This document shows, piece by piece, positions 1 to 64,000 of a stretch of 64,000 bases of DNA (position 1 is its first letter; each line of letters begins with the position of its first letter). The position numbers and the translations under genes were made by a program. Source of the DNA: Rossellomorea orangium. GTDB lineage: Bacteria > Bacillota > Bacilli > Bacillales > Bacillaceae_B. Below the pieces are notes generated by a model that worked only from the letters and a program-made list of their open reading frames with translations, did not search any database and was not told the DNA's origin. The stretch covers positions 134,009 through 198,008 of the forward strand of contig NZ_JAHWGH010000018.1 in assembly GCF_019334305.1 (NCBI RefSeq), read 5' to 3'.

Positions 1-882
1 ATGCTGACTGTAATCAGGATTGGAACTATCTACTATATGAAGCAGAAGGTCAGCTTCTTTAACCTCTTCAAGGGTGGACCTGAATGCCGCGATCAAAGAG
101 GTCGGTAAATCTTGAATAAATCCTACCGTATCTGTAAGTAACGTGTGATAGCCGCAGGGCAACGTCATTTTCCTGGTCATAGGATCCAATGTAGCGAATA
201 ATTGATTTTCTTCATACGAATCTGCCATAGAAACTCTATTGAACAATGTGGACTTACCAGCGTTCGTATACCCAACGAGAGCGATTTGAAAGGCTTTATT
301 ACGTTTTCTTCGTTCCCGGTATCGTTCTCTATGATCCACAATCGTTTGTAAATGCTTCTTGATTTCATCGATTCTCCGGTGAATATGACGTCGGTCGCTT
401 TCAAGCTTCGTCTCACCCGGTCCCCTCGTTCCGATTCCTCCTCCCAATCTTGAAAGGGATGCTCCCTGACCGATTAATCTCGGAAGCAGATATTGAAGCT
501 GAGCAAGTTCTACTTGTAATTTCCCCTCTCTTGAACGGGCCCTTCCGGCGAAAATATCCAATATCAGCTGGGTGCGGTCAATTACCCTCGCACCTAACAC
601 ACTCGATAAGTTCCTTATCTGACTGGGAGATAATTCATCATTAAAAATGATGATATCCGGTTCAAGCTGTTCTTCTAAAAGGACCAGTTCTTCCACTTTT
701 CCTTTTCCTATATATGTACTCGGGTGTATCCGGTCGCGCTTTTGTGTGATGGTAGCGATAACCTTACCTTGAGCGGTTTCAGTCAGATCTTCAAGCTCTC
801 TTAAACTATATTGAAAACGCAAGTCATCTTCTTCCAGCTGACACCCACCCAGTATGACTTTTTCTATCGCTTCGTTCTTCAA
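1..882 (-). CDS. hflX: GTPase HflX, N-terminal 294 residues (cut by window edge)
   Basis: Ribosome-associated GTPase that splits or rescues stalled 70S ribosomes. The reading frame is open from a TTG at 882 to base 1 with no stop, so the C-terminus lies outside the window; family members run to about 420 residues. Visible features are the N-terminal HflX domain ([18 protein letters not shown]), the glycine-rich linker ([19 protein letters not shown]) and the G1 P-loop GYTNAGKST near residue 204, followed by the [11 protein letters not shown]3 region. The ATG-less start is supported by the GAAAGAAGGATGATC leader, a modest ribosome binding site. In B. subtilis the homologue (ynbA) also lies beside spoVK; here a TRIC channel gene on the opposite strand separates them. 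Confidence 0.93.
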
Positions 883-971
883 TGATCATCCTTCTTTCTT
901 TCCTTTTCATTCTATTTCTCATCATATCAAATCCTCCCCGTAAACTCTATGTAAAAAGGAATGAAAAATGG

Positions 972-999
972 TTGCAAATAAGCACATACGTGTTAAAAT
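972..999 (+). promoter_or_regulatory. Probable sigma-A promoter of the TRIC gene
   Basis: TTGCAA (972-977) and TAAAAT (994-999) are separated by 16 bp, about 85 bp upstream of the TRIC start. This is the only good -35/-10 pair in the divergent hflX/TRIC gap. Confidence 0.5.
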
Positions 1000-1085
1000 C
1001 AGTATGTTTGATTATGACATAACACCACTTCAAGATTCTACATAGTGGCATGTAGCATATTGTAATAGGGTGAGGAGGAATGTGT

Positions 1086-1694
1086 ATGACGTGGGAAGTA
1101 CTGAGTATCATCGGTACCATTGCTTTTGCTATTTCAGGAGCTATCATCGCCATGGAAGAGGAATATGATATCCTCGGTGTTTATATATTAGGGATTGTAA
1201 CTGCCTTCGGTGGGGGAGCCATTCGGAATTTACTGATTGGTGTACCGGTATCTGCACTTTGGGAACAAGGAATGCTGTTTCAGATTGCCCTTCTTTCCAT
1301 AACAGCCGTATTCCTATTTCCTAACAATCTCTTAAAACATTGGAGAAGATGGGGAAATTTCTTTGATGCCATCGGTCTTTCCGCTTTTGCGATACAAGGG
1401 GCATTATATGCCTCTCAGATGAACCATCCCATCAGCGCGATTATCGTTGCTGCCGTGTTGACAGGGAGTGGCGGGGGAATCATCCGTGATCTTCTGGCAG
1501 GCCGTAAGCCTTTAGTTCTGAGATCTGAAATATATGCTGTGTGGGCCGTTCTTTGTGGAGCCGCAATAGGACTTGGCGTTGTTCATACTGCGTTGGAATT
1601 GTATTCCTTATTCGTCATTACGACGGCTTTGCGCGTTCTTTCCTATCTATATAAATGGAGGCTTCCGAATCGGAGTTTACGCGCCCATGTATAA
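1086..1694 (+). CDS. TRIC-type cation channel family membrane protein (YvgT/YadS-like)
   Basis: Integral membrane protein of the UPF0126/TRIC family, trimeric channels that probably pass monovalent cations. Two homologous three-helix repeats are visible: the first contains FAISGAIIAMEEE and FGGGAIRNLLIG, the second FAIQGALYASQ and GSGGGIIRDLLAGRKP. The doubled GGG(A/I)IR(N/D)LL motif is the family signature. Total length (202 residues) is usual for the family. I chose ATG 1086 over an ATG at 1080 because AGGAGG at 1073-1078 gives 7 nt spacing only for 1086. It is a single-gene unit pointing away from hflX and toward spoVK, with a shared terminator. The physiological ion is unknown. Confidence 0.9.
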   Translation: MTWEVLSIIGTIAFAISGAIIAMEEEYDILGVYILGIVTAFGGGAIRNLLIGVPVSALWEQGMLFQIALLSITAVFLFPNNLLKHWRRWGNFFDAIGLSAFAIQGALYASQMNHPISAIIVAAVLTGSGGGIIRDLLAGRKPLVLRSEIYAVWAVLCGAAIGLGVVHTALELYSLFVITTALRVLSYLYKWRLPNRSLRAHV

Positions 1695-1731
1695 AAAAAC
1701 AATGCATTCAAATTTGAATGCATTGTTTTTT
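1694..1731. terminator. Bidirectional terminator between TRIC gene and spoVK
   Basis: A perfect palindrome with A-run on the left and T-run on the right (stem ACAATGCATTCAAA / TTTGAATGCATTGT). It lies between two convergent genes and can serve both. Confidence 0.85.
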
Positions 1732-1744
1732 GATTATCATTTAT

Positions 1745-2698
1745 TTATTCTGAGGACTTCGTAAATACGAGATCGTTACTCCGAATGGTTAACAGATCAT
1801 GCCGATCAAAACAATTCTCCAGCAAGAGTCTCATCGCCTGAGCCCTAATCGATTTTTCAAGTATATTTCGAACATATCTGCCATTGGAAAATGCCACTGG
1901 AGTTAGAGTATTTTTAGCTACATTCAAATGTTCGCGAATTTTCCTTTCTGCATCATGACTCAACAAATATTGCTTCTCATCCAGCATTCTCTTACCGATT
2001 TCCATCAGCTGATCAACTGAATAGTCAGGAAAGTGAAACACAAGGGGAAATCGTGATTGAAGACCTGGATTCAATGTGAGAAAGTGCTCCATTTCTCTCG
2101 AATAACCTGCCAGAATCAAGATGAAATCATGCTGCTTATCTTCCATATGCTTCACAAGTGTATCAATTGCCTCTTTTCCAAAATCCTTCTCTCCACCTCT
2201 TCCAAGCGAATAAGCCTCATCGATGAATAGAATGCCGCCTAAAGCCTTTTTCACCAAATCCCGTGTCTTCTGTGCCGTATGACCAATATATTCACCGACA
2301 AGGTCAGCCCTCTCTGCCTCGATCAAATGCCCTTTCGAAAGAACATTCATTTTCAAGAAGAGTTTCCCTATAATTCTTGCCACAGTTGTTTTACCTGTAC
2401 CCGGATTACCTTTGAACATCATATGGAGAGCCTGTTTTCCAGCTTTCAGGCCCATAGCTTCCCGTTTTTTATTTACATATATCCATGCATATATCTCTTT
2501 CACCATTTTCTTCATGTCTTCCATCCCAACAAGAGAGCCAAGTTCTTCTTCGATTTCTTTCAATGCCATGTGCTCTTGAGGGAGGGATTGAGGGACTGAT
2601 TCCAGCGTTTCTCTTATTGAACTCCTTTTTTGAGAATTAAGTACAATGCTGATTTGACCGTTATTTTTCATTCTCATAGGTTGATCCAAACATTTCAC
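1745..2698 (-). CDS. spoVK: Stage V sporulation protein K, AAA ATPase
   Basis: CbxX/CfqX-type AAA+ ATPase made in the mother cell during sporulation; mutants in B. subtilis fail in spore maturation. Residues 97-105 carry the Walker A loop GNPGTGKTT and residues 156-165 the Walker B stretch ILFIDEAYSL, followed by an arginine-finger region (NPGLQSRFP). Length 317 residues matches the family (about 320). The frame begins at GTG 2698 next to a GGTGAGG ribosome binding site; an in-frame ATG seven codons in is possible but has a poorer site. The order hfq-spoVK-hflX is like B. subtilis. Identity is clear over the ATPase domain; only the start is uncertain. Confidence 0.93.
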   Translation of the reverse strand: MKCLDQPMRMKNNGQISIVLNSQKRSSIRETLESVPQSLPQEHMALKEIEEELGSLVGMEDMKKMVKEIYAWIYVNKKREAMGLKAGKQALHMMFKGNPGTGKTTVARIIGKLFLKMNVLSKGHLIEAERADLVGEYIGHTAQKTRDLVKKALGGILFIDEAYSLGRGGEKDFGKEAIDTLVKHMEDKQHDFILILAGYSREMEHFLTLNPGLQSRFPLVFHFPDYSVDQLMEIGKRMLDEKQYLLSHDAERKIREHLNVAKNTLTPVAFSNGRYVRNILEKSIRAQAMRLLLENCFDRHDLLTIRSNDLVFTKSSE

Positions 2699-3030
2699 CT
2701 CACCATTCTGAAAACCATATCCGCATATAGACTATAAGGGAAGGATACGATTGCTATTCTACGTTGATTTTTTTCGACAAATAAAAAGAATCCTGTCTAT
2801 TCCTGCGCTTTCCCGAGAAATAAATAGAATTACGTTGCGAATAAATGGTTTGTGCTGTACCTTTCGTTTATCAATTAACCTGTGTGATTTATTTCCAATC
2901 ACCCGATCTTCAGATTTCAAGGTTCATTCTTTATTCATGGTAGCAATAAAAACGCCTCTCTTATCATCCTATTCACTTATAGAGCATTTCATTAATTATT
3001 CTTGCGCTTATCACAATCTCCATAATATAA
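2699..3030. other. Intergenic region upstream of spoVK
   Basis: About 330 bp, AT-rich, without a credible gene. It should hold the spoVK promoter (sigma-E/sigma-K in B. subtilis), but I could not find a CATANNNT element at a convincing distance. Confidence 0.4.
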
Positions 3031-3054
3031 AAAGCTGCCACAAGTGGCAGCTTT
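3031..3054 (-). terminator. hfq terminator
   Basis: Stem AAAGCTGCCAC / GTGGCAGCTTT followed, on the minus strand, by a short T-run, directly after the hfq stop. Confidence 0.85.
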
Positions 3055-3064
3055 AGCATAAATC

Positions 3065-3301
3065 TTAATTCGTTTGTTCTTCAAAATTTATTTGAACATT
3101 TCGCTGTGGTGCGAATGTTGAGATGGCATGTTTGTATACCAGTTGCTGTTTACCTTCCGTTTCAAATAGGACGGTAAAATTATCAAACCCTTTTACTTGC
3201 CCACGGATCTGGAAGCCGTTTAAAAGGAATACCGTTACGAGTGAACTGTCTTTTCGCAATTGATTCAGGAATTGATCTTGGATATTAATGGATTGTTTCA
3301 T
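3065..3301 (-). CDS. hfq: RNA chaperone Hfq
   Basis: Sm-like protein forming a hexameric ring that binds A- and U-rich RNA. The 78-residue product has the Sm1 motif ([16 protein letters not shown]), the conserved GFDNFTVL segment and the Sm2 YKHAISTF motif. It starts at an ATG preceded by AGAGGAGGACT. It follows miaA by 22 bp in the same direction, the usual Bacillus miaA-hfq arrangement, and ends at its own hairpin terminator, so the two are probably co-transcribed. Length and composition are ordinary for the Bacillus protein, with a short acidic C-terminal tail. Confidence 0.97.
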
Positions 3302-3323
3302 GGTTAGTCCTCCTCTTCTATCT

Positions 3324-4289
3324 CTACATTAACTTATTCGACTTTAATTGAAGCTTTCCTGCAATAAATTCTGAAATGTCTTCAATAATTTTGGCATGCT
3401 TACTTTCTTCTGACATATCAAACCAGGCTACTTCCATTTTATTTCTGAACCAGGTGAGTTGACGCTTAGCGTACCTCCTGGAGTTTTGCTTAAGATTTTC
3501 AATTGCCTGAACCAGGCTAATGGTACCATCAAAGTAATCATAAAGCTCTTTATAACCAATTGCCTGGACTGACTGAACATCCTTCACGCCTTCATCGAAT
3601 AGTCCTTTCACTTCATCCAGGAGACCCTGATTCATCATAAGGTCTACTCGATAGTTTATTCTCTTATATAACAGTTCCCTATCCATGGTTAAACCAATCA
3701 ACGCTACATCGTACTGCAGCTCATGTGTTTGGTTTTCCTGAAACTCACTCATAGTTTTACCGGTACAATGAAAAATCTCCAGAGCACGGATGACACGTCG
3801 TGTATTATTTGGATGAATATTACCAGCCGACGAAGGATCTACCTCGGTAAGCTTATGATGAAGCCATTCGGATCCATGTTTTTCAAGCTCTGCTTCTAAT
3901 TCTGTCCGATACTTTTCATCCCCTGGTGTTTCTGTAAATTGATAATCATATAGGACCGATTGTATGTAAAGCCCCGTTCCTCCAACAATCAAAGGGACTT
4001 TCCCCCGTGAATGAATCTCGGATATCTTCTTCCTTACAAGTTGCTGAAACTCGGCCACAGAAAATGATTCTTCAGGGTTTTTAATATCGATCAAGTGATG
4101 GGGCACGCCTTCCATCTCGTCATTGGTGATTTTTGCGGTCCCTATGTCCATTTTTCTATATATTTGCATGGAATCACCACTTATGATTTCTCCACCAAAC
4201 CTTTTAGCAAGCTCAATACTCGTCTTGGTTTTCCCTACTGCAGTGGGGCCTATAAGGACAATCACTTTCTCTTTTACCAAATTTGTCAT
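3324..4289 (-). CDS. miaA: tRNA dimethylallyltransferase
   Basis: Adds a dimethylallyl group from DMAPP to N6 of A37 in tRNAs reading UNN codons; MiaB, encoded at 35.9-37.5 kb of this window, later methylthiolates the same base. The P-loop [11 protein letters not shown] is near residues 14-24, followed by the [21 protein letters not shown] substrate segment. The swivel region [10 protein letters not shown] and the C-terminal [14 protein letters not shown]-binding stretch are present. Length 321 is normal. The start ATG has only a weak ribosome binding site. It is the first gene of the miaA-hfq unit. Confidence 0.96.
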
Positions 4290-4456
4290 GTATTCACTGC
4301 TTTCTATGTAAATATCTCTTTACATATTATCGTACCATAATAATAGAGGGGATGAAATCACATCTTGTCAGTATGTCCGTTTCCATGCGTTTTATTCCAA
4401 CTATCATGTCTTCTATGAAGAGAATGTACCCTTTTTTGTCTTTACTAAAACGTCAT

Positions 4457-4778
4457 AAAGAGGCTGGGATATAACTAAATCGATACATTCTAATGACGAA
4501 CAATGAGATCACGTGTTACACCACTGCCCGATTTCGTGCAAGACTCCGCTTTCCTCGGGCGGAAGGCTAGCCTCCTCACAGCTTTCGCTCCTCGAGGGGT
4601 CTCACCTATTCCGCTTTTCCCGCAGGAGTCTACATCTTGCACTCCAATCAACAGCTAGAACCTGCTTAATGCATGGATTAAGCTTTAGCACTTAAAAATT
4701 AAAATACTAATAATTTAGAGTTTTGTTAAATCGATGTTCGAATTTTTCCTATCTGAAACCTTTTTGTCCCAGCCTCTA
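4457..4778. repeat. Dispersed repeat copy 1, inverted-end ~320-bp element
   Basis: The ends form an inverted pair: AAAGAGGCTGGGA at 4457-4469 and TCCCAGCCTCT at 4767-4777. Between them lies a GC-richer core (about 4535-4665) with its own imperfect palindrome bounded by TGCAAGACTCCGC and GAGTCT...TTGCACTCC. A second copy at 45887-46202 shares ends and core with scattered differences. There is no transposase or long reading frame. The right end lies 4 bp from the stop codon of the penicillin acylase gene, so on the minus strand it probably works as that gene's transcription terminator. Confidence 0.85.
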
Positions 4779-4781
4779 TGT

Positions 4782-7166
4782 TTATTCCGGCTTCATGATC
4801 AAATGATCACCTCCGGACTTTTCAAGGGAGGTCTTATGATATTCTCCCTTTACCCAAGCGTCAATTTGATTTTGGTACCACTCACTTTTGTAGTGACCTG
4901 CCTGTCCTGGACCTACAATATGATATCCATTGTCCATATCCGCAGTATCAATCACAAATCTCCAGGAAGCACCGTGATTGACAATTCCTTCGTCATTATA
5001 ACTTGCGGCCTCGACTGTCACCCTGCTTCCTCCCACAGGGATAGGCTCTTTAGCGTTCAAGAACTTTTTAAGGATAGGAGAGGCACTTGATAATGGATGT
5101 TCGAAATACACTTTATGATACATCCCCCATTCCCATTCATCCATCGAAGTTCCATATGCATCTTCAAGCTCACTCAGAGCCTTTGTGAGTGACGCAGCCA
5201 CAAATGATTCGTATCCGCCTCGATCCTCAAACCATTTTGACTCTTTCCCAGCGTGTGCTTTACGAATGAGTTCATCGACAACACTTTGGCGTCCTTCAAA
5301 CAGTTTCATCATTTCTTTCGGTACCTCTTTTTGAAAGAGCCCAGTTGAGATTTCATTCATCCATTGATGAAAGATCAAGGGAGCTGCTGAATCTTTATCG
5401 TCTAGATAATTCCATGAGTTTAAAATCTCAAGAGCATCTGATTGTTCAGCGGTCATCGTAATTTTTTCTAAATCTCCAGTCAGCATAGGAACAAATTCCC
5501 TGGCGTGTAAATTCTTTTGATCCATTTGCAGGTTTTCCATATCTTTAAGAGTCAGTTTATTTTTATCTTTCAAGTATTCTGAGATTCTCATATAGCGATA
5601 TGGTTGTGCCCAATGATGACTAATATGGTATGGATAATCATCTGTCACAACCTTATTATTCGCTGTCGCTAAAAATCCTGCTTCAGGGTTGATCACTTTC
5701 GGAAGTTCATCAAATGGTATAAAGCCCTGCCACTCATAATCAGGGTCCCAGCCTGGAACGGGAAGTAGTCCATCCCCTTTCTTCCTGATTGGAATTTTCC
5801 CATTTGCTTTGTATGCGATCGTGCCATCCTTAGAAGCAAATACAAAATTTTGTGTGGGAACATGAAAGTCCTTCAAAGCCTCTTCGAATTCAGCCCAATT
5901 GTTTGCTCTATTGATATTGATGATAGCAGAGAGTTCAAGACTTGGATCCAATGCTGTCCATCGCATTGCCATGACCTGCCCTGACTCCTGTTGATGGGCA
6001 AACTCCGAAATCACAGGCCCATGCCTCGTTATGGTTACTGTATAGGGTATGGTCTCACTATCCTTTACTTTAATCGGTTCTTGTACAATAGTCGCCTTTT
6101 CCCACTTTCCATCATACAAAAACAGATCTGGATCCTCTTCATTCCGTTTCTCTATATACAAGTCCTGAACGTCCGGCCCCGTGTTCGTGACACCCCATGC
6201 TATTTGTTCATTGTGACCGAGGATGATCCCTGGAATACCTGCGAAAATCACCCCACTCACATTCACATCCGGGGATTCCAGGTGCATCTGATACCATATG
6301 GAAGGAGTACCTAATGAAAGATGAGGATCATCAGCAAGTAACGGCTTGCCATTCTCTGTCTTTTCTCCACTTACCACCCAATTATTGCTTCCGTTAAACT
6401 CAGGGGGGATAACCGCTGCTGCAAAGGATTTCTCCAAATCTACCTGACTCTCACCTATATCTGATAGAATGGTAGGCGCTCCGTCAGGATAGGAAGGAAA
6501 TAAATCATACGCCTTCTCCTTCGGAAGATTTTCGAGTGCCCAATATCTGAAAGCCTGCCCCTGCCAATGACCTCCTAAATCAAAAGCCATGTATTTACCA
6601 ATCGTCAGTGAATCGATGGGAGTCCATTCTTCAGGCTTATACCCCAAGAGAGTAAATTCGACAGGGAGCCTGCCCTTGTCTGCGGCTTCTTCCATATAGG
6701 CATTGACTCCATCGGCATACCATTCAAGAAGCTGTTTTGCTTCATCGGGATATGCGGTAAAGGAAACTTCCGCTGCCCTTCTCAAGCCAAATGTCCGGAA
6801 GAATTTGTCCCGGTCCACAGCCTTCTCACCTACGACCTCACTTAATCTTCCCGAAGCCTGCCGCCTGCTTAGATCCATTTGGAATAAGCGATCCTGAGCC
6901 TGAACATATCCTTGAGCCATATAGAGGTCTTTATCATTTTGAGCATGAATATGCGGTACACCGTCTTTATCCCTTACTACTTCCACAACATCTGATAAAC
7001 CGCTCAACGATATGGTACCTGATGTAACTGGAAGGGACCTGTCGATATAATAGTTTACAAAGATTAATAGTCCAAGCAGGAGAAATAAAATACTTCCTGC
7101 AGTCCACAATGTAATGGTAAGACGCTTATTCTTTTTCTGTTTCTGAAGCTCAATGCCTCCATTCAT
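4782..7166 (-). CDS. Penicillin acylase family protein (Ntn hydrolase)
   Basis: Membrane-anchored or exported member of the penicillin amidase/acyl-homoserine-lactone acylase family, which cleaves amide bonds of acylated substrates after self-processing into alpha and beta chains. A single hydrophobic segment lies at about residues 15-37. The probable autocatalytic Ser opens the beta chain in NGSNNWVVSG (about residue 260), followed by LADDPHLSLGTPSIWY and the oxyanion region GHNEQIAWGVTNTGPD. Length 794 is normal. ATG 7166 follows a GGGGGAAA ribosome binding site. The gene stands alone between miaA and a methyltransferase gene and ends against the dispersed repeat. The natural substrate cannot be told from sequence; penicillin, quorum signals and phenylacetyl amides are all possible. 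Confidence 0.92.
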   Translation of the reverse strand: MNGGIELQKQKKNKRLTITLWTAGSILFLLLGLLIFVNYYIDRSLPVTSGTISLSGLSDVVEVVRDKDGVPHIHAQNDKDLYMAQGYVQAQDRLFQMDLSRRQASGRLSEVVGEKAVDRDKFFRTFGLRRAAEVSFTAYPDEAKQLLEWYADGVNAYMEEAADKGRLPVEFTLLGYKPEEWTPIDSLTIGKYMAFDLGGHWQGQAFRYWALENLPKEKAYDLFPSYPDGAPTILSDIGESQVDLEKSFAAAVIPPEFNGSNNWVVSGEKTENGKPLLADDPHLSLGTPSIWYQMHLESPDVNVSGVIFAGIPGIILGHNEQIAWGVTNTGPDVQDLYIEKRNEEDPDLFLYDGKWEKATIVQEPIKVKDSETIPYTVTITRHGPVISEFAHQQESGQVMAMRWTALDPSLELSAIININRANNWAEFEEALKDFHVPTQNFVFASKDGTIAYKANGKIPIRKKGDGLLPVPGWDPDYEWQGFIPFDELPKVINPEAGFLATANNKVVTDDYPYHISHHWAQPYRYMRISEYLKDKNKLTLKDMENLQMDQKNLHAREFVPMLTGDLEKITMTAEQSDALEILNSWNYLDDKDSAAPLIFHQWMNEISTGLFQKEVPKEMMKLFEGRQSVVDELIRKAHAGKESKWFEDRGGYESFVAASLTKALSELEDAYGTSMDEWEWGMYHKVYFEHPLSSASPILKKFLNAKEPIPVGGSRVTVEAASYNDEGIVNHGASWRFVIDTADMDNGYHIVGPGQAGHYKSEWYQNQIDAWVKGEYHKTSLEKSGGDHLIMKPE

Positions 7167-7387
7167 TTCATTTCCCCCTAAATTATATATAGAATTTTCT
7201 GAATAATAATCATAACTCTATTATTAGCTCTTCAGGAGGGGAATTCCTTCTCCCAAGCAGGAGAATTTTATCATGAACGATTTACTTTCAAAGCTATTCA
7301 CCCCAGATGGGAACAGGCCGTTTCAATTTAGGTTTCATCCCATTGACATTTACGGGCAATGATCCGCCTACCGTGAATAACATAAAA

Positions 7388-7413
7388 AGCCTTTGATTGA
7401 ATTAATCAAAAGC
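7388..7413 (-). terminator. Terminator of the methyltransferase gene
   Basis: Stem AGCTTTTGATT / AATCAAAGGCT (minus strand, one mismatch) followed by a T-run, 11 bp after the stop codon. Confidence 0.8.
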
Positions 7414-7423
7414 TCTTCAACCC

Positions 7424-8461
7424 TTACCTTGCTTTCGCAATGATACCGTTATGAACCTTAATATAACCGTGCTGTAAAATATCTGCCCCATTTTCATATA
7501 AGTAAAGCCCCATTTGTTCAACGGTCATCAATTCCCTGTAAGTGTGGTTCATCACATCCGCCATCACTTCGTAATACACTTTCGATTTAAATTGTGCTCT
7601 TGGTGTTGTCAGGACCATATAACCATTCGGCTTCAGGAATTTACGATGCCACTCAACTACTTCAGATTTAAATTCATCCGGAAAATGTTCTAATAGTCCC
7701 ACGCTCAAAACAATGTCAAACTCTCTTCCAAAGGCCAAGTCCCTGATGTCCGCAACGATGTATGTCGTATTGAAGTCTCTTTTATAATACGTCTTTAACC
7801 CGCCGGTTGAAGGATTTGGCCCGAGGAAAGGGTAGCTTTCCGGAAATTCGCCGAAGCGCGTAGCACGACAAAATGGATCATAATCAACCATAACGATTTC
7901 ACTACCAGGATATAGGGCTGAAAGCTGCATTGCTTCATATCCTTCCGCGGCTCCCAAAAATAGTATTTTCGGCTTAACGACATCCAGTCCACTGAACAAC
8001 GCTCTCTTCCCTCGGGGGTCCCATACCCCGTCCTGGACTCGATGTACATAATTCCATAAATGAAGCCTCAAGTGATCCCCAAACGCTTCTGTGGATTTTT
8101 TCACATCCAGCTTCAATGCGTTCCTCACTAAGCGGATTCTACTCTCTTTCAATTCAGCAGGCACGTCCTTTACAAACCATTCGTGGAAAGAACGATTAAA
8201 CATTTCCCATGACGTATGGACTGGTAATGATTTCTGATTCTCCTCTTCCCAGTTCTTTTTTTCTTTGGCAAACGTCGTTACCTCATAAGGCTTCCCAACG
8301 TCTTTCCAAGTTAAGGTGGACCAATCTCTGACACCCTTCAATGTTACGAATTTATTATATTCCTTCTCAGAAAATTTCCTCTTATCCACTCGATGAGATG
8401 CTTCAAGATAGGTTTCTTCACAAAAAGATTCATTGTTTAATGATGTTTCAACCTTTATCAA
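7424..8461 (-). CDS. Class I SAM-dependent methyltransferase
   Basis: A 345-residue protein with a C-terminal Rossmann-type methyltransferase domain. Motif I is ILFLGAAEGYEAMQLSALYPG, the acidic motif II residue is in EIVMVDYDPF, and motif IV is FDIVLSVGLLEHFPD, followed by LKPNGYMVLTTP. The N-terminal ~170 residues have no feature I recognise. The frame starts at TTG 8461 behind a GGGGGAAGG ribosome binding site. It is a single-gene unit with its own terminator, divergent from the DUF4385 gene. The substrate is unknown; the fold assignment is firm, anything further is not. Confidence 0.87.
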   Translation of the reverse strand: MIKVETSLNNESFCEETYLEASHRVDKRKFSEKEYNKFVTLKGVRDWSTLTWKDVGKPYEVTTFAKEKKNWEEENQKSLPVHTSWEMFNRSFHEWFVKDVPAELKESRIRLVRNALKLDVKKSTEAFGDHLRLHLWNYVHRVQDGVWDPRGKRALFSGLDVVKPKILFLGAAEGYEAMQLSALYPGSEIVMVDYDPFCRATRFGEFPESYPFLGPNPSTGGLKTYYKRDFNTTYIVADIRDLAFGREFDIVLSVGLLEHFPDEFKSEVVEWHRKFLKPNGYMVLTTPRAQFKSKVYYEVMADVMNHTYRELMTVEQMGLYLYENGADILQHGYIKVHNGIIAKAR

Positions 8462-8644
8462 TCGAACCTTCCCCCTTCTTAGAAAACGCTTACATTTCTC
8501 CTTAATTACATTAAAGAAAAAGTGTCAAAACCCTTCTTTTTTTCTAAAAGTATTTAGTTACCATAATGTTATTATCGTTAATCAGTTTTGAACTCGTTTA
8601 TAATGATATGAGAATTGGGTAGAAGGGATTTAGGAGGTGGACGC

Positions 8645-9091
8645 ATGTCCTTCGATTACGAATTAGATTTTGATTCCATTGACTTTCGAAAAAATCCAGA
8701 AAAATACCGTGTCGGTCGTGGAGAACAAGGCGTTTTACTCGTAGAGCCATACAAAAGCGAGATCCTCCCCGAGTGGCGCTTCAAAACACCGGATCATGCT
8801 AAAGAATCTTCAAATACCATCTATAACATGTTTCTTCAATACAAAGAGGACAATGACTTCGTAGGAATGGATATGGCAAGAAAATTCCTTCAGATGGGCT
8901 ACACGAGGGCAAGAAGATACGCCAATTATCCAGGGGGCAAGAAGTATAATGATGATGGAGGTATCAACGATCGAAAAATAGATGAACAGAAAGCCGAATC
9001 TGCCGCCATATTTGAATCCACATGGAAGCTTGCGAGGGAGGATAAAGACTATTTAAAGCGTAAGAAAGAACACCAACGTAAATATGGATGA
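8645..9091 (+). CDS. DUF4385 family protein
   Basis: A 148-residue soluble, charged protein matching the DUF4385 family as I remember it. Conserved-looking features are LDFRKNPE-like NTERM (FDSIDFRKNPEKYRVGRGEQ), VEPYKSEILPEWRF, and YTRARRYANYPGGKKY, with a Lys/Arg-rich end. No signal peptide, membrane segment or catalytic motif is visible. ATG 8645 follows AGGAGG (8632-8637) with 7 nt spacing; an upstream in-frame TTG at 8615 has no binding site. A TATAAT at 8599-8604 could be its -10, but no matching -35 is present. Function is unknown. Confidence 0.85.
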   Translation: MSFDYELDFDSIDFRKNPEKYRVGRGEQGVLLVEPYKSEILPEWRFKTPDHAKESSNTIYNMFLQYKEDNDFVGMDMARKFLQMGYTRARRYANYPGGKKYNDDGGINDRKIDEQKAESAAIFESTWKLAREDKDYLKRKKEHQRKYG

Positions 9092-9100
9092 TGACTAAAT

Positions 9101-9129
9101 GGGGATGAACCGCTTATCGGTCCATCCCC
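9101..9129. terminator. Hairpin between DUF4385 gene and mutL
   Basis: Stem GGGGATG-AACCG / CGGTC-CATCCCC between convergent genes. No strong T-run on either strand, so terminator activity is likely but not certain. Confidence 0.6.
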
Positions 9130-9140
9130 TGCTGCATTCC

Positions 9141-11003
9141 CTACATGATTCGCTTGAACATTTTTTCCATTTCATAGGTTGAATAGTGAATGATGATTGG
9201 CCGCCCGTGTGGACAGGTGAAAGGATCGCTTGTCCCTCTCAGCTCATCCAGTAACGCCTGCATGTCTTCATTTCGCAAGTGATGATTGGCCTTGATGGAG
9301 CCTTTACAACTCATCATGATGGCTGCTTCTTCTCTCAACTTTTTAATATCTACCCTGTTCATTTTAAGGATTTGCTCAATCATATCTTCAATGGTTTGCT
9401 GCTCCTCCCCTTTAGGGAACCACTGAGGGTGAGCACGTACAATGAAGCTATTATATCCGAAATCTTCCAGAAACACTCCCACTTCTTCAAGGAGCGAGCG
9501 GTGTTCGTTGATCTTAATAAACTCATCCGTTGAAAATTCAAGGGTGAGGGGGACGAGAAGTTCCTGAAGCTCTTTCGCTACTTCCCCTACTCTTTCTCTA
9601 TAATACTCATACTTGATCCGTTCCTGCGCTGCGTGCTGATCGATGATATAAAGCCCCCGTTCGTTTTGAGCGAATATATACGTCCCGTGCATTTGGCCAA
9701 CAAGATAAAGTGCTGGAACCCTCGGTGTTTCCTTTTCATCCTCTATGAGATCAATTTCCTGTTCCATGGTATCTTCTACTACCGGATCGTAGGAGGGATT
9801 TTCATAGGGGACCTGTCTCCTTGTTTCATTCACTTCCGGGGCAGGGTGCTCTGGCTCATATAACTCAACCTTCTCCTGATTAGGAAGCAGCCTCTCCCGA
9901 ACGGAGTCTGCGTTACCTGGCCTCTCCTCCTGTCGTCTTACTGAATGATCAAGGTTCATAAACGTTTGCTCTGATTTCGGCTCGCGAGCTTTAGGGGTGA
10001 CGGATCCTGCAGGGATCAGTTCCTTCCCTTTAAACACCCCTTTGATTCCTTCTGTCACCAACGCATTGAGCTCGGCTTCCTTACTGATTCGGACCTCCAT
10101 CTTAGACGGATGCACATTCACGTCCACAAGGATCGGATCCATCTCTATACTGAGCAGCACGATAGGGTGACGGCCTATCGGAAGAAGTGTATGATAACCT
10201 TCCCCAATCGCTTTCGCCAGTGCATAGTTCTTGATGAACCTACCGTTTATCATAGTGGAAATGTAATTCCTGGATGCACGTGTAACCTCAGGGAGGGATA
10301 TATATCCCTTTACTTTAAAGTCAAGGGACTCCACTTCGATGGGTACCATTTTCTTCGCTATCCCCACTCCGTAAATGGCGGCCAGAACCTGCAGGACATC
10401 ACCATTTCCATTTGTATGCAATAGTGATTTACCGTTATGGAGCAGTTTGATTGAAACGTTAGGGTGAGCAAGGGCAATCCTATTCACAACATCCGTTATG
10501 TTCCCAAGCTCGGTATGAATGGTCTTCATGTATTTCAACCGCGCAGGTGTATTGAAGAATAGTTGTGAAACGGTGATATCTGTCCCTTTTCTGGAAGATG
10601 TGCTTTCTATTGAATTTACCTCTCCACCTTGAAGTTCAATGCTCGTACCCGGTCCATCTCCTGTACTCGTCTTTAAAGAAAAGTGTGAAACAGAAGCGAT
10701 ACTCGGCAGGGCTTCTCCCCTGAACCCTAATGTCCGGATGCGGAATAAGTCATTCTCATCCTTGATTTTACTCGTTGCATGTCTCTTAAAGGCAGTTGTG
10801 ACATCTTCCTTTTCGATTCCGTCCCCATTATCTATGATGCGTATCGACTGTAAGCCTGCTTCCTCAATGTGGATTTCAATGACGGTTCCACCTGCGTCGA
10901 TACTGTTTTCAAGGAGTTCCTTCACAACGGATGCAGGTCGTTCCACCACTTCCCCTGCAGCAATTTTGTTAGAAAGCGAATCATCAAGCTGGAATATTTT
11001 CAT
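9141..11003 (-). CDS. mutL: DNA mismatch repair protein MutL
   Basis: Couples MutS mismatch recognition to strand incision. The N-terminal GHKL ATPase has ENSIDAG (motif I), DNGDGI (motif II) and [13 protein letters not shown] with [10 protein letters not shown]-type lid residues. A variable linker (about residues 330-430) joins the C-terminal dimerisation and endonuclease domain, which holds the metal-binding [12 protein letters not shown] motif and [10 protein letters not shown] plus CPHGRP near the end, so this is a nicking-type MutL. Length 620 fits Bacillus. ATG 11003 is used (GGGGTGGGG binding site), not the adjacent TTG at 11006. It follows mutS by 15 bp, so the two form an operon. Confidence 0.97.
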
Positions 11004-11018
11004 CAAAACCCCACCCCC

Positions 11019-13640
11019 TTACTGCTTTAACTTCTTTTGGATACCATATAGAGTGTTCATGGCGTCCAGTGGCGTCATCTCCAGAATGTCCAGTTTCTTC
11101 AGTTCATCCAAACATTTCTTCTCTTTAGATGTGAGTTTTTCCTTTACACCTGACTTCTCTGTCTCAAAGAAGGATAGCTGTGCAAGATCTTCTACACTTT
11201 TTTCCTTTATCTCTGAAGTCGTTTCCTTGGAAACAGCCACTTCATTGGAAGATATTTGGTCTTCTTTCCGTTCAAGATCAAGAAGAATTTCATTCGCTCT
11301 CCGAATTAAGACTTCAGGCAATTCGGCAAGCTCCGCAACATGTATTCCGTAACTCTTATCTGCCGCACCTTCTTTAATTTTATGAAGGAATACAAGCTTA
11401 CCATTTTGCTCCATCGCACTTACATGAACGTTTCTCACTTTTGGAAGCTCTTCCTCAAGCACTGTCAGTTCATGGTAGTGAGTGGAGAACAGGGTTTTCG
11501 CCCCAATATGTTCATGAATGTATTCAATGATCGCTTGTGCCAGTGCCATCCCGTCATAAGTTGAAGTTCCACGTCCAATTTCATCGAAAAGAATGAGACT
11601 CTGTTGAGTGGCGTGAATAATCGCATTCTTCGCTTCAAGCATTTCTACCATGAATGTACTCTGCCCGGAGATCAAGTCATCTGCAGCTCCGATTCGGGTG
11701 AACACTTGATCGAATATAGGCAGGTTTGCCTCACTGGCAGGGACATAACAGCCGATTTGAGCAAGGATGCTCGTTAGGGCCACCTGTCTCATATAAGTGC
11801 TCTTTCCCGACATATTCGGCCCGGTTATAAGGAACACTTCGCTTTCTTGATCCATATAACAATCATTCGGGACATATTCCTGGGCACCCATGACTTTTTC
11901 CACCACGGGATGACGTCCTTCTTTCAGTAAGATCCTTCTTTCATCATTAAAAATAGGGCGAGTGTAATGACGTTTCTCACTGACTGTTGCGAAACACTGC
12001 AGGACGTCCAACTCACTGACAAGTTTCGCCAGTTGTTGAAGACGGGGGATAAAGTCCTTAACCCTCTCGCGAATCCCCAGGAATAATTCGTATTCCAAGT
12101 CCACGCTCTTTTCATCAGCTTGCAGGATAAGCGATTCCTTCTCTTTTAATTCTGGGGTGATAAACCGTTCAGCATTCGTTAACGTTTGTTTCCGTTCATA
12201 GCGACCTTCTTCAAGGTGTTGAAGGTTCGCTCTCGTCACTTCAATATAGTAACCAAATACCCGGTTAAACCCTACCTTGAGAGACCTGATCCCGGTGCGT
12301 TCCCTTTCATCCCGTTCAAGCTGTGCAATCCACGATTTCCCGTTTTTACTAGCATCTCGATATTGATCCAGTTCATCATGATATCCGTCCTGAATCAAGC
12401 TTCCTTCTTTAATAGATAGGGGGGGGTTTTCTACTAATGCCTGTTCCAGGAGATCTGTCAATTCTTCACAAGGATCCAGCCTATTGACAAGCTCATCTGT
12501 TGCTTCATTTCCCAAAGACTCTACAAGGTGCTTTAGCACGGGTATTTGCTGCAAAGATTTCTTCAATTGGATTAAATCACGTGCATTGACATTACCGAAG
12601 GCAACCCGCCCTGCAAGCCTCTCCAGATCGTACACCTCTTTTAAACGGTCTCTCAGATCCTGTCTTTCGAAAAAACGTTCCAATAATACTTCCACTACGG
12701 TCTGACGCTTCTCGATTTCTTGTTTGTTAATGAGTGGACGATCGATCCATTGCTTTAAGAGTCGACCTCCCATGGCAGTCATGGTTTCATCCAAAAGCCA
12801 TAACAGGGATCCTTTCTTTCCTTTGGATCGGATTGTTTCCGTCAGCTCCAGGTTCCGCTTTGAATAGTAATCCATTTTCATATAATGATTAAGCTGATAC
12901 GGCTCCGCGATCTGAAGGTGATCCAAGCTTCTCTTCTGTGTACGGAAGAGATAATGAAATAGAAGGGACGAAGCTTTAATGAGCTTTCCTTGTTTCAATG
13001 GATCAACGAGATGATAAAAAGCATCTCCGGGGCTGGAATCTTTTTCATATGATAAGGTAAGATCATTTCTTTCTTTAATCTTTCCTTGTACTTCTTCCGA
13101 AAGATCTGGGTGGATAACGACTTCTTTCCCCCCGATCGTTGATAATTCATTCAACAGAGCTTGAAGGCCGTCTGTCACAACGGTAACCTTTGTTTCCCCC
13201 GTGGTTAAATCGCTATAGGCCAGTCCATAGGTGTGATCTCCAAAATCGGTTACTGAAGCAATATAGTTGTTTTCTTTATCATTCAACCCTTTACCATCCA
13301 TAACCGTCCCTGGTGTAATGAGCTGAACCACTTCTCTTCGGACAACCCCCTTGGCTTGTTTTGGATCTTCTGTCTGTTCGCATATGGCTACTTTAAATCC
13401 TTTATTGATAAGTTGCTCTATGTAATTAGGAGCAGAGTGATACGGTACACCGCACATGGGAATTCGTTCCTTTCCTCCCCCATCACGGCTTGTCAACGTT
13501 ATTTCAAGTTCCTGCGAAGCTCTAACGGCATCGTCAAAAAACATCTCATAAAAATCACCTAAACGAAAAAATAAAAAGGCATCCTGGTATTCTGCCTTTA
13601 CTTGTAAATATTGTTTTATCATTGGTGTATATTGTGTCAT
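11019..13640 (-). CDS. mutS: DNA mismatch repair protein MutS
   Basis: Recognises mismatches and small loops. The N-terminal mismatch-binding domain carries the FYEMFFDDA motif containing the intercalating Phe (residues ~30-40). The connector, lever and clamp domains follow, then the ATPase with Walker [15 protein letters not shown], Walker [17 protein letters not shown] and the STHYHEL signature. The C-terminal ~90 residues are a charged linker and the helix used for tetramers or beta-clamp contact. Length 873 is normal. The binding site before ATG 13640 is weak. In B. subtilis cotE lies directly upstream; here about 20 kb of accessory genes separates them. Confidence 0.97.
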
Positions 13641-13762
13641 GGTTCATCCAAACCTTTCCAAGTAAATCTGCTTTTCTCGACTATTCATTATATCATACGG
13701 ACAAGGGTTGAAGCATGTAGTAGATTGAGGAAGCGCATGGGATGACCCAAATCCAAAAAAAA

Positions 13763-13787
13763 TTCGCTTCCTACCATCAGGAGCGAA
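13763..13787 (-). terminator. Terminator of the DedA gene
   Basis: Minus-strand stem TTCGCTCCT / AGGAAGCGAA followed by a run of eight or more T residues. Confidence 0.85.
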
Positions 13788-13798
13788 CTTTCAACGGG

Positions 13799-14416
13799 CT
13801 ATTCTGCTTGCTTAGCAATACTTGATTCATCTTGTAAACAATTGGATTTTGCTTTCCTCTTATACAAATATTTATATAGTAAGTAACCGGTGATGACGAC
13901 TGCTCCACCGATCAGAAGATAGGTTTGGACATGGCTCATCATGGATTGGACGGATTTCAAATTTCCATTTTTCCCGACAATTAACATCGTGAGGGTAATC
14001 GGGAATATTCCTATGAAAGTTAACCCACCAAATTTCCATTTATTCACTTTACTGATCCCTGCAACATACGAGATATAATTACCGATTCCAAGAGGCCTCG
14101 TTATGGCTATGCTCCATAAACCGCATTTCCGGAACCATTTCTGACCCTTTTCGATTTTCTTTGAGCTCGTTTTCTCTTTTATTTTATCCTTTAGCTTAAA
14201 TCCGATGCCATATGGGATGTAACTAAATATGGTATAAACTACACTGCTTGCGATTGCCAAGATGATTAGCTTTATCCAGGATGGATCCAGTACATATCCA
14301 TAGGTGAGCGTGACAAGGGCACCTGGAAAAGGCAGCGAGGATGCTTCAATGGCATTTCCGGCGAATAACCCCCACATACCTAACTCCTTTATTAAATTCA
14401 TGACGAACTCCAACAT
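13799..14416 (-). CDS. DedA family membrane protein
   Basis: DedA/SNARE-associated (VTT domain) integral membrane protein; relatives in B. subtilis and E. coli act in lipid-carrier recycling (UptA for undecaprenyl phosphate, PetA for phosphatidylethanolamine) and membrane energetics. Seen here are the re-entrant region EASSLPFPGALVTLTYGY, the RPLGIGNYISYVAGISK motif with the conserved Arg, and hydrophobic segments near the C-terminus, ending in a Lys-rich tail. I prefer ATG 14416, spaced 10 nt from GGAGGG, over an ATG at 14440. The segment GxxxGxxxR of typical DedA proteins is only partly kept. The exact lipid substrate is unknown. Confidence 0.85.
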   Translation of the reverse strand: MLEFVMNLIKELGMWGLFAGNAIEASSLPFPGALVTLTYGYVLDPSWIKLIILAIASSVVYTIFSYIPYGIGFKLKDKIKEKTSSKKIEKGQKWFRKCGLWSIAITRPLGIGNYISYVAGISKVNKWKFGGLTFIGIFPITLTMLIVGKNGNLKSVQSMMSHVQTYLLIGGAVVITGYLLYKYLYKRKAKSNCLQDESSIAKQAE

Positions 14417-14534
14417 CGACTCTTTCCCTCCACGATTCATTTACAAACCCTTTTCCCTGTTTTGCCCTAAAATAACACAAATGAAGGATAAGATTTCATC
14501 CACTGGAGGGAAATAATGTTAGCTCAAGATTCCA

Positions 14535-15353
14535 TTACTTTATCTCACTGGCAAATGTTTGCCCATCTATTCTCCACTGATCCTCCAATGTATTTTTGCG
14601 AAAATAAAACTGAATGTGTTTTTCCTCTTGGGCTTGATTGGAACGGATCCATTTCACCCTGAACTGATATTTCATGGCCACCAGGGAGGGCAAATCCTCT
14701 ACAGGAAGAAGCGACCTTTGTGTAACCTTGATATGCTTCACGGATGCCAGGCTCTTTTTTATGAAACGTTTGTTTCCCGTCATTATTTGTGAAAGTAGTT
14801 CTTCATCCTGTTGATTAATAGCAAGCTCCAGGACACTGATTAATTCATAGGGATCTAAACGGTACAAAAACCTGTCAAGTTCACCTCCCGCTTTCAATAT
14901 CATGACCTTATGGGCTAAATCTGGAGTGGGTGTCTTATGGGTCGTACTTCCATAAAAATGGACACAGAAATGTCCTGGAAAATTATTTTGGAGGGCTCCG
15001 GCTCCATGGGGCATTCCATTCATGGATGCAGAAATGAGCTGGTCATTCACCAATACAAGTATCGCACGACGATCCCAGCTCCATGTTCCACCGTAGATTT
15101 CCTTCATTATTTTCGTATCTTTTTCTGTAACAGGCTGCACATCCGCATGTTTACTTCCTGCTCGTCTTTGGACTTCAAAAGACAGTCCGGTCTCCACATC
15201 AATAATTGTAAAATAGGATTTATTTGGAATGATTTCCTTTACTTGTTCCCAGGGAAGGATCTCCACTTGAAAACTTGGCACAGCTCCTGCCGACTCTCCT
15301 CCCAAGAATAAAAGCAATGACGCGACAAAGGCAACTCTCAATATATAAAGCAT
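14535..15353 (-). CDS. Secreted protein with a conserved GHFCxHF motif
   Basis: A 272-residue product with an N-terminal signal peptide (hydrophobic core about residues 4-18, likely cut after SAGA). After residue 45 there is a region with SYFTIIDVETGLSFEVQRR, WSWDRRAILV, and NNFPGHFCVHFYGSTTH. The pairing of a structural FTIIDVETG strand with a Cys/His motif recalls the layout of L,D-transpeptidase-like folds, but the canonical HGxxxxxxxGC(I/V)R motif is absent. The last 100 residues resemble a small lipocalin- or NTF2-like domain (YQFRVKWIRSNQ, HIQFYFRKN, WRIDGQ). It is divergent from the VanW gene, so both may act at the cell envelope. No symbol is known to me. Confidence 0.75.
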   Translation of the reverse strand: MLYILRVAFVASLLLFLGGESAGAVPSFQVEILPWEQVKEIIPNKSYFTIIDVETGLSFEVQRRAGSKHADVQPVTEKDTKIMKEIYGGTWSWDRRAILVLVNDQLISASMNGMPHGAGALQNNFPGHFCVHFYGSTTHKTPTPDLAHKVMILKAGGELDRFLYRLDPYELISVLELAINQQDEELLSQIMTGNKRFIKKSLASVKHIKVTQRSLLPVEDLPSLVAMKYQFRVKWIRSNQAQEEKHIQFYFRKNTLEDQWRIDGQTFASEIK

Positions 15354-15483
15354 GTACGAAACCTCTTTTTTTCCTTAGTTTTTGTCAGGAAATTGCCACT
15401 TCATTCACTCAATTTTTGGCAAATAAAGCTGAACATGAAACGGACCGACTTAACGGATACTACCAACGAAAGGAAGGGTTCAC

Positions 15484-16410
15484 ATGCTATTGGTTAAATT
15501 GGCTGCAATGGGACTGTTAGTGATCCCGGCAATGGAAGACCTTGATCAAATACATATCGATATTCCAAATCAAGCAATTGTTTCTGTGGATCGACAGGAC
15601 TTGGATGTAAAGTTGCTGGATGAACCATTAATGAATGAAAAACATTATGAGAAGGTTGTTTCTCACCTGCAGAATATGGTCTATCATCCTCCTCAAAATG
15701 CCTATATTAACGTACACGGCAGGATCGTTTCCGAAGAGGCGGGATATAAGCTTAATGAAAGAAAATTTCGTGAGCTGATGGAAGATTTCCTTTTCTCAAA
15801 GGGATCTGCTAGAGTCGATCCTCCCTTGCTGACTCTTTATCCCAAGGTGGATAGTGAGATTCTCGCGCACATCCGAACACAAAAGATTGGACAATATGTC
15901 ACGTACTTTAATACTCATAATGAAGAGAGGACAGAAAATATAACCTTGGCAACCGAGAAAATCAACAATACGGTGGTGTTTCCTGGGGAAGTGTTCTCTT
16001 TTAATAAAGTAGTGGGGAAAAGAACGAAAGAAAAGGGATATAAAAAAGCGCCTGTCATTGTAAAAGGGGAACTATCTGAAGATATTGGAGGAGGTATCTG
16101 CCAGGTATCATCCACTTTATATAATGCAGTGGATCAAGCGGGCGTTTCCATTTTAGAACGTTACCACCATTCCAAACGAGTTCCATACGTACCCAAAGGC
16201 AGGGATGCTACGGTCAGCTGGTACGGTCCTGACTTCACCTTTAAGAATGCTTACAACCAGCCCCTTCTTATTCGGGCAAAAATAATAGGGGGGCAAGTGA
16301 TCATTACCGTCCATTCCTCGGACCTCATCAATGTGAAAAAAAGAAGGGTTCCAAGTGCTTCCCAGGAATTACCGCAAGAAAAACAAGTCGATCACTCACT
16401 ACAAGATTAA
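15484..16410 (+). CDS. VanW family protein
   Basis: Exported-looking 308-residue protein of the VanW family, named after a gene of unknown function in vancomycin-resistance clusters. Residues 1-17 are weakly hydrophobic. A peptidoglycan-binding-4-like region precedes the VanW domain, which shows the hallmark PGEVFSFNKVVGKRT and GGGICQVSSTLYNA, followed by HHSKRVPYVPKGRDATV and the terminal beta-strands. ATG 15484 follows AGGAAGGG. It stands alone and is divergent from the secreted GHFCxHF protein. VanW domains occur widely in Bacillus envelope proteins and do not by themselves indicate resistance. The function is unknown. Confidence 0.9.
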   Translation: MLLVKLAAMGLLVIPAMEDLDQIHIDIPNQAIVSVDRQDLDVKLLDEPLMNEKHYEKVVSHLQNMVYHPPQNAYINVHGRIVSEEAGYKLNERKFRELMEDFLFSKGSARVDPPLLTLYPKVDSEILAHIRTQKIGQYVTYFNTHNEERTENITLATEKINNTVVFPGEVFSFNKVVGKRTKEKGYKKAPVIVKGELSEDIGGGICQVSSTLYNAVDQAGVSILERYHHSKRVPYVPKGRDATVSWYGPDFTFKNAYNQPLLIRAKIIGGQVIITVHSSDLINVKKRRVPSASQELPQEKQVDHSLQD

Positions 16411-16473
16411 ACGCACCGCGCTACTCCAAGTGGTGCATTCTATACTAATAAATTCTAACATTCAAATCAAAAA

Positions 16474-16501
16474 GAAGGCATCTGCATGTGCAGATGCCTT
16501 C
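16474..16501 (-). terminator. Terminator of the aminotransferase gene
   Basis: Stem GAAGGCATCTGCA / TGCAGATGCCTTC with a minus-strand T-run, 7 bp from the stop codon. Confidence 0.88.
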
Positions 16502-16507
16502 ACTTAA

Positions 16508-17863
16508 TTAATTCAATTGCCGAATACCTTCAATGACAGTTGATACCAATCGATCTAGATCTTCTTCTTCAATATTTAGAGGTGGGGATAGAGTCAGAAC
16601 ATTATTGAATCCTGCGACAGTGGCACCATTTTTCCCAATGATGACTCCTTGCTGTTTACAGTATCCAATGACAGCATTGACCTTATCAAGGTCTAATGGT
16701 TCCTTGGTATCCTTGAGAGTCACCATCTCGATTCCGATCAATAATCCCTTTCCTCTTACATTCCCTACATACGGGTGATCTTGCAGATGATTTATTAACG
16801 TGTTTAATGCTTTTTCCCCCAGGTCTGCCGACCGTTCAAAAAGCTTTTCATTTTCCATGATTTCAATGTTTTTTAGAGCAAGGGCACAGGCTGCAGGATT
16901 TCCTCCAAATGTGTTGATATGGCGAAAATAATCATATTCCTCAGAACCCTTAAATTCTTCATAGATTTCACGCTTTACAGCTGTAGCGGAAAGAGGTAGA
17001 TATGCACTGGTAATCCCTTTTGCCATCGTAATGATATCCGGTTTGACGTCATAGTTCATAAAGCCGAACGCCTTTCCCGTCCTTCCAAAGCCACAAATGA
17101 CTTCATCCACTATCAGAAGGGCTCCATGCTTCTCACAAACTTCCTTGGCTGCCTTCATATAGCCCTCCTGAGGCATGAGGATCCCCCCGCCGGTTATGAT
17201 GGGTTCCATAATCAGAGCAGCCACTGTTTCACTCAATTCCCATGTCATGGCCTGATCAATGGCCTTTACTCCAGGAAGGTCCCGGGAATCCCCGCCTTTC
17301 ACTTCATCACGATATGCGTCCGGAGGGGCAACATGATGAAACCCAGGAGCCAATGGTTCATACTTATATTTGCGCTGAGCCTGCCCTGTAGCGGCTAGTG
17401 CTCCCATAGAATTCCCGTGATACCCTCTATACCTGGAGAAGATCTTATATTTTCCGTGATCACCTTTTTGCTGATGATACTGACGGGCGATCTTAAAGGC
17501 CGTTTCATTGGCTTCTGATCCACTGTTAGAAAAGAAAATCACATAGTCATCACCGAGTAACCCGTTTAATTTATCTGCAAGTTCAATGGCTGGCTGATGA
17601 CTTTGGGTAAGAGGAAAATAAGCCATTTTTTTTAGTTGCTCGTAAGCAGCCTCTGCTAATTCCTGTCGCCCATACCCGACGTTTACACACCATAACCCCG
17701 CCATACCATCGAGATACTTCTTACCGTCCTGGTCTGTTATCCACGACCCGTGGGATTCTGTCACAACCATTGTTCCGTCGGGATTATATGGTTTCATGGA
17801 GTGCCAGATGAGTTTTTCATCCCTCTTTGACCATACATCTTGAGATTGCCCTGCTTTTACCAT
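16508..17863 (-). CDS. Omega-amino acid (beta-alanine/beta-aminoisobutyrate) aminotransferase
   Basis: Class III PLP-dependent aminotransferase, 451 residues. The family motifs are FSNSGSEANETAFKIAR, YRGYHGNSMGALAATG, LLIVDEVICGFGRTGK and the PLP lysine in ITMAKGITSAYLPL. Class III enzymes of this subgroup move the terminal amino group of omega-amino acids to pyruvate or 2-oxoglutarate. Context points to beta-alanine and beta-aminoisobutyrate: it lies 21 bp downstream of a (methyl)malonate-semialdehyde dehydrogenase and next to the pyrimidine-degradation genes that make those amino acids. ATG 17863 follows AAGGGGG. GABA or taurine as substrates cannot be excluded from sequence alone. Confidence 0.88.
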   Translation of the reverse strand: MVKAGQSQDVWSKRDEKLIWHSMKPYNPDGTMVVTESHGSWITDQDGKKYLDGMAGLWCVNVGYGRQELAEAAYEQLKKMAYFPLTQSHQPAIELADKLNGLLGDDYVIFFSNSGSEANETAFKIARQYHQQKGDHGKYKIFSRYRGYHGNSMGALAATGQAQRKYKYEPLAPGFHHVAPPDAYRDEVKGGDSRDLPGVKAIDQAMTWELSETVAALIMEPIITGGGILMPQEGYMKAAKEVCEKHGALLIVDEVICGFGRTGKAFGFMNYDVKPDIITMAKGITSAYLPLSATAVKREIYEEFKGSEEYDYFRHINTFGGNPAACALALKNIEIMENEKLFERSADLGEKALNTLINHLQDHPYVGNVRGKGLLIGIEMVTLKDTKEPLDLDKVNAVIGYCKQQGVIIGKNGATVAGFNNVLTLSPPLNIEEEDLDRLVSTVIEGIRQLN

Positions 17864-17884
17864 GAAGATTCCCCCTTACCCTGA

Positions 17885-19351
17885 TTAAAAATCAAATCGA
17901 GAAGTAATCATTTTCTTCCTAGTATAGAAATTTACTCCATCTTTACCGTTTACATGCATATCCCCATAGAAAGAATCCTTCCACCCCGAAAATGGGAAGA
18001 ATGCCATTGTAGCAGGTACCCCCACATTGATGCCAAGCATCCCTGCGTCTGCTTCCTCCCTGAACTGACGAACGGCGCCAGCGTCTTTCGTATATATCGT
18101 TGCACCATTCCCATACCTTGACTGTCGGATGTAATCCAATCCCTGATCTAAATCTTCTGCCCTCAATAAACTAAGGATCGGGGCAAACATTTCTTCCTTC
18201 GCAATCGTCATTTCCGGTGTCACATGGTCGAAGATCGTTGCACCTAAGAAGTTCCCTTCCTTGAAATCATCCATTTCTTTTCGGCCATCCCTTATGAGGG
18301 ACGCCCCTCCCTTGATTCCTTCTTCAATATACCCAAGAGTTTTTTCGCGATTTTCCTTTCGAATGACCGGAGTAAGCAGTACTTCCTCATCCATTCCATT
18401 GCCGATGCATAATTCATCTGCTTTTTTACTTAAAGCCTGCACGAACTCTTCATTTTCACCTACCACGACAACCGCACTGCAAGCCATGCACCTCTGACCT
18501 GCACTTCCGAATGCTGAGCTGATGATATGCTCTGCCGCTTTATTTAAATCCGCATCGGGCATGACGATGTGGTGATTCTTTGCTCCGGAAAGTGCCTGCA
18601 CCCTTTTCCCTTGAGAAGCCGCTTGTTGGTATACATACTTCGCTACCGGCTGGGAACCGACAAAGGATATGGCGGCGACATCCTTATTCTCCAATAAGCC
18701 ATTGACAACATCATGGGCCCCGTGGACAACATTTAAGACTCCATCCGGCATACCCGCCTCTGTCAATAACTCTGCCAGCCTGTTGGCTAGAATCGGGGTT
18801 CTTTCAGACGGCTTCAATACGAAGGTATTTCCACATGCAATGGCAAGTGGGAACATCCATAGCGGCACCATCATAGGGAAGTTGAACGGGGTAATCCCGC
18901 CTACAACCCCCAGGGGATAACGAAACATTTCCGAGTCAATATCTTCCGCGATCCCGCTGAGGGTCTCACCCATCATTAAAGTAGGTGCACCGCAAGCAAA
19001 TTCGACACATTCCAATCCACGCTGGACTTCTCCATAAGCTTCTTTGAATGCTTTTCCATTTTCTTGTACCACAAGCTTAGCCAACTCATCGTGATTCTCT
19101 GAAAGCAGGGAGTGATATTTGTAAAGGATGCGGGCTCGTTTTGGCACAGGAGTCTTCTTCCATGTTCGTGAAGCATCCTTGGCGGCTTTCACAGCCATCG
19201 CTACATCTTCTTTCGTTGAGATCGGTACTCTGGCAATCTCTTCATTCGTGGCAGGATTCAGGACCTCTAAAGTTTGTGAGCTGAGGGAATCCACCCATTT
19301 ACCACCAATATAATTCTTCAATACGGCTACATCCTTTTTTATTACAGTCAT
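17885..19351 (-). CDS. mmsA: CoA-acylating methylmalonate-semialdehyde dehydrogenase
   Basis: Oxidises malonate or methylmalonate semialdehyde with NAD+ and CoA, releasing CO2 and acetyl-CoA or propionyl-CoA. ALDH-superfamily features seen are GGITPFNFPMMVPLWMFP, KPSERTP, the NAD-binding FVGSQPVAKYV and the catalytic Cys in AGQRCMACSAVVVVG. The MmsA subgroup lacks the general-base Glu of other ALDHs, consistent with ALSGAKNHHIVMPDAD here. I chose ATG 19351 behind AAGGAGGAACTG; a frame extension to 19393 has no binding site. It probably forms a two-gene unit with the aminotransferase downstream and completes the route from pyrimidines to central metabolism. The myo-inositol pathway enzyme IolA is homologous, but no iol genes are nearby. 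Confidence 0.92.
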   Translation of the reverse strand: MTVIKKDVAVLKNYIGGKWVDSLSSQTLEVLNPATNEEIARVPISTKEDVAMAVKAAKDASRTWKKTPVPKRARILYKYHSLLSENHDELAKLVVQENGKAFKEAYGEVQRGLECVEFACGAPTLMMGETLSGIAEDIDSEMFRYPLGVVGGITPFNFPMMVPLWMFPLAIACGNTFVLKPSERTPILANRLAELLTEAGMPDGVLNVVHGAHDVVNGLLENKDVAAISFVGSQPVAKYVYQQAASQGKRVQALSGAKNHHIVMPDADLNKAAEHIISSAFGSAGQRCMACSAVVVVGENEEFVQALSKKADELCIGNGMDEEVLLTPVIRKENREKTLGYIEEGIKGGASLIRDGRKEMDDFKEGNFLGATIFDHVTPEMTIAKEEMFAPILSLLRAEDLDQGLDYIRQSRYGNGATIYTKDAGAVRQFREEADAGMLGINVGVPATMAFFPFSGWKDSFYGDMHVNGKDGVNFYTRKKMITSRFDF

Positions 19352-19536
19352 ATTCAGTTCCTCCTTAATACTCTTTGTAATAAATGTTTTCAACGAAGTG
19401 CAGAACTTTCTGTATGTTCGATACTTTCATTATGAAAGAAGTTGGTAGGGGTTTCATTAGACATTGTGTAAAATAACCATGCATTTTCATAGGACACTTT
19501 CACTCGTTGGCCAAATGAATCGTCTAAGGACCCCTT

Positions 19537-21138
19537 TTAATTTATCTTCGTTTTTTCTATAAGGCTAAGTGGCTGCAAGTACTCATGAGCAGCCAGCAGA
19601 AATTCAATTGTCACCCGTTTATCCGAAGACATGAAATCCTCGCCCAGGAGATCTTCTATTTTTTTAAGACGATGGTAAAGTGTTTGTCTTACAATAAATA
19701 ACTTTTTTGATGTTTCTTGTTTAGACCCCTGACAAGACAGAAAAATTTTAAGGGTCTTCATTAAATTCCCAGCATTCTCCCGGTCATAATGGAGTAAGGG
19801 GGAAAGATACTCCTCTATCATTTCCCATAGATTCACATTCTCATTTACGATTGATATCAACCTGTGCAAATGAAGGTCATCAAAGAAAAAATAATTTTCC
19901 CTTCCTGCCTTTTTTGAGCGGAACTTAAGAGTCTCTTTAGCCGTTTCATAACTTTTATGAATGTCCATCATTTCCAATTGATACTTACCAGTAGCAAATA
20001 CTGCATCGGTTGAAGTTGTAAAGAAACCTGATTTAAGAATCTTTTCATACGCGTTAGTCAATCTGGACTTCCAATCGCCGCTTCTCCGGGTATCCAGGAG
20101 AATAAAGATTAAATCTTTCCCGATTCTTTCAGGTACGAGTTGGAATCCGAATTGTTCGAAAATACTTTTTGTCACCAGGTTGAAAAAGGTTAAATCTAAT
20201 GTCTCTTTCTCTTCCAAGTTATGAGTCTGTAAGACACATACGACTCCACCATGAATTGCACTATTCTGCTCATCCATGAACGTGGCAAGTCTCTCGTATG
20301 ATTGATCCCCTTTTAACCATGACATGATCCATTTCGATTCTTCCAGTCGTTTTTGTTCATGAAAATACAGTTCCCTCATTAGATATTGAGCGAGTGCCGT
20401 TGATGTTCGATCCAGGACTAACAGCTCATACTCACTAAAAGGATGATTGAAACGATACATGAAAAGCTCGGCATATTCCTGATCAAAAAGGATCACCTTC
20501 GTCGAAGCAAAGTGATGATCTTGTGCCTTTTTGTGACTATAGTATTTCTGAAGGAGGATCTTTTCTTCAGATGAACACATATTTGGGTGAACCTCTACAT
20601 CTTGCTCTTTCACCTGAAAAAGGACAACTACATCCAGCTCTTTATGTAACACTTGAAGAATATCTTTACAATGATTGATAGAAAGCAGCATCTTGTTTAA
20701 ACTTTGAGCAAATGAATCAAGTTTCTTAATCATCTCATATTGTTGATTGATTATGACAGCATGTATATCCTGTGTGATACTGACAAAAGGAACTTCTCTC
20801 TCAAAGACAATGATAGGGAAATTAAACGCATCGGCACATTTTAATACAGTTTTCGGAATGGTTGAGATATTCGTATCAAGCTCGATACAGATAGCAGCTG
20901 CCTCACACTCTACCAACTGATGTATAAGAAAAAGGAAACTCTCTTCTTCCTGCAGGGCAAGGCCAGTTGACAAAATTAACTCATTTCCGTTAAGCAGGTT
21001 CTTTATCGAGGTGACTTCCACTACATGCACCCATTTGACCTGTCTAGAGAGCCCCTTCTGTCCAGCAATCACTTTAGCATGTTCAAAGTATTTTCTTCCC
21101 AGAATATCTTCCACTGAAAAATAGTAATGACTCTTCAT
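19537..21138 (-). CDS. PucR family transcriptional regulator
   Basis: A 533-residue regulator with the PucR N-terminal ligand domain (residues about 8-125, starting FSVEDILGRKYFEHAKVIAG), a central GGDEF-like region, and the C-terminal CdaR/PucR helix-turn-helix (residues about 460-520) with LKIFLSCQGSKQETSKKLFIVRQTLYHRLKKIEDLLG. PucR of B. subtilis controls purine catabolism; members of the family often sit beside the degradation operon they regulate. Position between the permease unit and mmsA suggests control of pyrimidine degradation with a pathway intermediate as ligand. A terminator lies just upstream, so it is expressed by its own promoter or by read-through. The ligand is not predictable. 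Confidence 0.9.
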   Translation of the reverse strand: MKSHYYFSVEDILGRKYFEHAKVIAGQKGLSRQVKWVHVVEVTSIKNLLNGNELILSTGLALQEEESFLFLIHQLVECEAAAICIELDTNISTIPKTVLKCADAFNFPIIVFEREVPFVSITQDIHAVIINQQYEMIKKLDSFAQSLNKMLLSINHCKDILQVLHKELDVVVLFQVKEQDVEVHPNMCSSEEKILLQKYYSHKKAQDHHFASTKVILFDQEYAELFMYRFNHPFSEYELLVLDRTSTALAQYLMRELYFHEQKRLEESKWIMSWLKGDQSYERLATFMDEQNSAIHGGVVCVLQTHNLEEKETLDLTFFNLVTKSIFEQFGFQLVPERIGKDLIFILLDTRRSGDWKSRLTNAYEKILKSGFFTTSTDAVFATGKYQLEMMDIHKSYETAKETLKFRSKKAGRENYFFFDDLHLHRLISIVNENVNLWEMIEEYLSPLLHYDRENAGNLMKTLKIFLSCQGSKQETSKKLFIVRQTLYHRLKKIEDLLGEDFMSSDKRVTIEFLLAAHEYLQPLSLIEKTKIN

Positions 21139-21168
21139 CCTCTACTCCTTTCTCAGTAAATGGAGAAA

Positions 21169-21191
21169 AAGGATTGGCAGAACCAATCCTT
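21169..21191 (-). terminator. Terminator after the small-protein pair
   Basis: Stem AAGGATTGG / CCAATCCTT with T-run on the minus strand, overlapping the stop codon of the 61-residue gene. It separates the permease unit from pucR. Confidence 0.82.
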
Positions 21192-21376
21192 CACTTTTCT
21201 TCAAAATGGGGGATTGCAAACTGTATCTCTTCATTCCACCATTTCACTAAATCTTCTTCTGTCAGGTGTTCTGAAGACAAGACGGATAACAGCCAGTCTA
21301 TGAATTCATCCGTCGTTTGCATATTTTGAGTGCGCGGTGACCATTCATTACCAGAATCGAAAATTAAGTCACTCAT
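21191..21376 (-). CDS. Small acidic protein in the pyrimidine-degradation region
   Basis: A 61-residue acidic protein that I do not recognise. It starts at ATG 21376, 8 nt after GGGGGG; a frame extension to 21439 lacks a binding site. Visible features are two amphipathic helices (TTDEFIDWLLSVLSSEHLTEE and DLVKWWNEEIQFAI), many acidic residues and three Trp. No Cys, signal peptide or membrane segment. It lies 19 bp downstream of another small gene and both follow the NCS1 permease. A role as an accessory to the permease or to one of the enzymes is only inferred from position. Confidence 0.65.
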   Translation of the reverse strand: MSDLIFDSGNEWSPRTQNMQTTDEFIDWLLSVLSSEHLTEEDLVKWWNEEIQFAIPHFEEK

Positions 21377-21395
21377 CAAAAGCCCCCCTGTATTT

Positions 21396-21602
21396 TTATT
21401 GTGTATGAAATAAGAGATTTGAAAAATACTTTCGTGCATTCGCCGTTTTCACATGCAGAGTGGCACTTCTTTTATTTTCAGTATGCTTAAAAACGACGAA
21501 CGCCCCACTAAGATTTTCAGTGACTTTCTCAATTTTGAATCCTTTCTGCAAAAGAAAATCAATCTTATCCCTTTCACTTAAAAACTCTTGATAATCGGAC
21601 AT
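21396..21602 (-). CDS. Small basic protein downstream of NCS1 permease
   Basis: A 68-residue protein not recognised from sequence. ATG 21602 follows GAAAGGGTG. The order of elements is an N-terminal helix (SDYQEFLSERDKIDFLLQKG) followed by strands (FKIEKVTENLSGAFVVFKH, KRSATLHVKTANARKYF), suggesting a small alpha/beta fold. It is co-directional with the permease gene (45 bp upstream) and with the following 61-residue gene, so the three probably form one transcript. No metal-binding or catalytic motif is evident. Confidence 0.65.
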   Translation of the reverse strand: MSDYQEFLSERDKIDFLLQKGFKIEKVTENLSGAFVVFKHTENKRSATLHVKTANARKYFSNLLFHTQ

Positions 21603-21647
21603 CTCGACACCCTTTCATAATCTTCTATGGGGGATTTTTATTTCTAC

Positions 21648-23117
21648 TTAGGAAAAACTTGTGCCCGTGGGGGATTTTTCGATGACCGGTTCATGCTCTT
21701 CTTCAATGACCCAATCCCGACCTACAGACAGCCCCAGATATTTCTCATCACTAGGATCTGAAAGCTCTGCCTGCTCATATTTTTTGAACCACCAGAATTT
21801 TGCTAATACGTAATAAGAAAGGGCACCGACACCAAATCCCACTAAAAACGAAAAATTCGGGACGAAATAGGAAGCGACCGCTCCAAGTATCCATGCAATA
21901 AAACCTGCAAGGTTTACTCCATTCATATAGCTGAACTGTCCTCTATCTTCGTATAGATCAGGTACATTGACCCTTCTTTTTCTTATGAAGTAGTAATCTG
22001 ATATTAATATTCCGACAATCGCGGATAAAATGCCCCCTACAAACAATAGTACCGGGATGATCACACCGAAAAGATTCCATGGCTGTACGATTGTGCCTAC
22101 TATGCCTGCAGTTAAGACACCTGCCCAGAAAGGGAATTTCGGTCCTCCTACATTGGAAAAGATAGTGGCTGCAGGAACAATATTCGCAGCAATATTCGTG
22201 GACCACTGTGCCAGAACGATCATAAGCAGGAGTATTCCTAAAACAAACCCGCCGGCTGCTTCCTGCAGGGCGACCACTGGATCATAATTTAAAACGGCGA
22301 TATAAGAGATTCCACCTATCAATACCATAAATGCTTGAGTGATTGGAAGGGCTACAAGGTTACCAATCAATGAACTCCGATTTCTCTTGAACCAGTTTCG
22401 CTCATTACTTGGAGCTTTCATGAAGCGTGAAATGGACGGGATATCAGCTGAGAGTGTCGCCCAAAATCCCATATTACTAAAGATCACAACCAGAAATGCA
22501 GTAATAGTGGCAGCACCCGTCACAGGACTCTCCACCCAGCTCCATATATCTCTTCCCTGACTCGCAGCGGATTCAGATAAAGAAGAATACATCCAAACCG
22601 AAATCAAGATGATGACCGGAGCAGCAAGGTCTGCAAAACGTTCTACCGCTTTTATTCCAAGGGCCGTGTTTACCAATTGAAGAACAGCAAAGATCAGGAA
22701 ACAAACAAACCAATTATCAAATCCAGATAAAATATTAAGAATTCCATTCATCGCTGTCGCTCCAAAATATGTGTTGATTCCAAACCACATGGAAGCCGCG
22801 AGTCCCCGAACAACTGAAGGGATGTGGGTTCCTATCGTACCGAATGGTGCCCTCATGTAGACAGGGAAAGATACTCCGTGCTCGATCCCGATATCACCGG
22901 TTAAGGTAATAAAAAAACCGATGGCAAGAGAACCGATGATCGTGGCAAGAACTACAAGTGGTAAAGGCAATGATACGACTCCTGCCCCTCCGATGGCGAA
23001 GGTTGCCAGAACCACAACCATTCCCACCCACATAAATGAATAACCAAGCTTTGTGATTTTTCTTTCACTTTCTTTAATCGGTAGTAGATCAGGAGACTTT
23101 AAATAATTACTTTTCAA
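21648..23117 (-). CDS. NCS1 family nucleobase:cation symporter
   Basis: About 490-residue, 12-helix transporter of the NCS1 family (uracil, cytosine, allantoin, hydantoin permeases). Motifs seen are KSPDLLPIKESERK before helix 1, the substrate-helix region SFPVYMRAPFGTIGTHIPSVVRGLAASMWFG, and FFITLTGDIGIEHG. The charged cytosolic C-terminus ends GTSFS. The frame is open to TTG 23159, but TTG 23117 after GGGGTG looks better; the start is uncertain. Lying between dihydropyrimidinase and the pucR gene, it most likely imports uracil or a related pyrimidine. An imperfect inverted repeat (AGCTGAT ... ATCAGCT, about 23175-23212) lies between it and hydA. Confidence 0.9.
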   Translation of the reverse strand: MKSNYLKSPDLLPIKESERKITKLGYSFMWVGMVVVLATFAIGGAGVVSLPLPLVVLATIIGSLAIGFFITLTGDIGIEHGVSFPVYMRAPFGTIGTHIPSVVRGLAASMWFGINTYFGATAMNGILNILSGFDNWFVCFLIFAVLQLVNTALGIKAVERFADLAAPVIILISVWMYSSLSESAASQGRDIWSWVESPVTGAATITAFLVVIFSNMGFWATLSADIPSISRFMKAPSNERNWFKRNRSSLIGNLVALPITQAFMVLIGGISYIAVLNYDPVVALQEAAGGFVLGILLLMIVLAQWSTNIAANIVPAATIFSNVGGPKFPFWAGVLTAGIVGTIVQPWNLFGVIIPVLLFVGGILSAIVGILISDYYFIRKRRVNVPDLYEDRGQFSYMNGVNLAGFIAWILGAVASYFVPNFSFLVGFGVGALSYYVLAKFWWFKKYEQAELSDPSDEKYLGLSVGRDWVIEEEHEPVIEKSPTGTSFS

Positions 23118-23262
23118 CTTGAACACCCCATTTTCGTTTGCTTCGAATGGCAAAACCAATCTTTATACAAGAGTGGCAAGCTGATGGAGGTATTGGACTT
23201 CCTTCCAATCAGCTCACAGGAGTAGTTCTACATTTAAGTTGGATGTGTTAAGAAATGCATGA

Positions 23263-24690
23263 TCAGGACTTGGAGGATTGTAGTGCTTCACTCTCTTCGT
23301 TTGAAAGAAGCTTACCGTATTTCGCTCTCTTAATGTAGTTTCCAGAACCCAATTTCCCTACGAATTGTTTATCTTTTATGACATATTTACCTCTAGTTAA
23401 AACAGAAACCGGTTCACCTTTCACCTTCATGCCTTCAAATGGGTTATAATCAGCGGCCATATGATGGGTCTCGGCAGAAATGACTCTTTCGGCATCAGGA
23501 TCAAAGATGACGATATCGGCATCAGAACCTACGGCAACTGTCCCCTTCTGCGGATACAAGCCAAATAACTTTGCGCTCCTTGTAGACATGATATCCACAA
23601 ATTGGTTCAAGCTTATTCTCCCTTTCTCAACTCCTTCTGAGAATAATATGGAAACACGGTCCTCAATGATAGGTCCGCCATTCGGAATTTTAGTGAAATC
23701 TTCTTTCCCAAGATCCTTCTGGCCCTGGAAATCAAATGAGCATTGATCAGAGCCCAATGTCTGGAGCTGCCCGCTTTTCAATGCATTCCACAGAACATCT
23801 TGATGCCATTTCTCCCTTAGTGGAGGCGACCAAACGTATTTGGCCCCTTCAAAGTTCGGGCGTTCTAAATAGGTTTGATCAAGGACCAGGTACTGAGGGC
23901 ACGTTTCCCCCCATACATTCAAACCCTTGCTTCTTGCAGCTGAAATCTGTTCAACTGCTTCAGAGCATGAAACATGAACGACATATAATTGGGAATCCGC
24001 TAATCCTGTTAATTTAGCTGCACGGCCAGTGGCTTCCCCTTCTAATTCGGGAGGTCTCGTCAGTGCATGGTAGATAGGCTCGGTCTTGCCTTCTTCTAAA
24101 GCTTTTTCGGTTAAATACTCGATGACATCGCCATTTTCAGCATGTACCATGACAAGGGCACCCAGTTCGCGGGCAGCAATCAATGTTCTAAATAGCGTTT
24201 CATCGTCTGCCTGGAATACATTTTTATAAGCCATAAATACTTTGAATGATGTGATTCCTTCCTGCTCCATGACTTCTGGCAGCTGAGAGAGGACTTCCTG
24301 ATTAATTTCCCCGATCATCAAATGGAAGCTGTAATCGATTACAGCTTTATCTTTTGATTTGGCATGCCAAGTATCAATGGCATTTTGAAGCGGTTCTCCC
24401 TTATTGGTTAAGCAGAAATCAATCAGTGTGGTCGTCCCTCCGAATGCAGCCGCAATCGTTCCACTCTCAAAGTCATCTTTTGAAACCGTTCCTCCGAACG
24501 GCATCTCAAGATGGGTATGTGGATCAATCCCACCAGGGAAGATATATTTCCCTCTGGCATCAATCACTTCTGCTTTGTCTGTTTCAAATCCTTTGCCGAT
24601 TGCTGCAATCTTTCCGTCCTGAATGAGGACATCGGCTTTATACGTGTCTGTTGCTGTTACGATTGTTCCATTTTGAATGATTTTATCCAT
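23263..24690 (-). CDS. hydA: Dihydropyrimidinase
   Basis: Hydrolyses 5,6-dihydrouracil and dihydrothymine to N-carbamoyl-beta-amino acids, the second step of the reductive pathway. It belongs to the amidohydrolase superfamily with a binuclear zinc site: the HxH pair is in GGIDPHTHLEMPFGG, the carbamylated Lys in ITSFKVFMAYKN, and further ligands in MVHAENGD, YVVHVSC and the Asp of LGSDQCSFDF. Length 475 is usual. ATG 24690 follows AGGAGG. It follows preA by 16 bp in an operon. D-hydantoinase activity is common in this family, but the surrounding genes favour the pyrimidine role. Confidence 0.95.
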   Translation of the reverse strand: MDKIIQNGTIVTATDTYKADVLIQDGKIAAIGKGFETDKAEVIDARGKYIFPGGIDPHTHLEMPFGGTVSKDDFESGTIAAAFGGTTTLIDFCLTNKGEPLQNAIDTWHAKSKDKAVIDYSFHLMIGEINQEVLSQLPEVMEQEGITSFKVFMAYKNVFQADDETLFRTLIAARELGALVMVHAENGDVIEYLTEKALEEGKTEPIYHALTRPPELEGEATGRAAKLTGLADSQLYVVHVSCSEAVEQISAARSKGLNVWGETCPQYLVLDQTYLERPNFEGAKYVWSPPLREKWHQDVLWNALKSGQLQTLGSDQCSFDFQGQKDLGKEDFTKIPNGGPIIEDRVSILFSEGVEKGRISLNQFVDIMSTRSAKLFGLYPQKGTVAVGSDADIVIFDPDAERVISAETHHMAADYNPFEGMKVKGEPVSVLTRGKYVIKDKQFVGKLGSGNYIKRAKYGKLLSNEESEALQSSKS

Positions 24691-24706
24691 TACAATACCT
24701 CCTGAT

Positions 24707-25993
24707 TTATTTCACTGCATTCATTTTGGATCCTGATAGATTACTCATCACAGCCTGACGATCATTCCAGGTCATCGGCATTTGGCCGCTCGGAACTTCT
24801 ATCATATCGATGGCACCGTCAACCGGGCAGACAATCGAGCATAAATTACATCCGACGCAATCCTCTTCCCTTACTTTCAAGATGCTATTTCCGCTGGGGT
24901 CCTTTAGCATGTCGATACATTGGTGAGAAGTATCTTCACATGCAATGTGGCACTTATTACAATTGATGCAAACATCGTTATTGATTTTGGCCACAACACT
25001 ATAGTTGAGGTCAAGGTTACCCCAATCGGAAAATCTAGGAACGGATTTACCGACGATTTCCTGCACGGATGATATGCCTTTTTCATCAAGGTAATTATTC
25101 AAACCATCGAGCATATCCTCCACGATCCTGAAACCGTGATGCATGGCGGCCGTACACACCTGTACTCCCGATGCACCCATTAACATGAATTCGACTGCAT
25201 CCTGCCAGTTTGACACTCCACCCATTCCTGAAATCGGGACATTGATTCTCGGATTCCTTGCACACTCCGCCACCATATTCAGGGAGATTGGCTTGACCGC
25301 GGGTCCACAATAACCTCCGTGTGCCCCTTTTCCAGCAACGTGAGGGATGGTATTCCATGAATCAAGATCAACTCCGGCAAGACTATTGATGGTGTTGATC
25401 ATGCTTACAGCGTCTGCTCCCCCTCGTACAGCAGCCTCAGCTGTCACGGTAATATCCGTAATATTTGGGGTCAACTTTACAATGACAGGGGTCTTTGCCA
25501 CTTCCTTGGCCCAATGGGTTTGTTTCTCAACAAGCTCTGGTACCTGACCGGAAGCAGAGCCCATACCCCGTTCAGCCATCCCATGGGGGCAACCGAAATT
25601 AAGTTCTAACCCGTCAACCCCAACATCTTCTACCTTCTTTACAATTTCATGCCACTTCTCCTGTTTCGGTTCGACCATTAATGAAGCAATGATGGCGTGA
25701 TTCGGAAACCTCTTCTTCGTCTCATATATTTCTTTCAGATTCACTTCAAGTGGGCGATCGGTAATAAGTTCGATATTATTGAATCCCGCCACCCTTTGGC
25801 CATTAAAGCTAACAGCTGCAAAGCGTGAAGAAACGTTTATGATAGGTTCGCCTAATGTCTTCCAGACCGCTCCTCCCCAACCTGCCTCGAAAGCCCTTTG
25901 AACTTGATAACCCGAATTGGTTGGTGGTGCAGATGCCAGCCAAAAAGGATTTGGTGATTTGATTCCAGCTAAATCGATGTTTAAGTTTGCCAT
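24707..25993 (-). CDS. preA: NAD-dependent dihydropyrimidine dehydrogenase subunit PreA
   Basis: FMN-containing catalytic subunit that reduces uracil and thymine at C5-C6. The N-terminal 320 residues are a dihydroorotate-dehydrogenase-like TIM barrel: LASAPPTNSGYQVQRAFEAGWGG, ELNFGCPHGMAERGMGSA with the catalytic Cys region, VIVKLTPNITDI and GMGGVSNWQDAVEFMLMGA. The C-terminus carries two 4Fe-4S ferredoxin motifs, CINCNKCHIAC and CVGCNLCSIVCP. Length 428 matches PreA. ATG 25993 follows GAGGGGG. It is 24 bp downstream of preT, its electron-supplying partner. Confidence 0.95.
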   Translation of the reverse strand: MANLNIDLAGIKSPNPFWLASAPPTNSGYQVQRAFEAGWGGAVWKTLGEPIINVSSRFAAVSFNGQRVAGFNNIELITDRPLEVNLKEIYETKKRFPNHAIIASLMVEPKQEKWHEIVKKVEDVGVDGLELNFGCPHGMAERGMGSASGQVPELVEKQTHWAKEVAKTPVIVKLTPNITDITVTAEAAVRGGADAVSMINTINSLAGVDLDSWNTIPHVAGKGAHGGYCGPAVKPISLNMVAECARNPRINVPISGMGGVSNWQDAVEFMLMGASGVQVCTAAMHHGFRIVEDMLDGLNNYLDEKGISSVQEIVGKSVPRFSDWGNLDLNYSVVAKINNDVCINCNKCHIACEDTSHQCIDMLKDPSGNSILKVREEDCVGCNLCSIVCPVDGAIDMIEVPSGQMPMTWNDRQAVMSNLSGSKMNAVK

Positions 25994-26017
25994 GAAAATC
26001 CCCCCTCTAATACACTC

Positions 26018-27373
26018 TTAATTCACTTTGACAGCTGTACATTTCTCATGTAAATGATAGGCTGCCTGTTTTCCTTGTTCAGCTGCCGTAACGACCATGG
26101 CCTCTCCTACACCTTTTCCAAATACAATATCCCCACAGGCAAAAATCCTTGGATTTGACGTTTGGAAGGTTTCACGGTCAACCTTAACGACACCATCTGA
26201 GTGTTCTAACCCGAATTGTTCTATCAAATTCAAATGTCTTGTTTGGCCGATCGCCTTGATGACGACATCAACAGGTAAAGTAAATTCTGAGCCCCTGACT
26301 GGAATCGGGCGTCTTCTTCCATCCCTTCCTGCTTGACCAAGCTCCATTTTGATGCATTCAATCCCGGTAACATCACCGGCTTCATTTCCGATGATTCTTT
26401 GAGGAGCCGTCAGCCAGCGGAATTCAACTCCATCCTGCTTGGCAAATTCATATTCAAAATCATAAGCTGTCATTTCTTCTTTTGTTCGTCGGTATAGTAT
26501 TTTTACATTCTCCGCTCCTAACCGCACTGAACAAGTCGCTCCGTCAATGGCAGTGTTCCCTGCACCGATGACGACTACTTTTTTACCCACATAATTGTGA
26601 TTCAAGCTGCCACTTTTGGTTTCCTTCACAAATTCAATGGCATCATGCACACCATGCAGGTCTTCTCCTTGAATTTTCAAATCCGGGACAGCGGACATTC
26701 CGGCAGCAAGAATGACAAAGTCATGTCTTGAGGTAATATCTTCAGCGGAAATATCTTGACCTACCTTTACATTCGTCCGGATATCAACATTCAATTTCTT
26801 TACTTGCTCCACTTCCCAGTAGGATATACTTTGAGGAAGGCGGAAGGAAACGATGCCATAGGTATTTAACCCACCTGCCTCTTTTTCAGCCTCATATATG
26901 GTGACTGCATATCCAAATCGGGCAAGCTCTCTTGCAGCTGAAAGCCCGGCTGGCCCCCCTCCGATAATCCCCACACTCTTCCCATTTGCTTCTCCTGCTT
27001 CGAATAGAACCGTCTCATTATGCCTTGCCCAATCTGTTGCATACCTCTGTAAGTCCCCAATCATGATCGGCTTTGTGGAATGGTTCAATACACAAGCCCC
27101 TTCACAAAGCTCCTCTGTTGGACAGACCCTGGAGCAGCTGGCCCCGACAGGATTGGCAGACATGATTGTCTTTGCGGACCCCTTTAAGTTCCCGGAAGCG
27201 ATTTTTTTAATAAATGATGGTATATCGATACCAGTGGGACAGGCTTGAATGCACGGCGCATCGTAGCAATACAAACAACGATTCGCCTCTTCCACTGCCT
27301 CTCTGCCCGATAAGCCCTCATGAGCTTCAAGAAAATTCTTCTCGAGATTGAGTAACGAAGGTGTACTGGACAT
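26018..27373 (-). CDS. preT: NAD-dependent dihydropyrimidine dehydrogenase subunit PreT
   Basis: FAD- and Fe-S-containing subunit that passes electrons from NADH to PreA. The N-terminal domain has Cys clusters CLYCYDAPCIQACP and SCSRVCPTEELCEGAC. The FAD motif GIIGGGPAGLSAARELARFGY starts near residue 130 and the NAD motif VVVIGAGNTAIDGA is near residue 270; an ACGDIVFGKGVGEAMV segment closes the FAD site. The fold is that of the glutamate synthase small subunit, but pairing with preA identifies it. ATG 27373 follows GAGGGGG. It lies 72 bp downstream of the amidohydrolase gene. Confidence 0.94.
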   Translation of the reverse strand: MSSTPSLLNLEKNFLEAHEGLSGREAVEEANRCLYCYDAPCIQACPTGIDIPSFIKKIASGNLKGSAKTIMSANPVGASCSRVCPTEELCEGACVLNHSTKPIMIGDLQRYATDWARHNETVLFEAGEANGKSVGIIGGGPAGLSAARELARFGYAVTIYEAEKEAGGLNTYGIVSFRLPQSISYWEVEQVKKLNVDIRTNVKVGQDISAEDITSRHDFVILAAGMSAVPDLKIQGEDLHGVHDAIEFVKETKSGSLNHNYVGKKVVVIGAGNTAIDGATCSVRLGAENVKILYRRTKEEMTAYDFEYEFAKQDGVEFRWLTAPQRIIGNEAGDVTGIECIKMELGQAGRDGRRRPIPVRGSEFTLPVDVVIKAIGQTRHLNLIEQFGLEHSDGVVKVDRETFQTSNPRIFACGDIVFGKGVGEAMVVTAAEQGKQAAYHLHEKCTAVKVN

Positions 27374-27445
27374 ATTGACTTCCCCCTCTTCATTTCATAG
27401 AGATAAAAACCTGATTATGTTCTAACGATGCATACCTTTATGATA

Positions 27446-28336
27446 TTAAGGCAGTAAAGCAGTCATATCATTATAGGTTTCCGGCCTGCGGTCACGGTAG
27501 AACTGCCATGTATCCCGTACTTCCCTTAATAATTTTTTATTCATCTCTCCTATGACCACCTCATCCTGGTCCCTGCTTCCAACTGAAACAAAGCCTCCTC
27601 TTGGATCGACCAGATACGATTGGCCATAAAATTCACCCATATTCCAGGGACCTTCATACCCCACTCGATTGATGGCTCCTAAATAGTAACCGTTTGCCAC
27701 TGCATGAGCAGGCTGTTCAAGTTTCCATAAATATTCTGAAAGGCCGGCTACAGTCGCAGATGGATTGAACACGATTTCCGCACCTTTCAACCCCAGTAAC
27801 CGTGCTCCTTCAGGAAAATGTCTGTCATAACAAATATAGACCCCTACTTTCGCATAAGCCGTATCAAATACCGGATACCCAAGGTTTCCTGGTTTGAAAT
27901 AATATTTCTCCCAGAATCCGTATCCTTCTTCTCCGACTCCCACGTGGGGAATATGTTGCTTTCTGTACTTCCCAAGGTACGATCCATCTGCATCGATGAC
28001 TGCTGCCGTATTATAATAAGTGGCGATACCTTCCCGTTCATATATAGGCAGGACGATTACGACACTGAGTTCTTTGGCTAATTCCTGAAATTGTTTTGTA
28101 GTAGGACCATTCGGGATTTCTTCAGCAGAATCATACCATTTGGGATTTTGTTCGGAGCAAAAGTAGGGACCATAGAAAATTTCCTGCAGGCATATTATTT
28201 GAGCACCTTTTTTCGCTGCATCCCTCACCAAGGATATATGTTTTTTAATTGCCTGCTCCTTATGGGTTTCAACCGCCTCACTTCCATCCACATCATGAGA
28301 AGCCTGAATCAGGCCAATCGTTACCAAATCCGACAT
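27446..28336 (-). CDS. N-carbamoyl-beta-alanine amidohydrolase (beta-ureidopropionase), nitrilase superfamily
   Basis: Third enzyme of the reductive pyrimidine pathway, releasing beta-alanine or beta-aminoisobutyrate with CO2 and ammonia. The nitrilase-superfamily triad is visible: Glu in CLQEIFYGPYF, Lys in YRKQHIPHVG and Cys in VGVYICYDRHFPEG. Length 296 is normal for the bacterial type. ATG 28336 follows AGGGGGA. It is the first gene of the run amidohydrolase-preT-preA-hydA, all on the minus strand, behind a cre-like site. N-carbamoylputrescine amidase is a close relative, but the context decides for the beta-ureidopropionase role. Confidence 0.9.
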   Translation of the reverse strand: MSDLVTIGLIQASHDVDGSEAVETHKEQAIKKHISLVRDAAKKGAQIICLQEIFYGPYFCSEQNPKWYDSAEEIPNGPTTKQFQELAKELSVVIVLPIYEREGIATYYNTAAVIDADGSYLGKYRKQHIPHVGVGEEGYGFWEKYYFKPGNLGYPVFDTAYAKVGVYICYDRHFPEGARLLGLKGAEIVFNPSATVAGLSEYLWKLEQPAHAVANGYYLGAINRVGYEGPWNMGEFYGQSYLVDPRGGFVSVGSRDQDEVVIGEMNKKLLREVRDTWQFYRDRRPETYNDMTALLP

Positions 28337-28372
28337 TACATTTCCCCCTATACGTTTAGATTATATAAAAAT

Positions 28373-28386
28373 AGTAAGCGCTTTCA
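28373..28386 (-). promoter_or_regulatory. cre-like site (CcpA) upstream of the pyrimidine-degradation operon
   Basis: TGAAAGCGCTTACT on the minus strand differs from the consensus TGWAANCGNTNWCA only in the last base. A TATAAT sits at 28360-28365, so the cre overlaps the probable -35 region; CcpA binding there would repress the operon when glucose is present. Confidence 0.7.
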
Positions 28387-28715
28387 TTATTTTTTGTTGC
28401 ATGAACTTACACTTACTAGATTTCAACGAATAATTAATTTCTGAATTTTTATTATTTTCACTTTATTTTAACTCGTACCGATTCTTATTGCACTAAACAT
28501 TTTGTAAAATGAACGTCCTTCATCATTTGTCACTATGTATATTCTTTTTTAAAAAAGTCTTCTTGTCCGTTTCTCATAAAGTACCATACTCACGTTGCGA
28601 ATTTTGTAGAATAATTTAATTAAATATTAAAAATATTCAGTTTTTATTCGACAAAATTCTTAGCATCCCCCTCTTCCCCTTAATCGATACCATTCCAGCG
28701 GATAAATTTCAATCA
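28387..28715. other. AT-rich intergenic region upstream of the cre site
   Basis: About 330 bp of AT-rich DNA between the operon promoter and the cstA terminator. I see no gene, hairpin or repeat in it. Confidence 0.4.
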
Positions 28716-28720
28716 TAAAA

Positions 28721-28750
28721 AAACAGCCTAATCTATCGAAAAGGCTGTTT
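28721..28750 (-). terminator. cstA terminator
   Basis: Stem AAACAGCCT / AGGCTGTTT with T-run on the minus strand, 11 bp after the stop codon. Confidence 0.88.
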
Positions 28751-28760
28751 TTTGTCGAAG

Positions 28761-30209
28761 TTATGAATTTACAGATCTCATTTTCAGTGATTGGTGCCTT
28801 ACTGGTCTGTATCTTTTTACTTGTATAATAAACCAAGTCAAAACAGCTAACCATATGATCGATCCAAGCATCATCGAAGTGGAATAGGAAAGCCCAAACC
28901 CCTCTGGGGCATAAAAAATGTAGGTGCTCACCACCCCTGTCATAAATAAAGCTGGCACACTGCATATCCAGTGAAATTTTGCTTTTTGCAATAAATAAAT
29001 GGCTGCCGTCCATAACATGACTGTCGCAACTACCTGGTTCGACCAGCCGACATATCTCCATAGAAAGGTATAATCGATTTGAGTCAAGAGGAATGTAGGT
29101 ACTGCGACTGGCACAACCAAAAGTATCGGCAACCACTTTCCTTCTACATCCTTCTTTGTTAGGTCAGTTAATAAATCAGCAAGCATCATCCGGGAGGATC
29201 TGAGTGCAGTATCCCCCGTTGTCACAGGTAGAATGATAACACCAAGGATCGCCAGTATTCCACCGAGCGTCCCCAATGTCGTTTTACTTATCTCATTGAC
29301 TACACCTGCGGGTCCTCCCGAAGCAAGTGCTTCTTGAAGACCGCCTGTTCCATTGAAGAATGCCATACCCGCTGCAGCCCAAATCAAAGCGATGATTCCT
29401 TCAGCAACCATGGCCCCATAAAATACTTTTCGTCCTTCGCTCTCTCTTTTAAGCGTCCTTGCCAAAATAGGGCTTTGTGTGGAATGGAATCCCGAAATGG
29501 CACCGCAGGAAACTGTAACCATCAAAAGTGGCCACAAAGGCAGTTCAGCAGGATGCATGTTTTTAAATGATAAATTCGGTATCGGATGTTCAAAGAAGAA
29601 TAAACCGATTCCGATTGCTACCGCCATAAAAATTAAAATTGCTCCAAAAACCGGATAAATCCTGCCGATGATTTTATTGATCGGTAATACTGTTGCAATC
29701 AGAAAATATGTAAAGATCAGGACCAGGCATGTCATAAAATTAAGCGGTGTCACTTCTGCCATAAGTTGTGCGGGTCCGGAAGTGAAGGCAGCCGCTACTA
29801 GAATCATTAATACGATTGATAGAATATTCATGAGAGATTGGAGAGACTTCCCTAAATATTTCCCTACAATGAAAGGAAACTGTGCCCCATTATGTCTAAG
29901 AGAAAGCATCCCGGAGAAATAATCATGAACAGCACCTGCGAACAATGTACCGATAACAATCCATATAAAGGCTACAGGACCATACAATGCCCCTAGTATT
30001 GCCCCGAAGATCGGACCTAACCCCGCAATGTTCAAGAGTTGAACCAGGCTTGCTTTCCACCAGCTCATAGGCATATAATCCAAGCCGTCTTTTTTGGCAA
30101 ATGCAGGTGTCACATTTGAATCATCAACACCGAAAATCTTTTCTACCACCTTTGAATAAATGAAATAGCCAACTACTAGAATACAGATGGATGCAAGAAA
30201 TGTGAGCAT
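28761..30209 (-). CDS. cstA: CstA family carbon starvation/pyruvate or peptide transporter
   Basis: Polytopic membrane protein of the CstA family, which in E. coli imports pyruvate and has also been linked to peptide uptake under carbon limitation. This is the shorter (~480 residue) version. Family segments are YMPMSWWKASLVQLLNIAGLGPIFGAILGALYG near residue 45, GTLFAGAVHDYFSGMLSLRHNG, and SGFHSTQSPILARTLKRE. ATG 30209 follows GGAGG with 8 nt spacing; a GTG one codon upstream is less likely. It is a single-gene unit. A CodY-like box precedes it. Placement beside the pyrimidine genes fits a general nutrient-scavenging region but does not show a link. Confidence 0.88.
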   Translation of the reverse strand: MLTFLASICILVVGYFIYSKVVEKIFGVDDSNVTPAFAKKDGLDYMPMSWWKASLVQLLNIAGLGPIFGAILGALYGPVAFIWIVIGTLFAGAVHDYFSGMLSLRHNGAQFPFIVGKYLGKSLQSLMNILSIVLMILVAAAFTSGPAQLMAEVTPLNFMTCLVLIFTYFLIATVLPINKIIGRIYPVFGAILIFMAVAIGIGLFFFEHPIPNLSFKNMHPAELPLWPLLMVTVSCGAISGFHSTQSPILARTLKRESEGRKVFYGAMVAEGIIALIWAAAGMAFFNGTGGLQEALASGGPAGVVNEISKTTLGTLGGILAILGVIILPVTTGDTALRSSRMMLADLLTDLTKKDVEGKWLPILLVVPVAVPTFLLTQIDYTFLWRYVGWSNQVVATVMLWTAAIYLLQKAKFHWICSVPALFMTGVVSTYIFYAPEGFGLSYSTSMMLGSIIWLAVLTWFIIQVKRYRPVRHQSLKMRSVNS

Positions 30210-30277
30210 CACGATGTCCTCCCTTCACAATTGAAATTAACGTTTATTTTAATACGGAAAACGACAAATAACAACAG

Positions 30278-30292
30278 AATTTTCTAAAAATA
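30278..30292 (-). promoter_or_regulatory. CodY-like box upstream of cstA
   Basis: AATTTTCTAAAAATA matches 13 of 15 positions of the CodY consensus AATTTTCWGAAAATT; a weaker match (about 10 of 15) centred on TTTTCAGAA follows at once. It lies about 70-85 bp upstream of cstA, where a repressor could act. Confidence 0.4.
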
Positions 30293-30399
30293 TTATTTTT
30301 TCAGAATAAACCAATAAAAGATCATTTCATGAAAATTGATTAAACCAATAATGAATACGCATACATTATGTTAAAAAATTTTTATAATATAATCAAAAA

Positions 30400-30420
30400 C
30401 GCATCCCCTCCAGGAATGCG
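30400..30420 (-). terminator. Terminator of the ankyrin gene
   Basis: Minus-strand stem CGCAT / ATGCG with partial inner pairing and a T-run, about 20 bp after the stop codon. Confidence 0.75.
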
Positions 30421-30438
30421 CCGCAACTCCATAAACTG

Positions 30439-30957
30439 TTATAACTTCCTTCTTCTAAATTCTTCATGAGCCTTCAAAAATTCTTTATTATTTTTTTCAG
30501 TTGCAATCTCCAAGGGCGATTGAGTCTTTTCTGACTGCATGCATGGTTCTTCTCCATAAGCAAGAAGCATAGTCACAATCTCTGCACTCCCATCAAAAGC
30601 AGCAATATGTAAAGGCGTGTGCCCCGATGAATCGGGTTGATTTACATTCGCTCCCTGGTTAAGCAGAAACTCCACTAATTCTTTTGAAGCCTTACCTGCA
30701 ATTCCGGCATGCAAAGCGGAGTTCGAAGGAATATAAGAAACTTTTGAATTGGATACGGAATTGATATCGGCTCCAAAATTAAGCAGGAGCTTAACAATTT
30801 CCATATGATCGAAATGCGCCGCCACCCCGAGGGCCGTTAAACCATGTTCATTATCCGCGTTACAAAGATTTGTATCATTTCTTAACATTTGTTCCACTTT
30901 CGTGTTATCGCCTCTTTCGATTGCCTCAAAAAACTCTTGAATTGTTATAGTTGTCAT
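30439..30957 (-). CDS. Ankyrin repeat protein
   Basis: A 172-residue soluble protein made of about four ankyrin repeats after a short N-terminal helix. Repeat signatures are HGLTALGVAAHFDHMEIVKLLLNFGAD, SALHAGIAGKASKELVEFLLNQGAN and GHTPLHIAAFDGSAEIVTMLLAYGE. Such proteins mediate protein-protein contacts; the partner is unknown. ATG 30957 follows AGAGGTGAG. It stands alone between cstA and topB, each with its own terminator. No signal peptide, so it probably acts in the cytoplasm. Confidence 0.9.
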   Translation of the reverse strand: MTTITIQEFFEAIERGDNTKVEQMLRNDTNLCNADNEHGLTALGVAAHFDHMEIVKLLLNFGADINSVSNSKVSYIPSNSALHAGIAGKASKELVEFLLNQGANVNQPDSSGHTPLHIAAFDGSAEIVTMLLAYGEEPCMQSEKTQSPLEIATEKNNKEFLKAHEEFRRRKL

Positions 30958-31015
30958 GAACTCACCTCTTTTTTTTCATAATTACAAATATTCTACCAAT
31001 TCCATTCAACAAAAG

Positions 31016-31051
31016 ATAGGGATGACTGCCAAAATAGGCAGTCATCCCTAT
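31016..31051 (-). terminator. topB terminator
   Basis: Perfect 15-bp stem ATAGGGATGACTGCC / GGCAGTCATCCCTAT followed by CTTTTG on the minus strand. Confidence 0.88.
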
Positions 31052-31057
31052 GAATCA

Positions 31058-33226
31058 TTACTGATCTAATTTTAACTTAGCTAAAGCATCGGCCAAAGCA
31101 GTATTGACAGGCTCTTCTTTTTGCTGTGTTTTCAAATATTTATTAACATCCCGTTTTGTTGCTTTGCTATTCTTTTCTTTCTTTTTCCTATCGTTGAAGG
31201 TTGATAGTTTTTCTCTATGCCCACATACACAAGTGAACATTTGGCCTTCCCCTTCTCCCCTTAATTCCAGACGCTTATGGCAGTTCGGGCAGCGGGCATT
31301 GGTTTTCTTGCTAATATTCTTACGATGTCCACATTCACGATCTTGGCAAACAAGTTTCTTTCCATGCTTATTGTTGATTTCAAGCATCAAATTTCCACAA
31401 TCCGGGCATTTTGTGCCAGTAAGATTGTCGTGTGAGAATTTCTTTGTAGAGTTCTTGATTTCACTGACGGATTTCTTCGTATAATCTTTGATTTCCTTCA
31501 GAAATTCTTGTTTTTTTAGAGATCCCTTAGCAATCTTTTCAAGCTTCTGCTCCCATTCTGCAGTCAAAGTCGGTGATCTTAGTTCATGAGGAGCCAGTTC
31601 CAATAACTGCTTTCCTTTAGAAGTGATAAAAATGTCTTTCCCTTTTGGCTCAATGACTCCGGAATTGAAGAGCTTTTCAATGATATCGGCTCTTGTTGCA
31701 ACGGTACCAAGCCCCCCTGCCTCGTGGATTGTGGCGAGTAGGTCTTTATCAGTCTCTTTCATGAACTTTTTAGGGTTTTCCATAGCAGATAATAAGGTAC
31801 CTTCATTAAATCTTCCTGGAGGATTTGTTTGACCTTCCGTCTCCTTAATAGAGAGGACAGCATAGACAGCCCCTTCTTCCATTTTTGAAAGCATTTGTTC
31901 GTTTTCAGAGTCAAAATCGTATACTTCTTTCCAACCGGGTTCAACGATTCTTTTCCCTTTTGTATGAAAAGACTCGGATCCTATCTTAGCTTCTACTGTC
32001 GTTTGTTCATACTGATAAGGAGCAAGAAAGACGCTGATGAAGCGCTTTACGATCAAATCATAGATTTTCCTTTCCCTATCCTGTAACCGCTGTAAGGAAG
32101 GTGTTTCTTCCGTAGGGATAATGGCGTGATGGTCTGTCACCTTCTGATCATCCACATATGCTTTAGACAGTTGCACCTGCCCCTGTAATGCGACATGCGC
32201 CATCTTTCGATAAGGCTGTACATTTACAGCTCTTAATCTGTCCTTAAGGGTGCTCACCATGTCACTCGATAGGTGTCGACTGTCTGTCCTGGGGTAAGTC
32301 ACCAACTTATGCTGCTCATATAACTTTTGCATAATGGAAAGGGTTTCTTTAGCTGAATAGCCGAAGAGTTTATGTGCATCTCTCTGCAATTCAGTCAAAT
32401 CATAAAGGGATGGTGCAAAATTTTTCTTCAGTGTCTTCTTAACTGATTGAATGGTGATTTCTTTCTTTCCTTTAATTGATGACATGACTGAGGTCATTTC
32501 TTCTTTTGAAAACGTTCGTGTATCTTTATTCTTTCTGTTAGTCCATACGAAGGTTCCTTTTTCTGTTACCGCCTGTATTCCATAATAAGTCTGTGGCTTG
32601 AAATTCTTGATTTCTTCTTCCCGCTGAGCAATGATGCTTAGTGTTGGGGTTTGTACACGCCCACAGGATAATTGTGCGTTATGTTTGGTTGTAAGCGCTC
32701 TCGTTGCATTCATCCCTACATACCAATCAGCTTCGGATCTAGCCTGAGCTGCCGCATATAGGTTTTCGTATCTTTTTGCATCTTGGAGATTGCGGAAACC
32801 GTCCTTTATGGCTTTATCGGTCACAGAAGAAATCCATAATCGTTTTAACGGTTTGTTCACCCGGGCTTTCTCAATGATCCAGCGGGCAACTAGCTCACCT
32901 TCACGACCAGCATCTGTCGCAATGACGATTTCCTTTACATCCGAACGATTCATTTGTGCTTTTACTGTACTGTATTGCTTTCCTGTCTTCTTAATTACTA
33001 CCAGATTGAGGGCTGGTGGAAGCATGGGTAAATCCTCAAGCTTCCATGATTTATAGCGATCATCATAGCTTTCAGGCTCTGCAAGGGTCACCAGGTGGCC
33101 AAGTGCCCATGTGACAATATAATCGTCCCCTTCCAGAAATCCATTTCCTTTTTTCGTGCATTGAAGTACTCTAGCGATATCTCTGCCGACAGAAGGTTTT
33201 TCTGCCAGGACTAAGATCTTTTTCAT
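31058..33226 (-). CDS. topB: DNA topoisomerase III
   Basis: Type IA topoisomerase that decatenates DNA and resolves recombination intermediates. The N-terminal TOPRIM domain shows VLAEKPSVGRDIARVL and the acidic ATDAGREGELVARWI motif; the active-site Tyr lies in LVTYPRTDSRHLS near residue 310; SCGRVQTPTLSIIAQRE is also diagnostic. The C-terminus has two Cys4 zinc-ribbon modules (CPDCGNLML...CQDRECGHRK and CPNCHKRLEL...CVCGHREK) and a Lys-rich tail. Length 722 matches the Bacillus enzyme. ATG 33226 follows AAAGGA. It is a single-gene unit. Confidence 0.96.
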   Translation of the reverse strand: MKKILVLAEKPSVGRDIARVLQCTKKGNGFLEGDDYIVTWALGHLVTLAEPESYDDRYKSWKLEDLPMLPPALNLVVIKKTGKQYSTVKAQMNRSDVKEIVIATDAGREGELVARWIIEKARVNKPLKRLWISSVTDKAIKDGFRNLQDAKRYENLYAAAQARSEADWYVGMNATRALTTKHNAQLSCGRVQTPTLSIIAQREEEIKNFKPQTYYGIQAVTEKGTFVWTNRKNKDTRTFSKEEMTSVMSSIKGKKEITIQSVKKTLKKNFAPSLYDLTELQRDAHKLFGYSAKETLSIMQKLYEQHKLVTYPRTDSRHLSSDMVSTLKDRLRAVNVQPYRKMAHVALQGQVQLSKAYVDDQKVTDHHAIIPTEETPSLQRLQDRERKIYDLIVKRFISVFLAPYQYEQTTVEAKIGSESFHTKGKRIVEPGWKEVYDFDSENEQMLSKMEEGAVYAVLSIKETEGQTNPPGRFNEGTLLSAMENPKKFMKETDKDLLATIHEAGGLGTVATRADIIEKLFNSGVIEPKGKDIFITSKGKQLLELAPHELRSPTLTAEWEQKLEKIAKGSLKKQEFLKEIKDYTKKSVSEIKNSTKKFSHDNLTGTKCPDCGNLMLEINNKHGKKLVCQDRECGHRKNISKKTNARCPNCHKRLELRGEGEGQMFTCVCGHREKLSTFNDRKKKEKNSKATKRDVNKYLKTQQKEEPVNTALADALAKLKLDQ

Positions 33227-33375
33227 GTGAAAAATCCTTTCATTACTGGGTGTATATTTTCTATATCTTTTCTATTTTAACATACAATAAAAAGAGTAGT
33301 GCATATTGGTTCACGACTTCATGGAGAATGTACTATACTTAGAAATGTTGATTTTAATAAAGGAGCCATTGACTA

Positions 33376-34365
33376 TTGCAGCAAGATACACGAAAAAGCT
33401 CCTTCCTTCCTCATGAGGCTTGGGGCATTATCATCATTTTATTAATCAGTATACTATCTAAAGGTCTTGGAACGCTTTTCCCACTGATCGGAAGCTTATT
33501 ATTCGCAATCTTGATTGGAGCATTCCTCCAAAATACAATGAATCTCCCTGAGGATTTTAATCCGGGTATTCAGTTCACTTTAAAGATTCTATTAAAGGTA
33601 GCAATCGTTTTTCTTGGAGTTGGACTTAGTCTCTATGACATCTTCTATATTGGGCAAAAAGCACTTTGGGTAATCTTTTTCTCGGTTTCAATCGGGATTA
33701 CCGCCACTTATTTTGTAGGTAAATGGATGGGGGTCGACAAACGATTGAGCCTGTTGATCGGTATCGGCACCAGTATATGCGGGGCCACGGCTATTTCAGC
33801 CGTAAAAGGGATCATTGGGGCAAAAGAAGATGAAACCGCTTATGCGCTTTCTACAGTCGTTTTCTTTAATCTTATTGCATTTGCCACCTACCCTGTCATC
33901 GGTCACCTGCTTCATATGTCAGATCTATCCTTTGGAATCTGGGCAGGTACAGCAGTCCATGACACGTCTTCTGCGGTTGCTGTAGGATATGCGTACGGAG
34001 ATGATGCCGGGGAAGTTGCGACGACGGTCAAGCTAGCCAGGACATTATTTCTTATTCCGGTCATGTTTATTCTCCCTTTCATTATAAGGAAGAAACACAC
34101 AGGTGAATCTCAGTACAAAAAGGTATTCCCATGGTTTGTGTTATTGTTCTTGGCTGTGTCCGTGCTGCACACATTTGAAATGATACCTTTCACGATCGAG
34201 ACGGCTCTTCAGAATTCTTCCAAGTTTTTGATCATCATGGTCATGACAGCTGTAGGGCTTCAAGTGAGAGTGAATGATATCAAACGTTTAGGAATCAAAC
34301 CCCTCCTGACGGGACTTATTGCTTCTTTTACTTGTGCCATCATCAGCATATTTCTCATTCTTTAA
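33376..34365 (+). CDS. YeiH/UPF0324 family membrane protein (putative sulfate exporter family)
   Basis: A 329-residue protein with about ten membrane helices. Family segments are KGLGTLFPLIGSLLFAILIGA, VFLGVGLSLYDIF, IGIGTSICGATAISAVKGIIGAKEDE and WAGTAVHDTSSAVAVGYAYG. TTG 33376 is the start, 9 nt after AAAGGAG. The family is often labelled putative sulfate exporter from limited evidence; the substrate is not firmly known. It stands alone, divergent from topB, with its own terminator. The sulfate-activation genes of this window are 19 kb away, so no functional link should be assumed. Confidence 0.88.
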   Translation: MQQDTRKSSFLPHEAWGIIIILLISILSKGLGTLFPLIGSLLFAILIGAFLQNTMNLPEDFNPGIQFTLKILLKVAIVFLGVGLSLYDIFYIGQKALWVIFFSVSIGITATYFVGKWMGVDKRLSLLIGIGTSICGATAISAVKGIIGAKEDETAYALSTVVFFNLIAFATYPVIGHLLHMSDLSFGIWAGTAVHDTSSAVAVGYAYGDDAGEVATTVKLARTLFLIPVMFILPFIIRKKHTGESQYKKVFPWFVLLFLAVSVLHTFEMIPFTIETALQNSSKFLIIMVMTAVGLQVRVNDIKRLGIKPLLTGLIASFTCAIISIFLIL

Positions 34366-34369
34366 CATA

Positions 34370-34404
34370 AAGAAAACCAATCATCACACGGTGATTGGTT
34401 TTCT
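34370..34404 (+). terminator. Terminator of the YeiH-type gene
   Basis: Perfect stem AAGAAAACCAATCA / TGATTGGTTTTCTT directly after the stop codon. The T content is within the stem, which is enough for many intrinsic terminators. Confidence 0.8.
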
Positions 34405-34417
34405 TGAATAAAAAAAG

Positions 34418-34434
34418 AGCATCTGGACAGATGC
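34418..34434 (-). terminator. Distal cotE-side terminator hairpin
   Basis: Short stem GCATCT / AGATGC followed by TTTTTTT on the minus strand. Confidence 0.6.
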
Positions 34435-34484
34435 CCGCTGTTTCTTTATCCATTCTGCGACGAATAAAATTAGCTAAGAAGGAA

Positions 34485-34511
34485 AACTAGGAAGAGGCCG
34501 TCTTCCTAGTT
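34485..34511 (-). terminator. cotE terminator
   Basis: Stem AACTAGGAAGA / TCTTCCTAGTT with TTTTCC on the minus strand, right after the cotE stop codon. Confidence 0.8.
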
Positions 34512-34515
34512 AACG

Positions 34516-35052
34516 TTATTCTTCGTCGCCTTCTAAGAAGTCTGGATCTAACTCTTCAAACTCTTCATCATCCAAGTCACAATCCCAGTCTTCATCGTCA
34601 CAACCTTCTGGATTCACAAGGACACATACTTTTGTTTCTCCAATAACTTCCACTAGGAATTCTCGTTCGACGTGAACGATGATTTTGTTACCGTTTGGTG
34701 AAATTACCGCTTCGCAGCAATTAGGCTGTTGTAGTACTCGAGCACATACTTCAATATCATCTAAGCAGTCGGGGTCACGGTATTTAAGTTTGATGCAGTC
34801 TGTATATTCTACTCTTTCAGTGACAACGGAAGTTTTTGTGTTGTCGCTGTGGGAGTACCATACGTTGATATCGTAAGAACCGTGAACTTCTACCTTCTTG
34901 CCTACTTTGTGTGCTTCATACTGATGATTAATGATCCAGCAGCCTAAAATGCTCGATGGATTATGCGGCGGGCAAATCGTATGATGAGACTGTGTAAATT
35001 TGCGTCCCTTCGCTACGACCGCTTTAGTGATAATCTCTCTATATTCTGCCAT
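34516..35052 (-). CDS. cotE: Outer spore coat morphogenetic protein CotE
   Basis: Mother-cell protein that forms a ring around the forespore and recruits outer coat or exosporium proteins. The 178-residue sequence keeps the CotE blocks [56 protein letters not shown] and [15 protein letters not shown], and ends in the typical acidic tail rich in Asp/Glu. It has more Cys than B. subtilis CotE. ATG 35052 follows GAGGAGG; an upstream in-frame ATG at 35070 lies before that site. In many Bacillus genomes cotE is beside ricA, as here. Two sporulation promoters precede it. Confidence 0.95.
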
Positions 35053-35082
35053 TCGAGCGAACCTCCTCATTCATTTTCAATT

Positions 35083-35110
35083 CATCTTATGCGACTAACT
35101 AGGTGTTTGT
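35083..35110 (-). promoter_or_regulatory. Sigma-K-like promoter (P2) of cotE
   Basis: AC, 17 bp, then CATAAGATG on the minus strand, about 30 bp before the start codon. It matches CATANNNTA except for the last base. B. subtilis cotE also has a proximal sigma-K promoter. Confidence 0.55.
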
Positions 35111-35153
35111 GCGAGTAAATTTAATTCCGTAATGGGATTGTTGCGAGATAATG

Positions 35154-35162
35154 TATTGTATG
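35154..35162 (-). promoter_or_regulatory. Sigma-E-like -10 element (P1) of cotE
   Basis: CATACAATA on the minus strand, about 100 bp before cotE, fits the sigma-E -10 consensus CATACANT. It corresponds in place to the distal sigma-E promoter known from B. subtilis cotE. Confidence 0.5.
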
Positions 35163-35263
35163 CGAATACCCATTGAAGGTTCCGGAATGCACTTCACGCT
35201 GACATTGAAATAATGGTAAACTTAGAAAGAATTCAAGTTCATATTAATGAGGAGGAAGCAAAT

Positions 35264-35575
35264 ATGGCAAAAAGTAAAGCAAAGAAGAAAAGAGACCATC
35301 AATTACGGAATACAGGTCGTGACGTATCGATTCACCGGGGTACTACTCCTGATTTTTCGACCATGATGAGGAGAACGAAAACCAAAAAAGAATCATTGCT
35401 AAAAGAACAGACAAAACACAAAAAACGACCTTTGCCAGGAAATGATATCCCTTTAAGCAAAGATCGTTTTTTTATTGGTTTTTATTTTTCAGTTAAGAAC
35501 AGCTTCCAGGTGTTGAGTTTTTCACATGAGAACCCGTTTCACCGCGGAGTAGGTCTCCCCCGGTGGTTTCAATAA
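35264..35575 (+). CDS. Small basic protein, BrfA-like candidate with terminator inside the ORF
   Basis: Begins at ATG 35264 after AATGAGGAGGAAG, a strong ribosome binding site. Residues 1-57 are very Lys/Arg-rich (MAKSKAKKKRDHQLRN, IHRGTTPDFSTMMRRTKTKK, KHKKRPLPG), typical of small ribosome-associated proteins of Bacillus. No in-frame stop occurs before the strong hairpin terminator at 35424-35473, so most transcripts should lack a stop codon; the formal reading frame ends at 35575, overlapping ricA on the other strand by 83 bp. The B. subtilis ribosome-rescue factor BrfA and E. coli ArfA are regulated this way: the product is tagged by tmRNA unless trans-translation is failing. Identity with BrfA is an inference from layout and composition. 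Confidence 0.55.
   Translation: MAKSKAKKKRDHQLRNTGRDVSIHRGTTPDFSTMMRRTKTKKESLLKEQTKHKKRPLPGNDIPLSKDRFFIGFYFSVKNSFQVLSFSHENPFHRGVGLPRWFQ
35424..35473. terminator. Bidirectional terminator inside the small basic ORF
   Basis: Stem AACGACCTTTGC / GCAAAGATCGTT (one mismatch, 21-nt loop) followed by seven T on the plus strand and by TTTTTT on the minus strand, where it serves ricA. On the plus strand it would end transcription within the coding frame near codon 66-70. Confidence 0.8.
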
Positions 35576-35924
35576 TGTGATCGGTCACATTATTAGAGAT
35601 AACCGAAGCAACGATTTGAAGTAAATCATTCACATCTGTTTGTGACTCCTTAAATTGTTGGACAACCGGAATTTCATCGATTTCTTTTTCAAGATTTTCT
35701 ATTTTTGCTTCCACCATTTTTAGTGCTTCAATTTTTCCGTAGTGCTGGAAGTTAACGGCCTGTTTTTGTAAACTCTTGATACTGGCGATCATTTCACGGA
35801 CTTTCTGATTTTCATGGATCTGTGCTTCAGCCCGTTTAAAGAAATCCACTTCCTCTGTTTCAGCAATCATGGTTGCAAGCTCCTCAGCCCGCTTCATAAT
35901 ATCGTCTTTTGTATACTTTGCCAT
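35493..35924 (-). CDS. ricA: RicA (YmcA), RicAFT complex subunit
   Basis: Subunit of the RicAFT (YmcA-YlbF-YaaT) complex, which carries 4Fe-4S clusters and FAD, stimulates RNase Y processing and is needed for sporulation, competence and biofilm formation in B. subtilis. The 143-residue helical protein keeps LATMIAETEEVDFFKRAEAQIHEN, IKSLQKQAVNFQHYGK and the C-terminal TGGDLLRGETGSHVK with the terminal Cys used in cluster binding. It directly follows miaB (1-bp gap), as in B. subtilis, so both share a promoter. Start ATG 35924 lies next to the miaB stop and has an AGGTGAAAT site. Confidence 0.95.
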   Translation of the reverse strand: MAKYTKDDIMKRAEELATMIAETEEVDFFKRAEAQIHENQKVREMIASIKSLQKQAVNFQHYGKIEALKMVEAKIENLEKEIDEIPVVQQFKESQTDVNDLLQIVASVISNNVTDHIIETTGGDLLRGETGSHVKNSTPGSCS

Positions 35925-35925
35925 A

Positions 35926-37491
35926 TTATTTCACCTCTACCGCTTCCTGAAATTCTGTTCCAATTTGACCTTCTTCAACCATTTCCCCATCCAATGACCA
36001 GGACTTGGCATCAGTGATCTTTACTTTCACTATCTTCCCAATGGCTGTTTTAGGAGCCTTGAAGTTTACAAGTTTACTCCGTCTGGTATAGCCAGCCAAA
36101 ATCTCGGGGTTCTTCTTGCTTTCTCCATCCACAAGCACCTCTACGATTTGACCCGTATAGTTCTTCATCGCCTCAGCAGAGTATTCCTTCACGACGGCAT
36201 TCAAACGTTGAAGTCGTTCTTTTTTCACTTCCATCGGCACGTTGTCATTCATTTTTGCTGCAGGTGTGCCTTCACGCGGAGAGTAAATGTATGTGAATGC
36301 CGATTCAAATCCGACTTCCCTGTATAACGAAAGGGTTTCTTCGAATTGCTCATCTGTCTCATTAGGATATCCAACAATGATGTCTGTTGTAAGAGCTACA
36401 TCCGGCATGGCGGCTTTTATTTTCCTCACTAATTCTAAGAATTGTTCGCGGGAATATTTTCGTGCCATGATTTTGAGAACATCTGTTGAACCTGATTGTA
36501 CCGGTAAGTGAATATGCTCAACGAGATTTCCTTTCTTGGCAAGTACTTCAATTAAATGATCATCGAAATCCCTTGGATGACTTGTCGTAAATCTGATTCG
36601 CGGAATGTCTACTTTTCGAAGGTCATCCATCAGATCGCCCAGACCATATTCAATGTCTTCGATATCTTTCCCGTAGGCGTTAACATTTTGACCCAGGAGA
36701 GTGATTTCTTGATATCCTTGTGCAGCAAGGTGCCTTACTTCCTGAATGATCTCTTCAGGTCGACGGCTTCTCTCTTTCCCTCGTGTATACGGAACGATAC
36801 AATACGTACAGAACTTATCACAGCCGTACATAATGTTGACCCAAGCTTTGATGTTGCCACGGCGTACCTTTGGAAGGTTCTCAATGACGTCACCTTCTTT
36901 AGACCAAACCTCTACGACCATTGCTTTGGACATATAAGCATCAGAAAGGATTTTAGGAAGGCGATGGATATTATGAGTTCCAAAGATCATGTCCACCTGT
37001 TGATAGGTTTTCAAAATTTTATTTACGACCGATTCTTCCTGGGACATACATCCGCAGACGCCGATCAACAGCTCCGGCTTTTCCCTTTTTAAATGTTTCA
37101 GATGCCCCAATTCCCCGAACACCTTATTTTCTGCATTTTCACGGATGGCACATGTATTTAATAGGATGACATCTGCATCGTCTGTCGAATTTGTCGCTTC
37201 ATAACCAAGAGCCATGAAAATCCCGGCCATCACTTCAGTATCATGTTCATTCATCTGACAACCATAGGTCCGGATGTAGAATTTCTTTCCTTCTCCAAGT
37301 CCTCTATATAGGTCATCGATTGTAAAGTCATTATGATATTTGATTTCTTCTTTCCCACGCTTCTTTGCATCTTTTAAGGAAGGTGGGATATAGACACTCT
37401 CAAAGTACTTGCTGTAATCTTTATCAGATTTTTGGTCCGTTGGAGATACAGACTTCACTTGTTGTCCATGTTTCCGCTGCTCTTCGTTCAT
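35926..37491 (-). CDS. miaB: tRNA-2-methylthio-N6-dimethylallyladenosine synthase
   Basis: Radical SAM methylthiotransferase that converts i6A37 (made by MiaA) to ms2i6A37. The N-terminal MTTase domain has the three cluster Cys in [21 protein letters not shown] and GVCGCMSQ; the radical SAM motif is [20 protein letters not shown]; a TRAM domain ends the protein ([11 protein letters not shown]...[18 protein letters not shown]). The 521-residue length includes a ~65-residue N-terminal extension usual in Bacillus. I start at ATG 37491 after AAAGGGG rather than at 37569. It heads the miaB-ricA unit. Confidence 0.96.
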
Positions 37492-37585
37492 GAAAAATCC
37501 CCTTTCTACCTCTATAACCAAACCGTTTTCTTCTATATATAAAGCCGGCCGAATTAACAGGATATACATTGTTGCACATTACTAT

Positions 37586-37614
37586 AGTATAAAGGTTTTC
37601 AACCTTACATACAA
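37586..37614 (-). promoter_or_regulatory. Sigma-A promoter of miaB-ricA
   Basis: TTGTAT, 17 bp, TATACT on the minus strand, about 95 bp before the miaB start. Confidence 0.55.
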
Positions 37615-37866
37615 TAGAGGCGCTTAAGTGTTGAAAAATGTTTCATTCCTATTTTAGCTAGTAAATCAGCTGTCCTTTGATAGTTTCTCTACATATCCAT
37701 TCTTTTTCAAACAAACTGGTAAACATCTTCATCTGCCCTTTGAGGTTAAACAATGAGCGATTTTGTACCGTAAGTCTATTTTTATCGTTTTAGGCTAGAG
37801 GCTCAATCGAATATTCCTTTATGGACGTATGATAAATAGTAGTAAATTGTAAAGGAGTGTAAAAAA
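37615..37866. other. Junction between backbone and spore-surface island
   Basis: About 250 bp without a gene, dividing the conserved miaB side from the island. CGTATGATA at 37826-37834 differs by one base from the sigma-K -10 CATANNNTA and could serve the CotZ-type gene. Confidence 0.4.
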
Positions 37867-38439
37867 ATGAGTTATAGTCAAAATTCAAAGACCCAGGACA
37901 CATATTTCCATGAGGAATATTCAAACCATAAATGCCGGGAATCTCATTCCAAGCATTATGATCATTGCGTCAAAGACGTATTAGAAGCCATCCTTGAAGC
38001 TCAGAAGAAAGTAAAGAAAGACCACAGCTGCGAGACATCCTGTAAAAAGTCCATTGAGGATTTGCTATGTGAAAAAAAGAAACACAAAAAGAATACCATC
38101 CCCTTTATTTTATATTGTGGATGCGAGCCATTTAAAGGCACTGGTGTCACAACCTATCATTGTCATTCAAAAAAGAATAAAACATTCAAATGTATTGAAA
38201 CCTATGTCTTCAAAATAATAGACCTGGATCACAAATGTGCGACCCTTGAATTATTAACATTTAAATCGGACCATAAGGGTGATTCTCACTCTCATCATGA
38301 TCATAAGTGTGGACTCTCTTCTCCTTGTAAACAGATAGACCACAAAAGTGTGGAGGACTTGATGGAAACCGGAATATGTATCACTGTAGACTTGTCTTGT
38401 TTCTGTGCTATTACCTGCCTGCCCGCCGTCCATTTATAA
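37867..38439 (+). CDS. CotY/CotZ family spore coat protein
   Basis: Cys- and His-rich 190-residue protein of the CotY/CotZ/ExsY family, which self-assembles into the outermost coat (crust) or exosporium basal layer through disulfides. The family core is here: HCVKDVLEAILEAQKKV, NTIPFILYCGCEPFKGTGV, FKIIDLDHKCATLELL and the signature ICITVDLSCFCAITCLP near the end. Compared with B. subtilis CotY it has a longer His/Lys-rich N-terminus and a His-rich loop (HSHHDHKC). ATG 37867 follows AAAGGAG. It is the first gene on the island side of miaB and ends at a bidirectional terminator. Confidence 0.9.
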   Translation: MSYSQNSKTQDTYFHEEYSNHKCRESHSKHYDHCVKDVLEAILEAQKKVKKDHSCETSCKKSIEDLLCEKKKHKKNTIPFILYCGCEPFKGTGVTTYHCHSKKNKTFKCIETYVFKIIDLDHKCATLELLTFKSDHKGDSHSHHDHKCGLSSPCKQIDHKSVEDLMETGICITVDLSCFCAITCLPAVHL

Positions 38440-38451
38440 AAATCCACACAT

Positions 38452-38485
38452 AAAAAAAGGTGAACGAAAATCGTTCACCTTTTTT
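38452..38485. terminator. Bidirectional terminator, CotZ-type gene / actin partner gene
   Basis: Stem AAAAAGGTGAACGA / TCGTTCACCTTTTT between convergent genes, with A and T runs on both sides. Confidence 0.9.
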
Positions 38486-38871
38486 CATCCTCCAAACGCC
38501 TCAAGCAAATCGTCGATTTCTTTTAATCCTACGGTTGTAGGATCCTGTTCTTTTCGACTCACGATGGTACATTCGTTTGAGCTCTTAGAGGAATCATATC
38601 CATTTTGAAGAAGAAGTCTTTTTAAACTTGATAATTCTTCAAGTATGGCATGATCTGATGCCACATTACCTTGAACAGTTTTAGAGTGATGTAAGTAATC
38701 ATGCAAAGCAGAAAAAATAAAATGACTCAACGTATTGTTTTTAGAATGATAAGCGATTTGATCCTGTATCTTTGAAGTGATGGCTTCTGTTTCCCCAGTT
38801 TTTACATTGATGAAACTCTCTGGGATCGTTAGAATCGTTTCTTGAAAGTAATCTGAGTATTTCCTAGGCAT
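38485..38871 (-). CDS. Small partner protein of the ParM-like actin
   Basis: A 128-residue protein starting at ATG 38871 (AAAGGGTG site, 8 nt). I do not recognise a family. The N-terminal half (KYSDYFQETILTIPESFINVKTGETEAITSKIQDQ) is followed by a helical region (NTLSHFIFSALHDYLHHSK) and a charged C-terminus ending LKEIDDLLEAFGG, a short amphipathic tail that could bind the actin. It lies 12 bp downstream of the ParM/StbA gene, the arrangement of plasmid ParM-ParR and AlfA-AlfB pairs, where the second protein is the adaptor. The adaptor role is inferred from gene order; no ribbon-helix-helix motif is obvious. Confidence 0.7.
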   Translation of the reverse strand: MPRKYSDYFQETILTIPESFINVKTGETEAITSKIQDQIAYHSKNNTLSHFIFSALHDYLHHSKTVQGNVASDHAILEELSSLKRLLLQNGYDSSKSSNECTIVSRKEQDPTTVGLKEIDDLLEAFGG

Positions 38872-38883
38872 TTCCATCACCCT

Positions 38884-40065
38884 TTAGCTCTTTGTATATT
38901 CAATTTGTGCAGGATTGTTTTTTAATTGATTTAATTTTGCAAGAATCATAAGACCCGACACATTTAACTTTTCCATATTGGAAGGGAAAAATAATTCTAT
39001 TGGGCGTCCTCTTTCTGCCCATTTCACTGCCGCTTCCCTTATATGAGATTCGGCTATTTTAGCGGCTCCACCTACGGCAATGTATTTGACAGCCCCTTTG
39101 ATTTCATTTGAGCTATTTCTGACCCGGTCGAAATGCTCCAGATATTTAATCGCCAATGATTTTAACTGTGGAATGATATATTTGCTTATATCCTTTTTCA
39201 CACCTGCGAATGGTTCTACATACCACTCGGATTGACCGGCCACCAGCTTTTCCTCAAGTTCAGATCTTGAATCGAACTTGTATAACTCATACTTACTGAC
39301 CTTTTGTATGATATGATCTAAAAACTGGTTAATCCCAAATGGCTCACCCTCAATGGATGCCACTGGCTTATTGTTTTTGATCCCCACAAAATCGACTGAG
39401 TCTCCCCCAAGATCACCAATGAGGATTCCTTTGGCAGAATCCTGTAAGAGAGATTCATCTTTCACTCCCAATGTCTCACTATCCCGGGTTAACGCCAGGT
39501 AGGCACAGGCTCCTTCAGCACCGATAATGGCATTTTTAATATGAAGTCTTACGACAATTTCTTTAGGAGCGATCATTCCTGGAACCTTATGGAGATACAC
39601 GGTATGAGTCCCGATCAATCGGCTTTTCAATGTATCTTTCCGTTCTTTATATTGAGTAGTCGGCAATGAAACCGCCAATTGATCGATTTCAAAAGTGACA
39701 TCAGTATCAGATTGATTGTTTATTACGGCATGATGGGCCAACAGTCCAAACAAGAGGGTATAAGTACGGTCTTCGTCTACTTTCTGATTATTAAACGAGG
39801 TTAAGCTCACATTACGCTGTCTCGCTGCTGCTTTACCGATATAAAAGGTATCTCTCTTCTCATACAACGCTGAACTGTTCACTTCGACAATTAAATTGTC
39901 TTCTAATAAAACATCCTCATCATCGTAAGGTTTCTCATAAAATTCCTCGTCAAATAAAGCAATTGCATTTGGCATGAAATACTCTGTTGTTTCACCTTTT
40001 ATTGAAACAATCGCTTTATAAAAGCTGTTCCCTAAGTCCACCGCAACATAATTATGCCTATCCAT
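38884..40065 (-). CDS. ParM/StbA family actin-like ATPase (chromosomal)
   Basis: Actin/Hsp70-fold filament protein of 393 residues. The nucleotide-binding signatures are phosphate-1 VAVDLGNSFYKAIVS (residues ~7-21), phosphate-2 GILIGDLGGDSVDFVGI (residues ~219-235) and the adenosine motif VKYIAVGGAAKIAESHI (residues ~325-340). Relatives move plasmids as treadmilling filaments; this copy is on the chromosome among spore-coat genes. ATG 40065 follows AGGAGGAGG. It forms a two-gene unit with the small partner. Its function here is unknown; it may be a plasmid-derived segregation pair put to another use, or a cytoskeletal element of the sporulating cell. Confidence 0.88.
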   Translation of the reverse strand: MDRHNYVAVDLGNSFYKAIVSIKGETTEYFMPNAIALFDEEFYEKPYDDEDVLLEDNLIVEVNSSALYEKRDTFYIGKAAARQRNVSLTSFNNQKVDEDRTYTLLFGLLAHHAVINNQSDTDVTFEIDQLAVSLPTTQYKERKDTLKSRLIGTHTVYLHKVPGMIAPKEIVVRLHIKNAIIGAEGACAYLALTRDSETLGVKDESLLQDSAKGILIGDLGGDSVDFVGIKNNKPVASIEGEPFGINQFLDHIIQKVSKYELYKFDSRSELEEKLVAGQSEWYVEPFAGVKKDISKYIIPQLKSLAIKYLEHFDRVRNSSNEIKGAVKYIAVGGAAKIAESHIREAAVKWAERGRPIELFFPSNMEKLNVSGLMILAKLNQLKNNPAQIEYTKS

Positions 40066-40249
40066 TACATCCTCCTCCTTCCTTAAAGCCTATGCCGGGA
40101 TAGAAATCATCTGTGCACGTACCCAGTCATAAATTTTTCAGTCCTATATCGTAATGTGTAAAAAGAACGATTTCTACTAGGAGCTTTTTCTCTAGTAAAT
40201 TTCCACTCTTATACTGATTCATTTAACCACTCTTAATAGATTCTTTCAG

Positions 40250-40258
40250 CATACTATA
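40250..40258 (+). promoter_or_regulatory. Sigma-K-like -10 element before the first CsxC-like gene
   Basis: CATACTATA fits CATANNNTA exactly, 42 bp before the start codon. No AC at the standard -35 distance. Confidence 0.5.
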
Positions 40259-40300
40259 AAGTGTAGTTTAAATAATGTTTATTAAATAGGAGGAAAAAAA

Positions 40301-41068
40301 ATGAGTGATTATAATAAGAATAGAAATTGTGTGAGCGTAGATAAGTCTGCTTCACTCGATCACTGCGACAACACAACAGTCGACCCCATTCTAACCCCGG
40401 CAGGTGAAAGAATTGTCCATGTTCCAGTAGATTTAGGAGTATATCGTGTATCTAGCAATCTTGAAGCACATATTAAATTCCCTGAGCCAGTGATGGAAAT
40501 CAAAGATGTGAAAAAGAAAGTGGAAATTGTCCAGTGCCGATTAATGACGATTCCAACCAGCAATGGAGACTTCAGTGAAGATGGGACACAATTTCCCCTG
40601 TTATTATCAGGTTATGTACGTAAAAACATCCAATATGCTACACCATGTGGGGGATCTGGATTCGATGGATCCTGTGTATCTTCAGACATTAAATCCTTGA
40701 CGGTCCGCGTCCCTTTTAAATGCATGACTACGATTACCCTTGAATCTCCAGTCCAACTCCCAAGAACGAATAACCGTCAGGAATTTGATTTCTTTAGAGC
40801 TCAAGAACTAGGGACAGGCTATCCTGAAAAGGATCAATATTTATCAAATGACATCTCCCAATTCCATCAATACTGCACGAATTACTATAATCAACTTCCA
40901 TATTGCGAATTGCTTTCAAGCAGCATTCTAGAGTGGGATGAATCTACAGATCGTGTATCTGAAGGTCCAGTAGGTGAAGGATACTTTTACAATATGCTTG
41001 AAAAAATGTCCATCAACTTTACTGTAAAAGTATTACAAAAACAGCAAGTCCGTATTAACGCATTATAA
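40301..41068 (+). CDS. CsxC/SPOCS-like spore surface protein 1
   Basis: A 255-residue protein of a family I associate with CsxC of clostridial exosporium and SPOCS (DUF3794)-type domains. Blocks shared with the paralogues at 41257, 42082 and 43732 are VPVDLGVYRV then a strand, IKFPEPVMEIKDVKKKVEIVQCRL, LSGYVRKNIQYATPC, VRVPFKC, and in the closest paralogue NNRQEFDFF, SQFHQ and CELLSSSILEWDE, with the terminal VKVLQKQQVRI. Several Cys are available for cross-linking. There is no signal peptide, as expected for coat proteins made in the mother cell. ATG 40301 follows AGGAGG. The family name is from memory; shared descent of the four genes is visible directly. Confidence 0.8.
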   Translation: MSDYNKNRNCVSVDKSASLDHCDNTTVDPILTPAGERIVHVPVDLGVYRVSSNLEAHIKFPEPVMEIKDVKKKVEIVQCRLMTIPTSNGDFSEDGTQFPLLLSGYVRKNIQYATPCGGSGFDGSCVSSDIKSLTVRVPFKCMTTITLESPVQLPRTNNRQEFDFFRAQELGTGYPEKDQYLSNDISQFHQYCTNYYNQLPYCELLSSSILEWDESTDRVSEGPVGEGYFYNMLEKMSINFTVKVLQKQQVRINAL

Positions 41069-41088
41069 GCAGTTGCCCAGTATCATCA

Positions 41089-41133
41089 GCACTCCCCCTA
41101 CTGTATGAATACAGTAGGGGGAATGCTTTTTTT
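41089..41133 (+). terminator. Terminator after CsxC-like gene 1
   Basis: Stem TCCCCCTACTGTAT / ATACAGTAGGGGGA extended by GCA/TGC, then seven T. Confidence 0.92.
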
Positions 41134-41256
41134 CACGTATCCCTAAGTGGTTGTAAATCATTCTTGATTCATTTGTCTTTTTACATATAGGCTCAGGCCC
41201 AAACAACAATTAATCTAAATCATAAGATGGCATTATCTTGCTTTAGGAGGCCCCTT

Positions 41257-42012
41257 ATGTTTGATAACCATAATAAAATGTCTGATTGTCATGCAACGTC
41301 AAATATGCATGATTGTAAAAGCCAGTGTCACCATCCAAAAGTCAGTATTGGAAAAATCGTGACCAAAGTTCCTGTTGTATTGGCTGAACTGACACTACAG
41401 GTAAATGTAGATGCGACGATTACCTTTCCAGAAGCCGTTCTGGAAATTAAAGATATTAAAAAAACGATAAAATTAACCCAGTGCAGACTTCTACTTCCTT
41501 CTAATAAACTCTTTGTAAAAGGGTTTGTCCGAAAAAACATCCAATATGCAAGCCCTTGTAAAGAAATTGAAGAATCGTCCAACTTTTCGATCGCATCAGA
41601 TCTTCACTCTTACACCGTAGATATACCCTTTCAATGTGTGACAGCCATTAAGCATTTCTTATCAATGCCTGTCATGCCAGAAGTAAATAATCGTCAGGAA
41701 TTTGACTTCCTTATCTCGAAACCATTGCCGTCCGGGTATCCAGAAAAAGATGAATTACTAACACACGATTTATCTCAGTTCCATCAGGAAAGTCATCAAT
41801 ATTACAACGAAATTCCTTACTGTGAATTAGTTTCCAGTAAAATCATCGAGTGGGATGAAGCGATCGATCGCTGTCCCCTTCCTCATTCCGGTCCGATTGG
41901 AGAAGGCTACTTCCGCACAATTGAAGAAAAAATGGTCATAGACCTATGTGTTAAAGTCCTTCAGACCCAGCAAATCCGGGTAACCTCCACTACGAATGAT
42001 GATTGCGACTGA
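41257..42012 (+). CDS. CsxC/SPOCS-like spore surface protein 2
   Basis: A 251-residue paralogue of the preceding protein, close enough that whole blocks align: VPVVLAELTLQVNVDATITFPEAVLEIKDIKK, LLPSNKLFVKGFVRKNIQYASPC, VDIPFQCVTAIK, NNRQEFDFL, GYPEKDELLTHDLSQFHQES, YCELVSSKIIEWDE and VKVLQTQQIRV. The N-terminus is His/Cys-rich (DCHATSNMHDCKSQCHH), a possible metal or disulfide cross-linking tail. I use ATG 41257, 10 nt after AGGAGG, not the ATG at 41227. A tandem duplication with gene 1 is the simplest origin. It probably continues into the next gene 69 bp downstream. Confidence 0.8.
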   Translation: MFDNHNKMSDCHATSNMHDCKSQCHHPKVSIGKIVTKVPVVLAELTLQVNVDATITFPEAVLEIKDIKKTIKLTQCRLLLPSNKLFVKGFVRKNIQYASPCKEIEESSNFSIASDLHSYTVDIPFQCVTAIKHFLSMPVMPEVNNRQEFDFLISKPLPSGYPEKDELLTHDLSQFHQESHQYYNEIPYCELVSSKIIEWDEAIDRCPLPHSGPIGEGYFRTIEEKMVIDLCVKVLQTQQIRVTSTTNDDCD

Positions 42013-42081
42013 AAATGACAATTCATTCATTACTGAGAGGAGGCAGCGGATTGAGTGTAATCCTAAAGCGCACCAATCCCC

Positions 42082-43581
42082 GTGAAAATGAGAGATAAGA
42101 ACATGGATGAAATAGAAAACCATTTCATGAAACGGATGGAAGAAAACGAAAAAACCAGACAAAAAATAACTAATAATCATTCATCTCAGCCTTCATTTTC
42201 TCTATTTAATCTTACCCAGAAACAAGATTCTTCCGTTGAAGAGAGTGTAACGAATAACACGAATATTTCAAAAGATATTATTTTGCTCAGGGAATCTCAG
42301 GTCAAGAGTGATTCTTCCCCTACATTTTTCCCTCCTCCAAAGGTGATGGATGTGGAAATAAACCAAGAAGAGACTATGAGTGGTACCGATGGGTCAGAAG
42401 ATGAATCGAAGGAAATGAAGGAATTGGTGCAGGATTACGAGGAAATGGATAGTCCTAATGAAAGTCACAGCCTCGATCAATTGACTTCCGATGATGATAA
42501 CGAGATTGAGCCCTCATTGGTTGATGAACTTCCCATTGAGGATCTCGAAGTAGGAACTGAATCTGCCTCGATAAGAGAAGAGATCTTTATGATGTTGGAG
42601 GAAGAGATGGAGGAAGAAGCAAATCTCCTTAAAGTACAAGAAAATGATCAAATACATGCTCTATCCTCTATCGAACAAAGTGGTATATCTAACGACGATA
42701 CATTTGAAGAAAGTAATCTCAACTCTATTCTGGATCTTGATTCTGTTGATCATCATCAGCCTTCATTCAATCAATTTTTAGAAACCATTTACTGTGAAAA
42801 AAAATCAAATCCGGTAGTAAGTAAAAACACTGATTTCGTTCGTTCCATCGGTTCCTTAACCTCCGTTCTCAAAAAAATTTCAACTGAGCGGGTAAAGATG
42901 AACGAAACTCAGGATATTATCAAGGAAAGCGAACATGATGATACTAAACTGACGGCACTAAAAGAACATTTCAAACATGAACTACTTTCAGCGGAGCATC
43001 TCGCGGAAGATGTGATCGAAACAGCATTTTCTGGTTCTCGTTCGTTGACTGTAAAGATCCCTGTTGTACTGTCTACATTGCGCATTGAAGTCGACATTTT
43101 TGAAGATTTGGATTTACCTTATCCAATTGAACATATACTGTCCATCAAATGGTCCATCAAATCTCTTAAGGCACATATCCCTACACCGTCTTCTATTGTA
43201 TTTCTGAAAGGGACTCTTATTGCTTCGATTGAATACGTAAATTCAAGGGAAACAAGTTCTGTTCATTCTGTCAAAATCCCTATACAATGGAATCACACCA
43301 GTCCTACACGGTGGATACATCCACCGAATATTCCTATGAGTGATCAGAGAGAATATACATTCCTCGAAGATGACAGCCAAGATACAATCACTCATCAAGA
43401 AAGTCATTCTTCCTTTTGTGATTCTATTCAACATTTTCTACAAGATTACACGTTTATCAGTCAGCAAGAATGTATAAAGCAAAACGGAAGAGCAACCTTA
43501 AAAATCCAAGGATGTTTACAGTTATGTCTTCATTTTACACAAGAACAATTTGTCCAGATTCAATCGGAAAATTTACTTTAA
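42082..43581 (+). CDS. Acidic low-complexity protein with C-terminal CsxC/SPOCS-like domain
   Basis: A 499-residue protein in two parts. Residues 1-320 are acidic, low in hydrophobics and probably disordered, with runs such as MMLEEEMEEEANLL, and some helical stretches. Residues ~325-499 repeat the domain of the two upstream proteins in diverged form: LTVKIPVVLSTLRIEVDI, LPYPIEHILSIKWSIKSLKAHI, IVFLKGTLIASIEYV, VKIPIQW, DQREYTFLE and a final FVQIQS strand. The ribosome binding site is weak; ATG 42103 is an alternative start. This is a CsxC-like surface domain carried on a long acidic arm; function unknown, but the close spacing suggests one transcript with gene 2. Confidence 0.75.
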   Translation: MKMRDKNMDEIENHFMKRMEENEKTRQKITNNHSSQPSFSLFNLTQKQDSSVEESVTNNTNISKDIILLRESQVKSDSSPTFFPPPKVMDVEINQEETMSGTDGSEDESKEMKELVQDYEEMDSPNESHSLDQLTSDDDNEIEPSLVDELPIEDLEVGTESASIREEIFMMLEEEMEEEANLLKVQENDQIHALSSIEQSGISNDDTFEESNLNSILDLDSVDHHQPSFNQFLETIYCEKKSNPVVSKNTDFVRSIGSLTSVLKKISTERVKMNETQDIIKESEHDDTKLTALKEHFKHELLSAEHLAEDVIETAFSGSRSLTVKIPVVLSTLRIEVDIFEDLDLPYPIEHILSIKWSIKSLKAHIPTPSSIVFLKGTLIASIEYVNSRETSSVHSVKIPIQWNHTSPTRWIHPPNIPMSDQREYTFLEDDSQDTITHQESHSSFCDSIQHFLQDYTFISQQECIKQNGRATLKIQGCLQLCLHFTQEQFVQIQSENLL

Positions 43582-43598
43582 TGATAAGTATAAAAAGG

Positions 43599-43628
43599 AA
43601 GGGGTACACCCTCTAGGTGAACCCCTTT
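43599..43628. terminator. Bidirectional terminator
   Basis: Stem AAGGGGT-CACC / GGTG-ACCCCTT between convergent genes, T-runs on both strands. Confidence 0.82.
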
Positions 43629-43731
43629 TGCCCTCATAAACTTTATCCTATTTGTTATCTTCGTATTCTTTTCATGCCCACCGGTAAGAACCGCGTTATA
43701 GAGTCTCCCTAAAAACAGTTACATCTCATCA

Positions 43732-44487
43732 TTAACGTTGGATGATGTTTCGGAAACGATCAAAGACTACTTCTGGACCTTGCTGATCTTCACCTGCATC
43801 AGTATCTCCAGCCATTTGTTGTTTCTTTTGGGTTAATTTAATAAGAAGGTTAATGTCCATCTTTTCTGTGATTTTATTAAAACGTCCCCAATTATCAAAG
43901 TTTTCTGTAATATCCCACTGATTTACTGCAGATGCAAGAAGTTTGCATTTAATAGGCTCGTTATTGATTTCGAACGTTAATGAACCAAATTCGCAACGGG
44001 ATGCACCCATTCCATCTTTAGCAAGTTCTCTTCTTTGCAACACATTTTCCTTAATGCTGAAGTCAATTCCAAATGGTTTATTGACAGGATTAGCAAGTCT
44101 CACCCGGTCATACGCTTTAAAAGGAATGTCAACACTATAATCTTTCACTACACCGTAGGAACCTTCTACATATTGAATGTTCTTGTGAACGATTCCTTCT
44201 ACAAATAATTTCACGTATTCCGGGAACCCTGGTACAGGAATTGCTTTACACTGGGTGAGTGAGACGTTTTTCTCGATGTTTTTAATGGCACTTGCATAAG
44301 TTGGAAGATAAATCTCCGCTTCAGTTAAAGATTGAAGAAATACGTCTCCAAGTACGACCGTTACTTCTTCCAAGTCAAGGTCCGGTACGTATGTTTCTGT
44401 AAATAAGCTTCTAGATTCTGCTTTATCGCTTGATGGTTGTGGAGGGCATCCATGTTGACCAAATCCGCAGCCTGTATTCTTTTTCAT
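43732..44487 (-). CDS. CsxC/SPOCS-like spore surface protein 3 (diverged)
   Basis: A 251-residue, more distant member of the same family, on the opposite strand. Shared blocks are LEEVTVVLGDVFLQSLTEAEIYLPTYASAIKNIEKNV in place and pattern, SLTQCKAI, LFVEGIVHKNIQYVEG, VDIPFKAYDRV and IKCKLLASAVNQWDITEN, with the terminal INLLIKLTQKKQQ. The N-terminus has the Cys-containing GCGFGQHGCPPQP and the C-terminus a short acidic plus basic extension. ATG 44487 follows AGGAGTG. It is a single-gene unit with a sigma-K-like -10 upstream. The pattern TQC...G.V.KNIQY is the clearest link to the other three. Confidence 0.78.
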   Translation of the reverse strand: MKKNTGCGFGQHGCPPQPSSDKAESRSLFTETYVPDLDLEEVTVVLGDVFLQSLTEAEIYLPTYASAIKNIEKNVSLTQCKAIPVPGFPEYVKLFVEGIVHKNIQYVEGSYGVVKDYSVDIPFKAYDRVRLANPVNKPFGIDFSIKENVLQRRELAKDGMGASRCEFGSLTFEINNEPIKCKLLASAVNQWDITENFDNWGRFNKITEKMDINLLIKLTQKKQQMAGDTDAGEDQQGPEVVFDRFRNIIQR

Positions 44488-44579
44488 ATCTATTCACTCC
44501 TGTTAGTCATAAATTTATCAATAGAAAAGTCCAAAAGTATTGCGAAGTTAGTGAATATTCCTTTTCTATCGACTTACTA

Positions 44580-44588
44580 TAATCTATG
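44580..44588 (-). promoter_or_regulatory. Sigma-K-like -10 element of CsxC-like gene 3
   Basis: CATAGATTA on the minus strand, exact to CATANNNTA, about 95 bp before the start; an AC is 18 bp upstream. Confidence 0.45.
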
Positions 44589-44674
44589 ATTTTTTTCATG
44601 AAATGAGTGGACGAGTGTCGGTAGGCTTCAACATATTTCTAGCACTACTTCTATTATTCTAGTAAACTTCAGTC

Positions 44675-44728
44675 AAAAAGCCCCATACTCAGGTAAGCTA
44701 CAGATGATCTTAACAGCCAGGGCTTTTT
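44675..44728. other. Large-loop hairpin in a divergent gap
   Basis: AAAAAGCCC (44675-44683) and GGGCTTTTT (44720-44728) can pair around a 36-nt loop. It looks like an intrinsic terminator, but no gene ends here; both neighbours start away from it. It may insulate the two divergent promoters or be a relic of a lost gene. Confidence 0.4.
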
Positions 44729-44731
44729 GTA

Positions 44732-44759
44732 ACGTTTACCCAAATGGATCCATACAATA
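44732..44759 (+). promoter_or_regulatory. Sigma-K-like promoter of the first coiled-coil gene
   Basis: AC, 17 bp, CATACAATA. The -10 fits both sigma-K (CATANNNTA) and sigma-E (CATACANT) patterns. Confidence 0.6.
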
Positions 44760-44787
44760 GAGTAAAAGTCTATAGGAGGAGATTACG

Positions 44788-45888
44788 ATAAAGGAGGAAG
44801 CCAAATTATCACCTATGTACACGATTTCTGATCAAGAGGTCCTTTATTTGAAATCTGAAATAGAGAGCCTGAATAAAACGATCCGAACGCTGAAAAGTAG
44901 TTATTTATATGCAGAAAATGAGTACCATAAGGACCAACTTCAAAAGGTGCAGGAGGAATTGACCCTTGCTCACCGACACCTGGATGAGAACGAAACAGTT
45001 GAACGTGAACTCATTAAAGACCGAAACTTGTTTCAAGAAGGCAAGGAGAAATTAGAAATTCAAGTACGGGCACTTCATGACGCTTTACATGACAAGGAAG
45101 AATTACTGCAGCAGCATCAAGTAACCAAGAATGAACTCCAACAAGAGCTCCTTTCAAGCAGACTCAAGCAGAAGCAGCTATCCCAGAAAATATCGGAATT
45201 AGAGAAGAACCTACAAGACATCTCCAGTAAAAATCAATCATTGCTGGAGGAGAACATCCTCCACCTAAGAAAAATTGACAGTTTAAACAGTGATCTCCAA
45301 GGTAAAAAAAATCATATTTCAGATTTGAATTCGGCACTGGCTCATTCTGAAGATACAAAGAAAGAAATCTTTTATAACCTGATTTCAAAAACCGAAGAAT
45401 TAGAAAAAGTAATGTCTGAGAGAAAACATACCATTGATTCATTGCAAATTGCGAAAGATCAATTATTAGAAGCAGAAAAACAAAAGATGGAGTACATTAA
45501 GACATTTATCAGTTCATATCAAAAACACTTTGAAGAAAATGAATGGTGGCTGTCTTCCCAATTTGCGGATATAGATCAACGAACCAAACAACAGGATGAA
45601 CGAATTGAAGCGGTCGAGCAGGAACAAGAAATTCAGTTTACCCTACAGAATGAGGTGTTGGAGGAGAAGTTGGAGCAGGTTGAGCAAAGGTTTCTGAATT
45701 TCATTACGGAAGTCGACTCCATACGTGAATATAATTCCACATTGACACATAGTTTATTTGAGCTTAAGAGGCTGGTGGAGAGCCAAAAGCGCAGTCAGAC
45801 ACATATTATAACAGCACGTCAAAAACCTTCTGTAGAGAAGATCTCAACAATGATTGAGAGTCCATATTCTGACGATGAGAAGGAATAA
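44788..45888 (+). CDS. Long coiled-coil protein 1 (possible ATA start)
   Basis: A 366-residue (357 from the ATG) mostly helical protein with long heptad-rich coiled coil over about residues 10-260, rich in Glu, Lys, Gln and Leu (ENETVERELIKDR, LQQELLSSRLKQKQ). No Cys and no membrane segment. Initiation is unusual: the only well-placed ribosome binding site, AGGAGGA at 44774-44780, is 7 nt from an in-frame ATA at 44788, while the first ATG (44815) is 17 nt or more from any site. Similar coiled-coil genes occur at 59456 and 62420. Position between spore-surface genes and the promoter suggest a structural role in the spore; function unknown. Confidence 0.72.
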   Translation: MKEEAKLSPMYTISDQEVLYLKSEIESLNKTIRTLKSSYLYAENEYHKDQLQKVQEELTLAHRHLDENETVERELIKDRNLFQEGKEKLEIQVRALHDALHDKEELLQQHQVTKNELQQELLSSRLKQKQLSQKISELEKNLQDISSKNQSLLEENILHLRKIDSLNSDLQGKKNHISDLNSALAHSEDTKKEIFYNLISKTEELEKVMSERKHTIDSLQIAKDQLLEAEKQKMEYIKTFISSYQKHFEENEWWLSSQFADIDQRTKQQDERIEAVEQEQEIQFTLQNEVLEEKLEQVEQRFLNFITEVDSIREYNSTLTHSLFELKRLVESQKRSQTHIITARQKPSVEKISTMIESPYSDDEKE

Positions 45889-46202
45889 AAAGAGGCTGGG
45901 ACATAACAAAATCTATACACTATAAAGACGAACAATGAGATTACGTGTCACACCGCTGTTGATTTCCGTGCAAGACTTCGCTTTCCTCGGGCGGAAGGCG
46001 AGCCTCCTCACAGCTTGCGCTCCTGCGGGGTCTCACCTATTCCGCTTTTCCCGCAGGAGTCTTCGTCTTGCACTCCAATCAACATCTAGAACCTGCTTAA
46101 TACAAGGATTATAAAAATTAAAAATCCGAACGAGTTAGATTTTTATCAAATCACTCGTTCGGATTTCTCTTTATCTGAAACCCTTTTGTCCCAGACTCTT
46201 TT
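45887..46202. repeat. Dispersed repeat copy 2, inverted-end ~316-bp element
   Basis: Second copy of the element at 4457-4778. Ends AAAAAGAGGCTGGGACA and TTTTGTCCCAGACTCTTTT are inverted; the core with TGCAAGACTTCGC ... GTCTTGCACTCC is shared with copy 1. An extra hairpin (AAATCCGAACGAG / CTCGTTCGGATTT, about 46121-46166) is better kept here than in copy 1. It fills exactly the gap between two convergent stop codons, overlapping the first, so it probably terminates both transcripts. Confidence 0.88.
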
Positions 46203-46204
46203 AG

Positions 46205-47410
46205 TTAAAATGTAATCTTGATTTTATTATTTGAAGAAAGTTGGAGTTCCTGATCTTCAAATAAAACAAACCCTATTATGGTCGATGATTCCTGTTCTTC
46301 AAGATTATCTACCGTAAATTGTAGCCCTTCTACTGCTAGCGTTTCACCTGGAGGTATAAATGTTTCCTGTATCGACTCAACCCAATATTCTCCAGTTGAG
46401 AATGCCTTTTCAAGCCAATCCTTCCCCATATACTTCCATCCTTGTGCACCGTTTTGCCCCTGTATGGAAAAAATTTCGCTCATCTCAGGTGGAAGAATCT
46501 GTCCTCCAATTTCAATCTTATCAGGTGGATCAACCCGAAAGCAGATCTTCGGATTCGTTAAATCTACATTCCCTGTGTTCTTTATGAAAAAATCAGCTTT
46601 AATGGAATAACGTTCAGTTTTTCGATTAGGTATAACATTGTAATCAAAATATATTTCCGCATAGGGCTTCTTTTCCTGGGATTCACGGATTTTTCGGTTT
46701 GCTTTTCGCATTTTCATCTCTTCGTACGTTTTATCATCCATTTGGATGTCTTTACTCGCCTTTTTCTTATCAACCGTAATTGGATCAGCTGGCCCTGTTT
46801 GATTACTCTTCGTTTGTAATAAATGGAGAATATTTAGATCCAGTAAACTGGGCTTTTGATTACCGAGGAGTGTTTTCAAGATACATTGGGTTAGAATTGC
46901 AGGAGATTCTTTCAACAAGAACTCTTCGTCTTCGCAACTTATGGAACAACGCAAATGAGGAATGGAATGATTCTCCGACAACAAATAGTATCCCTTAAAG
47001 TGCAACTCGTCTTTATATATTGAGAGACTTTTTTTGACATTGATGGAATTCAGTCTTTCATTATAACCAACAGATATAGTTCTGCTGGCTCCCTTCCCTT
47101 TACTCGACACTAGTTCAATAAATAAATCCCCGTTCCTGATTTTCCCGGTATCACTTTTTGTAGTAACGTCAATTCCATAATCGGTTAATATCCCTGTCAC
47201 TTTTTCATCAATTTGATTGTTTATACTACCATTCGGTGTGGTTACTGATAACCATACTTTCTTTCCATGAAGCGAACTTTTCACTTCCACCATTTGTTCT
47301 TCTTCGTTCAGATGAAATTGGTGGTTATTCTCCGCACAGTAAAGTTGGATGGCAGCTATGGAATGTGCCGGAATCGTTCCCCAATCATAATTGTTTATTT
47401 TTAATTTCAT
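46205..47410 (-). CDS. Unknown protein with C-terminal Ig-like/CARDB-type domain
   Basis: About 401 residues, not recognised. The N-terminal ~170 residues open with KLKINNYDWGTIPAHSIAAIQLYCAENNH and look alpha/beta; a helical, charged middle follows (KKASKDIQMDDKTYEEMKMRKANRKIRE), then a beta-rich C-terminal domain (~270-400) with IKADFFIKNTGNVDLTNPKI, a pattern typical of bacterial Ig-like fibronectin/CARDB modules. There is no signal peptide. I prefer ATG 47410 after GGTGAG over the GTG at 47422. A sigma-K-like -10 lies upstream. The gene is divergent from the first glycosyltransferase, and its context suggests a spore-surface role. Confidence 0.7.
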   Translation of the reverse strand: MKLKINNYDWGTIPAHSIAAIQLYCAENNHQFHLNEEEQMVEVKSSLHGKKVWLSVTTPNGSINNQIDEKVTGILTDYGIDVTTKSDTGKIRNGDLFIELVSSKGKGASRTISVGYNERLNSINVKKSLSIYKDELHFKGYYLLSENHSIPHLRCSISCEDEEFLLKESPAILTQCILKTLLGNQKPSLLDLNILHLLQTKSNQTGPADPITVDKKKASKDIQMDDKTYEEMKMRKANRKIRESQEKKPYAEIYFDYNVIPNRKTERYSIKADFFIKNTGNVDLTNPKICFRVDPPDKIEIGGQILPPEMSEIFSIQGQNGAQGWKYMGKDWLEKAFSTGEYWVESIQETFIPPGETLAVEGLQFTVDNLEEQESSTIIGFVLFEDQELQLSSNNKIKITF

Positions 47411-47448
47411 TAATATGCTCACCGCTCTTCATTCTTATTTGGTCTCTT

Positions 47449-47457
47449 TATCTTATG
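47449..47457 (-). promoter_or_regulatory. Sigma-K-like -10 element of the Ig-like gene
   Basis: CATAAGATA on the minus strand, exact to CATANNNTA, about 40 bp before the start. Confidence 0.5.
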
Positions 47458-47506
47458 ACTCAATATGTTCAACTATGATGCATGAACACTATCTCTCATT
47501 CCATGT

Positions 47507-47535
47507 ACACCAACAGAGCATATATACATATGATA
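47507..47535 (+). promoter_or_regulatory. Sigma-K-like promoter of glycosyltransferase 1
   Basis: ACAC, 16 bp, CATATGATA, about 40 bp before the start codon. One of the best matches in the island. Confidence 0.6.
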
Positions 47536-47571
47536 AATTGATGGATAAAAAATTAAAGGAGAGAGCATGTA

Positions 47572-48453
47572 GTGCATAAAGATCATTCAAAGGTATCTAT
47601 TATCTTTCCAGTAAAAAATGAAGGTTCCAATGTAAAAAAAACATTAAACTCACTATTTTCCACTGCCACTAATATTAAATATGAAGTGATCATCGTGGAC
47701 GATGCTTCTGACGATGGATGCTGTGATTTCCTGGAACAACCCCACTTTAATAATAAAGTGAAAAAAATTCGAACAATGGGCGTTGGGCCATCTGTAGCCA
47801 GGAATATAGGGGCTGAAAGCGCTACTTCTGACTACTTGATGTTTTGTGATGCTCATTTAACATTCCAACCTCTTTGGATAGATAAATTATTGACTCCTTT
47901 GAAATCAGATTTGACGGATGTTGTTTGTCCTGCAATCGCCTCAATGGACGACCAGAAAATTGTGGGGTTCGGGCAAACTTTAAATAGTAGTTTAAGAATA
48001 CAATGGCATAAGAAAAGGCCCTATTTATTCCATACTGCGATTATTCCTGGGGGATGTTTCTTGATCAAACGAGATGTCTTCTTCAAAGTTGGTGGATTCG
48101 AAACTGGGTTTAAAACCTGGGGGCATGAAGATGTAGAATTGTCCATTAAACTGTGGTTATTCGGTTACAGATGCAGCTGTGAGCCATCAGTCACGATTCT
48201 GCATTTATTCAGAAAATCACATCCATACAAAGTGGATTATGACGGGGTTTATTATAATTTACTAAGGATGGCTTACCTCCACTTTGATCAGGAGAGAATT
48301 AAAAAAACCAAGGATTTGATCATTCATCGGAGTCCAAAAAAAATCGAAAGCCTGGTTCTTAAAGATGGAGTGGAAAAAAGAAGAAGAGAGTATTTTCAAA
48401 AGAGGGTTTATAACGACGAATGGTATTTCAAACACTTTAAGATCCATTTTTAA
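47572..48453 (+). CDS. Glycosyltransferase family 2 protein 1
   Basis: GT-A fold transferase, 293 residues. SIIFPVKNEGSNVKKTLNSL begins the nucleotide-sugar domain; VIIVDDASDDG and DYLMFCDAHLTF carry the acidic metal and UDP-binding residues; GGFETGFKTWGHEDVELSIKLWLFGY is the WGxED acceptor motif of galactosyltransferase/GalNAc-transferase-type enzymes. The Lys/Arg-rich C-terminus has no membrane segment, so the enzyme is cytoplasmic, presumably in the mother cell. Start is GTG 47572 after AAAGGAGAG. It is a single-gene unit with a good sigma-K-like promoter and its own terminator. Donor sugar and acceptor are unknown. Confidence 0.88.
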   Translation: MHKDHSKVSIIFPVKNEGSNVKKTLNSLFSTATNIKYEVIIVDDASDDGCCDFLEQPHFNNKVKKIRTMGVGPSVARNIGAESATSDYLMFCDAHLTFQPLWIDKLLTPLKSDLTDVVCPAIASMDDQKIVGFGQTLNSSLRIQWHKKRPYLFHTAIIPGGCFLIKRDVFFKVGGFETGFKTWGHEDVELSIKLWLFGYRCSCEPSVTILHLFRKSHPYKVDYDGVYYNLLRMAYLHFDQERIKKTKDLIIHRSPKKIESLVLKDGVEKRRREYFQKRVYNDEWYFKHFKIHF

Positions 48454-48456
48454 AAG

Positions 48457-48498
48457 AAACAGACCATTTCTGCTTACATCTAATGAAATGGTCTGTTT
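48457..48498 (+). terminator. Terminator of glycosyltransferase 1
   Basis: Stem AAACAGACCATTTC / GAAATGGTCTGTTT with a T-run right after the stop codon. Confidence 0.9.
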
Positions 48499-48711
48499 TT
48501 TATTCTCATCATAAAATTAGTAATTTAACAACACTTGTATATTTCCAAGGCATTCTAATTTCTAGATTCATATAAAGAAAAATTCAACAATAATTTTGTT
48601 AATTGTTAATGATAATTTAAGGGGGTTTCAGCCCTTTTTTTAAATATCCATGTTTGTCCCATATTATCTTATACCCTTATTCATACATTAATAATAAAGG
48701 AGTTGTTTAAC

Positions 48712-49431
48712 ATTAGTAAGATTTCAATTCTTATTCCCTTCCAACCAGCAAACAAGGATCGAGAGTTATTGTTTAAATGGCTCGTAAAATTTTATGAAAA
48801 TACACTTCCTGAAGCTGAGATTTGTATAGGTCATTCCTCAACTAATCAATTTTCAAGATCTTTAGCAATTAATAATGCTGCAAGGAAAGCATCTGGAGAA
48901 GTGTTTGTCATTGTAGATGCTGATATTATTTGTAATCCATATGTCATTCGTAATGCCGTTAACACACTAAAACATTCAACATGGATTATTCCTTATACAA
49001 ATATTGAGGATATTTATCCCATCAGTACAAAAAAATTATTAACTCAGACGCCAAAGTGGCCATTACCACCGAATATAAAGTCAACTAAAAGATTTAAAGG
49101 CAGTAAAAATTTTGTGAGTTTTGGTGGAATAAATATTCTAAAGAGAGAATCCTTTTACTCTGTTGAAGGATTTGATGAAAGATTCATTGGATGGGGTGGA
49201 GAGGATGATGCCTTTCGTTGTGCAATGAATACAATATGTGGAGATTTTATTAGAATAGATCAAAATGTTTTCCACTTATGGCACCCTCCTGCTAAAGCAA
49301 GGAGCAATCCAAATTATAATAACAATGTTAATCTTGCATTACGATATTGTAATTCGAGCGGTGATATAACCGCTATGCAAAAACTAATTAAAGAAAGTAA
49401 AAGTTTCAAAATTAGTAAAAATAATTATTAA
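48712..49431 (+). CDS. Galactosyltransferase-related GT-A protein 2 (possible ATT start)
   Basis: About 239 residues. SKISILIPFQPANKDRELLFKWL opens the fold, FSRSLAINNAARKASGEVFVIVDADI has the DxD-type motif, and RFIGWGGEDDAFRCAMN is the GWGxED motif of glyco_transf_7C proteins, close in type to chondroitin-synthase and beta-4-galactosyltransferase domains. The best ribosome binding site, AAAGGAG (48696-48702), touches a TTG at 48703 with no spacing but stands 9 nt from an in-frame ATT at 48712, so ATT may be the start. CATACATTA at 48682-48690 is sigma-K-like but very near the binding site. The DNA here is visibly more AT-rich than the backbone. Confidence 0.8.
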   Translation: MSKISILIPFQPANKDRELLFKWLVKFYENTLPEAEICIGHSSTNQFSRSLAINNAARKASGEVFVIVDADIICNPYVIRNAVNTLKHSTWIIPYTNIEDIYPISTKKLLTQTPKWPLPPNIKSTKRFKGSKNFVSFGGINILKRESFYSVEGFDERFIGWGGEDDAFRCAMNTICGDFIRIDQNVFHLWHPPAKARSNPNYNNNVNLALRYCNSSGDITAMQKLIKESKSFKISKNNY

Positions 49432-49503
49432 GTGCTTAGTTTAAAAATAGAAAGAGCTACATTAGCATATTTCTCAAAATAATAAGGTTTCCCCTCTTAG
49501 TAC

Positions 49504-49533
49504 AACTCCAATTAATATATGTTGATTGGAGTT
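49504..49533 (+). terminator. Terminator of glycosyltransferase 2
   Basis: Stem AACTCCAATT / GATTGGAGTT (one mismatch) followed by six T. Confidence 0.8.
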
Positions 49534-49990
49534 TTTTATATTGACTTCAATTCTAAATCCCTTATCTAATTTCTCTCAATTGACTAGAAAAACTTAGATA
49601 TGATAAAGCATTAATAAGGTGTATATTGGTTCACTTAAATATTATTAATTCTTAATGATAGCAGCCCTGTCGTTGGCCACTGACTTTGTATATTATATAC
49701 AGAATAAAGTTACGTCTGAATAAAATTGTGAATGATAGGAGGGACAAGGTTTAAAATGCGGTCATCGCAATTCCTTAATCATATATTACAATTCTTAATT
49801 GTAATGAGAAAACCCTTGAAATAGTAAGTGGTCCTTAGATAAAACACCATATTACTTCATACAGAACATTTCATGGACAATCAGTCTGTTTAAATATCCA
49901 ATAGTAAACTACTGCTACTGTATTTATACAGCTGAAGTGGGGTGAACAATAAATTTGATTACAACTCAGATTTTTAGGGGGGATGAAAAA
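49534..49990. other. Long AT-rich gap before the CgeB-like gene
   Basis: About 455 bp with no convincing gene. It holds a 15-bp palindrome TGTATATTATATACA (49687-49701) and a site GGAGGGACAAGG before a 22-codon frame at 49756-49824 that I do not consider a gene. CATATATTA at 49780-49788 fits the sigma-K -10 but lacks a -35. A promoter for the next operon must lie here. Confidence 0.4.
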
Positions 49991-50929
49991 TTGCAGAAGA
50001 AAACGATTTTAATCATTAGTGCAGATTATAAACAAAGACCTTTTCCTGATTTTCATTACCTTATGGATGAACTTGAAAAGGGTGCCAATATTATATTGTG
50101 GCAAAAGTCAAGTGATATCAATGAGATTTTATTCAATATTGACAAGGAACCAGATTTCATCTTAATTAATGACTACGGTGAAAAATTCACACCTAAAATC
50201 ACTAATTTAAGATCGAGCTCTATTCCTAAAGGGGTAATTGTTCATGACCTTCATTACGAGAAATCAAATAGAAAGAGAATGTTTTTACAGGATGAAATTG
50301 ATTATATATTTTCTTATTACAGGGATGCTTTTATCCAATTTTATCCTGAATTCGCAAATAAACTCATATGGCTTCCGCACCACGTAAATACAGAGCTATT
50401 TAAAGATTATGGATTATCAAAGAGCATAAATAAATTATTAATGGGCTCTGTATCCCCTTCAATATACCCACTTCGGGCAAAGATCCTTCAAACTATGAAA
50501 AACAAAAAAGATTTTGTTTACCATGCTCATCCGGGATATAGAAAGTTTTCTAAACAGGAAATGCAAAAACTGTTTATCTATGAAAATTACGCAAAAGAAA
50601 TCAATCGTGCCAAGATGTTTTTCACATGTGATTCTATTTATAAGTATCCTGTTTCTAAATACTATCAAGTTTTAGCTTGTAGAACCCTCTTATTAGCTCC
50701 ATCATCTCCGGAACTAAAAGATTTAGGGTTTATTGCTGGCAAGCATTTTGTTGAAATTAATTCAACAAACTTTGTAGAAGTATCGAATTATTATTCCAAA
50801 AATGAAAAAGAGTGCGAAAGAATTGCTGAAAATGGATATAAAATGGTCAGGCTAAATCATACTACAAAGATTAGAGCTGCACAATTACTGAAGAGTATTC
50901 ATTCGATTTTAGAAACTGAATCAATATAA
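49991..50929 (+). CDS. CgeB-like glycosyltransferase (glycosyl transferases group 1 domain)
   Basis: About 312 residues. KKTILIISADYKQRP opens a Rossmann half; residues ~200-300 hold the GT-B C-terminal domain with AKEINRAKMFFTCD, YYQVLACRTLLLAPSSPELKDLGF and FVEINS, the layout of spore maturation protein CgeB, a late mother-cell glycosyltransferase of the B. subtilis crust. I start at TTG 49991, 7-8 nt from GGGGGG; a TTG at 49955 is possible. It heads the run CgeB-like / GT2 / sulfotransferase with short gaps. Membership of the CgeB-type family is inferred from domain order and context. Confidence 0.8.
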   Translation: MQKKTILIISADYKQRPFPDFHYLMDELEKGANIILWQKSSDINEILFNIDKEPDFILINDYGEKFTPKITNLRSSSIPKGVIVHDLHYEKSNRKRMFLQDEIDYIFSYYRDAFIQFYPEFANKLIWLPHHVNTELFKDYGLSKSINKLLMGSVSPSIYPLRAKILQTMKNKKDFVYHAHPGYRKFSKQEMQKLFIYENYAKEINRAKMFFTCDSIYKYPVSKYYQVLACRTLLLAPSSPELKDLGFIAGKHFVEINSTNFVEVSNYYSKNEKECERIAENGYKMVRLNHTTKIRAAQLLKSIHSILETESI

Positions 50930-50941
50930 GGGGGAGATAAA

Positions 50942-51715
50942 ATGAATACCAGAATTGGGGTTATGATTCCTACAACTCTCGGGAGAGAAAAAACTTTGGA
51001 GTGGACAATCCTCCATCTACTCAATTATTTAAAGAAGCCATTTACAGTGTATGTTTATAACGATATCACATCTCCTTTATCTGTTAGGCTTACAAGAATA
51101 ATGAAGAGTAGTAAGAGAAATGACGTAGATATCATCGTCTTGAATGACCGGAGAGAAATCAATACTGAAAGAGTTGGTGCTGGAGGGTCAAGGCACTATT
51201 TATTTCAAGCAATGAAAGGTAAATACGACGTTATCATTTCACTGGACGATGATATGCAAATTACACCACATTGGTTTGAGCATATAGAAGAAGCTATGAA
51301 TTACTATCCTCATCATAGCGTTTTTTCTTCAGGTATGAAGCGACCTGGTGGTGCGGAGATGATTTTCGGTGCAAAAATGGAATTCGAAGGAAATTCATTG
51401 ATTCGCAAACGACTTCGAACTGTCTATAGAAACTTTCAAATAGCAGACTGGGGACCTCTTGGTTGTCTCGTGTTGTGCAGAAAAGCTATAGAGCCAATAA
51501 TAAATTTTCCAAAGGTTTATACCTTGGATGATGAAGCCTTTTTTCTAGAACTAAAAAACAAGAATATTCATCAGACAATTGTTGCAACGAATGCAATAGC
51601 AATTCATTGCCCAATTCCTACTCCTAGTTCAAATCAAAGATCAAATGATTGGGTTTCTCATTCTCAACAATATTTAGAAAGTGCTTATCAAATAACAGTA
51701 AAGTTAAAAAATTGA
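50942..51715 (+). CDS. Glycosyltransferase family 2-like protein 3
   Basis: A 257-residue GT-A-type protein. RIGVMIPTTLGREKTLEWTIL begins the fold, YDVIISLDDDMQITPHWFEHIEEAM carries the DDD metal motif, and DWGPLGCLVLCRKAI with YTLDDEAFFLEL forms the acceptor side. No membrane helix. ATG 50942 follows AGGGGGAG, 12 bp after the preceding stop. The gene ends 41 bp before the sulfotransferase start, so the two, with the CgeB-like gene, form a probable operon. It likely adds one sugar of the chain that is then sulfated; donor unknown. Confidence 0.85.
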   Translation: MNTRIGVMIPTTLGREKTLEWTILHLLNYLKKPFTVYVYNDITSPLSVRLTRIMKSSKRNDVDIIVLNDRREINTERVGAGGSRHYLFQAMKGKYDVIISLDDDMQITPHWFEHIEEAMNYYPHHSVFSSGMKRPGGAEMIFGAKMEFEGNSLIRKRLRTVYRNFQIADWGPLGCLVLCRKAIEPIINFPKVYTLDDEAFFLELKNKNIHQTIVATNAIAIHCPIPTPSSNQRSNDWVSHSQQYLESAYQITVKLKN

Positions 51716-51756
51716 ACAGCAAGCTTGAATTAGAGCGCTTAAAGGAGGCAAAACAA

Positions 51757-52500
51757 GTGGATATCATGATTTCAGCCGTTACTCAAAGAACAGGTTCCAC
51801 ATTAGTGCAAAGGATATTTAACGAAAGAAAAAATACGTTGATATGGGGTGAACACTTTGGAGCATTAACCGATTTTCATAATATTTATAAAAATACGACA
51901 GCTTTCTACAACCGTCATAAAGGGACAAGAAAATTATATTTCAAAAATGAAGATACAGGTATTTCAACATCTTGCTTAATGCCAGATATGTCTTACATTG
52001 AAAAAGCCATGCAAACCTCTGTCAGGACCTTTATAAATGAACTTTATGCAGAAAAAAGAAACTCGTACGATAAGATTGGATTTAAAGAAGTACGATATGG
52101 AAAAGAAGAATTAAATTTATTTAGAAAATGTTTTCCTTATACACCAATCATATTATTAGTAAGAAACCCTATTGACATAAGAAAAAGTATGAATGGTAGT
52201 GCATGGTCCAGGAATGAGAATCCATTCAACCAATTCGTTAATGAATGGAATAGTAGAGCAAAAGATTATTATGAACTATCCCAAAAAGATCCAAATATGT
52301 ATTTGATTAAATATGAGGATATATTAGAAAGGAAGCCAAACGCTCTTCGGATTATTTCTAAATTAGGGGATCTTTCTATCAATCAGATTAACAATGTAAT
52401 AGGTAAAAAAATTAGTAGCACATCAACTGAAATCCCACAAATTCAAGAAAAGCGAATTCGTGACATTTGTGGTGAGACTATGAAGCTATTTGGTTATTAA
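51757..52500 (+). CDS. PAPS-dependent sulfotransferase
   Basis: A 247-residue protein of the sulfotransferase superfamily, which moves sulfate from PAPS to hydroxyl or amino groups, usually of carbohydrates in this context. The 5'-phosphosulfate loop is ISAVTQRTGSTLVQRI (residues 5-20) and the 3'-phosphate-binding motif LLVRNPIDIRKSMNGSAW with Arg136 and Ser145. GFKEVRYG and LIKYEDIL are further family blocks. Start is GTG 51757, 8 nt after AAAGGAGG; the frame is open upstream but no other start has a site. It is the last gene of a glycosyltransferase operon and is followed by genes that make PAPS, so its donor supply is encoded next door. Confidence 0.85.
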   Translation: MDIMISAVTQRTGSTLVQRIFNERKNTLIWGEHFGALTDFHNIYKNTTAFYNRHKGTRKLYFKNEDTGISTSCLMPDMSYIEKAMQTSVRTFINELYAEKRNSYDKIGFKEVRYGKEELNLFRKCFPYTPIILLVRNPIDIRKSMNGSAWSRNENPFNQFVNEWNSRAKDYYELSQKDPNMYLIKYEDILERKPNALRIISKLGDLSINQINNVIGKKISSTSTEIPQIQEKRIRDICGETMKLFGY

Positions 52501-52610
52501 TAACATTTGGTTTTTTCTTGCCATGAATCTGATAAAACTCAAATGAAAAAGCCACTTCACCAAATTAAATTTACCAACAAAAATAAAATTACCTTTTACG
52601 TGAATATAGG

Positions 52611-52649
52611 AAACAATGCCATGTACGAATAATCTATATGGCATTGTTT
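52611..52649 (+). terminator. Terminator of the glycosyltransferase-sulfotransferase operon
   Basis: Stem AAACAATGCCAT / ATGGCATTGTTT with T-rich tail. Confidence 0.88.
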
Positions 52650-52902
52650 TTATTTGATATATACAAAGTTTGCTTTTTTCAAAATAACGAGTTTATGTAT
52701 TTTCTCAGTTGTATTATAGTCTGTTACTATATATTCGTCATTAAGAACCTATATGTAAGGATAGTAATGCAAGCCATATTCCAAGCTTGATCCGTGCTTT
52801 TACTTTTGAAAAACCATCTATCTATTTCAACATGCTTTCCACTAACTGGATATAGGTATTTGAACATTTTTCTTTAGTGCCCTATCCAAATGATGTCCAT
52901 CA
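52650..52902. other. Gap upstream of sat
   Basis: About 250 bp, no gene seen. It leads to the sigma-K-like element before sat. No S-box or other sulfur riboswitch fold is recognisable. Confidence 0.4.
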
Positions 52903-52911
52903 CATAAAATA
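52903..52911 (+). promoter_or_regulatory. Sigma-K-like -10 element before sat
   Basis: CATAAAATA, exact to CATANNNTA, 45 bp before the start codon. No clear -35. If real, sulfate activation here is a sporulation function. Confidence 0.45.
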
Positions 52912-52955
52912 ATAGAAAGAATATCTACATTTACTAATGAAAGGAGAATGATTTT

Positions 52956-54110
52956 ATGGTATCTCCACATGGAGGCACCCTCGTTAATCGGGTAGCAGAA
53001 GGAGAAAGTAGGACTAAATTGTTAGAAAAAGCAGAGAGTTTTTTTTCTATTACATTGGATGCATGGAGTCTCTCCGATTTGGTTCTAATTTCTATAGGGG
53101 CTTTTAGCCCATTAAATGGCTTCATGAAACAAAAGGATTATCTGCAGGTTCTAAAAGAAATGAGGCTAAGCACTGGAGAAATTTGGAGTCTTCCTATTAC
53201 TCTGTCTGTTTCACAAGAGACAAAAGAAAAGTTGTCCATTGGACAAGTCATTTCATTAAAGGGAGAAGATGACGTCACTTACGGAGTGATGGAAATAGAA
53301 GAAATCTATCAATACAGTAAAAAAGCCGAAGCATTATTCGTTTATAAAACAGCCGATTCAAGTCACCCAGGTGTCAGCAAAGTGTTTGAAAAAGAAGATT
53401 ATTATGTAGCAGGTCCCGTAACCTTACTAAATAAACCTGAAAGTATATTTACGAAAGACTTCCAAACTCCAAAACAATTAAGGAAAACTTTTCAATCACT
53501 TGGATGGCGGACTATTGTGGCCTTTCAAACACGTAACCCCATTCATCGAGCTCATGAATATCTCCAAAAAACAGCACTTGAAAATGTAGATGGATTACTT
53601 ATCCACCCCCTTGTCGGGAACACAAAAGCTGATGATATTCCTCCTGATATTCGGATGAAGAGTTATAAAGTACTAATAGAGAATTATTACCCTAAAGACC
53701 GGGCGCTATTGTCAGTCTTTCCTGCTGCTATGAGGTATGCTGGGCCTAGAGAAGCGGTTTTCCACAGCATCGTCAGAAAAAACTTTGGATGCACTCATTT
53801 TATTGTGGGTAGGGACCATGCAGGGGTTGGTAATTATTATGGAACATACGAAGCACAAAACATTTTTGACCAATTTAATAAAGAGGAACTCGAAATTGAA
53901 ATACTTAAGTTTGAGCATGCATTCTATTGTATCAAGTGTGCTTCTATGGCTACTGCTAAAACATGTCCTCACGATAACGAATTTCATATCCACCTTAGCG
54001 GTACCAAGGTTCGAGATATGCTTAGAAATGGACAGGTACCTCCTAAGGAATTCTCAAGGCCAGAAGTGATAGAAGTGCTGCTTGCAGAAATGGAAGACAA
54101 ACAGGTATAG
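52956..54110 (+). CDS. sat: Sulfate adenylyltransferase (ATP sulfurylase)
   Basis: Makes APS from ATP and sulfate, the first step of sulfate activation. Single-chain type of 384 residues. Active-site blocks are QTRNPIHRAHEYLQK (residues 191-205, with the HxxH), PAAMRYAGPREAVFH, and the GRDHAGVGNYYGTY loop near residue 283; a Cys pair CIKCASMATAKTCP near residue 330 is typical of this subgroup. ATG 52956 follows AAAGGAG. It heads the run sat / SLC13 permease / cysC with short spacing. There is no cysH (PAPS reductase) or sulfite reductase in the window, so the product need not be for cysteine synthesis. Confidence 0.95.
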   Translation: MVSPHGGTLVNRVAEGESRTKLLEKAESFFSITLDAWSLSDLVLISIGAFSPLNGFMKQKDYLQVLKEMRLSTGEIWSLPITLSVSQETKEKLSIGQVISLKGEDDVTYGVMEIEEIYQYSKKAEALFVYKTADSSHPGVSKVFEKEDYYVAGPVTLLNKPESIFTKDFQTPKQLRKTFQSLGWRTIVAFQTRNPIHRAHEYLQKTALENVDGLLIHPLVGNTKADDIPPDIRMKSYKVLIENYYPKDRALLSVFPAAMRYAGPREAVFHSIVRKNFGCTHFIVGRDHAGVGNYYGTYEAQNIFDQFNKEELEIEILKFEHAFYCIKCASMATAKTCPHDNEFHIHLSGTKVRDMLRNGQVPPKEFSRPEVIEVLLAEMEDKQV

Positions 54111-54131
54111 GGATAAAAAGGAGCCAACACC

Positions 54132-55892
54132 ATGATTGAGTTTTATTTTGTATCTATAGTTGTAATATTGATGCTATTTTGCCTGGTCCTTGAAATAGGG
54201 AAACCTGAATTCATTATTCCCTCTACGCTTCTTCTGTTCATGGTTACAGGGGTTATTACAGTAAAGGAAGCAATCAATGGATTTTCTAATGAAGGAATGC
54301 TTACGATCGGACTCCTTTTTATTATTGCAGGTACAATTCAAAAGAGCGGATTGGTTGATATGCTTTTACAAAAATTGTTGGAGAAATCTATATCTACAAA
54401 ACATGCATTAACTTCTATACTCCCCCCCATTTCCTTGCTCTCTGCCTTTATAAACAATACCCCTATTGTGATTGCATTCACTCCATTAATTAAAAAATGG
54501 TGCGAAGAAAACGGCTTTTCTCCTTCTAAATTTCTTATTCCTTTATCTTATGCAACCATCCTAGGTGGGACGATTACGCTAATCGGCACCTCAACAAATT
54601 TAGTCGTTCATGGACTATTGTTAGATAAAGGATTTGAAGGTTTTACCTTCTTTGAACTTGCAAAGGTCGGTATCCCTATCACCATATTTGGACTGCTTTA
54701 TCTTATATACTTAGGACCTCACCTTCTTCCAAATCGAAAAAGCACTGCTTTGCAAGAGGTTGAAAATCTTAGGGAATTTACTGGTGAAGCATTGATCACA
54801 AAAGACTACCCATATTTACACGCTACAATCAAGGAAGCAAAATTAAGAAGTTTAAAAGGTGTATTTCTGGTAAGCATCGTGAGGGGGACTAAAACCATTG
54901 CACCCGTCTCCAATATGACCATTCTTAAAGAAGGGGATCGATTAATATTTTCCGGGGACATTTCAACGATTACTGAACTACAACATACAAAAGGACTTGA
55001 GCTCCAAAGTTGCATTGGTGAAGATTTTCCGAAAAAACACAAACTAGTGGAGGCGGTCATTTCCCATCATTCCCCCTTGATCAACAAGAAGATAAAATCT
55101 ACAAATTTCAGAAGTAGATATGATGCTGCAGTCATCGCAGTCCATAGGCAAAACCAACGTCTAAGATCAAAAATAGGCGATATTATGATAAAACCTGGGG
55201 ATGTCATATTACTTGTTGCCGGGCCCGAGTTCAACAAACGGATTGAGTCCACTGACTTCTACTTTACTTCCGAACATTCTAAAATTGTCCAAACAAATGA
55301 AGATATCCGTGAAGGATGGTACGCTGTTTTATTACTTGGTATGATGGTTGCTTTAGTTACTTTAGATTTTCTCCCAATGATATCGGCCATGTCCATTATC
55401 GTCATACTTTTTATTTTGTTTAAGTTGCTCAGTCCGAGGGAAATGAAAGATTTTATTCAATGGAATGTTCTTCTTATCATTTCTTGTTCATTTGGAATCG
55501 GCTATGCATTGACCAATTCTGGTGTTGCATCCTTCATAGCAGATGGATTAATCAAACTGACCACTCCATTTGGTGTGTTTGCGGTTATTTTATCTATATA
55601 CATGCTAACCAATTTATTTACAGAATTGATGACAAATAGTGCAGCTGCTGTGTTGATGTTTCCTATCGTTATTGAAGTAGCATCTATCTTGCATATATCT
55701 CCCACTCCATTGGCAGTTGCCGTAGCTATTGCTGCTTCGGCAAGCTTCGCTACCCCGATTGGTTACCAAACAAACCTTATTGTTTACGGACCCGGTGGTT
55801 ACAAATTCATAGACTTTCTAAGAATAGGTCTTCCATTAAATCTTCTTACCATGCTTGTCACATCGACACTCATTTATTTGTTCTGGATTTAA
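54132..55892 (+). CDS. SLC13 family permease with two RCK-C domains (probable sulfate transporter)
   Basis: A 586-residue membrane protein with an N- and a C-terminal bundle of transport helices and, between them, two TrkA-C (RCK_C) cytosolic domains (residues about 205-380). Substrate-loop signatures are SLLSAFINNTPIVIAF, GGTITLIGTSTNLVVHG and the second SASFATPIGYQTNLIVYGPGGY. Members encoded beside ATP sulfurylase are sulfate importers, and this one lies 22 bp from sat and 27 bp from cysC. ATG 54132 follows AAAAAGGAGCC. It would supply cytosolic sulfate for PAPS synthesis. Dicarboxylates are a possible substrate for the family in general. Confidence 0.9.
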   Translation: MIEFYFVSIVVILMLFCLVLEIGKPEFIIPSTLLLFMVTGVITVKEAINGFSNEGMLTIGLLFIIAGTIQKSGLVDMLLQKLLEKSISTKHALTSILPPISLLSAFINNTPIVIAFTPLIKKWCEENGFSPSKFLIPLSYATILGGTITLIGTSTNLVVHGLLLDKGFEGFTFFELAKVGIPITIFGLLYLIYLGPHLLPNRKSTALQEVENLREFTGEALITKDYPYLHATIKEAKLRSLKGVFLVSIVRGTKTIAPVSNMTILKEGDRLIFSGDISTITELQHTKGLELQSCIGEDFPKKHKLVEAVISHHSPLINKKIKSTNFRSRYDAAVIAVHRQNQRLRSKIGDIMIKPGDVILLVAGPEFNKRIESTDFYFTSEHSKIVQTNEDIREGWYAVLLLGMMVALVTLDFLPMISAMSIIVILFILFKLLSPREMKDFIQWNVLLIISCSFGIGYALTNSGVASFIADGLIKLTTPFGVFAVILSIYMLTNLFTELMTNSAAAVLMFPIVIEVASILHISPTPLAVAVAIAASASFATPIGYQTNLIVYGPGGYKFIDFLRIGLPLNLLTMLVTSTLIYLFWI

Positions 55893-55918
55893 TTTAATTA
55901 TGGAAGGTGGTGAATATG

Positions 55919-56515
55919 ATGAATGAAAACAATATTAAATGGCATGAAGGTAAAGTGACAAAACAACATAGAAATGCATTAAATCGACACAAAAGTGCCA
56001 CCCTCTGGTTTACAGGGTTATCCGGGTCAGGAAAATCAACAATCTCTGTTGAACTGGAAAAATCACTCTATGAAATGGGGATTAGAACCTATAGACTGGA
56101 TGGTGATAATATCCGGCACGGTTTAAACAGTGATCTTGATTTTTCAGACAAAGACCGAAAAGAGAATATTCGTAGAATCGGCGAGGTATCTAAGTTGATG
56201 ATTGATGCAGGACTTATTACCCTAACTGCATTTATTTCTCCATTCAAAAAGGATCGTCATTACGTTAGGTCTTTAATGGACGATGGGGAATTCATTGAAG
56301 TATACGTTTATGCAAGTATTGAAGCCTGCGAAGAAAGAGACCCAAAAGGCCTTTATAAGAAAGTAAAAGAAGGAAAGATTAAAGGATTTACAGGAATCGA
56401 TTCACCTTATGAAGAACCTGATTCACCTGAAATCCATATTGATACAGAATCTTTGACGATTGATGAATCAGTGGAAAAAATCCTTACCTATCTTAGATAC
56501 AATCAGTACCTGTGA
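55919..56515 (+). CDS. cysC: Adenylylsulfate kinase
   Basis: Phosphorylates APS at the 3' position to give PAPS, the sulfate donor. The 198-residue protein has the P-loop GLSGSGKST (residues ~33-41), the [13 protein letters not shown] segment, [16 protein letters not shown] and the active-site Ser in [10 protein letters not shown], followed by the lid segment [19 protein letters not shown] use ATG 55919, 8 nt after AAGGTGG; GTG 55907 and ATG 55916 are alternatives. It is the third gene of the sulfate-activation run. In a genome that reduces sulfate this enzyme would normally be with cysH; here its neighbours point to sulfation. Confidence 0.94.
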
Positions 56516-56646
56516 ACAAAAATATAAAATGATATTCGTCTTTAAACTTGATCGCTTGGAGCAAAAATTGTTAAATTTGCTCACTTAAACGAACCCTTTT
56601 AATAAAATGACTTATAAGCCTTACATTACGAGTAGAGGTGAAATAG

Positions 56647-57402
56647 ATGTTAGACCAAGTTAAAAAAATAGCAATTATTGCAGGGAAAGAAATTATGAGT
56701 ATATATAAAAAAGACTTTAAGATAGACTTTAAAAAGGATGACTCCCCTTTAACAACTGCCGACCAACTCTCCCATCATCTCATTATAAAAGAGCTAACAG
56801 ACTGTTGGGCAAATATCCCTATTCTAAGTGAGGAAGGTGCTTCTATCCCCTATCATGAACGCTCTGGATGGGAGACATTTTGGCTGGTAGACCCTTTAGA
56901 CGGAACTAAAGAATTCATAAAAAAAAATAACGAATTCACAGTGAACATTGCCCTCATTCATAATGGGGCTCCTGTACTTGGTGTCATTTATGCACCTGCT
57001 TTAGACACTCTCTATTACGCTAAAAAAAATGTAGGAGCATTCAAACAAATAGGAGCAAATAAACCGATCTCTTTACCAAATGTTTCAGTGACTGATCACA
57101 AATCTGTTGTCACCAGTCGTTCACATCTATCAGAAGAAACGATTTCTTATTTAAATGAACTGAAAAAGAAGGAAGGGAAACTAGAAACCATTACAGTTGG
57201 AAGTTCATTGAAATTTTGTCTAATTGCTGAAGGGGCTGCACATTATTATCCACGACTTGCTCCCACCATGGAATGGGACACTGCCGCAGGTCAAATTATC
57301 CTTGAAGAAGCTGGAGGAGCTGTAATAGTTCAAAACACGGGCTCAAAGCTTATGTATAATAAATATCATCTTACAAACCCTTCATTTACATGTTTTATGT
57401 AA
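56647..57402 (+). CDS. cysQ: 3'(2'),5'-bisphosphate nucleotidase
   Basis: Removes the 3'-phosphate of PAP, the inhibitory by-product of PAPS-dependent transfer. The 251-residue protein belongs to the inositol monophosphatase superfamily, with the metal-site motifs PILSEEGASIPY, LVDPLDGTKEFIKKNNEFTVNIALI and the C-terminal WDTAAGQIILEEAGGAV. ATG 56647 follows AGAGGTG. A 131-bp gap separates it from cysC, but no terminator lies between, so co-transcription is possible. Its presence makes sense only if much PAP is produced, which supports active sulfotransfer. Confidence 0.92.
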   Translation: MLDQVKKIAIIAGKEIMSIYKKDFKIDFKKDDSPLTTADQLSHHLIIKELTDCWANIPILSEEGASIPYHERSGWETFWLVDPLDGTKEFIKKNNEFTVNIALIHNGAPVLGVIYAPALDTLYYAKKNVGAFKQIGANKPISLPNVSVTDHKSVVTSRSHLSEETISYLNELKKKEGKLETITVGSSLKFCLIAEGAAHYYPRLAPTMEWDTAAGQIILEEAGGAVIVQNTGSKLMYNKYHLTNPSFTCFM

Positions 57403-57444
57403 GAATTAAAAGTCACTCCTAAATTATGACTCTGAGAAAAATTT

Positions 57445-57467
57445 AAGGACAATAACTATTTGTCCTT
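57445..57467 (+). terminator. cysQ terminator
   Basis: Stem AAGGACA / TGTCCTT followed by TTTC. Confidence 0.75.
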
Positions 57468-57531
57468 TTTCTCTGGAAAAACATTCATTCTTTTTTCTTT
57501 TGGATGACTAGCAAACTATCATACAACACAA

Positions 57532-57564
57532 AACCCGTCGAGCTATGAAATACTCTCAACGGGT
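57532..57564 (-). terminator. galE terminator
   Basis: Minus-strand stem ACCCGTTGAG / CTCGACGGGT (one mismatch) followed by TTTG, 10 bp after the stop. Confidence 0.75.
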
Positions 57565-57573
57565 ATTAAGCAA

Positions 57574-58569
57574 TTATTTATTAGAATTATTTTCATACCT
57601 CCAAGAGTCTACACACATAGAAATAATGTTCTTCTTTGCTCTCCAGCCAAGCTCTTGAGTTGCTTTAGATACATCTGCATAACAGATTGCAATATCCCCA
57701 TGCCTGCGGCCTACGATTTCATAAGGTACTTTGACTTTATTAGCTTCTTCAAAAGCTTTTACTAAGCCAATGACACTTGTCCCTTTTCCTGTCCCCAAAT
57801 TATAAACATGTGCACCTTTCTTTAAACCTTTTAAGGCTGCTACATGCCCTTCGGCAAGATCTTCAACATGAATATAGTCTCTTATAGCTGTACCATCAAT
57901 TGTTTCATAATCCCCTCCAAAAATTCTAAGTTTATCGAGTTTTCCAATAGCAACTTGCGTAATGTAGGGCATTAAATTATTCGGAACACCTTTAGGTTTC
58001 TCCCCTATTAATCCACTTTTATGTGCGCCTACTGGATTAAAATATCGAAGAATTGCAACTGAAAATTCAGGAATTGCATTAGATACATCAGATAGAATTC
58101 TCTCGCTTATCATTTTTGTTTCACCGTAAGGATTCGTGGTTTCCATTAATTCCATTGTTTCAATAAATGGCACTTTATTGGATCCATAAACAGTAGCAGA
58201 TGAACTAAAGACAAACCGATTCACTCCATATTTAACACTTGCCTTAGCAAGGACTATGGTACTAACAATGTTGTTAAAATAATAACTAATTGGGTCATTT
58301 AATGATTCACCAACAGCTTTTAGACCAGCAAAATGAATAATGCCATCAATAGAATGTTTAACAAAGAGTTCCTCTACAGCGTATTCATCCGTTACATCAA
58401 TTTGATAGAAAATTAATTCTTTATTGGTTATTTTCATTACTTTATCCAAGGTTTCAACTTTACTATTACATAGATTATCTGCAACTATTACTGAATATCC
58501 TGCTTCCAATAAAGTAATACAGGTATGAGAGCCAATATAACCAGCCCCTCCAGTAACTAGTATATTCAA
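57574..58569 (-). CDS. galE: UDP-glucose 4-epimerase
   Basis: Interconverts UDP-glucose and UDP-galactose (and in some cases the N-acetyl forms). The 331-residue SDR-type protein has the NAD motif VTGGAGYIGSHTCI at the N-terminus, the catalytic SSSATVYG ... NPYGETKM (Ser, YxxxK) and the RYFNPVGAHKSGLIGE substrate block. Start is TTG 58569 after AGGAGGAGG. Convergent with the sulfation genes, it probably supplies UDP-galactose or UDP-GalNAc to the glycosyltransferases of the island. No sporulation promoter is clear upstream. A housekeeping copy elsewhere in the genome is likely but unseen. Confidence 0.94.
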   Translation of the reverse strand: MNILVTGGAGYIGSHTCITLLEAGYSVIVADNLCNSKVETLDKVMKITNKELIFYQIDVTDEYAVEELFVKHSIDGIIHFAGLKAVGESLNDPISYYFNNIVSTIVLAKASVKYGVNRFVFSSSATVYGSNKVPFIETMELMETTNPYGETKMISERILSDVSNAIPEFSVAILRYFNPVGAHKSGLIGEKPKGVPNNLMPYITQVAIGKLDKLRIFGGDYETIDGTAIRDYIHVEDLAEGHVAALKGLKKGAHVYNLGTGKGTSVIGLVKAFEEANKVKVPYEIVGRRHGDIAICYADVSKATQELGWRAKKNIISMCVDSWRYENNSNK

Positions 58570-58874
58570 TACATATTCAACCTCCTCCTATTGTAAATAG
58601 CGTACTCTTGAATGACAATAATCTTTTTAAGATAAGATATTACTATTTCATTCATAATTGTGGTGATAGAATATAAAAAAAGTTTGCTAGATCTTATATT
58701 TTGAACATCATTCTAATCTTCTCACCAAGACTAATAAAAAATTTCATTTTATTGGGAGTCAGAAAAATAAAAAAATTCTTATTATGGGTATTCGTGTTAT
58801 TTTCTCCCTGAGAGAGTAAATAGCATACTAATAGTCCCAGGCTAATTATGCCCTGAATGTTGAAACATTAGAGT
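58570..58874. other. Gap between galE and the JAMM gene
   Basis: About 300 bp, AT-rich, no gene. It should carry the galE promoter; no motif stands out. At its end a stem TTCAAGAGAG / CTCTCTTTGAA (58875-58911), overlapping the JAMM stop codon, may end the JAMM transcript. Confidence 0.4.
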
Positions 58875-58891
58875 TCAAGAGAGCCATTAAG

Positions 58892-59383
58892 TTAAAATAA
58901 CTCTCTTTGAACAACCTCAACTTCCAAGGCATATCCTTTCGTAATTCTATAACACTTTATTTCAGCATTTGACAGGCTAATTGAAAGAATGAAATAGTAA
59001 ATCGAGGAATCAGGAGCAAATAAGATATCATCTTTCGAAGGAATGGCCATCCCATTTGGGTGAGAGTGGTATACTGCAATCAAATCCTCATTTCTTTTCT
59101 TTATTTCATGTGAAATCATTCTTTCTTCATTCACATCAATGGCAAAAGTAAACGGGCTTGGATTTACATTAGTTGTTGGCCATATTTCAGAACATATATT
59201 ATTTCTTCCAGAAATAAATCCACAGGCTTCATTAGGTAGTTCTTTTTTACAATGCCTTATTAAACATTCACTTAACTTTCTAGATAGAATGATTGATTCT
59301 TTAGGCGTTACACCCGCAGCCTTTAAATTTAAACTTCGTTCGCTTCGCTTCCATTTGTTTTTTTTGTTCTTTTTTGATTCCAA
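58892..59383 (-). CDS. JAMM/MPN+ (Mov34) metallopeptidase
   Basis: A 163-residue (from TTG) protein with a complete zinc-peptidase motif: Glu in LPNEACGFISG (Glu52) and HSHPNGMAIPSKDD (His106, His108, Asp119). JAMM enzymes cleave isopeptide or C-terminal peptide bonds; bacterial ones act with ubiquitin-like sulfur carriers or as processing peptidases. The start is unclear: TTG 59383 has no ribosome binding site, and the frame overlaps a small upstream ORF (59301-59435) that has a very good one. It follows the coiled-coil gene 2 in one probable transcript, so a role in maturing spore-surface proteins is possible. No ThiS/MoaD-like partner is next to it. Confidence 0.82.
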   Translation of the reverse strand: MESKKNKKNKWKRSERSLNLKAAGVTPKESIILSRKLSECLIRHCKKELPNEACGFISGRNNICSEIWPTTNVNPSPFTFAIDVNEERMISHEIKKRNEDLIAVYHSHPNGMAIPSKDDILFAPDSSIYYFILSISLSNAEIKCYRITKGYALEVEVVQRELF

Positions 59384-59435
59384 TGGGTGTGCTTTTTGAC
59401 TGCTTGTATATTTTATTTAGATCTTTCGATTGCAT
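59301..59435 (-). CDS. Small Lys-rich ORF overlapping the JAMM gene
   Basis: A 44-residue frame with a strong site (AAAGGGGGGAAGAAG before ATG 59435) that overlaps the first 83 bp of the JAMM frame in another register. The product is basic (QSKDLNKIYKQSKSTPIG, KEQKKQMEAKRTKFKFKGCGCNA). It may be a real small protein translationally coupled to JAMM, or the true start of the JAMM gene if a +1 shift or an indel joins the frames. Confidence 0.45.
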   Translation of the reverse strand: MQSKDLNKIYKQSKSTPIGIKKEQKKQMEAKRTKFKFKGCGCNA

Positions 59436-59455
59436 CTTCTTCCCCCCTTTCAAAT

Positions 59456-60640
59456 TCATCGAATGTATTTATTCGGGTTAAACATGGTTCGTTTCGAGTC
59501 AGAAGACATCGGAATATTCCCATATTCTTCAAACTGGGTATTTACCTGAGGAGCTTGTTTCTTCTGCTGTTTCATTTTGTTATAGAGGTCATTTTTCTTA
59601 TTCGATTGGGATTTGAGATCTTGACGAAGTTTCACAAGTTCTTGTTCCAATTCGATTTCCCTTTGATTCTTTTCACTCTGCTTAGTCTTATTTTTTTCAT
59701 CTAATAAGGCCATCTGTCTTTCAAAATGTGATTCTCTTTGCTTAAAATCTTCAATTTGACTCTTCAATGCATGGAGCTCTTCCTCATAATGTTCTTCAAT
59801 TTTTTTTAGCTCATCATGCAAATCACTCGTTTTTTGTAAGAAACTTTGAGTGATCTCCTCTCTCGTATTGCCCATATTTAATGATTCCTTTACTTCATTA
59901 AATTTGGAGGAATATGAAACTAATTGCTCTTCAATCAGATCAAGCTTCTTCAGAATTTCAGGGTGATTATTCTCTTCTTTACCCCATAAAAATTTCCACA
60001 TTTTTGAATACCACCTTTCATTTTTTCCCACTGTATATTGTTTTCGTTGCTTCCTTAACCACTCTAGTTGTGTATGGAAATTATTTGAGTATTCCTCTAC
60101 CTCAATAGAACTTTTACTACCTGGTAAAAAGCATCTATTTGCATCAACCAACAAAGATAATGCATCATTTTTAATTCTTTCGAGCAATGATTTTTTTTGA
60201 TTATGAGTGCTTTCATAGATCACTCTTATCTCAGGGATGGGAGAAGGAAATGTACGATCAGAAACTTCCGAAAAATCCCCTTCAAACATGCCTTTATCAT
60301 TGTCTTCTCGGATTTTAGTGCCTGGGCTTATCTCCTTCAATTCGTCATGTAAAGTTTCTTTTTTTAGCTCATGCTTCAACTGAATATAAAGCTCATGCTT
60401 CACTTCAAGATTTTGAAGCAAATAGTCAATCTGTTCCGTCAACATTTGAATGGTATGATGATTTTCAGCAATTTCTAATTGATATACCTTATGCTTTGAT
60501 CGTTCCCTGGACAACTCCTCAGACACTTTTCGTATCCTGTTTGAATAATGATTATATAGAGACTCGAGTTCTTCAGATATCAGATGAATATCCTTTAATA
60601 CTTCCGGAAATTCTTGTGACTTACTCTCCTCCTCGTTCAT
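59456..60640 (-). CDS. Long coiled-coil protein 2
   Basis: A 394-residue protein with coiled coil in the N-terminal ~110 residues and again from ~260 to ~370, separated by a less regular region with one Cys (NRCFLPGSK) and a Trp-rich patch (RWYSKMWKFLWGKEENN). The end (DSKRTMFNPNKYIR) is basic. I start at ATG 60640 after GGAGGTG; earlier in-frame ATGs overlap the binding site. It has an excellent sigma-K-like promoter and leads into the small ORF and JAMM gene (20 bp). No family is recognised; probable spore structural or scaffold protein. Confidence 0.75.
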   Translation of the reverse strand: MNEEESKSQEFPEVLKDIHLISEELESLYNHYSNRIRKVSEELSRERSKHKVYQLEIAENHHTIQMLTEQIDYLLQNLEVKHELYIQLKHELKKETLHDELKEISPGTKIREDNDKGMFEGDFSEVSDRTFPSPIPEIRVIYESTHNQKKSLLERIKNDALSLLVDANRCFLPGSKSSIEVEEYSNNFHTQLEWLRKQRKQYTVGKNERWYSKMWKFLWGKEENNHPEILKKLDLIEEQLVSYSSKFNEVKESLNMGNTREEITQSFLQKTSDLHDELKKIEEHYEEELHALKSQIEDFKQRESHFERQMALLDEKNKTKQSEKNQREIELEQELVKLRQDLKSQSNKKNDLYNKMKQQKKQAPQVNTQFEEYGNIPMSSDSKRTMFNPNKYIR

Positions 60641-60671
60641 CTTATTCATCACCTCCATTTAGTTTTTTTAT

Positions 60672-60699
60672 TATCTTATGTAAGGTTTGTATACATGTT
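60672..60699 (-). promoter_or_regulatory. Sigma-K-like promoter of coiled-coil gene 2
   Basis: AAC, 16 bp, CATAAGATA on the minus strand, about 30 bp before the start. Confidence 0.62.
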
Positions 60700-60707
60700 A
60701 AAAAAAA

Positions 60708-60727
60708 GGAGAGAGTTACCTCTCTCC
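60708..60727 (-). terminator. Terminator of the Thr/Pro-, Cys-containing protein gene
   Basis: Stem GGAGAGA / TCTCTCC followed by eight T on the minus strand. Confidence 0.88.
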
Positions 60728-60736
60728 CAGATTTAA

Positions 60737-61924
60737 TTAATCATCCAATCCGCCAAGTAAGTCTGCAAATGTGTCACATTCACTGTATTCGACCAAAGCT
60801 TCTACTACACCACTATCAAAGATTACAACGTTAGCAGTGTTTCTTAAGATTAAACGGAAGCCTTCTGAGATCGGTCCAAGTAAACCTGTGAAGATTTGCA
60901 ATTCGTAGAACATTTGTTCAGGTACACCATCAAAATAGCGGACACCTTCTCCAACTGCTGTCAATGCTTCCTCTCCGCAAGTAACGTTGTCGATAGAAGA
61001 TGGATCAAAAGTAAAGCTGTAGTCAGGTTGGAATCCTGTTCCAGTCGGAGCTGGTGTTGGACCTACTTCAGTATCTGTGAAGGAATAGGACCATGTACTG
61101 TCTGCTAGTGAGCATTCTTGACAAATTTCTGCTCTTAGAGTGGATAGACCTGTCACCACGTCTGATGATGCACCAGAACCGATTGTGGCAAGAGTATCTT
61201 CATTTCTTGCTAGAGCAGTTGCCTGGCATTCACAGTTATCAACCGGGAATAATCCTGGACATTGACGAGGGAACTCAAGCAGGCTTAAGTCACATTTTAG
61301 TTTTTCCTCACGTACTGGAATATTGTTCGGACGTGGGAAGCAGAATTTAGCCAAGACTTCAAGTTTAACTGGATACTCAACTTGGATATCTTTACATAGT
61401 ACGACTTTCAATGGGATCATTGGTCCAAATGGATCTGGTCCCATTAATACTCCCATATTCGAAGTAGCAATAACCTGAGTCGCTTTGATATTTAAGTTGT
61501 CGTTTGTGATACCAACTGGTACGCAAAGCATGATTTCGTCAGTGAACTGAGTACGAATAGTAAATGAACACTCAGCTACTCCATCAATCAGGATCGTAAC
61601 ATCTACAGGAACTGTCCAGACAATAAGGACTTTCCCTGGGTTACCATTTTCAATGATGGAACCTGAAACGCTGACGTCAGACGGATCTACAGGGGCAGTT
61701 TGCACCTCTACTCGCTGACCCGCTGCTAAAGCTGCACTAACTGCCGCACGACATGCTTCATCTGGAATAAAGTTCTTGTTCTCATACTTATTAGCGAAGA
61801 ACACCCAGTCATAAACTTTATCTACGAAGATACATTCCGGTGCTAAATCATTGGGATCCAAAGGTATACCCGTCGGTGTTGGTGTAGGAGTCTGGGAACC
61901 CCTAATTTGTTTACGCTTCTTCAA
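60737..61924 (-). CDS. Probable spore-surface protein with Thr/Pro-rich segments
   Basis: A 395-residue protein, not firmly assigned. A basic N-terminus (KKRKQIRG) is followed by a Thr/Pro tract (SQTPTPTPTGIPLDP), then ECIFVDKVYDWVFF, a motif I associate with Bacillus spore-surface proteins. The body is beta-rich with about a dozen Cys (CVPVG, VVLCKDIQVEYPVKLEVLAKFC, CPGLFPVDNCEC, ICQECSL), suited to disulfide cross-linking. A second Thr/Pro tract (GPTPAPTGTG) precedes the C-terminal domain, which ends acidic (LLGGLDD). Thr/Pro tracts are common O-glycan sites. Start TTG 61924 after AAAGGAAG. It has a good sigma-K-like promoter. Confidence 0.75.
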   Translation of the reverse strand: MKKRKQIRGSQTPTPTPTGIPLDPNDLAPECIFVDKVYDWVFFANKYENKNFIPDEACRAAVSAALAAGQRVEVQTAPVDPSDVSVSGSIIENGNPGKVLIVWTVPVDVTILIDGVAECSFTIRTQFTDEIMLCVPVGITNDNLNIKATQVIATSNMGVLMGPDPFGPMIPLKVVLCKDIQVEYPVKLEVLAKFCFPRPNNIPVREEKLKCDLSLLEFPRQCPGLFPVDNCECQATALARNEDTLATIGSGASSDVVTGLSTLRAEICQECSLADSTWSYSFTDTEVGPTPAPTGTGFQPDYSFTFDPSSIDNVTCGEEALTAVGEGVRYFDGVPEQMFYELQIFTGLLGPISEGFRLILRNTANVVIFDSGVVEALVEYSECDTFADLLGGLDD

Positions 61925-61965
61925 ACAAATCTTCCTTTCTTTTAATGAATATTTATATCACACTA

Positions 61966-61992
61966 TATCCTATGGACGAGAACGAAATTGGT
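61966..61992 (-). promoter_or_regulatory. Sigma-K-like promoter of the Thr/Pro-, Cys-containing protein gene
   Basis: AC, 16 bp, CATAGGATA on the minus strand, about 40 bp before the start. Confidence 0.6.
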
Positions 61993-62093
61993 ATAGAGTA
62001 AACACCTATTTATTCAAAAAAAATTTAATAGGCGTATTAATAGTTTTTTAAATACTATTAAAAAATAGGCAGTTTCTATAGACGAATGACAGT

Positions 62094-62121
62094 ACAGCAG
62101 CATCTTAGCCGTCATATGATA
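62094..62121 (+). promoter_or_regulatory. Sigma-K-like promoter before a broken small ORF and coiled-coil gene 3
   Basis: AC, 17 bp, CATATGATA. It is followed within 12 bp by AAAGGAGG. Confidence 0.55.
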
Positions 62122-62140
62122 TACCATAAGGAAAGGAGGA

Positions 62141-62389
62141 ATGTTAAACAAAACTGATTGAATAAGCCAGATTTTTATATTGACACAAACTGAAACATTC
62201 ATATATAAATTGATTCAAACTTTTAAGGTTACGCTACTTCCTTTAAATGAATATTACGAACGTGAACAATTATCCTATCATTGCAATGATATTAATTATA
62301 AATATAAAGGCCATGTAAACGCTGGGAAGTTTACATGGCTTCTTTCATGGACAAATACCATTCATCCTGATACTGACATATACATATGA
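62141..62389 (+). pseudogene. Small ORF interrupted by an in-frame TGA (doubtful)
   Basis: ATG 62141 directly follows AAAGGAGGA, reads six codons and stops at TGA 62159; the same frame is then open for 76 codons to 62389. With the sigma-K-like promoter in front, it may be a decayed small sporulation gene. The spacing of the binding site to ATG is too short and I recognise nothing in the product, so a chance frame is quite possible. Confidence 0.25.
62309..62340. terminator. Hairpin upstream of coiled-coil gene 3
   Basis: Stem GGCCATGTAAAC / GTTTACATGGCT (one end mismatch) with a weak T tail (TCTTTC). Possible terminator or leader structure. Confidence 0.45.
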
Positions 62390-62419
62390 ATAGCAAACTG
62401 CCGAAAGGAGTATATAAGC

Positions 62420-63421
62420 ATGAGACAACTTTCACCCTTACAGCTTCAGCAGCAAATCATCCATTATAAATCGGAAATGGAAAAGTACAAACGAAAATGT
62501 GAATCATTAGAAAACGAATACCTTTCAAAGAAGTACTTCTCCCTCCAAAAAGAAAATGAACATTTACGCAGTCAGATCGAAACCTATCTTCATCAGATTG
62601 AAACTAAAGATTCTGAAACACAACTCGAATCCTCAAAATACCAAGCGCTTCTTAAAGGACAGGAAATGGAAATAAAAAAGCTTCGTAACGTTCAGAATCA
62701 GGTTAAAGAGCAACTTCGCAAACTTCTTCAATCTCATATAGCGAATTCAAAGGTACAAATAGAACAACTTTTTGAATTAAAAGAATCCCTTGAACAGGAA
62801 ATCATTTCAATTCAAAATGATAACAGTTTCCTATTAAAAGAGAATGATTCTCTATTCAAAACGAATCACGAGTTGGCGATACGCTTATATAAAAGAGAAG
62901 TCGAATTATGGGAGCTTGAAACCCTATTGAAAGGTAGGAATGAAGAAGCTGCATCTCGGAATCAGCATATCGAGATTGCCTTTGCCCAAGATGAAAAAGC
63001 TCGTATCATGAATGACAATGAATATTTAAAAAAACGCATTTATTTAAATGAGATAGAATTATTTGAAGCAGATAGTCTTCTCTCAGAATCCCAGATTTAT
63101 TACGAGAATGTTATTGAACTTCAAAAGGATCAACTTGACCATGCATTCATGGTTCAACAAAATAAGGATGCATCTATTCAACAATTCCAGGAGAAACTTA
63201 GAAGGCTTCAGGGGGAAAACAACTTGTATACTCAAACACTGAAACAGTTCAGATTGAGCATTAAAGAAATGAAGGAAGCGGGCTTAGCTGTCGATGAAGG
63301 AGAATCCAAAACATCCAAAGATACTTTGAAAAGATATGAAAATACCATCCATCATCTTCAATTCACCAATGCGGTTCTGATTGATGAAATCAATAAACTA
63401 AAAAACAAACCGGGCTCCTGA
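62420..63421 (+). CDS. Long coiled-coil protein 3
   Basis: A 333-residue, almost wholly helical protein rich in Glu, Gln, Lys and Leu, with heptad repeats over most of its length (KSEMEKYKRKCESLENEYLS, LKESLEQEIISIQNDN, FQEKLRRLQGENN). One Cys near residue 27. No signal or membrane segment. ATG 62420 follows AAAGGAG, 10 nt. The layout resembles the coiled-coil proteins encoded at 44788 and 59456, but I cannot show homology beyond heptad composition. The C-terminal coding end overlaps the terminator shared with korB. Probable structural or scaffold role in the spore; function unknown. Confidence 0.75.
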   Translation: MRQLSPLQLQQQIIHYKSEMEKYKRKCESLENEYLSKKYFSLQKENEHLRSQIETYLHQIETKDSETQLESSKYQALLKGQEMEIKKLRNVQNQVKEQLRKLLQSHIANSKVQIEQLFELKESLEQEIISIQNDNSFLLKENDSLFKTNHELAIRLYKREVELWELETLLKGRNEEAASRNQHIEIAFAQDEKARIMNDNEYLKKRIYLNEIELFEADSLLSESQIYYENVIELQKDQLDHAFMVQQNKDASIQQFQEKLRRLQGENNLYTQTLKQFRLSIKEMKEAGLAVDEGESKTSKDTLKRYENTIHHLQFTNAVLIDEINKLKNKPGS

Positions 63422-63434
63422 AGAAGCCCGGTTT
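63407..63434. terminator. Bidirectional terminator, coiled-coil gene 3 / korB
   Basis: Stem AAACCGGGCT / AGCCCGGTTT overlapping the plus-strand stop codon, with a T-rich tail on the minus strand for korB. Confidence 0.82.
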
Positions 63435-63440
63435 CTACCA

Positions 63441-64000
63441 TTACATAAATTCTTTTACTAATTCTTCAAACTTACGTTGATCTAACGTTAAATCATGAGT
63501 GCTTAGGGGTTCATCCGAGTAACCCGCCACAAGGTCCTGGTAAGACGGCTGTTGTTTGTTTTGATAAATCAAGCCAGTTACAAGTCCGTCCTTTTCCATT
63601 AGCGTATTCATTGCCTGTTCACGATTTGACGGGTCATAGCCTTCTACCTCAGCAAGTTTTGTAAGATTCTCTTTAAACCAATCGTACGTATTGATTTTAT
63701 TATACGTTACACAAGGACTGAACACATTGATCAGCGAGAAACCTTTATGATTAAGTCCCGCTTCAATTAACGCTGTCAGTTCTTTTAAGTCAGATGAGAA
63801 ACTTTGTGCTACAAATGTTGCACCTGCTGTCAATGCCATTTCCATTGGAGCAAGGGCCGGCTCGATCGATCCTTCTGGCGTAGACTTCGTTTTGAAACCG
63901 GAGGATGAACGTGGAGACGTCTGCCCCTTAGTCAATCCATAGATCTGATTGTCCATGACGATGTACGTCACATCGACATTACGGCGGATCGCATGGATTG
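63441..64000 (-). CDS. korB: 2-oxoacid:ferredoxin oxidoreductase beta subunit, C-terminal part (cut by window edge)
   Basis: Last 185 residues of the TPP-binding beta subunit that oxidatively decarboxylates 2-oxoglutarate or another 2-oxoacid to its CoA ester, reducing ferredoxin. The frame is open to the window edge, so the N-terminal ~100 residues (4Fe-4S and start of the TPP domain) are outside. Visible are RRNVDVTYIVMDNQIYGLTKGQTSPRSS, the metal/TPP segment, FSLINVFSPCVTYNK with the conserved Cys, and the C-terminal QQPSYQDLVAGYSDEP. In many Bacillus genomes korAB is close to miaB; here ~26 kb of island separates them. Confidence 0.93.
   Translation of the reverse strand, partial: IHAIRRNVDVTYIVMDNQIYGLTKGQTSPRSSSGFKTKSTPEGSIEPALAPMEMALTAGATFVAQSFSSDLKELTALIEAGLNHKGFSLINVFSPCVTYNKINTYDWFKENLTKLAEVEGYDPSNREQAMNTLMEKDGLVTGLIYQNKQQPSYQDLVAGYSDEPLSTHDLTLDQRKFEELVKEFM

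Follow-up and report, generated by a model that had tools for sequence, protein, structure and literature searches.

We analysed a stretch of 64,000 nucleotides (hereafter the window) from the 4.57-Mb genome of Rossellomorea orangium (G000), whose nearest named brfA-bearing relatives are Rossellomorea species. Between two minus-strand genes, one that we take from its sequence to be cotE and the YmcA-like ricA, lies a small Lys/Arg-rich open reading frame on the plus strand (Table 1). From its ATG the frame spells MAKSKAKKKRDHQLRNTGRDVSIHRGTTPDFSTMMRRTKTKKESLLKEQTKHKKRPLPGNDIPLSKDRFF and runs on through a hairpin and seven T residues; read directly, its first in-frame stop is the TAA at 35573-35575. 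The initial annotation had pointed to an AGGAGG site, a basic ORF and a frame that stays open through hairpin and T-run, and every coordinate it gave proved correct.

Table 1. Features of the cotE-brfA-ricA locus (window coordinates)
Feature	Position	Strand	Basis or remark
cotE (presumed), divergent neighbour	34516-35052	-	start MAEYREI
Candidate extended -10 of brfA (TGG TAAACT)	35214-35222	+	without clear -35; inferred from spacers
Shine-Dalgarno AGGAGG	35250-35255	+	read from sequence; 8 nt 5' of ATG 35264
brfA, part expected within the terminated mRNA	35264-35473	+	~69-70 codons, stop-free; homology, dN/dS
In-frame intrinsic terminator	35420-35473	+	stem 35420-35472, T7 35467-35473; folding, covariation; minus strand = stronger ricA terminator
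Formal ORF 3' end past the terminator	35474-35575	+	antisense into ricA, up to TAA 35573-35575
ricA (YmcA-like), convergent neighbour	35493-35924	-	hairpin in common with brfA

Strong Shine-Dalgarno sequences also lie upstream of the brfA homologues that we examined. When cotE-ricA spacers were compared, the sequence TGRTAARCT, the candidate extended -10, was conserved in seven brfA-bearing members of the genus and degenerate in brfA-free members. An in-frame ATG further upstream (35213), which would yield a protein of 120 aa, was rejected as the start because every homologue starts MxKSxAKK or a close variant. The initial annotation had also remarked on an overlap of 83 bp with ricA. The overlap exists (ricA ends at 35493 on the minus strand) but is not a feature in its own right: the frame overruns its terminator into antisense ricA. 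We rejected a function for it, since the open run beyond the terminator varies widely among homologues, from -1 to 138 nt. Near cotE and ricA we noticed, by eye, a CotZ/CotY-type coat-protein-like gene and three paralogue-like ORFs (37867-38439, 40301-42012, 43732-44487).

Relationship to BrfA and the predicted rescue pathway

We searched the predicted protein against PDB chains with phmmer and obtained a single match (E 4.9e-14), chain y of 6SZS, which is B. subtilis YqkK/BrfA; window residues 1-54 align with BrfA residues 1-52. A pairwise comparison with this protein had been suggested by the initial annotation, which called the gene a BrfA homologue; its positive outcome, the retained contact residues and the in-frame terminator, a trait of the family, all bear that identification out. 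BrfA folds on the ribosome, and its structure there has already been solved. The contact residues given in PMC6881298 are kept in the window protein as R25, F31, R36 and K51-H52 (the KH motif), and R25, R36, K51 and H52 are invariant among 18 homologues. In B. subtilis BrfA, Phe31 is the residue that stacks on the switch loop and His34 stacks on A1492 (PMC6881298). Position 34 is Met in the window clade and is occupied by M, V, F, L or H among genus homologues; because of this variation, residue 34 does not appear to be a defining BrfA residue. Over codons 2-52, dN/dS is ~0.2 between the window gene and those of its two closest brfA-bearing relatives (G004 and G007), a ratio that indicates purifying selection.

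No Pfam or NCBIfam model matched the ORF at E<=1, and so no curated ArfA profile did. The 103-aa translation contains no GGQ motif. Searches with tblastn found no brfA in phages or plasmids, hence no sign of mobile carriage. By its sequence, the gene is a further member of the known BrfA kind, clearly related to B. subtilis BrfA.

We looked for partners of the factor in the window genome. Its RF2 aligns over 341 residues with that of B. subtilis in 6SZS (E 1.3e-193), and SPF and the switch-loop Trp region are present. SmpB and tmRNA are adjacent on one contig (G000:C31), the tmRNA tag ending, as read by eye, in ...GKTNNNLALAA. An RqcH N-terminal family match was found in the genome as well.

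The mechanism and regulation of BrfA have been shown in B. subtilis (PMC6881298), and we infer that both carry over to the window species. Most transcripts would end in frame at the T-run 35467-35473 (with ends at ~35470-35476), and a ribosome would reach the end of the mRNA at about codon 69-70 without meeting a stop codon. While trans-translation works, tmRNA and SmpB would tag the BrfA product and direct it to degradation; when trans-translation fails or is overloaded, untagged BrfA would accumulate. The truncated product would retain all ribosome- and RF2-contacting residues (1-55). Its KHKKR tail would bind non-stop ribosomes in their vacant mRNA channel, and BrfA would recruit RF2 for hydrolysis of the peptidyl-tRNA. 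Thus, we are highly confident that the gene is brfA and encodes an RF2-dependent alternative rescue factor, with a terminator-made non-stop mRNA and tmRNA-controlled accumulation as the predicted mode of expression; both non-stop expression and rescue activity are to be expected in the window species.

The window gene resembles that of B. subtilis BrfA (YqkK; 6SZS, PMC6881298) in sequence family, start and RF2- and ribosome-contacting residues, and in having a rho-independent terminator in frame before the stop, an RF2 partner and a tmRNA. It differs in carrying M34 instead of H34 and two residues more before the KH motif, in its position between cotE and ricA with a hairpin common to ricA, and in a product that would end at ~codon 69-70 rather than at ~62. 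In E. coli, the non-stop mRNA of ArfA arises mainly via RNase III cleavage; the statement in the initial annotation that BrfA and ArfA use exactly the same trick therefore stands for BrfA but not for ArfA. E. coli ArfA shares RF2-dependent rescue, tmRNA-controlled non-stop expression and a KH motif with the window protein (PMC6881298), yet its N-terminus is different and the window ORF matches no ArfA profile. ArfT of Francisella and ArfB are also alternative ribosome rescue factors, but ArfT uses RF1 or RF2 and ArfB has a GGQ of its own, which the window protein lacks.

A terminator within the reading frame

The arms of the window hairpin are AACGACCTTTGC (35424-35435) and GCAAAGATCGTT (35457-35468). 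Folding of 35420-35473 gave -15.2 kcal/mol on the sense strand (z -4.8, with no shuffle equalling it) and -26.3 kcal/mol on the antisense, ricA-side strand (z -7.3). The hairpin thus forms on both strands, as expected of the bidirectional terminator first proposed, but the two directions are unequal and the ricA side is the stronger. This asymmetry arises because positions 35429 and 35463 form a C.A mismatch in the sense hairpin but pair as G-U on the other strand. The same mismatch occurs in the brfA-free relative G006, and in both strains the common terminator appears biased to ricA. A simple consensus terminator scanner did not list the window hairpin because its loop is over the scanner's limit, and Rfam returned only sub-threshold chance matches for the region. 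Comparison with G004 and G007 revealed that synonymous change is suppressed in codons 53-69, and among eight genus members 5 of the 21 hairpin pairs have changed on both sides with pairing retained. RNA structure and reading frame are thus maintained jointly.

We then compared 159 non-redundant brfA genes. The terminator lies inside the frame in 147 of them, at ~codons 50-70 (stem start median nt 151, end nt 199); L199 and L210, beyond the 147, have hairpins that fall under the thresholds and were seen by eye. In the coding frame, 145 of the 147 hairpins are stop-free where dinucleotide shuffles predict 62, and the two alternative frames contain stops in 22 and 128 of the 147 hairpins. Even among divergent homologues, the codons at which the hairpin begins are the same. 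Further genes from more distant groups of the class, very divergent ones included, have an in-frame terminator in 26 of 30 cases. Outside the genus, the loci we looked at place brfA beside genes other than ricA and nevertheless retain the in-frame terminator.

Individual genes depart from this arrangement. The stop codon of brfA lies within the terminator hairpin in L257, L259 and L260 (g210) and in L126 (G245), which should therefore escape non-stop control. L217 (G342) is a pseudogene-like brfA at which the hairpin remains. G344 carries two copies (L124 and L214) on different contigs, both without an in-frame terminator.

We also followed the locus across the genus, where brfA is intact in 16 of 36 genomes and a remnant in another (G017, L029). 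Among the 28 genomes in which cotE and ricA were both placed (spacers L047-L076), brfA-free members retain the hairpin behind ricA, and the spacers of G014 and G017 still hold scraps of the 3' end of brfA. On a DNA tree of ricA and miaB from 30 genomes, the presence or absence of brfA requires at least five changes, three of them forced by well-supported branches; parsimony alone does not tell losses from gains. Because of the remaining scraps we read the changes as losses: brfA was probably lost repeatedly within the genus while the ricA hairpin was kept. Since brfA is gone from several close relatives, it is dispensable. The hairpin, retained in relatives without brfA, doubles as the terminator of ricA within the genus.

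Could termination of ricA be all that the hairpin does, with brfA reading through it by chance and its non-stop expression without function? The greater strength on the ricA strand, the survival of the hairpin after loss of brfA and a window mismatch that spares the ricA strand alone all favour such an explanation. Yet it fails to account for the in-frame terminators at non-ricA loci outside the genus, for open frames far above chance (145 against 62) or for the shared codon position at which the hairpin begins in divergent homologues, and we consider it very improbable. Since brfA loci with other neighbours keep their terminators, the ricA role is best seen as an extra and not as the explanation of the in-frame hairpin. 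Still more remote is the notion of a small basic ORF, either an ArfA-like analogue or non-coding, beside a coincidental hairpin: the silence of Pfam and NCBIfam would fit it, but direct homology to BrfA and a dN/dS of ~0.2 reduce its probability to almost nothing.

A different concern is the strength of the switch. The sense hairpin is weaker than 108 of the 147 homologous hairpins because of the C.A mismatch, and more read-through is therefore possible; the read-through product would be the 103-aa form that ends at the stop codon. In the seven closest brfA-bearing relatives the hairpins reach -22 to -28 kcal/mol, against -15.1 in the window, and a U at the mismatch, as found in relatives, would bring the window hairpin to -19.8 kcal/mol. 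These values are what one would expect if the sense terminator leaked enough to make a substantial, constitutive amount of the stop-containing form, with partial loss of control by trans-translation. However, the T7 and a folding energy within the range of homologues (L097, -16.1) suggest that termination still works. A leakier switch in the window species is possible; leakage on that scale seems unlikely to us, and it would be a variant of non-stop expression of brfA, compatible with it.

Distribution of brfA and a stop-spanning element in g39

A profile built from the 18 homologues was used to search the order, the class and the phylum. Of 397 order genomes, 144 (representing 50 of 135 genera) contain BrfA, as do 66 of 399 genomes of the class and 6 of 398 phylum genomes, all six inside the class. 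Leaving aside a few that span only a portion of the profile, the weakest matches in the class (E near 1e-4, 23-32 bits) are backed by in-frame terminators and not by score alone. Published counts are far lower: PMC8012679 places BrfA in the genus Bacillus, and PMC11633108, which counts BrfA as an arfA homologue, gives arfA in 5 of 2,633 Firmicutes, listing 10 species from the B. subtilis group. The difference is likely due to the use of a profile instead of a single query. An incomplete literature search, supplements aside, turned up no report of family-wide conservation of the in-frame terminator.

Seven of the 12 genomes of genus g39 have a brfA without an internal terminator (L117, L124, L131, L154, L167, L203 and L207). 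The encoded proteins terminate in STSGWRVEK(A/V)A, the stop codon is TGA, and a near-invariant element of ~46 nt, TCAACATCAGGGTGGAGGGTAGAAAAAGYTGCCTGATGGNATAAGGA, spans that stop and reaches at least 11 nt beyond it. A 7-bp stem is possible within the element, with no both-sided covariation, and a comparison with Rfam yielded no family, only sub-threshold chance matches. Each of the seven genomes contains exactly one perfect copy, solely at brfA, and we therefore rejected the idea of a general repeat. The remaining five g39 genomes have no copy of the element, and their brfA terminator is in frame. The g39 tail (-KAA or -KVA) and the local tmRNA tag (...NNKQDYALAA) both end in two small residues. 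For L224-L230, ARAGORN reported the tag as VRTPVSWHKLR or VRTPVSWHMLR; the L226 sequence clearly contains ...NNKQDYALAA followed by stops, and the odd tag probably reflects a mis-set tag frame.

The element may serve as a hard-wired degron, act at the RNA level or do both. Tentatively, and with more doubt than conviction, we suggest a combined reading: terminator-made non-stop BrfA would be widespread in Bacilli, and at least one subclade, that of the seven g39 genomes, would have swapped the switch for the 46-nt stop-spanning element, a hard-wired degron or RNA-based control taking the place of tagging by trans-translation.

Taken together, these results suggest that the terminator-made non-stop design is far commoner than published surveys state. 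As no Pfam or NCBIfam model covers BrfA, most brfA copies are probably unannotated or labelled "hypothetical". Lineages in which the gene was lost, the terminator was lost or the stop was moved are natural experiments on how the two rescue systems are wired together.
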